Assembly (NCBI GenBank): GCA_028704975.1
Contig: JAQWEK010000006.1
Coordinates: 1 to 34,224, forward strand
Direction of reading: 5' to 3'
Source of the DNA: Bacteroidales bacterium
Lineage (GTDB): Bacteria; Bacteroidota; Bacteroidia; Bacteroidales; UBA932
DNA length: 34,224 nucleotides
This document shows, in pieces, positions 1-34,224 of this stretch. Each line of letters starts with the position of its first letter. Within the stretch, counting starts at the first letter, position 1. Under the pieces are notes generated by a model. It was not told where the DNA came from. It made no database searches and worked only from the letters and a program-made list of their open reading frames with translations. The position numbers and the translations under genes are program-made.

Positions 1-3000
1 CGGTACTCATCTGCGGATGTGACAACTATCTTCTCATAATCTCTAAGTCCCGTACCTGCAGGTATTGGATGTCCGCAGATAACGTTCTCTTTCAATCCCT
101 CCAAATAGTCTGTCTTTCCACGGATTGCAGCCTCGCTCAAAACCTTTGTTGTCTCCTGGAATGATGCGGCGCTCATAAAACTGTTTGTCTTTAATGCCGC
201 TCTTGTGATTCCCTGGAGTATCTGGTTTGCTGTTGCAGCAACTGCGTCTCTTGCCTCTACAACCTTTAGAGCCTGACGTTTAAGTATTGAGTTTTCATCT
301 CTCAACTTTCTTACGGTTACAATTTGGCCGGCTTTAATATTCTTGGAATCTCCGGCGTCAAGAACGACCTTCTTATCCCATAGCTCATCATTGCTCTTCA
401 TAAACTCTTGTCTGTCAACAAGTTGTTCCGGCAAGAAGCGGGTGTCGCCCGGATCAACAACTTCCACTTTGCGCATCATCTGTCTTACAATGACCTCAAA
501 ATGTTTGTCATTAATCTTAACGCCTTGCATTCTATAAACTGCTTGAACCTCGTTGACAATGTATTCCTGAACTTTTGTAGGTCCCAGAATAGCAAGAATA
601 TCTGAAGGTGCAACCGCTCCGTCTGATAACGGATCTCCGGCTCTTACGTAGTCGTTTTCCTGAACAAGAATTTGTTTTGTCAACGGAACCAGGTAATGTT
701 TCTCCTCTCCGCTCTTAGCTTTGATGATAATTTCCCTGTTTCCTCTCTTGATTTTGCCCATGATAACATCTCCGTTAATCTCAGCAACTATCGCAGGATT
801 AGATGGATTACGTGCCTCAAATAATTCAGTTACCCTAGGAAGACCTCCTGTAATATCTCCCGCTTTTGCACTGGCGGTTCTTGGTATCTTTACAAGTATA
901 TCTCCCGCTTTAACTTTCTGCTTGTTGTTCACCATAATGTGTGCGTTTACCGGTAAGTTATAGCTCTTAAGCTCATTGCCGGCTGCGTCAACAATTCTGA
1001 TGGCAGGGTTCTTATTCTTATCCTTAGACTCAATGACAACTTTCTCTGAGTGTCCGGAAAATTCATCGGCAGCCTCAGACTTAAATGTCTCATTTTCAAT
1101 CAATGAGTCATACATTGCCGTACCTTCAACATCTGCAAGAGTAAGTGCGTTATATGCATCCCATTCGCAAATCTTGTCACCCTTTTTAACTATATCGCCC
1201 TCTTTAAAGTAAAGAGTAGAACCGTAAGGAACACGGTACTCTGACATTGTGATTTCAGTATTGGCATCAACAATTCTTACCTCCGTTGCGCGTCCCGTAA
1301 CAATTGTCTGCTTAACTCCACTGTCCCCCTTCTTATCCAAAGTCCTAAGCTCTTCAAATTCCAGCTTACCGTCATACTTGGAAATTATCTCACTCTCAAC
1401 AACAGCATTGGATGCTGTACCTCCAACGTGGAATGTTCTAAGTGTCAGCTGTGTACCCGGTTCTCCAATTGACTGAGCTGCAATAACTCCAACAACTTCT
1501 CCTTTCTCTACCATTCTGCCTCTTGCAAGGTTACGTCCGTAACACTTAGCACAAACACCCTTCTTGCTTTCGCATGTAAGCACTGACCTGATCTCGACAG
1601 CTTCTATAGGCAGAGATTGAATTGTTGAGGCAATTTCCTCTGTGATTTCCTCACCGGCACCAATAATCTTTTCTCCATTAAGAGGGTTGTAAATATCATG
1701 AACAGTGGTTCTTCCAAGGATTCTGTCATAAAGTGTCTCTACAACTTCATCCTTATTTTTAATCTCTGTCGCCACAAGACCTCTTAGAGTTCCGCAATCT
1801 TCCTCTGTAATAATCACATCATGAGACACATCCACAAGACGTCTTGTTAGATACCCCGCATCTGCAGTTTTCAACGCGGTATCAGCCAGACCTTTACGAG
1901 CGCCGTGAGTGGAGATAAAATACTCCAATACAGAAAGTCCCTCTTTAAAGTTTGCAAGAATTGGGTTCTCAATAATTTCATTTCCTCCAGTTGCTCCGGA
2001 TTTCTGCGGCTTAGCCATCAAACCTCTCATTCCGCAAAGCTGACGAATCTGTTCTTTAGATCCGCGGGCTCCGGAATCCAACATCATCCATACCGGATTA
2101 AATCCCTGATTATCAGCAGAAATTTCCTTTACAACTATATTGGCCAATTCATTATTTACATTTGTCCAGATATCAATGATTTGGTTGTAACGCTCATTAT
2201 TTGTAATAAGGCCGGCGTCAAAGTTTGCCTTAACGGCGTCAACTTTCTTGTACCCTTCATTAACAAGTTTCTCCTTCTCTACAGGGACAATGACGTTGTT
2301 GATGTTGAAGGATAAACCTCCTTTGAACGCCATCATATATCCCATTGCTTTTACATCATCCAAAAACTCCGTAGCTCTCTTTGCTCCGCAGACCTTGATG
2401 ACAACACCGATAAGGTCTCTTAAAGATTTCTTGTTAATTACCTGATTAATAAATCCAATCTCTTTTGGAACTACTTGATTGAAGACAACTCTTCCGGCAG
2501 TAGTTTCTTTGATTTCATAACCATTGGACTCATTCATGAGATCTTTTGGAAGTCTTACGTGAATGACAGCGTGCATATCCAGATGCTGTTCATTAATTGC
2601 AATTACAACTTCCTCCGGACCATAGAAATACATTCCCTCTCCCTTGACACCTTTCCTTGGCTTTGTGATGTAATAAAGGCCAAGAACCATATCCTGTGAA
2701 GGAACGGTAATAGGAGCTCCGTTTGCAGGGTTAAGAATGTTATGAGTACAAAGCATGAGCAACTGAGCCTCAAGAACTGCAGCATTTCCTAACGGCAGAT
2801 GGACAGCCATCTGGTCACCGTCAAAGTCGGCGTTGAAAGGAGTACATGCAAGAGGATGCAGCTGAATAGCTTTTCCTTCAATCAATTTAGGTTGGAATGC
2901 CTGAATACCAAGTCTGTGCAAAGTAGGGGCACGGTTAAGCAAAACAGGATGGCCCTTCATTACGTTCTCAAGAATATCCCAAATAACAGGGTCTTTTCTG

Positions 3001-4241
3001 TCTACCATTTTCTTTGCGCTCTTGACAGTCTTTACAATACCTCTCTCCAACAATTTGCGGATAATGAACGGTTTGTAAAGCTCAGCGGCAATGAATTTTG
3101 GAAGACCGCATTCATGCATCTTAAGTTCCGGACCAACAACAATAACTGAACGTGCAGAATAGTCAACACGTTTACCAAGCAAATTCTGACGAAATCTTCC
3201 CTGCTTTCCCTTTAAGGAATCAGACAAAGATTTAAGCGCTCTATTTGCTTCTGTCTTTACTGAATTGGATTTCTTGGAGTTATCAAATAGAGAATCTACA
3301 GCTTCCTGCAACATTCTCTTCTCGTTTCTAAGAATCACTTCCGGAGCCTTAATCTCAATAAGTTTCTTAAGTCTGTTATTTCTGATAATGACTCTTCTGT
3401 ACAAGTCATTCAAATCGGAAGTAGCAAAACGTCCTCCGTCCAGTGGAACAAGGGGTCTTAAATCCGGAGGGATTACAGGGATAACCTTCATAATCATCCA
3501 CTCCGGCTTATTGATATCTTTTGAATCTCTGAACGCTTCTATAACGCTCAGTCTCTTAAGAGATTCTGCTTTTCTTTGTTGAGACGTCTCATGCTCAAGA
3601 CTGCTTCTTAATGTATAAGAAAGCTGGTCAAGGTCCAGTTTTGCAAGTAGTTTATAGATGGCATCTGCTCCCATCTCTGCAATAAATTTGTTGGGATCGT
3701 CATCTGTCAACTGCTGATTCTCTTTTGGAAGGGTGTCAACAAGTGCCAGATATTCATCTTCAGTAAGAAGATCCAACTCTTTTGTTCCTTTTTCCGCTGC
3801 AATACCAGGTTGAATAACCACGTACCTCTCATAATAAATTATAGAGTCCAGCTGCTTGCTCTTAATGCCAAGCAAAGCCCCAATCTTGTTAGGATTAGAA
3901 CGGAAATACCAGATATGAGCAACCGGAACGGTGAGGGTTATATGGCCCTCTCTCTCTCTGCGGACTTTCTTCTCTGTTACTTCTACACCGCAACGGTCAC
4001 AGACAATTCCGCGGTAGCGGATTCTCTTATATTTTCCGCAATAGCACTCGTAATCCTTTGTAGGACCAAAGATTCTCTCGCAGAACAATCCGTCTCTCTC
4101 CGGTTTGTATGTACGATAGTTAACAGTTTCCGGTTTCAAAACCTCGCCGTGTGATCTCTCCAGAATTTCCTCCGGAGATGCCAGGCTGATCCTAATCTTG
4201 CCGAAATTGGTCTTAACTTTATTATCTTTCTTTAAAGGCAT
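1..4241 (-). CDS. rpoC: DNA-directed RNA polymerase subunit beta' (3' end outside window)
   Basis: Largest catalytic subunit of RNA polymerase. The reading frame opens at the ATG at 4239-4241 (protein begins [10 protein letters not shown]) and stays open for 1413 codons to the left edge, so only the C-terminal tip is missing, judging from the usual length of about 1430 residues. The N-terminal zinc site has cysteines near residues 66, 68, 81 and 84. The metal-binding active-site motif NADFDGD is at 2814-2834 (residues 470-476), in frame with the start. The second zinc site ([11 protein letters not shown]) begins near residue 890. The motif spacing matches E. coli RpoC. It lies 13 nt downstream of rpoB and is surely cotranscribed with it. 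No internal stop or frameshift was noticed. Confidence 0.97.
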
Positions 4242-4254
4242 ATTTATTAATTTT

Positions 4255-7200
4255 TTAATCTAAGTGAATGCTTAAGCCTAAGCCTCTGAGTTCATGCAAC
4301 AATACGTTAAGTGACTCTGGAATACCAGGTTGAGGCATGGGCTCACCCTTAACGATTGCTTCATATGCGCGGCTTCTGCCTGTGATATCATCTGACTTGA
4401 TTGTAAGAATTTCTTGCAGAATATTTGCAGCTCCAAACGCTTCAAGAGCCCAAACCTCCATCTCTCCGAATCTCTGGCCTCCCAGCTGAGCTTTACCGCC
4501 CAGAGGCTGCTGAGTAATAAGAGAATAAGGTCCGGTAGAACGAGCATGCATCTTGTCATCTACCATGTGGTCTAGTTTAATCATATATATAACTCCCACT
4601 GTAGCAGGCTGGTCAAACATCTCACCCGTGCCGCCATCTCTTAGCCAAGTTGTTCCATATCTTGGAAGTCCTGCCTTGTCTGTGTAATTGCAGATATTCT
4701 CCAAAGAAGCGCCGTCAAAAATAGGGGTAGCAAACTTAAGTCCAAGCTCACGCCCGGCCCATCCTAAAACGGTCTCATAAATCTGTCCAAGATTCATACG
4801 AGAAGGTACGCCAAGAGGGTTTAAAACAATATCCATAATTGTTCCATCCTCCATGAAAGGCATATCCTCATCGCTAACTATCTTGGCAACGATACCTTTG
4901 TTTCCATGGCGTCCTGCAACTTTATCTCCAACCCTAATCTTTCTCTTCTTTGCAAGGTAAACCTTTGCAAGTTGAGTAATTCCGTTTGGAAGCTCGTCGC
5001 CGATAGTGATATCATATTTCTTTCTCTTGTTCTGAGAATCCAAAACTTTGTACTGAATTAAGTAGTTGTTGATCAGCGTCTTTATCAAAGTGTTTGCATG
5101 CTTGTCGGAAGTCCACTTGGTAGGATTAATATTCTCATAATCAATCTTATCCAAACATTCTCTCTTAAATAAATCTCCCTTAGGGATAATTAGAGTTCCG
5201 TACATGTCGCTTATGCCAAGAGATGTTTTCTTGGAGGTAAGAGTCGTGAGCTTATCCAAGAATGAGCCTCTTAACTCCTTAGCCTTTTTCTCAAATTCTT
5301 CATCGGCTTTTGCAACTCCGTTCTTCTGAGCAACTTTAAGTTTCTTCCTTTCCGCCTCTGAAATCTTTCCAGAGCCCACTTTCTTAAACAGTCTCTTTCC
5401 AATTACGGTACCTGTAAGTGAAGCAGACGCCTTTAATGAAGCATCCTTAACATCACCGGCCTTATCTCCGAAGATTGCCCTTAAAAGTTTTTCCTCAGGA
5501 GAAGGGTCAGTCTCGCCCTTGGGAGTGATTTTTCCAATTAGGATATCTCCGGGCTCAACAGAAGCTCCTACTCTGATAATACCGTTTTCATCAAGATTCT
5601 TTGTTGCATCCTCGCTGACATTTGGAATATCCTTTGTCAGTTCCTCCGGACCGCGCTTAGTATCACGCACTTCCATGATGTATTCATCTACATGCACAGA
5701 AGTGAAAATATCCTCGCGGACCATTCTCTCACTCAAAACAACTGCATCCTCATAGTTGTAACCTTTCCAAGGCATGAAAGCAACCTTCAAGTTTCTACCA
5801 AGAGCCAGCTCTCCGTTTTGAGAAGCATAACCCTCAGTCATAATATCTCCCTTCTCAACCTTTTGTCCTTTTCTTACGATAGGTTTCAAGCGGATGGAAG
5901 TGCTCTGATTTGTCTTTCTATACATTGGCATCTTGTAAACAGTAACATCAGATGTAAAGCTTACAAACTTCTCATCTTCTGTTCTGTCATACTTGACGTG
6001 AATCTCATTTGCATCAACAAAAACAACGTCTCCTTTTCCCTCTGCAGCAATCTGAGTTCTTGAGTCTCTGATGATTGGCTCTTCCAAGCCCGTTCCAACA
6101 ATAGGAGCCTCAGGGCAAATAATAGGTACCGCCTGACGCATCATGTTAGAACCCATCAACGCACGGTTTGCATCATCGTGCTCCAAGAACGGAATAATTG
6201 ATGCAGCAAGAGAAGCAATCTGGTTAGGTGCAACATCAATCAAGTGAACCTCTTTCTTTCCTACAACAGGATAATCGGCCTGCCATCTGCACTTGATTCT
6301 GTCATCCAAAATTTTTCCGCTATCGTCAAGATTTACATTGGCCTGCGCAACCATTTGATTCTCTTCCTCTTCTGCACTCATATAAACGACTCCGGTAGGT
6401 GCAAGGTCAACCACTCCGTTCTCAACTTTTCTATACGGAGTCTCAATAAATCCCAAATCATTTATTCTTGCATAAACGCAAAGAGAAGAGATCAATCCAA
6501 TGTTAGGACCTTCTGGCGTCTCAATAGGACAAAGTCTTCCGTAGTGAGTATAGTGAACGTCACGTACCTCAAATCCGGCTCTGTCTCTGCTCAGTCCGCC
6601 GGGACCCAGGGCTGACAGCCTTCTCTTGTGAGTCATCTCCGCAATAGGGTTGGTTTGGTCCATAAACTGTGACAACTGACTAGTACCAAAGAAAGAGTTG
6701 ATTACAGAGGATAGGGTTTTTGAATTGATAAGCTCAATAGGGGTGAACACCTCATTGTCCCTCACATTCATTCTCTCCCTAATAGTCCTTGCCATTCTTG
6801 CCAGTCCAACGCTGAACTGATTTGCAAGTTGCTCTCCAACCGTACGGACTCTTCTGTTGCTCAAGTGGTCAATATCGTCAACACTTGCCTTTGAGTTAAT
6901 CAGTTGAATCAAATAGCGGATGATCTCTATAATATCCTGTTTTGTCAACACCCTCACATCCGGAGATGTTGTCAAATTCAATTTCTTATTAAGTCTGTAT
7001 CTCCCGACAGCTCCCAAATCATATCTCTTGTCCGAGAAGAAAAGTTTTTCTATAACATCCTTTGCAGTAGCTTCATCCGGTGGTTCTGAATTACGCAACT
7101 GTCTGTAAGTATAGAAGATTGCGTCTTTCTGAGTGTTGCAGACATCCTTCTGCAAGGTGTTGTAAATTATTGCATATTCCGCAGCACTTGCATCCTCATT

Positions 7201-8109
7201 GTGAATCAGGATGTAAGAAACGCCGGAATCTATAATTTTATCAATTAAATCTTCCGTTAGAACGGTTTCTCTTTCAACAACAATCTCAGTCCTCTCAATG
7301 TACATAACTTCACCGGTATCCTCGTCGGCAAAGTCCTCGTTCCATGTTTTTAATACTCTGGCAGCAAGTGTTTTACCAACGCATTTTGCCAGTTCGGACT
7401 TAGTGGCCTTAACTTCCTGTGCAAGTCCGAAAATATTTAATATGTCCTTATCGCCCTCAAAGCCAATTGCTCTAAGCAGCGTTGTGACCGGTAATTTCTT
7501 CTTGCGGTCAATATATGCATACATGACATTGTTAATGTCTGTCGTGAACTCAATCCAAGAACCCTTGAAAGGGATAATTCTTGCCGAGTAAAGTTTAGTT
7601 CCGTTTGTGTGCATGCTCTGGCCAAAGAATACTCCGGGAGAACGATGCAACTGAGAAACTACGATTCTCTCAGATCCGTTTATGATGAATGTGCCCTGCG
7701 GGGTCATGTAAGGAATGGTTCCCAGATAGACGTCTTGGATAACTTGTTCAAAATCTTCATGTTCCGGGTCAGTACAAGACAATTTCAGTTTTGCTTTAAG
7801 AGCAACACTGTATGTCAGTCCTCTGTCCAGGCACTCTTCCATGGAGTACCGCGGCGGGTCAATGAAGTAGTCAATAAACTCTAGAACAAAGTTATTGCGC
7901 GTATCTCTAATTCCTTTAGGATCTGAATTCTGTGAGAAAACCTCTTGGAAAACCTTATACAATCCCTCATTTTTCCTGTTTTCTGCTGTTGTATCCAACT
8001 GGAAGAAATCTTTGAAGGATTTTAACTGCACCTCAAGAAAGTCCGGGTAGTCAAGAAGGGTTTTAGAGGTTGCGAATGAAATTCGCTTATTATTAGTGTT
8101 TTGCAACAT
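4255..8109 (-). CDS. rpoB: DNA-directed RNA polymerase subunit beta
   Basis: Beta subunit of RNA polymerase, 1284 residues, normal for Bacteroidota. The rifampicin-binding region lies at about residues 473-507 and includes QLSQFMDQ and [13 protein letters not shown]. The residues equivalent to E. coli D516, H526 and S531 are the wild-type D484, H494 and S499, so no common rifampicin-resistance substitution is present. The C-terminal part carries the [12 protein letters not shown] segment and ends in a short helical tail. It follows rplL after a 131-nt gap containing a terminator-like hairpin, which suggests attenuation between the ribosomal and polymerase genes. No Shine-Dalgarno is evident before the ATG, as usual for the phylum. 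Confidence 0.98.
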
Positions 8110-8139
8110 TGTGTTAAGGTTAGTTGATAATAAACTTAA

Positions 8140-8178
8140 AAAACGACAAAAAGGTTTAGGGCAAAATGCCCTAAACCT
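8140..8178 (-). terminator. Intrinsic terminator or attenuator between rplL and rpoB
   Basis: A perfect 12-bp inverted repeat (AGGTTTAGGGCA at 8152-8163 with TGCCCTAAACCT at 8167-8178, three-base loop) is followed on the minus strand by a T-rich stretch, TTTTTGTCGTTTTTT. This is the form of a rho-independent terminator. Because rpoB and rpoC have no other clear promoter, it probably acts as a partial terminator that lowers polymerase gene expression relative to L7/L12. E. coli has an attenuator at the same point of the operon. Confidence 0.8.
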
Positions 8179-8240
8179 GACTACGTCCTGTTAGGTAGGG
8201 AGGGATGAAATAATAAACTTGTTCAAATTAATACTTCAAG

Positions 8241-8615
8241 TTATTTAATCTCAACCTCTGCACCAGCCTCTTCCAGTTTTGCCTTCAACGCTTCAGCGTC
8301 TGCCTTGGATATTTTCTCCTTAACAGCCTTAGGCGCACCGTCAACTAGATCTTTAGCTTCTTTTAGTCCAAGACCTGAAAGCTCCTTGACAGCCTTAACA
8401 ACCTGTAATTTAGCTTGTCCAGCTGACTTAAGGATAACGTCAAATTCAGTCTTTTCTGCAGCAGCGGGTGCTCCTGCAGCAGCAGGACCGGCAACAGCAA
8501 CAGCAGCGGCAGCAGGCTCAATGCCATACTCCTCTTTAAGAACTTTAGCTAACTCTTGTACGTCTTTTACTGAAAGATTAACTAAGTCTTCTGCAAATTT
8601 TTTAATATCTGCCAT
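8241..8615 (-). CDS. rplL: 50S ribosomal protein L7/L12
   Basis: Stalk protein of the large ribosomal subunit; its dimers bind L10 and recruit translational GTPases. It has 124 residues. An N-terminal helical dimerisation domain (about 1-35) is followed by an Ala/Gly/Pro-rich flexible hinge (about 36-52) and the globular C-terminal domain with the conserved segment [16 protein letters not shown]. The ATG at 8613-8615 has no Shine-Dalgarno. It lies 27 nt after rplJ, in the usual L10-L12 pairing, and upstream of the terminator-like hairpin before rpoB. Confidence 0.97.
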
Positions 8616-8642
8616 GATTTTTAATTTTTTATGTGTTAATAA

Positions 8643-9173
8643 TTATTTCTTCTCTTCTAGCGTTTTTACAATGCCTGCAATCTTGCCGCCGCCCTGTGAC
8701 TGTAGGGCAGAAATGACATTCTTAACAGGAGACTGCAACAACGAAATGATGTCTCCAATAAGTTCATTCTTGGACTTAATGTTGTAAAGTGCATCAAGAT
8801 TCTCGGCACCAATGTATGCACAATCCTGAACAAGGGCTCCCTTAAGAGCCGGCTTGCCTTTTCCGTCTGCAGCGCTAAAGGATTTGATAACCTTAGCGGG
8901 TGCGTTTGGAACCGTTGTGAACATAATTGCCGATGAACCTTTCATCAAAGGCTCAAATCGTTTAGGCTCCTCTATTTCGCTCTTTTCCAAAGCTTTAGAG
9001 AATAGGGTGTTCTTAACTACAAGCAACTTAATTTGCTGTTTAAAGCATGTACGTCTCAACTTTGCAGTCTGAACGGCGTTAAGTCCCTCAATATCTGTAA
9101 TATAGAAATTGGGGTTCTCCTTAATTAGGGCTGTCAAATCTTCAATAATCTGTGATTTTTTCTCTTTCTTCAT
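8643..9173 (-). CDS. rplJ: 50S ribosomal protein L10
   Basis: Base of the ribosomal stalk, anchoring L7/L12 to 23S rRNA. I start it at the ATG at 9171-9173 (protein begins MKKEKKSQII), giving 176 residues. A longer reading from a TTG at 9188 would use the codons that form the ribosome binding site. That site, GAGGAG seven bases before the ATG, is one of the few clear Shine-Dalgarno sequences in the window. The N-terminal RNA-binding domain and the C-terminal helix that carries L7/L12 dimers are present, and the length is normal. In many bacteria the L10-L12 complex represses translation of its own mRNA here; that is not visible from the sequence. Confidence 0.95.
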   Translation of the reverse strand: MKKEKKSQIIEDLTALIKENPNFYITDIEGLNAVQTAKLRRTCFKQQIKLLVVKNTLFSKALEKSEIEEPKRFEPLMKGSSAIMFTTVPNAPAKVIKSFSAADGKGKPALKGALVQDCAYIGAENLDALYNIKSKNELIGDIISLLQSPVKNVISALQSQGGGKIAGIVKTLEEKK

Positions 9174-9190
9174 AATTTTTCTCCTCAAAA
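9174..9190 (-). promoter_or_regulatory. Strong Shine-Dalgarno before rplJ
   Basis: On the minus strand the bases before the rplJ ATG read GAGGAGAAAAATT and then ATG, giving an anti-16S match with seven-base spacing. Neighbouring ribosomal genes rplK, rplA and rplL have A/T-rich leaders without such a motif, which is normal for Bacteroidota. The site decides the start codon against the upstream TTG. Confidence 0.6.
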
Positions 9191-9898
9191 TTATTCAGAT
9201 TCAGCGGCGCCAAATGCCTTAGCATCAATTGCAATACCTGGACCCATAGTTGATGAAATAAAAATGCTCTTAATGTAAGTTCCCTTAAGAGACTGAGGTT
9301 TCAATTTAACAACCGTGTTTAAAAACTCTCCGGCATTTTGTGTCAGCTGCTCCGCAGTAAATGAAACTTTTCCTACGCTTGTGCATATAATGCCCTGTTT
9401 GTCAACCTTGAAGTCAATTTTACCGGCCTTAATATCCTTAACTGCAGCTGCTAAATCCATAGTTACAGTACCGGTCTTAGGGTTAGGCATTAAACCTCTT
9501 GGTCCCAGGACTCTTCCAAGGGCGCCAACTTTAGCCATAACAGTAGGGGTGCAGACAATGACGTCAACGTCAGTCCAGCCTCCCTTTATTTTTTCTACAT
9601 AATCGTCCAAGCCTACATAATCAGCTCCGGCTTCTTTAGCCTCAGCCTCTTTGTCCGGCGTGCACAATACAAGTACTCTTACCTTTTTGCCTGTTCCGTT
9701 AGGAAGGGTAACCACGCCTCTGACCATTTGATTGGCCTTGCGCGGATCTACTCCAAGACGTACAGCAACATCTACCGAAGCATCAAATTTAGTATAGGTA
9801 GTCTCCTTTACTAAACTGCAAGCCTCAGCCAACTTGTACTGTTTTCCGGGCTCAACTTTAGCCCCGGATACTTTTTGATTTTTAGTTAGCTTACTCAT
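9191..9898 (-). CDS. rplA: 50S ribosomal protein L1
   Basis: L1 stalk protein that helps release deacylated tRNA from the E site; 235 residues, full length. Recognisable segments are the N-terminal [10 protein letters not shown], the domain II region and the conserved [18 protein letters not shown] (about residues 130-147). It sits 17 nt before rplJ and 11 nt after rplK, in the standard L11 operon arrangement. In other bacteria L1 is the translational repressor of the rplK-rplA mRNA; I did not identify its mRNA target here. Confidence 0.97.
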
Positions 9899-9909
9899 TG
9901 CGTTTGATT

Positions 9910-10356
9910 TTATTTAACATCGGCAGGGAATGTTCCCTCTACAGTAATACCCATACTTCTTGCAGTACCTGCAACCATCTTCATGGCTGACTTAAGGGTA
10001 AAACAGTTAAGATCGGGCATTTTGTCCTCTGCAATTTTTTTAACCTGATCCCAAGTTAATTTGGCAACCTTTTTTCTGTTAGGTTCAGCAGAACCTGACT
10101 GAATTTTAGCAACCTCTTTAATCATCACGGCTACAGGAGGTTCCTTTACTACAAAGGTAAAGGACTTATCTGTGAATACGGTGATGATGACGGGAAGCGT
10201 CTTGCCGGCTTTCTTTTGGGTAAGCGCGTTAAATTGTTTGCAGAAATCCATAATATTCACTCCTTTAGAACCTAGTGCCGGTCCTACCGGAGGTGAGGGA
10301 TTTGCTGCACCGCCTTTAATTTGTAATTTAATTAATGCGGCAACTTCTTTAGCCAT
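9910..10356 (-). CDS. rplK: 50S ribosomal protein L11
   Basis: Protein of the GTPase-associated centre that binds 23S rRNA next to L10 and modulates EF-G, EF-Tu and RelA activity. It has 148 residues, slightly longer than the typical 141. The N-terminal [20 protein letters not shown] holds the proline-rich conserved segment, and the C-terminal RNA-binding domain ends with [13 protein letters not shown]. It follows nusG after 11 nt in the usual order. Confidence 0.97.
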
Positions 10357-10367
10357 AATAAATTTAT

Positions 10368-10931
10368 TTATTCTTTAACTACTTGAACAAAGTTAAGCTC
10401 CAGAATAGTCTTTCTTCCAAAAATCTTAACCATAACTTTCAACTTCTTCTTGTCTTCCAAGATATCGTCAATTGTTCCGTCAAAACCATTGAAAGGACCA
10501 TCGATAACTTTTACAGGTTCGCCTTTAACAAATGGCGCTGCATTCTCCTCTTCTTTTTCAGCCATTTCATCTACTTTTCCAAGCAACTGATAGACCTCGG
10601 AGTCGCGCAAAGGAACAGGTTCTTTCTCCTTGCTACCCTTCTTGATAATCTCCGTCAGGAAACCCGACACGAAAGGTATATCACGGATAATATGTTGAAT
10701 TTCACCCGTTAGGCAGGACTCAATGAAAATATATCCCGGAAAACAAATCTTGTTGGTGATATATTTCTTCTCGTTCTTTACTTTGTAGACTTTCTCGGTC
10801 GGAACAAGGACTTGAGTTACATAATCTTCTTTGTTGAGTCTTTTAATCTCATTAATTATGTACTCCTGAGCCTTCTTTTCTTTTCCGCCTTGCGCTCTTA
10901 CAACGTACCATTTTTTTGCCAGCTCACTCAT
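10368..10931 (-). CDS. nusG: Transcription termination/antitermination protein NusG
   Basis: NusG binds the RNA polymerase clamp and links it to Rho or to ribosomal protein S10. It has 187 residues: an N-terminal NGN domain opening with [13 protein letters not shown] (conserved W-Y-V-V-R), then a C-terminal KOW domain from about residue 130 ([19 protein letters not shown]). A single NGN and single KOW distinguish it from longer LoaP/UpxY-type specialised NusG proteins. Its position between secE and rplK supports the housekeeping role. Confidence 0.97.
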
Positions 10932-10961
10932 TATAAAACTGTTATTAATCTGTTAAGCAAA

Positions 10962-11156
10962 TTAGTAAAGCATATTATAAATGGCCGTCATTATGTTCTT
11001 GAACGCAATGTCCATCAAGAATATAAGCACTGCAAATATTAGTGTTGTCACCATTACCACAATAGCTGAATTCTGCAACTGCGCCCAAGTAGGCCAGGTG
11101 ACCTTCTTGGTCAACTCTGTATAAGCCTCTTTAAGATTATAACTTACTTTGTTCAT
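10962..11156 (-). CDS. secE: Preprotein translocase subunit SecE
   Basis: Small essential subunit of the SecYEG channel; 64 residues. The protein has a short amphipathic helix with the conserved motif KKVTWPTW (about residues 17-24), then a single transmembrane segment of about 20 hydrophobic residues. This is the short single-span form common outside gammaproteobacteria. It lies 30 nt upstream of nusG, its near-universal partner. Confidence 0.95.
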   Translation of the reverse strand: MNKVSYNLKEAYTELTKKVTWPTWAQLQNSAIVVMVTTLIFAVLIFLMDIAFKNIMTAIYNMLY

Positions 11157-11204
11157 TTAAATTTTAATTATGGACTCAGCAATTGGAAGCTTTGCATTGT
11201 CCTA

Positions 11205-11238
11205 TTAAAACGTGAATCAAATCGTAACATCTGATTCA
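11205..11238 (-). terminator. Stem-loop between tRNA-Trp and secE
   Basis: A 10-bp stem with one G-T pair (TGAATCAGAT with ATTTGATTCA on the minus strand, six-base loop GTTACG) sits immediately after the tRNA-Trp 3' end and is followed by CGTTTTAAT. It may be a weak terminator that tunes readthrough from tuf into secE-nusG, or a processing signal that frees the tRNA. The T tract has only four bases, so complete termination is unlikely. Confidence 0.45.
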
Positions 11239-11241
11239 GTG

Positions 11242-11312
11242 CAGGGACAGAGCGATTCGAACGCCCATCAGCGGTTTTGGAGACCGCGATTCTACCCTTG
11301 AACTATGTCCCT
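11242..11312 (-). tRNA. tRNA-Trp (anticodon CCA)
   Basis: Cloverleaf with acceptor AGGGACA/TGTCCCT, anticodon stem GCGGT/ACCGC and loop CTCCAAA containing CCA. The T loop reads TTCGAAT and the discriminator base is G. CCA is not encoded. It lies between tuf and secE in the same direction, a placement seen in many bacteria. Confidence 0.96.
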
Positions 11313-11415
11313 AAACTAACCCCTGCGCCTCATCCTTTTATACTTTGCAAAAGTCTAAGACTCAGGGATTTTATAGATGCTAAACTATCGGGAGCAAAAT
11401 AATGTCCCCGACAGA

Positions 11416-12612
11416 CTATTCTAGTATCTTGGTTACCTGTCCGGCGCCTACAGTTCTGCCGCCCTCACGGATAGCGAACTTAAGTCCTTCTGACAAAGCA
11501 ACTGGGTAGATTAACTCTACTTGGATAGTTACGTTATCACCAGGCATTACCATCTCAACTCCCTGAGGAAGATCAATCTCTCCGGTTACATCCATAGTAC
11601 GGATGAAGAATTGAGGACGATATTTATTCTTGAATGGAGTGTGACGGCCGCCTTCCTCTTTCTTCAAGACGTAAATCTGCGCCTCGAATTTCTTATGAGG
11701 AGTAACTGAACCGGGCTTTGCAACAACCATTCCTCTCTTAAGGTCTTTCTTGTCAATACCTCTTAGAAGCAAACCAACGTTATCGCCTGCCTCACCTTCA
11801 TCAAGAATCTTGCGGAACATCTCGACACCTGTTACGACGGTCTTTTTAGGCTCGTCGCCAAGTCCGATAAGTTCAACCTCATCACCAACCTTGACAATAC
11901 CTGTCTCAATTCTACCTGTAGCAACCGTGCCACGGCCTGTGATTGAGAAGATATCCTCTATAGGCATCAAGAACGGTTTCTGATTATCACGAACAGGAAG
12001 CGGAATGTACTCATCGACAGCAGCCATAAGATCCATAACCTTCTCTTCCCATTTCTTGTCTCCGTTAAGGGCTCCAAGAGCTGAACCTCTAATGACAGGG
12101 GCATTGTCTCCGTCATACTGATAGAAAGAAAGAAGCTCTCTAACTTCCATCTCTACCAAGTCTAGCATTTCAGGATCGTCAACCAAGTCAACCTTGTTAA
12201 GGAATACAACAATCTTAGGAACGTTTACCTGACGTGCCAATAGAATGTGCTCTCTTGTTTGAGGCATAGGACCGTCGGTAGCAGCTACAACTAGGATTGC
12301 GCCATCCATTTGTGCAGCACCTGTAACCATGTTCTTTACATAGTCAGCATGCCCCGGGCAGTCAACGTGAGCATAGTGACGGTTAGCCGTCTGATACTCA
12401 ACGTGTGCGGTGTTAATGGTAATACCGCGCTCCTTCTCCTCAGGAGCATTATCAATCTGATCAAAAGTCTTGATCTCATCGTCTCTGGAGAAACCTCTCT
12501 CTGCAAGTACCTTGGTGATAGCTGCAGTTAAAGTGGTTTTGCCGTGGTCAACATGGCCAATTGTACCAATGTTAACATGGGGTTTATCCCTTTTAAATAC
12601 TTCTTTTGCCAT
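11416..12612 (-). CDS. tuf: Elongation factor Tu
   Basis: GTPase that delivers aminoacyl-tRNA to the ribosome; 398 residues. The G1 motif GHVDHGKT is at about residues 19-26; DCPGH (G3) and NKVD (G4) follow, then the two beta-barrel domains to the normal C-terminus. It is complete and lies between tRNA-Thr(GGT) and tRNA-Trp, so it is probably cotranscribed with them from the promoter at 13056-13085. The 73-nt leader is A/T-rich without a Shine-Dalgarno. Confidence 0.98.
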
Positions 12613-12685
12613 AATAATATATTATTAATTAATATTAATTTCGAAACAATGCCCTTCTAATCTCCTGATAATCAATGCCAAGTTG

Positions 12686-12757
<72 letters not shown>

Positions 12758-12765
12758 CTTCTTAG

Positions 12766-12838
12766 AGCGGAAGACGGGGTTCGAACTCGCGACCCTCAGC
12801 TTGGAAGGCTGATGCTCTACCAACTGAGCTACTTCCGC
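12766..12838 (-). tRNA. tRNA-Gly (anticodon TCC)
   Basis: Acceptor GCGGAAG pairs with CTTCCGC. The anticodon stem TCAGC/GCTGA encloses loop CTTCCAA with anticodon TCC, and the T loop reads TTCGAAC. It lies eight bases from tRNA-Thr(GGT), in the position of E. coli glyT. Confidence 0.96.
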
Positions 12839-12851
12839 GGTAAAAATTTTG

Positions 12852-12934
12852 TGGAGAGGGAAGGATTCGGACCTCCGAAGGCATAAGCCAGCAGATTTAC
12901 AGTCTGCCCCAGTTGGCCACTTTGGTACCTCTCC
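12852..12934 (-). tRNA. tRNA-Tyr (anticodon GTA)
   Basis: An 83-nt class II tRNA with a long variable arm. Acceptor GGAGAGG pairs with CCTCTCC. The anticodon stem GCAGA/TCTGC encloses CTGTAAA with anticodon GTA, and the discriminator base is A. It is in the position of E. coli tyrU. Confidence 0.96.
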
Positions 12935-12952
12935 GGTTGCACAAAAAAATAG

Positions 12953-13026
12953 AGCCGATGGAGGGATTCGAACCCCCGACCAGCTGATTACAAATCAGCT
13001 GCTCTGGCCAACTGAGCTACATCGGC
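12953..13026 (-). tRNA. tRNA-Thr (anticodon TGT)
   Basis: First gene of the tRNA-tuf transcript. Acceptor GCCGATG pairs with CATCGGC. The anticodon stem GCTGA/TCAGC encloses TTTGTAA with anticodon TGT, and the T loop reads TTCGAAT. It is in the position of E. coli thrU. Confidence 0.96.
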
Positions 13027-13055
13027 ATTAAAAAATGCCTTTTTTTGAAGGACTG

Positions 13056-13085
13056 CAAAGGTAGAATTTTTGAATTAAAACACAA
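13056..13085 (-). promoter_or_regulatory. Bacteroidota housekeeping promoter of the tRNA-tuf-secE-nusG-rpl-rpo cluster
   Basis: On the minus strand TTG (13083-13085), exactly 19 bases, then TACCTTTG (13056-13063). This is a perfect match to the phylum's primary sigma factor consensus TTG-N19-TAnnTTTG. Transcription should start near 13050, about 24 bases before the first tRNA. It is the only strong promoter signal I found upstream of tuf. Confidence 0.85.
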
Positions 13086-13113
13086 AACTTTTTGATATAT
13101 TTTTTGTTTTGGC

Positions 13114-14976
13114 TCAATTTTTCGTTGCTGCCAATATTGATTTGCTTATTGAGTCCGCATCCAGGCCGCATTCAATAAGTTGTTCATTCACAGTTGAATG
13201 TTCAATAAAACGATCCGGAATTCCAAGGCCGGTTATCTTTATGTTATCAATACCCTTTCCGACAATGTATTCACAGACAGCCCCATACAAGCCTCCTATT
13301 ACAGTACCGTCCTCTACAGTAACAATTTTTTTACAGTTATTTAACGCCTCATCTATTGCTGACTTGTCTAGAGGTTTCAAAAATCTCATGTTATAGTGAG
13401 CAACGCTAATATTCTCTTTTTCAGCAATTTCAATTGCTTTCTCAACATTGTTCCCGATAGTTCCTATAGACAGTACGGCAATGTCCTTTCCCTCTTTTAT
13501 CTTAACAGCTTTCCCAATTTCTATTTTGTTAAAATCTTTTGGAAGTTTCAAACCTTGACAGCAGCCTCTCGGGTAACGGATGGATATTGGACCTGTGTAC
13601 TCGGGAAGAGATGCGGAATAGAGCATATCTTGCAATTCTATTTCATTGAGCGGCGCCATTTCTGTGATATTGGGAACGATGCGCAGATATGATAAATCAA
13701 ATGCGCCCTGATGTGTGGCACCGTCTTCTCCAACAAGCCCCCCTCTGTCTATACAGAAAATAACTTTCAAATTTTGCAGTGCAACATCGTGAATAATCTG
13801 ATCATAAGCACGTTGCATGAAAGATGAATATATGTTGCAAAATGGCAGCATACCTCCTGCGGCAAGACCTGCGGAAAAAGTTACGGCGTGCTCTTCTGCA
13901 ATTCCCACATCAAATGTTCTCTCCGGAAATACTTTAAGCATGTCGCATAACTGACCGCCGCTTAACATTGCCGGAGTGATACCTACAATTTTGTCATTTT
14001 CTTTTGCAAGTCTGACAATAGTTTGTCCAAAAATGTTCTGATATTTAAGGGGTTGTCCCGCTTTTGAGATTCTCTCTCCTGTCTCTACGTCAAACTTTCC
14101 CGGTGCGTGCCAGATGCTTTGAGCCTTCTCTGCCGGTTCATATCCTTTGCCTTTTAGTGTTCTTATGTGCAGCAGTTTAGGCCCTTTAAGGTCTTTTAGA
14201 TTTGTTAAAGTTGTGATAAGCTCTCCTATATCATTGCCATCTATTGTGCCAAAATATCTGAAACCAAGTCCCTCAAACACAGAGCCGTGCTTAACTACGG
14301 CAATCTTTGTGCTCATTGCAAATTTTTGCAGTATTGCTCTAAGTTTTCCGTTGCCTACTTTGTTCCAAATATCATTTTTGATTCTGTTATAAGTAGGTGA
14401 CGTGGTGATTTTGACAAGATAGTTGTGCATTGCACCAACGTTTTTGTCTATGGCAATTTGATTATCATTTAGTATGACAAGAATGTTTGTTTTGGAAACG
14501 CCGGCATTATTTAATCCCTCAAAAGAAAGACCGCCTGTTGCGGCGCCGTCGCCGAGCACAGCCACAATCTTTATGTCTTCACCCTTCAGCTTTGCAGCAG
14601 TTGCAAGTCCCAGAGCTGCTGATACAGAGGTTGATGCGTGCCCCACTCCAAATGCGTCATACGGACTCTCGCTCATTTTTGGGAATCCGCTGGGACCGTT
14701 CTTTGTTCTGTTATTTTTGAACTCTTCTCTCCTGCCTGTGAGAATTTTGTGGGCATAAGCCTGATGTCCTACATCCCAAACAATTTTATCATTTGGAGTA
14801 TCAAATACATAGTGAAGAGCAACCGCAAGTTCTACCGCCCCCAAAGAGGCTCCCAGATGTCCGGGATTCTTTGCGCAACACTCGGTGATGTATTCTCTTA
14901 ACTCTTTGCACAGTCTGACAAGCTCTCCTGTGTTAAGTCCTTTTAAGTCTTTAGGTGAATTAATTTTCTCTAACAT
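13114..14976 (-). CDS. dxs: 1-deoxy-D-xylulose-5-phosphate synthase
   Basis: First enzyme of the MEP isoprenoid pathway: condenses pyruvate and glyceraldehyde 3-phosphate, using thiamine diphosphate. It has 620 residues, full length. Visible elements are NPGHLGAS with the conserved His (residue 40), the thiamine diphosphate motif starting GDGAATGG (142-149) and ending NDN (170-172), the pyrimidine-domain EEHAV segment with the catalytic Glu, and the transketolase C-terminal domain. The -7 element TACCTTTG lies about 25 bases upstream. The 3' end runs toward the tRNA promoter with no terminator seen, so some readthrough is possible. Confidence 0.97.
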   Translation of the reverse strand: MLEKINSPKDLKGLNTGELVRLCKELREYITECCAKNPGHLGASLGAVELAVALHYVFDTPNDKIVWDVGHQAYAHKILTGRREEFKNNRTKNGPSGFPKMSESPYDAFGVGHASTSVSAALGLATAAKLKGEDIKIVAVLGDGAATGGLSFEGLNNAGVSKTNILVILNDNQIAIDKNVGAMHNYLVKITTSPTYNRIKNDIWNKVGNGKLRAILQKFAMSTKIAVVKHGSVFEGLGFRYFGTIDGNDIGELITTLTNLKDLKGPKLLHIRTLKGKGYEPAEKAQSIWHAPGKFDVETGERISKAGQPLKYQNIFGQTIVRLAKENDKIVGITPAMLSGGQLCDMLKVFPERTFDVGIAEEHAVTFSAGLAAGGMLPFCNIYSSFMQRAYDQIIHDVALQNLKVIFCIDRGGLVGEDGATHQGAFDLSYLRIVPNITEMAPLNEIELQDMLYSASLPEYTGPISIRYPRGCCQGLKLPKDFNKIEIGKAVKIKEGKDIAVLSIGTIGNNVEKAIEIAEKENISVAHYNMRFLKPLDKSAIDEALNNCKKIVTVEDGTVIGGLYGAVCEYIVGKGIDNIKITGLGIPDRFIEHSTVNEQLIECGLDADSISKSILAATKN

Positions 14977-15000
14977 GTCCCCTCTTTATTACCTAAAATT

Positions 15001-15033
15001 CAAAGGTACGATTTTAAAACTATTTTGCCGCAA
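15001..15033 (-). promoter_or_regulatory. Promoter of dxs
   Basis: TACCTTTG on the minus strand (15001-15008) fits the -7 consensus TAnnTTTG perfectly and would start transcription about 20 bases before the dxs ATG. The nearest TTG (15031-15033) is 22 bases upstream rather than 19, so the -33 box is suboptimal. Confidence 0.65.
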
Positions 15034-15049
15034 AGTAAAATTAAAGATT

Positions 15050-15079
15050 TTGCGGTTTGGAATAAAAGCAATAAATTGT
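15050..15079 (+). promoter_or_regulatory. Possible promoter of the tandem MFS genes
   Basis: TTG (15050-15052), 19 bases, then TAAATTGT (15072-15079), which departs from TAnnTTTG only in its last two bases. It is correctly oriented about 57 bases before the first transporter gene. A second weak candidate, TGGATTTG, lies closer to the start. Confidence 0.3.
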
Positions 15080-15135
15080 CGCGTTTTTTGGGGTTCCGGA
15101 TGGATTTGAAAATAAACAACATAAAAATACAATAA

Positions 15136-16581
15136 ATGACTAATGTACAAAAATTAATGAACGACAGCTTTGTTGCTCGTTGGGCGGCACTGATACTCAT
15201 CGCCTTGATGATGTTCTTTGGATATATGTTTGTGGATGTGATGTCCCCGCTGCAGACAATGCTGGAAACACAAAGAGGTTGGACTCCGGATGTTTTTGGA
15301 ACATACGCAGCTTCTGAATATATATTAAACGTATGCGGATTTTTAATCCTTGCAGGTATTATCCTGGATAAGTGCGGCGTAAGGTTTACAGGCACACTCT
15401 CTGCTTCTTTAATGGTGATTGGCGCATCAATCAAATTTATAGGAATTAGCGACTGGTTCCAAACTACAAATTTCTGCGCATGGCTAAATACTTGGTGGAC
15501 AGCACTTCCTGCAAGCGCAAAATTATCTTGTCTTGGCTTTATGATTTTCGGCAGCGGTTGTGAGATGGCCGGAATTACTGTTTCTAAAGCTATTGCAAAA
15601 TGGTTTAAAGGAAAAGAGATGGCACTTGCAATGGGAATAGAGATGGCGATTGCGCGTCTTGGCGTGTTTGCAGTATTTTCTATTTCTCCGCTTATTGCCA
15701 ATTCTCATTTTTGGCAGAACCTTTGCGGAACACCTGTTGTTGCGCCGGTTGCATTTTGCACAGTACTACTCTTGATTGGCTTGATTAACTTCCTGGTTTT
15801 CAGAGTTATGGATAGTAAGTTTGACAAACAGCTTGGAGCTATGTCAACCGGAGAGCCGGAGGAAGAATTTAAGATTGGCGATCTTGGAAAAATTTTCGGC
15901 AGTAGAATGTTCTGGATTGTTGCGCTTCTTTGCGTGCTTTATTATTCAGCAATTTTCCCATTCCAGAGATATGCAACTAACTTCCTTGAGAGCACTCTGA
16001 ATATCCCGACGGAAACTGCAGCCAATTTGTTCCACTGGTTCCCGATCTTGGCTATGGTTCTGACTCCGTTTCTTGGTTCATTTATTGATTATAAAGGCAA
16101 AGGGGCGTCTATGCTTCTGTACGGTTCTTTGATAATGATTATCTGTCACTTATCATTTGCATTCTTGCTGCCGGCTTATCCAAAACAATGGCTTGCGCTA
16201 TTAATTATTGTAGTACTTGGAGTATCATTCTCTTTGGTCCCCGCATCATTGTGGCCAAGCGTGCCAAAGATTATAGACAGACAAATTTTAGGAAGTGCTT
16301 ATGCACTTATATTCTGGATCCAGAACATAGGACTTTGCTTTGTTCCTAAGATTATCGGTAATGTGCTAAATGCTGTTAATCCCGGAGTTGCAGAGGCTCG
16401 TCAGGCGGCGGAGCAAGCTCATCAGGCACTTCCTGCATATAATTACACAGTCCCTATGATTATTTTTGCATCATTTGGAGTTGCCGCATTTATTCTAAGT
16501 TTCTGGTTAAAAGCTGAGGATAAACGCAAGAAGTACGGCCTGGAACTTCCTAATATTCAGAAGAAATCTGCTGAGGCCTAA
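15136..16581 (+). CDS. MFS transporter, MFSD1-like (paralogue 1 of 3)
   Basis: Inner-membrane major facilitator transporter, 481 residues with about 12 hydrophobic segments and a basic cytoplasmic tail. The loop 2-3 motif is LDKCGVRFTG (about 78-87). A signature around the fourth and fifth helices has an acidic residue in GSGCEMAGI (E143), then WFKGKE (156-161) and an arginine in AIARLG (R174). From memory, the same pattern occurs in animal MFSD1, a lysosomal dipeptide transporter; the family assignment is by motif and the substrate is inferred. It shares WPS.PKII and WIQN segments with the two neighbouring paralogues and lies 54 nt before the second one, probably in one operon. Nitrate- or sugar-type MFS function is less likely but not excluded. 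Confidence 0.8.
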   Translation: MTNVQKLMNDSFVARWAALILIALMMFFGYMFVDVMSPLQTMLETQRGWTPDVFGTYAASEYILNVCGFLILAGIILDKCGVRFTGTLSASLMVIGASIKFIGISDWFQTTNFCAWLNTWWTALPASAKLSCLGFMIFGSGCEMAGITVSKAIAKWFKGKEMALAMGIEMAIARLGVFAVFSISPLIANSHFWQNLCGTPVVAPVAFCTVLLLIGLINFLVFRVMDSKFDKQLGAMSTGEPEEEFKIGDLGKIFGSRMFWIVALLCVLYYSAIFPFQRYATNFLESTLNIPTETAANLFHWFPILAMVLTPFLGSFIDYKGKGASMLLYGSLIMIICHLSFAFLLPAYPKQWLALLIIVVLGVSFSLVPASLWPSVPKIIDRQILGSAYALIFWIQNIGLCFVPKIIGNVLNAVNPGVAEARQAAEQAHQALPAYNYTVPMIIFASFGVAAFILSFWLKAEDKRKKYGLELPNIQKKSAEA

Positions 16582-16635
16582 ATATTAGAGCAGAGCTTTG
16601 CTGACTATAATATCCTAAAAACTCAAATATATAAA

Positions 16636-18063
16636 ATGGAGAAAGCCATAAAATTACTAAGAGATTCAAAAAGCGCTCGCTGGCTGGTACTTGCCTGTCT
16701 GGTAGTTCCAATGTTTGCGTCCTACTTTTTTGATGACATGTTCTCTACGGTGTCTCATATTTTCAAGACTCCGGAATTTGTTCAGTTGGCCTGGAATTCA
16801 CAAGATTACGGCTTTTATGCCGGCGGTTATTCATTCTTGTGCGTTTGGGGCGGCTTGATTATTTGCGGAATGCTTCTTGATAAATGGGGCGTTCGTTTTA
16901 CAGGTTCATTATTTGTAGCCATGATGGTTGGCGGTGCCGGAATTGTTGCTTATGCAATCAGCGGCTGTTTTAACGGCAGCGAACTTCATAACTGGATGGC
17001 TGGATTCACCGCAAAACCCTCATTAGTACTGGCTTATATTGGTTGTACATTGTTCGGGCTCGGCAGTGAAATTGCCGGAGTTGCGGTGACGCGGTCAATT
17101 GCCAAATGGTTCAAAGGAAAAGAAATGGCCTTGGCAATGGGACTTCAGCTTTCAATTGCGCGTCTTGGTACAGCTCTTGCTTTTGTATTTGCACCCACTT
17201 TGGTTGGTCTTACAGATGCTCCCGGCAAGTTTTATTCTTTTGCCGATACAGGAAAGCCGGCACTTGTAGGTCTTGGAATTATGGCGGTTGGAATTGTGTT
17301 GTGGAGTTTATTTATCACGATGGATTTTCGTCTGGATAAACAGACGGGAGAGACTGATAAAAAGGAGATTAAAGAGGAGGATAAGTTTAAGTTTTCTGAC
17401 ATTTTTAAAATTTTGACAAACAAGCATTACATCCTTGTCTCTTTGCTTTGCGTTTTCTTCTATTGCTGTATTATTTCATTCAAAAAGTTTGGTACGTCAA
17501 TTCTTATTCCTCGTTTTGGAATAGATTTGGAGGTTGCAAAATGGATGATTGCAATGATCCCTTTCTTTACGGTAATTTTTACTCCGTTATTTGGCTCTCT
17601 TGTGGATCATAAGGGAAAGGGGACAACATGGATGATACTTGGTTCATGCGTAGTACTTCTTGCACACCTTTTAATATGCTTTGCACCGGGCGGTTCTCAT
17701 TTCTGCGGTTATGCGGCAATTGCTCTTTTGGGCGTTGGATATTCATTGGTCCCGGCTGCGATGTGGCCGTCTATTCCAAAGATTATTCCGGAGAAAAATC
17801 TTGGTTCCGCATACTCTTTGATTTATTGGATTCAGAATATGGGAATGTTATTAGTTCCAATATTTGTAGGCGGTATATTAAAGAAATATATAATTGATGC
17901 TAACAATGTTTCACAGCAAGTCAGCGCTGCGGTTCATGCAGAGTATCTGTTTATAGGTCTTGGTATTGTGGCTGTAACTGTTTCTATTTTGCTTGCAAAA
18001 TCTTCTAAGAAAAATCCTCAACTGCATTTGGATGATCCCAATAAAGTTAAGAAGGCTGCGTAA
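16636..18063 (+). CDS. MFS transporter, MFSD1-like (paralogue 2 of 3)
   Basis: 475-residue paralogue of the preceding gene with about 12 membrane segments. It shows the same signature: RWLVLA at the start of helix 1, LDKWGVRFTG in the 2-3 loop, the membrane Glu in GLGSEIAGV (E145), WFKGKE (158-163), SIARLG with R176, then AAMWPSIPKII and YWIQNMG in the C-terminal half. An unusual acidic/basic central loop (KKEIKEEDK) links the two six-helix bundles. Divergence from its neighbour suggests old duplication and different substrate preference. Its end faces the third paralogue across a bidirectional terminator. Confidence 0.8.
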   Translation: MEKAIKLLRDSKSARWLVLACLVVPMFASYFFDDMFSTVSHIFKTPEFVQLAWNSQDYGFYAGGYSFLCVWGGLIICGMLLDKWGVRFTGSLFVAMMVGGAGIVAYAISGCFNGSELHNWMAGFTAKPSLVLAYIGCTLFGLGSEIAGVAVTRSIAKWFKGKEMALAMGLQLSIARLGTALAFVFAPTLVGLTDAPGKFYSFADTGKPALVGLGIMAVGIVLWSLFITMDFRLDKQTGETDKKEIKEEDKFKFSDIFKILTNKHYILVSLLCVFFYCCIISFKKFGTSILIPRFGIDLEVAKWMIAMIPFFTVIFTPLFGSLVDHKGKGTTWMILGSCVVLLAHLLICFAPGGSHFCGYAAIALLGVGYSLVPAAMWPSIPKIIPEKNLGSAYSLIYWIQNMGMLLVPIFVGGILKKYIIDANNVSQQVSAAVHAEYLFIGLGIVAVTVSILLAKSSKKNPQLHLDDPNKVKKAA

Positions 18064-18071
18064 ATAAAGAT

Positions 18072-18085
18072 ACCGCTTAAGCGGT
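18072..18085. repeat. 14-bp perfect palindrome
   Basis: ACCGCTTAAGCGGT lies just after the stop of the second MFS gene and before the larger terminator hairpin. It may add to termination or be a protein site; nothing further can be said. Confidence 0.35.
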
Positions 18086-18097
18086 GATTATTAATAG

Positions 18098-18137
18098 AAT
18101 AAAAAGGCGATCAAAATATTTTGACCGCCTTTTTATT
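18098..18137. terminator. Bidirectional terminator between convergent MFS genes
   Basis: AATAAAAAGGCG (18098-18109) pairs with CGCCTTTTTATT (18126-18137); after one A/C mismatch the inner arms TCAAAAT and ATTTTGA also pair, leaving almost no loop. The stem gives a T-rich tail on both strands, as expected for a terminator shared by converging genes. Confidence 0.85.
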
Positions 18138-18218
18138 CTTTAAAATCCGGAGTTCTTATGTTCAAGATTTTGTGTTCCTGTGTTTAGGATATTGTGCTCT
18201 TAATAAATATCCGTCTCG

Positions 18219-19694
18219 TTATCTCTCTTTCTCCTTCTCATTATCTTTCTCTTTTTCTGCCTCTGCTTTTGCTTCTGCTTTTATATTAGGTTCTTGTAAG
18301 CCGTAATGCTTTCTCCCATTTAAAGACTTTAAGCAAAAAGCCAGAATAATTGCAATTGAGCATGTGATTGCAAAGGTCAGCATAGGCAGTACGTAATTAT
18401 ATTTTGGATTCTCCGGATATCTTACAGGTAATGCTGCATTATAAGTGGATAAAATACAGTATTTATTTAATATCCAGCCTATAAGCATAGGAACTCCCCA
18501 TAGGCCTATGTTCTGGATATAGTAGGTTAGCGCCATTGCCGTTCCGAATTGTTTTTCCGGAATTATTTTGGCAAGGGACGGCCACATTGCGGAAGGGAGC
18601 ATTGCAAAACCAATTCCCAAAAGAATCATCAAAATTATGGCAATCCAAGGAGCGTGAGTAAACGGAAGAGCAAAGAATAAATGCACGCCTGTTATGAGCA
18701 CAGCTCCAAAAATCATCAGGTCCGCTCCATGTCCGTATTTGTCATAAATTCTTCCAAATAAAGGAGTTAAAATGATGCATCCAAACGGTAGAATTGCAGG
18801 AATGGCACCGGCCCATTTTTCCGCCACACCAAATTTGTTAACCATGAGAGATGAAGCAAACTGGTAGAAAGGGGAAACCGCTGCGTAAAAAATCAGACAC
18901 AAAAATGCAATCAGCCAAAATCCCGGATTAGTAACAATAGCTTTAACATCTTTAAGAGAGAATGCGTCATCTTCTGTCTCTCCAGCCGCTAATTTGTTTT
19001 CCGCCAGCTGTTTATCCAAACGCTTGTCTTGGATGCAATAGAAGAAGAAACAAACCAGCGCTATGCCAAGGAGAATAAGCGCAAACATTACCGATGCGCT
19101 AACATTGCCGTAATGTGCTGCAATTAAAGGAGAAACCGTAAGAGCAAGGGCGGATCCAAGTCTTGCAAGCGCAAGCTGAAGACCCATTGCCATGGCCATC
19201 TCCTTACCTTTGAACCACTTAACAATAATCTTGCTCACAGTTATTCCCGCAACCTCAGAACCAACTCCAAAAATTCCAAATCCTATGACAACCCATATTA
19301 CCTGTTTTTTCATGTGCGCCCCGACAAAATAGCCAAGATTTTGCGCGCCTGTAGCGGGGTCAATAACGGGTATGCAAGTTATTGCGTAGTACTTAATTGC
19401 AATACCTATTACCATAAGAACGCATGATAACATTCCGGTAAATCTTACTCCTTTTTTGTCCAGAATAAAACCGCCGAATATTAGCATGCCAAGGAAAACA
19501 TTGAAGATAGAATAAGAACCGGCAAACCAGCCGAATTCAATGCTGTTCCAAAGATTGTTTTCCTCAAGCATTGTTTGCAGAGGAGCAAAGATATCAGAGG
19601 TGACGTAAGCTGCAAACATCACCAACGAGATTATAAGCAAGGCTAACCATCTAGCTGCAGCAGAATCTCTTAAGGTTTTTTTTATAGTATCCAT
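18219..19694 (-). CDS. MFS transporter, MFSD1-like (paralogue 3 of 3)
   Basis: 491-residue third member of the transporter set, on the opposite strand. It has the same signature (LDKKGVRFTG, GVGSEVAGI with E147, WFKGKE at 160-165, LALARLG with R178, SAMWPSLAKII, YYIQNIG). It differs by a longer extracytoplasmic loop near residues 106-125 and a highly charged C-terminal tail of Lys/Glu/Ala repeats ending EKEKER, probably cytoplasmic and disordered. It starts 23 nt after purA on the same strand with no promoter between, so it is likely expressed with purA. Substrate unknown; a dipeptide or amino-acid-like compound is an inference from the MFSD1 resemblance. Confidence 0.8.
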   Translation of the reverse strand: MDTIKKTLRDSAAARWLALLIISLVMFAAYVTSDIFAPLQTMLEENNLWNSIEFGWFAGSYSIFNVFLGMLIFGGFILDKKGVRFTGMLSCVLMVIGIAIKYYAITCIPVIDPATGAQNLGYFVGAHMKKQVIWVVIGFGIFGVGSEVAGITVSKIIVKWFKGKEMAMAMGLQLALARLGSALALTVSPLIAAHYGNVSASVMFALILLGIALVCFFFYCIQDKRLDKQLAENKLAAGETEDDAFSLKDVKAIVTNPGFWLIAFLCLIFYAAVSPFYQFASSLMVNKFGVAEKWAGAIPAILPFGCIILTPLFGRIYDKYGHGADLMIFGAVLITGVHLFFALPFTHAPWIAIILMILLGIGFAMLPSAMWPSLAKIIPEKQFGTAMALTYYIQNIGLWGVPMLIGWILNKYCILSTYNAALPVRYPENPKYNYVLPMLTFAITCSIAIILAFCLKSLNGRKHYGLQEPNIKAEAKAEAEKEKDNEKEKER

Positions 19695-19717
19695 TTGGGA
19701 AAGCTCACCCGGGGAAG

Positions 19718-21001
19718 TTATCTCTTTGACGCTTTTTGTTTCTTTCTGACTATGGTTTGACTTCTGTCGGGACCTACGGAAATGACACTTATAGGTACTT
19801 GTAACTCTTTCTCTATGAAGCTAATATATTGTTTGTATGCGGCAGGGAAGTCACTGTCCTTTTTGCATTTGCTGAGATCTTTTTTCCAACCTTTGAACTC
19901 TTTGTAAACCGGTTCAATTTTGGCGTATGTGTCATAAGGGACTCTATCGGTTTTTTGTCCGTCCACTTTGTATGCAACTGCAACTTTAATCTTGTCAAAA
20001 GTGTCCATGACATCTGCTTTCATCATGATAAGACTTGTTACGCCGTTAAGCATAATGGCATACTTAAGTGCCGGAATATCAAGCCATCCGGTTCTTCTTG
20101 GACGTCCGGTTGTTGCGCCAAATTCACATCCTCTTTGTCTTAGCTCTTCTCCTGTTTTGTCAAGCAATTCTGTAGGGAAAGGACCCGCGCCAACTCTTGT
20201 GCAGTACGCTTTGAAAATTCCGTAAACCTTTCCAATCTTAAGAGGGGAAAGTCCAAGGCCTGTGCATGCGCCTGCGCAAATAGTTGAGGATGAGGTTACA
20301 AAAGGATACGCACCAAAATCTACATCCAGCAAAGTTCCCTGAGCCCCCTCCGCAAGAGCATTCTTTGTTTTAAGATATTTATTCAGTTCATATTCACTGT
20401 CTACAATCTGGAACTTCTTAAGATAATTTACAGCATCCATCCACTCTTTCTCATGTTCTTCTGTATTGTATTGGAAATCAAATTGCTTAAGAAATATTTT
20501 ATGTTTCTCCTTAAGTGCGTTGAATCTGTCTTTGAAATCTTTTGCAAGAATATCTCCAACTCTCAATCCGTTGCGTCCTGTTTTATCCATGTATGTCGGT
20601 CCGATTCCCTTAAGAGTAGAACCAATCTTGGTCTTTCCTTTGGAGGCCTCTGAAGCTGCGTCAATAATTTTATGGGTAGGCAAAATTAAGTGCGCCTTCT
20701 TAGAGATTATAACTCTCTTGGTAACAGGTACTCCCAGAGCTTCAATTCCTTTACATTCTTCTCTGAAAATAATAGGGTCAAGCACAACGCCGTTGCCTAC
20801 AATGTTGATAGTATTTTTTCTGAACACACCGGCGGGAACAGAATGAAGAACAAATTTTTTGCCCTCAAAATTCAAAGAATGTCCTGCGTTAGGGCCCCCC
20901 TGGAACCTGCAGATTACCGGATAATTTTTTGCAAGAACGTCAACAATTTTTCCCTTGCCCTCGTCTCCCCACTGTAGTCCTAAAACAACATCAACTTTCA
21001 T
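19718..21001 (-). CDS. purA: Adenylosuccinate synthetase
   Basis: GTP-dependent conversion of IMP and aspartate to adenylosuccinate, the first committed step to AMP. It has 427 residues, full length. The N-terminal GDEGKGK loop (residues 12-18) holds the catalytic Asp13, and His41 lies in NAGHSL. Further along are GPTYMDKTGRNGLR, contributing to IMP binding, and GATTGRPRRTGWLD near the GTP and aspartate sites. It sits 41 nt after ssb and 23 nt before the third MFS gene. Confidence 0.98.
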   Translation of the reverse strand: MKVDVVLGLQWGDEGKGKIVDVLAKNYPVICRFQGGPNAGHSLNFEGKKFVLHSVPAGVFRKNTINIVGNGVVLDPIIFREECKGIEALGVPVTKRVIISKKAHLILPTHKIIDAASEASKGKTKIGSTLKGIGPTYMDKTGRNGLRVGDILAKDFKDRFNALKEKHKIFLKQFDFQYNTEEHEKEWMDAVNYLKKFQIVDSEYELNKYLKTKNALAEGAQGTLLDVDFGAYPFVTSSSTICAGACTGLGLSPLKIGKVYGIFKAYCTRVGAGPFPTELLDKTGEELRQRGCEFGATTGRPRRTGWLDIPALKYAIMLNGVTSLIMMKADVMDTFDKIKVAVAYKVDGQKTDRVPYDTYAKIEPVYKEFKGWKKDLSKCKKDSDFPAAYKQYISFIEKELQVPISVISVGPDRSQTIVRKKQKASKR

Positions 21002-21042
21002 AAGCGCTAAATATTTAATTGTTAATTTTTAATTTTTTCAAA

Positions 21043-21504
21043 TTAGAACGGAAGATCATCTGTTGTGTCATCCTCTCCGGGGAAATCCTGATTTACAGGT
21101 GGCTGCTGTTGCTGAGGCTGAGGCGCTTGAGTTGAATGCTGAGGCACATATCCGCCTTGAGATGCGGGGTTATCAGATTTTCTTCCAACAAGCTGCAATG
21201 TGTCTGCGTAAATTTCAGTTACATACCTTGTCTGGTTATTTTGGTCTGTATAATTTCTTGTTCTAATTTTACCCTCTATGTACACTTGAGTGCCTTTCTT
21301 TACATACTTCTCAACAATATCCGCTAATGCTCTCCAACACACAATGTTATGCCATTCTGTCTTTTCCTGCGCCGCACCGCTTCTATCTTTAAATCTCTCT
21401 GACGTTGCAAGCGTAAAGTTTGCGACGGATGCTCCACTTTCCAGATGTCTAACCTCCGGATCTTTGCCAACATTTCCCAATAAAATTACTTTGTTTACAG
21501 ACAT
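21043..21504 (-). CDS. ssb: Single-stranded DNA-binding protein
   Basis: 153-residue SSB. An OB-fold domain (about 1-108) begins MSVNKVILLGNVGKDPEVR. A Gln/Pro-rich flexible linker (APQPQQQQPP) leads to the acidic C-terminal tip DDTTDDLPF, which recruits repair and replication partners. Length and tip are typical, so this is the main housekeeping SSB rather than a plasmid or phage form. A promoter candidate lies in the end of aroE just upstream. Confidence 0.97.
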   Translation of the reverse strand: MSVNKVILLGNVGKDPEVRHLESGASVANFTLATSERFKDRSGAAQEKTEWHNIVCWRALADIVEKYVKKGTQVYIEGKIRTRNYTDQNNQTRYVTEIYADTLQLVGRKSDNPASQGGYVPQHSTQAPQPQQQQPPVNQDFPGEDDTTDDLPF

Positions 21505-21527
21505 ATTTTTAGATTTTTTTGATTGCG

Positions 21528-21558
21528 TAAAAGTACTCTTAAATTATTGATTCTGCAA
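21528..21558 (-). promoter_or_regulatory. Probable ssb-purA promoter overlapping the aroE 3' end
   Basis: On the minus strand TTG (21556-21558), 20 bases, then TACTTTTA (21528-21535), which departs from TAnnTTTG only in its last base. Transcription would start about 20 bases before the ssb ATG, giving ssb and purA output independent of the upstream operon. Confidence 0.45.
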
Positions 21559-22372
21559 AACTTCTCATCCTCTCCGCATCCGGCTTTCTACCGGTAAAAA
21601 GCTCAAATCCGGGTATAGCTTGGTTGACCAGCCATTCCAGCCCGCCTATGTAATTTGGAGCGCTTGGAAATGACGGGTTTTTATAGTTTGCCTCAATTAG
21701 TAAAACTCCCGACAGGTCGCTCTTTTTTAATTCTTCTACTGTCAGCGGCAGCGCATATACCACAACGGAAACGCGTTTAACAATATCCGCCGCCTCATTC
21801 AGACCGGCAAATTCAGCTCCGATTTTTGTCGCAAATTCTTTTGCCTTATCTATGCTTCTGTTTGCTATAAAGACCTCAAATCCAGAATCTTTTAGTGCAA
21901 GGGCGGCTGCTTTCCCTGCACCGGCACAACCAACGCACAAGGCTGCCCGCATATTTTGCGGCTCAGTACCTCGCCGCAAAATTTTGTGGTTTAACGCGCT
22001 TTGCGCGGAGATGCACGCTCCCTCCGGGAGCGGCCTGCGGCTTAATAAATATTTATTAATAATTCTTCTCACCGCCCAATAATCGGTGTTGTAGGAATAG
22101 ACTTCGCTTGCCTTGAATATTAGGGTGTTGGCGGCACATAACTTTGAGGTTACGGTGTCCGGTCGCGTGACGTATTGCATCACGGATTCTTTGAAAGGTG
22201 CCGTGACATTTATGCCGCTGTATCCGCCGTCGTGAACTTTTTGCATTGCCTCTTCTACGCTCTGGGCTTCAATGAGTTCGTATTCGTCTGTATTTTCGCG
22301 GTAGGCTCTTTTGAACAAGGCCGGGCTTAAAGAGTGTTTTATCGGATTTCCTATGAGGGCGAATTTTGCCAT
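21539..22372 (-). CDS. aroE: Shikimate dehydrogenase with an unusual internal insertion
   Basis: NADPH-dependent reduction of 3-dehydroshikimate in aromatic amino acid synthesis; 277 residues. Substrate-binding SLSP (14-17), catalytic Lys61 in NVTAPFK and Asp97 in NTD are all present. The nucleotide-binding turn (GCAGAGKAA, 148-156) is slightly atypical because the usual second glycine is replaced by Ala150. Between NTD and this turn are about 50 residues, roughly 25 more than in E. coli AroE. The extra stretch (about 111-139) is encoded by G+C-rich, palindrome-dense DNA, described separately. The frame is kept and the catalytic residues are intact, so the enzyme may still work. It lies 33 nt after the CatA-like gene. 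Confidence 0.93.
   Translation of the reverse strand: MAKFALIGNPIKHSLSPALFKRAYRENTDEYELIEAQSVEEAMQKVHDGGYSGINVTAPFKESVMQYVTRPDTVTSKLCAANTLIFKASEVYSYNTDYWAVRRIINKYLLSRRPLPEGACISAQSALNHKILRRGTEPQNMRAALCVGCAGAGKAAALALKDSGFEVFIANRSIDKAKEFATKIGAEFAGLNEAADIVKRVSVVVYALPLTVEELKKSDLSGVLLIEANYKNPSFPSAPNYIGGLEWLVNQAIPGFELFTGRKPDAERMRSFAESII
21954..22059. repeat. Palindrome-dense insertion within aroE
   Basis: Five inverted repeats are packed into 106 bases: TTTTGCGGC/GCCGCAAAA (21954-21962 with 21973-21981), CCGCAAAA/TTTTGTGG (21974-21989), CGCGC/GCGCG (21995-21999 with 22003-22007), GCTCCC/GGGAGC (22017-22022 with 22026-22031) and the 18-bp perfect palindrome TTAATAAATATTTATTAA (22042-22059). Most of the segment is visibly G+C-richer than the flanking gene and coincides with the extra residues in AroE. 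It resembles small palindromic elements that insert in frame into genes in some bacteria; no other copy was noticed in this window. Confidence 0.55.
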
Positions 22373-22405
22373 TAATTTTATCTGGTAAATATTATAATAT
22401 ATTGG

Positions 22406-23032
22406 TTACCAATTGATATGAGAAAATTTTTGTAGGAACAAGGACAGGTGGTATCCGTCTCCGAATCCGTGGTGGATTTTTACAGAGACCGGCATCATGA
22501 TTCTATTGCCGCTTTTATAAAACTTTCCGGTTACTATGTGCGGAAATGAGGCATCGAAAGGTGAAAAGGGCTCTGCAACCGCCGTAAAATTTACCCAAGG
22601 GACACAGGAAAAGCAGATAAGATTTCCATGCATATTATCCGCCCCAAGGTTGAGACCGTTCGACATTTCGGCCTGATTTTCAGTTTTTCTGGCCTCCTTT
22701 ATGAAAGAGTCTATATCGCTATTGTTGTTAAACCAGACAAAAGCCAGTGTCTTGTTTCTCTTTCTAAGATATGTCGGGCCAATACTTGTATTATCATACA
22801 GATAAACTTCCCCGTTTTCTATTCTGTATCTGAAATTTTCTATGTCGTCCGCAATCTTTAATGTGTTGTAAAGGGTTGTCATGTAAAAGGAACGTCCCGT
22901 GCTTTGTGCGTAATCGTACACCTCGGTAACGTCTACGTCCGCAAGCACTCCTCCCATGGGATATTTAAACTTTGAGAAGTACTCGTATACTTCTTTGCGT
23001 TCCCATTTTTGAATATCTATCTTCGTTTTCAT
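22406..23032 (-). CDS. CatA-like acyltransferase (chloramphenicol acetyltransferase family)
   Basis: 208 residues, the size of a type A chloramphenicol acetyltransferase subunit. The catalytic motif HHGFGDG (187-193) matches HHxxxDG with the general-base His188. The segment FSCVPWVNFT (141-150) aligns with the family's S-x-x-P-W-x-x-F-T region and includes the conserved Ser142. The family acts as a trimer that transfers acetyl from acetyl-CoA to a hydroxyl. Its start overlaps the stop of the upstream methyltransferase by one base (TAATG), and it sits inside a housekeeping operon with matching base composition. That argues for a resident enzyme with an unknown native acceptor rather than an acquired resistance gene. 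Confidence 0.82.
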   Translation of the reverse strand: MKTKIDIQKWERKEVYEYFSKFKYPMGGVLADVDVTEVYDYAQSTGRSFYMTTLYNTLKIADDIENFRYRIENGEVYLYDNTSIGPTYLRKRNKTLAFVWFNNNSDIDSFIKEARKTENQAEMSNGLNLGADNMHGNLICFSCVPWVNFTAVAEPFSPFDASFPHIVTGKFYKSGNRIMMPVSVKIHHGFGDGYHLSLFLQKFSHINW

Positions 23033-23886
23033 TATTTATTCTTGTTTATATCCGACGATCTTTGTCTAAGTGCCTCGTAACATAAAATAGCCGCTGATAC
23101 AGAGACGTTTAGCGAGTCAAGTTTTCCAAGCATAGGAATCATTATTTTCTCGCTTGCCGCCTTTCTCCAAAAATCCGTAAGACCTTTTGCCTCATTCCCC
23201 ATCACAATTGCGCAGCCTCTCCTCATATCTGTATTGTAATATAATTTTGAGTCCTGCAATTGAGCCGTGTAAATGACTATATTATTCTTTTTAAGCCATT
23301 TATAGGCTTCTTCATTGGTGCAGCAGATAACGTTTTGAGTAAATATCCCTCCAAGACTTGCGCGGATTAAGTTGGGATTGTAAAGATCAGTTAGTTCATC
23401 ACATATTAACACTCCGTCTGCTCCGCAAGCGTCTGCCGTTCTTAAAAGCGCACCTAGATTTCCGGGTTTCTCAATGCTTTCAACTACCAGAATAAGAGGC
23501 TGATAGTTGCCTTTCTCATCACACTTGACTTGAAGGTTTATATCCTCCAGCCTTTTTTTCTTCTCTTTAACAATTGCTACAATTCCCTCTGTACCTGCGC
23601 GATAAGCAAGCTTGGCATAGACATCTTCTGTTACTTCAAAACAGATTTCATCTATGGCGTATTTTTTTATTTCATTAAAATTTTTCTCAGAAATTATTTT
23701 GGGGCAATAGAAAACGGTGCGCAACTCGTATCCTGCGTTGATGCAATCCAAAACTTCTCTAACTCCTTCTACAACAAATAAATGCTTTGTTCTGCGCTCT
23801 TTAGATTTCTCATAAAGCTCAAGAGCCTCTTTAATTTTTGGATTTTTTAAAGAGGTTATAAGATTTCTATCACCATCCGGAGCCAT
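23032..23886 (-). CDS. TrmH-family (SpoU) RNA 2'-O-methyltransferase
   Basis: 284 residues. The N-terminal substrate-binding domain (about 20-100) contains HLFVVEGVREV. The C-terminal SPOUT domain contains all three motifs: ESIEKPGNLGALLRTADA with the conserved Asn and Arg, IVMGNEAKGL, and IPMLGKLDSLNVSVSAA. These bind S-adenosylmethionine in a trefoil knot in a dimer. The domain arrangement fits 23S rRNA methyltransferases such as RlmB or TsnR-like proteins, but the modified nucleotide cannot be assigned. It follows lysS by 22 nt and is translationally coupled to the CatA-like gene. Confidence 0.93.
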   Translation of the reverse strand: MAPDGDRNLITSLKNPKIKEALELYEKSKERRTKHLFVVEGVREVLDCINAGYELRTVFYCPKIISEKNFNEIKKYAIDEICFEVTEDVYAKLAYRAGTEGIVAIVKEKKKRLEDINLQVKCDEKGNYQPLILVVESIEKPGNLGALLRTADACGADGVLICDELTDLYNPNLIRASLGGIFTQNVICCTNEEAYKWLKKNNIVIYTAQLQDSKLYYNTDMRRGCAIVMGNEAKGLTDFWRKAASEKIMIPMLGKLDSLNVSVSAAILCYEALRQRSSDINKNK

Positions 23887-23908
23887 TAGTTATCTGTCGG
23901 GAGTAAAA

Positions 23909-25444
23909 TTATTTATACTGTTCCGCCTTCATCTGAGGGAAGAACAAAACATCCTGAATAGAGGTCTGGTTGGTCATGAACATTGTCAGACGGTCCATCC
24001 CGATTCCCATTCCGCTTGTAGGGGGCATCCCGTATTCAAGAGCGCGGATGAAATCCATGTCAATATACATAGCCTCGTCATCGCCCTTGTCCTTCAGACG
24101 CAGCTGATCTCTAAATCTTTCCAGTTGGTCAACCGGGTCATTCAGTTCACTGTATGCATTTGCAAGTTCCTTGCCGCAAACAAACAGTTCAAATCTCTCA
24201 ACAAGAGTGTCATCATCTCTCTTTCTCTTTGTAAGGGGAGAGGTCGCGACAGGATAGTCGGTTACAAATGTTGGCTGGATAAGATTTTTCTCACAGAACT
24301 CTCCAAACAGAGCATCAATCAGTTTGCCAGCTCCAAAGTTTGGATCAACCTGAACTTTCAATTTCTTGCACGCATCCAGCAACTGCGTCTCATCCATGCC
24401 CGTGATATCTACGCCGGCATACTCCTTAATTGCTTCAATCATAGGCAGTCTGCGGTATGGTCCCTTAAATTCAACCTCTTGATCTCCAATTTTTAGCTTG
24501 GTGGTGCCGTTGACCGCCACTGCAACTCTTTCCAACATCTGTTCAACAAATCTCATCATCCAGTTGTAATCTTTGTAGGCAACGTAAATTTCCATTGCTG
24601 TAAATTCCGGATTGTGGGTACGGTCCATTCCCTCATTTCTGAAGTCTTTGCTGAACTCAAAAACCCCCGGATAACCACCAACTATAAGTCTCTTCAAATA
24701 AAGTTCATCCGCAATTCTCAAATACAGGTCCATATCCAAAGTGTTGTGATGTGTTACAAATGGACGTGCATTAGCTCCTCCGGGAATTGGCTGAAGAATG
24801 GGGGTCTCCACTTCCAGACAACCGTTCTCATTAAAGAAGTTGCGCATTGTGTTGTAAATCTTTGTTCTCTTAACAAAGACATCTCTTGTCTTAGGATTAA
24901 CAACCAAATCTACATACCTCTGGCGGTAGCGCAATTCGGGATCTGCAAATGCATCATAGACTGTGCCGTCTTTCTCCTTAACAATGGGAAGAACTCTAAG
25001 TGATTTGCAAAGAAGTTTTATCTCTTTTACGTGAATGGTTTTCTGCCCCGTCTGAGTTACAAAAGCGTATCCCTTTACGCCGATGAAATCTCCGATGTCC
25101 ATAAGTTTCTTAAAAACAGTGTTATACATCATCTTGTCCTCTCCCGGACAAACCTCATCTCTTTTGACGTAAGCCTGTACTCTCCCAAAATAATCTTGTA
25201 TCTCTATAAATGAAGCTGCACCCATGATTCTGCGGCTCATCAACCTTCCGGCCAGGCAAACATTCTGGAAATGCTCATTATTTTTATCATTCTCTTCTGC
25301 CTCCGGGTTAAACGCTTCCATAATCTCTTTGGATGATGTGTTAACCGGGTATTCTTCTGCGGGATACGGGTTAATTCCCAATTTCCTAAGTTCTTCCAGT
25401 GACTGACGTCTTATTTGTTCCTGTTCATTAAGATTCTGTTCCAT
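23909..25444 (-). CDS. lysS: Lysyl-tRNA synthetase, class II
   Basis: Charges tRNA-Lys with lysine; 511 residues. An N-terminal OB-fold anticodon-binding domain (about 60-160) is followed by the class II catalytic core. Motif 2 is around [20 protein letters not shown], and motif 3 is GMGIGMDRL near the C-terminus. Complete. It is the first gene of the minus-strand operon running through trmH, the CatA-like gene and aroE, and it is divergent from recJ across about 105 bases containing both promoters. Confidence 0.98.
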
Positions 25445-25491
25445 CTTTATTCTGTTAATAATAAATTATTTAGGGCCTTTTTCCAAAAGGG

Positions 25492-25499
25492 CAAATTTA
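25492..25499 (-). promoter_or_regulatory. -7 element of the lysS operon promoter
   Basis: TAAATTTG on the minus strand matches TAnnTTTG. The position 19 bases upstream has TTC instead of TTG, so the -33 box is imperfect. The predicted start is about 40 bases before the lysS ATG. Confidence 0.5.
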
Positions 25500-25531
25500 A
25501 TATTTTTCTATGATAAATGAAATATATTCTT

Positions 25532-25539
25532 TACATTTG
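25532..25539 (+). promoter_or_regulatory. -7 element of the recJ promoter
   Basis: TACATTTG fits TAnnTTTG and lies 10 bases before the ATG at 25550; ATG replaces TTG at the -33 position (25510-25512). Transcription would begin only a few bases before the ATG at 25550, giving an almost leaderless mRNA. This supports that start codon over the one at 25517. Confidence 0.5.
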
Positions 25540-25549
25540 CTATTTGACG

Positions 25550-27301
25550 ATGGATGTAAAAAACATAGAGAAGAAGTGGGTACTTAAAGAGCCGGGCAAC
25601 CCCCTTTACACAAGGCAACTTATGCAGGACCTTGGTGTTGATGAGGTTCTGGCAAACCTTCTGGTACAGAGGGGAGTAAGAGATTATACAGAGGCCAGAG
25701 ATTTCTTCCGACCCGATTTGAAAATGCTTCATGACCCTTTCTTAATGAAAGACATGGACGCTGCCGTTGAACGCGTTCATTCTGCCGTTGAGAAAGGAGA
25801 GAATATTCTGATTTACGGTGATTATGACGTTGACGGAACATCTGCCGTTTCCCTTGTTTATTCTTTCTTAAAAACTCTAACCAACAGGATTGACTATTAT
25901 ATTCCCGACAGATATGATGAGGGATACGGTATCTCTTTTCACGGAGTAGATTGGGCGGCTGAGCGTAAAGTGAATCTTGTAATTGCACTTGACTGCGGCA
26001 TAAAAGAGGTTAATTCTGTCAAGTATGCAAAAGAGAAGGGAATAGATTTCATAATTTGCGACCACCATTTGCAGGGCGATGTTCTTCCTCCGGCGGTTGC
26101 AGTTCTTGACCCGAAACGTTCCGATTGCGACTACCCTTTTGATGACCTGTCGGGATGCGGAGTGGGATTTAAATTAGTGCAGGGTTACGCACAGAAATAT
26201 GAAATTCCTTTTGAGAAGATTGAGACTTTGCTGGATTTGGTGGCGGTGAGTATAGCTGCTGATTTGGTGTCGGTTACAGGGGAGAACAGAGTGCTTGCAT
26301 ATTTTGGATTAAAGAGGTTAAACGAGGCGCCGCGTAGGGGGCTTCTTGCAATGATAAAACTTTCCGGACTGGAGAAGCATAAGATTACCATTGATGATAT
26401 TGTATTTAAAATCGGTCCAAGAATTAATGCTGCGGGCAGAATGGAGAGCGGCAGGACGGCCGTGGATTTACTGACTTCTCAGAATGAGGCTGATGCCACA
26501 AAGTTTGGGATGGAAATTAATGATCACAATAACGATCGTAAAAATATTGACCGCGAGATTACAAAAGAGGCTGTGGAAATTGTGAAGAAGGAGCACGATT
26601 TTGACAAATTGAATTCTACGGTTGTTTACAATAAAGGATGGCATAAAGGAGTTGTCGGAATTGTTGCAAGCCGCTTGGTAGAAGCATTTTACAGACCCAC
26701 GATAGTTCTTACAAAATCTTCCAACGGTTTTGTTACGGGTTCCGCCAGAAGTATTCCCGGTTTTGATTTGTATGAGGCTATTGAGTCTTGTTCGGATTTG
26801 CTTGAGAATTTTGGCGGCCATGTTTATGCGGCGGGTCTTACACTTAAGGAGGAGAATCTTCCGGAGTTTAAGAGACGCTTTGAAGAGATTGTCACTAAGA
26901 AGATTACAAAGGAGATACTTACTCCTATTATAAATGCGGATTCTTTCCTGGAGTTCCGCCAGATTACTCCAAAGTTCTTTAGACTTTTAAATCAGTTTCA
27001 GCCTTTCGGTCCCGGGAATCTTTCTCCCGTGTTTATTACGGAGAATGTTTATGACAACGGAAACGGCAGAAAGGTAGGCAGTTACAACGGCCATTTGAAA
27101 TTGGAACTTATCCAGGAGGATGAACCTTATCGCCCTCTTTCTGCGATTGCATTTAACATGTCTGATTACTTTGATCATTTGGAGGCGGGCAATCCAGTGG
27201 ATATCTGTTACTCAATTGCGGAGAATTTCTACCGCAGCAGCATTGCCAATGTTCAGCTGAGAATCAAGGATATACGGGAACGCAACGATTTTAGGTTCTA
27301 G
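25550..27301 (+). CDS. recJ: Single-stranded-DNA-specific exonuclease RecJ
   Basis: 5'-to-3' single-strand exonuclease used in recombination and mismatch repair. I start it at 25550 (MDVKNIEKKW), giving 583 residues; the alternative at 25517 adds 11 hydrophobic residues encoded by the promoter region. DHH-family motifs are complete: GDYDVDGT (90-97), DCG (148-150), DHH (171-173), the PRINAAGRM segment, then the DHHA1 domain with GSARS and FGGHVYAAG. The C-terminal part contains the OB-fold segment QPFGPGN. It is divergent from lysS and convergent with aroK, leaving only 29 nt between. Confidence 0.95.
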   Translation: MDVKNIEKKWVLKEPGNPLYTRQLMQDLGVDEVLANLLVQRGVRDYTEARDFFRPDLKMLHDPFLMKDMDAAVERVHSAVEKGENILIYGDYDVDGTSAVSLVYSFLKTLTNRIDYYIPDRYDEGYGISFHGVDWAAERKVNLVIALDCGIKEVNSVKYAKEKGIDFIICDHHLQGDVLPPAVAVLDPKRSDCDYPFDDLSGCGVGFKLVQGYAQKYEIPFEKIETLLDLVAVSIAADLVSVTGENRVLAYFGLKRLNEAPRRGLLAMIKLSGLEKHKITIDDIVFKIGPRINAAGRMESGRTAVDLLTSQNEADATKFGMEINDHNNDRKNIDREITKEAVEIVKKEHDFDKLNSTVVYNKGWHKGVVGIVASRLVEAFYRPTIVLTKSSNGFVTGSARSIPGFDLYEAIESCSDLLENFGGHVYAAGLTLKEENLPEFKRRFEEIVTKKITKEILTPIINADSFLEFRQITPKFFRLLNQFQPFGPGNLSPVFITENVYDNGNGRKVGSYNGHLKLELIQEDEPYRPLSAIAFNMSDYFDHLEAGNPVDICYSIAENFYRSSIANVQLRIKDIRERNDFRF

Positions 27302-27330
27302 GACGACCGTTTGGGGTGGTGTGTAATTAA

Positions 27331-27867
27331 TCAACTTATTTTTGGCCATCCGGAGGCGCTTAAAATTTTTTTTGCTATGGCCGGCTTGTCCCAGATGGTA
27401 GTATCAACTTGAATTTTTGAGCATTGTAAGTATGCCGGCTCACGAATTGTTAGCATGGTTTTTATCCATGTTTCAGTATCTGTTTCTCCTTTGGCGGCAA
27501 AGACGGGGCGTTGACTTGCCGTGTCTTTTAAGCGAAATGCTAATTCTTTGATTGTGCAAGTCATATAGACGCAAAAAGTTTTTTCTTTTATAAGCATGTT
27601 GCATTCCGGATTCACGGGCGTTCCGCCGCCGAGCGATAGAACCAGGTTTTTATCTTGGAATTCTTTTAAGATTTTTTTTAGGGCGGTCAGCTCTGTCTGT
27701 CTGAAATTTTCTTCTAAACTTTTTGCAAAATATTCAGAAATGGTACATCCTTCTTGCTCCTCTATATAATTGTCCAAATCAATGACTTGCGTCTTTAACT
27801 CTTCTGCAAGATAACGCCCCATGCCGCTTTTGCCGCATGACATAAAACCGCATAAAGAAAGTATCAT
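27331..27867 (-). CDS. aroK: Shikimate kinase
   Basis: ATP-dependent phosphorylation of shikimate at the 3-hydroxyl; 178 residues. The Walker A loop is GFMSCGKS (7-14). Shikimate-binding elements are the DLD segment (Asp30, Asp32), FRQTE with Arg56, and the triple glycine LGGGTP (80-82). The lid region contains the catalytic Arg in ASQRPVF. It follows parC by 15 nt and is probably cotranscribed with it. With aroE it is the second shikimate-pathway gene of the window, in a different operon. Confidence 0.95.
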   Translation of the reverse strand: MILSLCGFMSCGKSGMGRYLAEELKTQVIDLDNYIEEQEGCTISEYFAKSLEENFRQTELTALKKILKEFQDKNLVLSLGGGTPVNPECNMLIKEKTFCVYMTCTIKELAFRLKDTASQRPVFAAKGETDTETWIKTMLTIREPAYLQCSKIQVDTTIWDKPAIAKKILSASGWPKIS

Positions 27868-27882
27868 AGACTATCGTGAATT

Positions 27883-30672
27883 TTAGAACAAAGTAGGATT
27901 GCCGTCGTCATCTGAAGGCTGCTCATTATTAGGCTGTTCCGGGGTGTCATCAGGGATATCTTCCGGGGTTCCCGGATTTTCTTCCGGAGCCTCCGCTTTT
28001 TTCTCCGGTTCAGGCATGTCTTCATCAAGCTCTACCGGTTCAATTAAACCCACTTTCTCAACCTCGACACCGGTGAGTTTTCTGCCTTTTGCCTTCCAGC
28101 TTTTCTTCTCAACAAATTGGTCAATATCAACTATCTCATTTTCCTCTTTGGTTGTAACTGCAGCGTTTTTGCCGCGCCCGCTCTTCTCTTTAATTAAGAA
28201 CTGGATAATGGCCTTTGTGCCGGGTTTGTCTGTAAGTCTCTCCAAATAAGAGCCTTCAGCCTCCGATATGAATATGTTTGTCGGATTGTTGTTGACCTCA
28301 AAACAGAATCTCTTTATGTAGAACTTCTTTGTCTCACCGTCATAATAGACTGCTGCAAAGACTTTTTCGGGATTCAGTTTCTCTATCCTAAGGATTTCTC
28401 CCTGATAGTGATTTGTCAAATCAAAGTTAGTGGTGCAGTACGTTCCGTCTTTATAAATGGCAAGAATCATATTTCCTTCATGGAATTTTCCAAGGTATAA
28501 TCCGTGGCTATCTTCATTCAGACGGTTAATATCTTTATCAAACCAAAGAGGTTTGTCTCCAAGGGTTGACACACCTGCCGCTTTTAATTGTATCTTATGT
28601 ACAGGGTTCCTAGACAATATGTTGCCGCGGGAACCGCGTCCCTTGACTGCAAGTTGCGCAAAGTCATAATCAAATACCAGCTTCTTAAGTTTTGGTCTTG
28701 GATGCAGTATAACTTTTACCGTCTCAGCCTCTCCGTTGGGATTTGCGCTAAACCAAAGTATTGTTGAGTCTGCCTTGCCTTGAGTAACATCATACTCTTT
28801 GTCTCTTGTAACAGCCGGTACTGAAAATCTCTTTACAAAGCAGGAACCGTTTTTGCCGTCTCTGTAAATGACATTATATATGGTTCTTACATCATTCTTT
28901 ACAAAAACTCCGGCATGGATAATGTCTTTGCCGACAAACGTTTTATCTGAAATTTTTGTGACAATATATTTTCCGTTTCTTAAGAAAACGATGATGTCAT
29001 CTATGTCAGAGCAATCGCAAATGAATTGAGCATTTTCATCTTTCTTCAACTCCATGCCAACAAAACCTTCAGCAAAATTTGCGTACAATTTTGCATTTGA
29101 AACGGCAACCTTCGTTGCCTGAATCGTCTCAAAGTTTGCAATCTCCGTGCGGCGGGGAAACTCTTCTCCGTACTTTTTCTTAAGAGCCTGATAATAATCT
29201 ATTGTGAACTGTGTCAGAGAGTTAAGATGCTTCCTTACGCCTCTCATGTCACCCTCCGCTTTTGCAATTTTTGCGTTGCACTCCTTAACGTCAAACTTGG
29301 AAATTTTGCGCACCGGCTTTTCTACAAGCTTCTGAATATCATCTGTTGTGATTGGCTGCTGCAACTGATTCTGATATGCAAGCATTGCCTTGTGAATATC
29401 AGAAAGCTGCGTCTCCCAGTTCTTTGCATCTTTCTCCAATAACTTGTACTTTTTCTCTTCAAAGAAAATTTTCTCAAGAGAAAGATAGTGCCAAGTATCC
29501 TGCAACTCCTTTAACTTAATCTCAAGTTCCTGCTTAAGCAACTCTTGTGTATGATCTGTGTTAAATTTAAGGACCTCTGTAACTGTCAGGAACTGGGGCT
29601 TGTCATCTTTTATGACGCAAGTGTTTGGAGAGATTGAAACCTCACAGTCCGTAAAAGCGTACAAAGCGTCAATCGTCTTATCCGGGGAAACATCGTTATG
29701 CAGGGTAATAACAATTTTTGCCTCTTTAGAAGATTCATCATCAACTTTCTTGATTTTGATTTTTCCTTTGTCAAAGGCGGCTTTAATACTCTTTATAATG
29801 TCTCCGGAATTTTTACCGTAAGGAATTTCTGTAATCTCGATGGTTTTTTTGTCTACCCTTGCAATCTTGGCTCTGACCTTTACAACTCCTCCTCTCTTGC
29901 CGTCATTGTATCTGCCGACATCCACCATGCCTCCAGATGGAAAGTCTGGATATAATTGAAAATGCTGACCTTGCAAGTATGCAACTGAAGCGTCTATCAA
30001 TTCGTTGAAGTTATGGGGAAGAACTTTGCAGTTTAAGCCTACCGCAATACCATCGGTTCCCTGCTGCAGCAGCAAAGGAAATTTTACAGGCAGCGTAACA
30101 GGCTCTCTATTGCGTCCGTCATAAGATTTCATCCACTCGGTAGTCTTGGGATTGAATACTACCTCGTTGGCAAAGTTGCTTAAACGCGCCTCTATGTACC
30201 TTCCTGCGGCAGCCTCATCTCCGGTGACTGTGTTTCCCCAGTTTCCCTGGCAGTCTATGAGCAAATCCCTCTGCCCCATTTGTACCAGAGCGTCTTTAAT
30301 GGAGGCGTCACCGTGCGGGTGGAACTGCATTGTCTGTCCTACGATGTTTGCAACTTTATTGTAGTTGCCGTCATATAACAGTTTCATTGTATGCAAGATA
30401 CGGCGCTGAACAGGTTTAAGTCCATCCATTATGTGCGGAACGGCGCGGTCCAGAATTACATAAGAGGCGTAATCCAGGAACCAATTCTTGTACATTCCCG
30501 CAATCTTGTATTTGTTCTCTCCCTCCTGTATAACCTTGGTGAACTTGCCGGAAACTTCTCCGTCTACAACTGCATCCCGGGCTGCATCCTCAACGGATTC
30601 CTCTCCCTCTCCCGCGCGCTTATCTAACTCATCATCAGTCTCTCCGGACTTTATTTCATCATCTTCTGACAT
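27883..30672 (-). CDS. parC: DNA topoisomerase IV subunit A (GyrA/ParC family)
   Basis: Type IIA topoisomerase cleavage subunit, probably the decatenating enzyme. I start it at the ATG at 30670-30672 (MSEDDEIKS), giving 929 residues; a TTG at 30687 is an unlikely alternative. A Bacteroidota-type acidic N-terminal extension (about 1-50) precedes the winged-helix and tower domains, with catalytic Tyr159 in AGRYIEA. The quinolone-interacting helix reads HPHGDASIKD, with Ala123 where E. coli GyrA has Ser83. The C-terminal beta-pinwheel has only a degenerate GyrA box (KGRGSRGN), favouring ParC over GyrA. A Pro/Asp/Glu-rich tail ends the protein. The partner parE is not in the window. Confidence 0.9.
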   Translation of the reverse strand: MSEDDEIKSGETDDELDKRAGEGEESVEDAARDAVVDGEVSGKFTKVIQEGENKYKIAGMYKNWFLDYASYVILDRAVPHIMDGLKPVQRRILHTMKLLYDGNYNKVANIVGQTMQFHPHGDASIKDALVQMGQRDLLIDCQGNWGNTVTGDEAAAGRYIEARLSNFANEVVFNPKTTEWMKSYDGRNREPVTLPVKFPLLLQQGTDGIAVGLNCKVLPHNFNELIDASVAYLQGQHFQLYPDFPSGGMVDVGRYNDGKRGGVVKVRAKIARVDKKTIEITEIPYGKNSGDIIKSIKAAFDKGKIKIKKVDDESSKEAKIVITLHNDVSPDKTIDALYAFTDCEVSISPNTCVIKDDKPQFLTVTEVLKFNTDHTQELLKQELEIKLKELQDTWHYLSLEKIFFEEKKYKLLEKDAKNWETQLSDIHKAMLAYQNQLQQPITTDDIQKLVEKPVRKISKFDVKECNAKIAKAEGDMRGVRKHLNSLTQFTIDYYQALKKKYGEEFPRRTEIANFETIQATKVAVSNAKLYANFAEGFVGMELKKDENAQFICDCSDIDDIIVFLRNGKYIVTKISDKTFVGKDIIHAGVFVKNDVRTIYNVIYRDGKNGSCFVKRFSVPAVTRDKEYDVTQGKADSTILWFSANPNGEAETVKVILHPRPKLKKLVFDYDFAQLAVKGRGSRGNILSRNPVHKIQLKAAGVSTLGDKPLWFDKDINRLNEDSHGLYLGKFHEGNMILAIYKDGTYCTTNFDLTNHYQGEILRIEKLNPEKVFAAVYYDGETKKFYIKRFCFEVNNNPTNIFISEAEGSYLERLTDKPGTKAIIQFLIKEKSGRGKNAAVTTKEENEIVDIDQFVEKKSWKAKGRKLTGVEVEKVGLIEPVELDEDMPEPEKKAEAPEENPGTPEDIPDDTPEQPNNEQPSDDDGNPTLF

Positions 30673-30700
30673 AAATCTTCTTCTCAAAATTGTTAGACGG

Positions 30701-30708
30701 CAAAGTTA
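30701..30708 (-). promoter_or_regulatory. -7 element of the parC-aroK promoter
   Basis: TAACTTTG on the minus strand matches TAnnTTTG and lies about 28 bases before the parC start. No TTG occurs 19-21 bases upstream, so activity may depend on other sequence. Confidence 0.5.
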
Positions 30709-30740
30709 TAAAAAAATCCCCAAAGGCCTATTTTGGTACA

Positions 30741-30776
30741 AGCGCATACAAGTTGCAGGCAGCAACTATATGTGCT
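30741..30776. terminator. Imperfect hairpin downstream of the PaaK-like gene
   Basis: AGCGCATA/TATGTGCT (one G-T pair) and GTTGC/GCAAC form a two-part stem with loop AGGCA, lying nine nucleotides beyond the PaaK-like stop. On the minus strand no long T tract follows, so it is a weak or factor-assisted terminator, or an RNA-stabilising 3' structure. Confidence 0.4.
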
Positions 30777-30784
30777 TTTACCTG

Positions 30785-32107
30785 TTAAATTTTTGATTTT
30801 TCTCTTAGGTCAAAAAATTTAATTGGCTTGCGGGACATAGGGGGGAACATCTCCTTAGAAATTAAATCTTCCGGCTCTATGGAAATATCCGGAGCTACGC
30901 GGACTTTTGAACGGAAACTATCCTTTACGCTCTTTATGAATGAGTCTGAACTGTCCGCACCTCCAATTCTTACGCGGATACTGTCAGTGCCTATAGAGTT
31001 GGTGTAAACCTCTATTATATAGTTTTTAACTCCCGGAATATTGTCCAAAACATCATTTAGCGCCGGCGGATATAGAGTTGTTCCTTTGTATTTTATCATT
31101 TGTCCAAGACGTCCTACAACAGGAGTCAGTCTAACGGTATTTCTTCCGCATTTGCATTTGCCTGATAATCTGTCACATATATCTCCGGTCTTAAACCTCA
31201 GCATAGGCATTCCGGTGACTCCCAGCGTTGTGATTGTTACGTCGCCCGGTGTTCCTTCCGGGACCGGATTATTATTCTCATCAAGGAACTCAACAATTAT
31301 CAACTCCGGCTGCAAGTGTCCTCCGCACTGATACTTGCACTCTGTAAAAGATGACTGCATTTCCGTGGATGCATAAGTAGAATGCATCTCAAGATTTGGC
31401 CATCTGTCGTGAATACGCTGCCCTAACTTATTGAGAGTGAAATCCGTATTGCGCAGAGCCTCCCCAATGCATACTGCCTTTTTAATAGAGCATTTAGAAA
31501 CGTCTATTCCGTTTTTATCTGCGTAATCTATCAACTTTAAAATGAATGACGGCACAACCATGCAAAAAGTAGGATGCACCCTGTTTATTGTATCCCATTG
31601 AAGCTCAGGGATCCCGTTGCCAACTCTAATGATGCCGCAGCCAAGTTTTCTGGCTCCCATATAGTATGCAAACCCCGCCATAAATCTTCTGTCCAGGGTT
31701 GTCATCAGCTGCATAATGTCTTTTTTTGTAATCCCGACAGTGCTGAAAGACAAAAACTCATTATATGCAAGTCTTTGCAAATCACTCTCAGTCAGAGCAA
31801 AAGTGACAGGATTCCCCAGCGTTCCGGACGTTGTAACATAGTCTATGATATCCCCTTTAGGAACACACAGAAAATCGTTGCCATACATTTGAAGGTCCTT
31901 CTTGGTTGTAACGGGGATTTGCTGCAAGTCTTCAATCTTGCGGATTTTAGAAATGTCAATCTTGTTCTTTTTGAATAGATTCTTGTAGTACTTTGAATTA
32001 GCCTGCAGGTTCTTAAGTTCTTCTCTCATACCCGCTTCCTGAAAGGCTTTGATTTCAGCGGGTGATTTAAATTGAATATTACTATCTTCTCTCATAATTC
32101 TATTCAT
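30785..32107 (-). CDS. PaaK-like adenylate-forming ligase (phenylacetate-CoA ligase family)
   Basis: 440 residues of the ANL superfamily, which activates a carboxylic acid with ATP and usually transfers it to CoA. The phosphate-binding loop is VTTSGTLGNP (about 91-100). YASTEMQSSF is the adenine-binding segment, and FKTGDIC contains the ribose-binding Asp. A cysteine pair in CKCGR resembles the zinc-like site of PaaK relatives, and the C-terminal domain ends with a catalytic-type Lys in SRKPIKFF. No phenylacetate degradation genes lie nearby, so the acid substrate is unknown. Its ATG overlaps the permease stop (ATGAATAG); an internal ATG at 32093-32095 is a possible alternative start. The upstream half of the operon is a MacB-type permease. 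Confidence 0.85.
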   Translation of the reverse strand: MNRIMREDSNIQFKSPAEIKAFQEAGMREELKNLQANSKYYKNLFKKNKIDISKIRKIEDLQQIPVTTKKDLQMYGNDFLCVPKGDIIDYVTTSGTLGNPVTFALTESDLQRLAYNEFLSFSTVGITKKDIMQLMTTLDRRFMAGFAYYMGARKLGCGIIRVGNGIPELQWDTINRVHPTFCMVVPSFILKLIDYADKNGIDVSKCSIKKAVCIGEALRNTDFTLNKLGQRIHDRWPNLEMHSTYASTEMQSSFTECKYQCGGHLQPELIIVEFLDENNNPVPEGTPGDVTITTLGVTGMPMLRFKTGDICDRLSGKCKCGRNTVRLTPVVGRLGQMIKYKGTTLYPPALNDVLDNIPGVKNYIIEVYTNSIGTDSIRVRIGGADSSDSFIKSVKDSFRSKVRVAPDISIEPEDLISKEMFPPMSRKPIKFFDLREKSKI

Positions 32108-33377
32108 AGCGCAGCGCCTCTATCGGGTCCAGTGCCGCAGCCCGTTTGGCCGGAAGGTAACCGCTTGATACCCCAACAATCAAGCAAACTACAATTGCAA
32201 GAAACATCCATAACCACGGCATTACAAAGCTGGCTTTCATCAAGACGGCAACTCCATTCCCGGCCGCAACTCCAAGCACAATGCCCAGAAGGCACCCTAT
32301 CTGGGCTATTACTATGGATTCAAATAAAAACTGCTGCCTTATCATTTTTGAGGATGCTCCAATTGCCTTTCTTACACCAATTTCCGCGGTTCTCTCTTTC
32401 ACTGAGACAAGCATTATGTTCATTAGTCCCACTGCCGCACCAAGCAAAGTTATAAGTCCAATTACAGCCGCAATAATTGTTATTGTCCCCATGGTCTTGC
32501 TGGATTCTTTCATCATAGATTCATTACGGTCAATGGCAAAATCATCCTGATCAATGGGACTAAGGCGGCGCACTCCGCGGAAAATTTGTTCCGCCTTGTC
32601 ATACACGGGGGACATATCTTTCATCGCAATTCTTGGCTGAACGCCAATCTCATAGGAGGATTCATCATTAAAGAAATATGACCTTGCATTTGTGATTGGG
32701 ATGATAACACTTTGGTCAGCACCTCCCGTGCCAAACCCCTGTCCTTTACTGGCCATTAATCCTATTACTCTATATTTAATCCCGTCTACATCAATAGATT
32801 GTCCAATGGCTTTCTCTTCTGCTTTAAATACGGAAGATACAACACCGGAACCAAGCATGCATACAAAGGCACCGCTTTTTAAGTCTTGCTGAGAGAAATT
32901 TCTTCCCTCTGCTAACTGAATATTTGCAAAAGGGAGATAGTTCTCATCGGCTCCGTATAGGGTAACTCTTGGGGATGTTGAAAGAGAGCCGTTCTTTACC
33001 GTCTTGGCCCATACAGCATTGTAGACACTTACAAATGCGGGAATATTGTACTGTTTTTTAAACTCTTCAGCCTGAAAGTACGTTATATTTGAGTTATTTC
33101 TAATGCGCCCTGTCTTATTTGAAGAACCCTCAAAGTATTGTTCCTTTATAGTAAAAGAACTAGCTCCAAGTTTTTCAAAACTGGAATTTACCTGGCTCTT
33201 TAGTGAGTCTGTAGCCGTTAAAATGCCCACGAGCGAGGTGATTCCAATTGCAACAATAAGAATTGTAAGGACAGACCTAAGTCTGTTATTTTTTATAGAA
33301 CGCAACGCAACTCTCAGATTCTCCCGCACTAGTGGTGATATTCTCCAAAACCTTTTCACAGAAATCTTTCCTGCCAT
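32100..33377 (-). CDS. ABC transporter permease, MacB/FtsX family
   Basis: Membrane subunit of a mechanotransmission-type ABC system. I start it at the ATG at 33375-33377 (MAGKISVKRF), giving 425 residues; an upstream ATG at 33434 would overlap the promoter region of the divergent gene. A cytoplasmic amphipathic start (VRENLRVALRSIKNNRLRS) leads into membrane helix 1 (about 35-55). A large periplasmic MacB_PCD domain follows, then three C-terminal helices with the coupling segment VKERTAEIGVRKAIGAS. No ATPase gene is adjacent, so it must pair with a subunit encoded elsewhere. Such permeases export peptides, antibiotics or lipoproteins or act in envelope signalling; the cargo here is unknown. 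Confidence 0.87.
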   Translation of the reverse strand: MAGKISVKRFWRISPLVRENLRVALRSIKNNRLRSVLTILIVAIGITSLVGILTATDSLKSQVNSSFEKLGASSFTIKEQYFEGSSNKTGRIRNNSNITYFQAEEFKKQYNIPAFVSVYNAVWAKTVKNGSLSTSPRVTLYGADENYLPFANIQLAEGRNFSQQDLKSGAFVCMLGSGVVSSVFKAEEKAIGQSIDVDGIKYRVIGLMASKGQGFGTGGADQSVIIPITNARSYFFNDESSYEIGVQPRIAMKDMSPVYDKAEQIFRGVRRLSPIDQDDFAIDRNESMMKESSKTMGTITIIAAVIGLITLLGAAVGLMNIMLVSVKERTAEIGVRKAIGASSKMIRQQFLFESIVIAQIGCLLGIVLGVAAGNGVAVLMKASFVMPWLWMFLAIVVCLIVGVSSGYLPAKRAAALDPIEALRYE

Positions 33378-33429
33378 GTCTTTAAAAATTTTAACTTTGG
33401 TAAAAATAGGAAATAATCTTTTATTGGCA

Positions 33430-33437
33430 TACATTTG
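33430..33437 (+). promoter_or_regulatory. -7 element before the repeat-protein gene
   Basis: TACATTTG matches TAnnTTTG and ends 20 bases before the ATG at 33458. There is no TTG at the expected distance. A second match, TAACTTTG (33392-33399), lies further upstream, so the true start site is uncertain. Confidence 0.4.
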
Positions 33438-33457
33438 CCACTGATTATATTTTTAAA

Positions 33458-34224
33458 ATGGAAAAAGAATTTAGACCAAGGCGCTCTGACTCAAAGAGTA
33501 CAGGACGCAGCTACGGACACAGAAATTTCTCAGCCGGGGAAGGCTCAGGACGTCCGCAAAGAAGAAGTTTTCATCACGACAGAGATGACAAAGGTGAAAG
33601 CTCAGAAGACAGACCGCGCAGAAGTTTTGGAGGCTCACGTGACGGAGGAGATAGACCGCGCAGAAGTTTTGGAGGCTCACGCGACGGAGGAGATAGACCG
33701 CGCAGAAGTTTTGGAGGCTCGCATGACAGAAAATTTGGAGAGAGAAAATTTGATGTAAGGAAAAAAATTGAGGGTGCAGCAGAAGGAGAAGGAGGAGATG
33801 TAAAAGAGCGCACGCCAAGAACATACAGTCATTCAAGAAGTTTTGGCGACAGACCGCGTAGAAGTTTTGGAGGCTCACGTGACGGAGGTGACAGACCGCG
33901 CAGAAGCTTTGGAGGCTCACGTGACGGAGGTGACAGACCGCACAGAAGCTTTGGAGGCTCACGTGACGGAGGTGACAGACCGCGCAGAAGTTTTGGAGGC
34001 TCACGTGACGAAGGCGACAGACCGCGCAGAAGCTTTGGAGGCTCACGCGACGGAGGTGACAGACCGCACAGAAGTTTTGGAGGCTCACGCGATGGAGGCG
34101 ACAGATCGCGCAGAAGTTTTGGAGGCTCACGCGACGGAGGTGACAGACCGCACAGAAGATTTGGAGGCTCACGCGACGGAGGAGACAGACCGCGCAGAAG
34201 TTTTGGGGGCTCCCGCGACGGAGG
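33458..34224 (+). CDS. Arg/Gly/Phe-rich repeat protein, 5' part (possible N-terminal extension of an RluB-type pseudouridine synthase)
   Basis: The frame opens at ATG 33458-33460 (MEKEFRPRRS) and remains open for 255 codons to the right edge. After about 50 low-complexity residues come three units of DRPRRSFGGSRDGG (residues 51-92), a linker with KFDVRKKIEGAAEGEGG, and from residue 131 nine more units, the last cut by the window. The protein so far is strongly basic, without hydrophobic core, and disordered; RGG-like and FGG motifs suggest RNA binding or phase separation. In Bacteroidota, 16S/23S pseudouridine synthases of the RluB family often carry such N-terminal tails, but no catalytic residue is visible here, so the function is a guess. 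The frame antisense to it is an artefact of the repeat. Confidence 0.8.
   Translation, partial: MEKEFRPRRSDSKSTGRSYGHRNFSAGEGSGRPQRRSFHHDRDDKGESSEDRPRRSFGGSRDGGDRPRRSFGGSRDGGDRPRRSFGGSHDRKFGERKFDVRKKIEGAAEGEGGDVKERTPRTYSHSRSFGDRPRRSFGGSRDGGDRPRRSFGGSRDGGDRPHRSFGGSRDGGDRPRRSFGGSRDEGDRPRRSFGGSRDGGDRPHRSFGGSRDGGDRSRRSFGGSRDGGDRPHRRFGGSRDGGDRPRRSFGGSRDG
33608..33733 (+). repeat. 42-bp tandem coding repeat, block 1 (3 units)
   Basis: Three in-frame 42-bp units starting at 33608, 33650 and 33692. The first two are nearly identical; the third diverges at its end (SHDRK). Each encodes D-R-P-R-R-S-F-G-G-S-R-D-G-G. Confidence 0.9.
33848..34224 (+). repeat. 42-bp tandem coding repeat, block 2 (8 full units plus one cut)
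   Basis: Units start every 42 bases at 33848, 33890, 33932, 33974, 34016, 34058, 34100, 34142 and 34184; the last has 41 bases before the window ends. Most variation is synonymous (CGT/CGC, AGT/AGC) or a few substitutions (R to H, P to S, G to E), which indicates recent copying by slippage or recombination under selection for the peptide. Confidence 0.92.

Follow-up and report, generated by a model that had tools for sequence, protein, structure and literature searches.

The three clustered transporter genes T1, T2 and T3 in the window analysed here (a 34,224-nucleotide stretch of DNA from a member of the Bacteroidales) almost certainly encode new members of the known MFSD1 family, judged by their sequences, and fall in a bacterial branch of it that has apparently not been studied. 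The three proteins are probably inner-membrane dipeptide importers that would feed cytosolic dipeptidases. MFSD1 of the mouse (PDB 8r8q) is a lysosomal dipeptide uniporter that works with the accessory subunit GLMP (PMC11252000, PMC10990142). In the literature searched, neither a study of bacterial MFSD1-family members nor transport data for them was found. The spread of the family in the Bacteroidales, the T1-T2 tandem, and the neighbourhood of PepD and other peptide-related genes are the new points reported here.

The source genome is a metagenome-type assembly of 1.67 Mb in 173 contigs, and its named relatives are Bacteroidales. The features at the transporter locus are as follows.

13114-14976, minus strand: dxs (PF13292), divergent from T1
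15136-16581, plus strand: T1, predicted MFSD1-family MFS transporter, 481 aa (MFS_1, E=2e-21)
16636-18063, plus strand: T2, predicted MFSD1-family MFS transporter, 475 aa, tandem partner of T1 (MFS_1, E=3e-37)
18071-18086, no strand assigned: candidate bidirectional terminator between T2 and T3, an inverted repeat (TACCGC TTAA GCGGTG) with T-rich flanks on both strands
18219-19694, minus strand: T3, predicted MFSD1-family MFS transporter, 491 aa, convergent to T2 (match to MFSD1 8r8q, E=2.8e-33)
19718-21001, minus strand: purA, adenylosuccinate synthetase (PF00709), directly upstream of T3

Three open reading frames at these positions, next to housekeeping genes, were described in the original prediction, and this description is borne out. 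The same source spoke of three copies in a row, which is accurate for T1 and T2, a tandem on the plus strand with a spacing of 54 bp, and not for T3, which lies convergent to them on the minus strand. T1, T2 and T3 share about 36-41% identity with one another. Since T3 is separated from purA by only 23 bp and shares its strand, the two genes are perhaps co-transcribed. The repeat at 18071-18086 could stop transcription from both sides, for which the evidence is weak because a terminator scan gave 7 sites of this kind against 5.2 in shuffled controls. The remaining genes of the window are housekeeping genes, including rpoB, rplL, rplJ, rplA, rplK, nusG, tuf, ssb, a class II tRNA synthetase, recJ, gyrA and others besides dxs and purA; purA and dxs are conserved neighbours that stand outside the transporter function. 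Within the housekeeping run, a chloramphenicol-acetyltransferase-family protein (PF00302, 101 bits) is encoded at 22406-23032 on the minus strand, flanked by genes for a SpoU methylase and shikimate dehydrogenase, and at 33471-34172, also on the minus strand, there is a 233-aa open reading frame with a GTG start whose sole Pfam match is sub-threshold and zinc-finger-like.

The family assignment is supported by sequence searches, predicted structures and trees. When all PDB chains were searched by sequence, mouse MFSD1 was matched by T3 with E=2.8e-33 over 400 residues and by T1 with E=9e-22, in the latter case as the sole PDB match, and no second transporter appeared at E<=1 in either search; T2 was found by an MFSD1 fragment query at E=3.6e-30. 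A profile built from 68 relatives gave MFSD1 184.6 bits and the next protein, LacY, 25.8 bits, and with a second profile, covering the bacterial family more widely, MFSD1 scored 236 bits and DgoT of E. coli 18 bits, with NarK, GlpT, OxlT, SfMCT and YhjX below 0. The AlphaFold2 models of T1 (pLDDT 93.5) and T3 (pLDDT 90.6) both had 8r8q as the top PDB match in Foldseek, with E=2.7e-12 and E=6e-13, respectively. With TM-scores of 0.62-0.65 by query length, MFSD1 is not separable from other MFS structures and is told apart only by Foldseek E-value and identity, so the fold match is support and not proof. In the tree, MFSD1 and the bacterial family are separated from OxlT, SfMCT and YhjX by a branch with 100/100 support, and in a quick tree to which NarK, GlpT and DgoT were added they again fall together on one side. 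MFSD1 itself is placed with an MFSD1-close subclade of the Bacteroidales at 70/100, which is only moderate evidence because it is a single eukaryotic sequence on a long branch; no donor lineage is claimed, since its placement differs between the quick and the careful tree. The relationship to MFSD1, which had been proposed from motifs, is thus one on which sequence, predicted fold, dipeptide-site conservation and trees all agree; profile and structure-based searches return MFSD1 8r8q as the best transporter match, and phylogeny gives no grouping of T1-T3 with sugar-phosphate, nitrate or oxalate families.

It is extremely improbable that the likeness to MFSD1 is superficial and that the proteins belong to another MFS family, such as those for nitrate, sugar phosphate, galactonate or oxalate/lactate. 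Weak NCBIfam matches of this sort do occur (TIGR00893, 50 bits against a cut-off of 395; TIGR00886, 37 against 312; SfMCT, 46 against 320), but the profile gives MFSD1 236 bits and the other families at most 18, MFSD1 site residues are mostly missing from those families, and the trees speak against such a placement. T1, T2 and T3 all match MFS_1, and no curated NCBIfam assignment was obtained for any of them, every NCBIfam match being far under its cut-off. SfMCT and OxlT (OFA) and DgoT (ACS) share the general MFS fold and a weak profile similarity with T1-T3, whereas T1-T3 score far below the cut-offs of these families. Membership of the NarK, DgoT, SfMCT or GlpT family was ruled out by scores and site residues. 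The POT/PTR2 proteins (SLC15, DtpA) are proton-coupled peptide transporters, and they resemble T1-T3 in the MFS fold, in the probable dipeptide substrate and in occurring near PepD; they nevertheless form a separate family, as neither a PF00854 (PTR2) match nor the TM1 motif ExxERFxYY was found in T1, T2 or T3.

In MFSD1, the N-terminus of the bound dipeptide is clamped by Glu150 and its C-terminus by Arg181, and the peptide is surrounded by Tyr56, Asp60, Tyr276, Trp373, Gln396 and Asn397 (PMC11252000). Transport is lost in D60, E150, R181 and W373 mutants, halved by Y56A and abolished by Q176K (PMC11252000). The corresponding residues, in the order Y56, D60, E150, Q176, R181, Y276, W373, Q396 and N397 of MFSD1, are listed below.

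T1: Y30, D34, E143, E169, R174, Y270, W373, Q396, N397
T2: Y30, D34, E145, Q171, R176, Y276, W377, Q400, N401
T3: Y30, D34, E147, Q173, R178, Y270, W371, Q394, N395

With the exception of Q176, all of these residues are conserved in T1, T2 and T3. The numbering given earlier for the helix-4 glutamate and the arginine was exact, and by alignment this pair corresponds to the two MFSD1 residues that clamp the peptide, E150 and R181. The segments WFKGKE, LDKxGVRFTG and WPSxxKII were also found in all three proteins as described. These shared motifs go beyond chance, as the key residues are conserved over 247 aligned bacterial homologues: Y56, E150, R181, Y276 and W373 are identical in 247 of 247, Q396 and N397 show a single exception, one N397A, among the sequences that have a residue in those columns, and D60 is retained in nearly all. 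NarK, GlpT, DgoT, OxlT, SfMCT and YhjX, by comparison, lack most of the MFSD1 site residues, the full set being present in 0 of the 6.

Other positions of MFSD1 are not kept. In essentially all bacterial members, the gate residue N157 is replaced by S or T, F173 by M, Q393 by F or Y, and T158 by K or R, and in all close T1-type proteins Q176 is replaced by E (E169 of T1). In the gate and ancillary set N157, F173, Q176, Y365, Y389 and Q393, only Y389 in T1 and T2, Q176 in T2 and T3, and Y365 in T2 are kept, the others being substituted. These differences, which count against dipeptide import, may alter coupling, gating or side-chain preference, and the charged positions T158 (K/R) and Q176 (E) are candidates for coupling differences. 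They also bear on the possibility, clearly less probable than dipeptide import and yet the foremost alternative to it, that the proteins have MFSD1-family ancestry and today transport small zwitterions of another kind or modified peptides, for example single amino acids, gamma-glutamyl or D-Ala-containing dipeptides, or cell-wall fragments, with the linkage to PepD and Dpp5 described below belonging to part of the family. The substitutions at Q176, T158, F173 and Q393, together with the position of F280, which varies in T2 and T3, would change the cavity, and the T1, T2 and T3 types, with the divergence given above, form separate clades, which is consistent with different substrates. Against this, none of the types shows any change in the residues that hold the two ends of the peptide.

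The family is widespread in the Bacteroidales. With mouse MFSD1 as the query, a homologue was found in 100 of 119 Bacteroidales genomes at E<=1e-5, and in a phylum-wide sample in 47 of 297 at the stricter E<=1e-15, nearly all of these outside the class to which the window belongs. Some Bacteroidales homologues reach 34-38% full-length identity with MFSD1 and are closer to it than T1, T2 and T3. About 50 of 80 Bacteroidales loci preserve the T1-T2 tandem, and the pair is usually flanked in relatives by dxs and/or purA. In named isolates these proteins are annotated only as 'MFS transporter', and a search of plasmids contributed nothing beyond further named hosts in the Bacteroidales. The bacterial members, 28-38% identical to MFSD1, resemble it across the whole transmembrane core, in the core dipeptide-site residues, in the WFKGKE loop and ARxG motif and in being its top fold match; apart from the substitutions given above, they differ from lysosomal MFSD1 in their predicted location in the inner membrane and in the occurrence of T1-T2 pairs. 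T1 and T2 may represent two specificities or a pair.

The gene context in relatives gives independent support for dipeptides as the substrate. PepD is a cytosolic broad-specificity dipeptidase, and it is the commonest neighbour of the transporter genes in the 80 order-wide loci, with a length of 483-507 aa and an identity resting on TIGR01893 (592-622 bits against a cut-off of 344). It adjoins the transporter gene in 11 of the 80 loci, co-directionally in 10 and with a gap of 16-171 bp. By a hand tally combining transporter and PepD positions, PepD lies within 4 kb of a transporter gene in at least 19 genomes (G043, G053, G057, G062, G069, G081, G082, G090, G095, G100, G105, G115, G116, G121, G132, G140, G142, G154 and G158), on the same strand in 18 of the 19. 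About 0.7 genomes would be expected by chance (Poisson p of about 2e-21), an approximate estimate that assumes about 2 PepD genes per genome and is affected by the genomes not being fully independent. On the transporter tree the linkage amounts to 15 carriers and 14 changes and PepD is found on either side of the transporter, so the link seems to have been made or kept repeatedly and looks unlike a single inherited arrangement. In locus L181 (5959-13058), an MFSD1-like transporter, OPT (TIGR00733), PepD (TIGR01893) and POT (TIGR00924) are encoded in succession on one strand, an apparent peptide-uptake island judging from its gene content.

In L034, L037 and L079, a gap of 0-29 bp separates the transporter gene from Dpp5 (NF053518, 1084 bits against a cut-off of 900) on its upstream side; the transporters there are T1-type genes or a T3/T1-type pair. 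This dipeptidyl-peptidase is periplasmic in P. gingivalis, an organism that generates dipeptides in its periplasm and then imports them (PMC8048996). In the genome of the window, genes were found for Dpp5, for two S46 peptidases and two PepD proteins, and for one POT and one OPT transporter; these are the components of the dipeptide economy known from P. gingivalis (PMC8048996). In 8 of the order-wide loci, secreted trypsin-like proteases were also encoded not far from the transporter; those of L201, L211, L149 and L151 lie less than 200 bp from MFSD1-like genes, some with type IX secretion signals, and the association is weak because only about 4 loci have the protease within 200 bp.

Because family genes often adjoin dipeptide-digesting enzymes, dipeptide import is the probable function. 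Its counterpoint is that housekeeping genes, and no peptidase genes, surround the transporters in the window; linkage to PepD and Dpp5 was seen in relatives. The PepD link is absent in this window and, generally, beside T1-T2 tandems, so it supports the family and not this locus. Peptidase neighbours being mostly missing at T1-T2 loci also fits transport of other zwitterions or modified peptides, against which stand the PepD linkage seen in several transporter subclades and the position of Dpp5 beside T1-type genes or the T3/T1-type pair. A further counterpoint to dipeptide import is that POT and OPT are already encoded in the genome of the window. A pot-opt double mutant of P. gingivalis scarcely grew (PMC8048996), so that in one species of the Bacteroidales the bulk of dipeptide uptake can be handled by POT and OPT.

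As importers, T1, T2 and T3 would each be an inner-membrane carrier of the rocker-switch type with 12 helices, the dipeptide being held in the central cavity. The peptide N-terminus would be bound by the TM4 glutamate (E143/E145/E147) and the C-terminus by the TM5 arginine (R174/R176/R178), and the site would be completed by tyrosine and aspartate of TM1, tyrosine of TM7, tryptophan of TM10, and glutamine and asparagine of TM11. Dipeptides released by periplasmic dipeptidyl-peptidases (Dpp5, S46) would cross into the cytoplasm and be split there by PepD, and the driving force would be either uniport pulled by PepD hydrolysis or proton coupling. MFSD1 moves dipeptides from the lumen to the cytosol, a direction that translates to import in bacteria because the lysosomal lumen is topologically equivalent to the periplasm. 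As MFSD1 is a uniporter (PMC11252000), the direction would be set by the gradient, and the proteins might instead be exporters that relieve a cytoplasmic overflow of dipeptides or amino acids. Export is unlikely, given the topology of MFSD1 transport, the recurrent partner PepD, which is cytosolic and would maintain an inward gradient, and the periplasmic or secreted peptidases among the neighbours.

Several bacterial relatives carry inserts of 60-192 aa, absent from MFSD1, in periplasmic loops of the C-terminal half. In 12 relatives an insert of 89-192 aa follows the position of MFSD1 residue 413 in the TM11-TM12 loop; it measures 160-192 aa in MFSD1-close homologues of 640-700 aa (L113, L116, L128, L131 and L132), and the same insert class is present in L145, L147, L148, L161, L164 and L165. 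A Pfam scan of two homologues with long TM11-TM12 inserts gave no match for the insert. Another insert, of about 60 aa, follows MFSD1 residue 295 in the periplasmic loop joining TM7 and TM8; it was seen in 10 T1 orthologues from other species of the genus of the window (L086, L090-L093 and L095-L099), and T1 of the window is without it. MFSD1 touches GLMP via Tyr416 in the TM11-TM12 loop (PMC11252000), and it is a speculation that the longer insert in this loop stands in for GLMP. Among the main predicted proteins of the window there was no GLMP-family Pfam match.

Peptide uptake is central to the physiology of the Bacteroidales. In P. gingivalis, the best-studied case, it has been credited to POT and OPT (PMC8048996). 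A broader and rather doubtful picture would have the MFSD1 family of the Bacteroidota as a major unrecognised route of dipeptide uptake alongside POT/OPT, with T1 and T2 as an obligate pair, the role of GLMP built into the TM11-TM12 domain of some relatives, and animal MFSD1 descended from the bacterial family or sharing an ancestor with it. A third transporter family, common in Bacteroidales genomes under a generic annotation, now has a residue-level hypothesis for its function. Its bacterial members should serve as convenient models of MFSD1, and the bacterial family bears on the origin of MFSD1 in eukaryotes.
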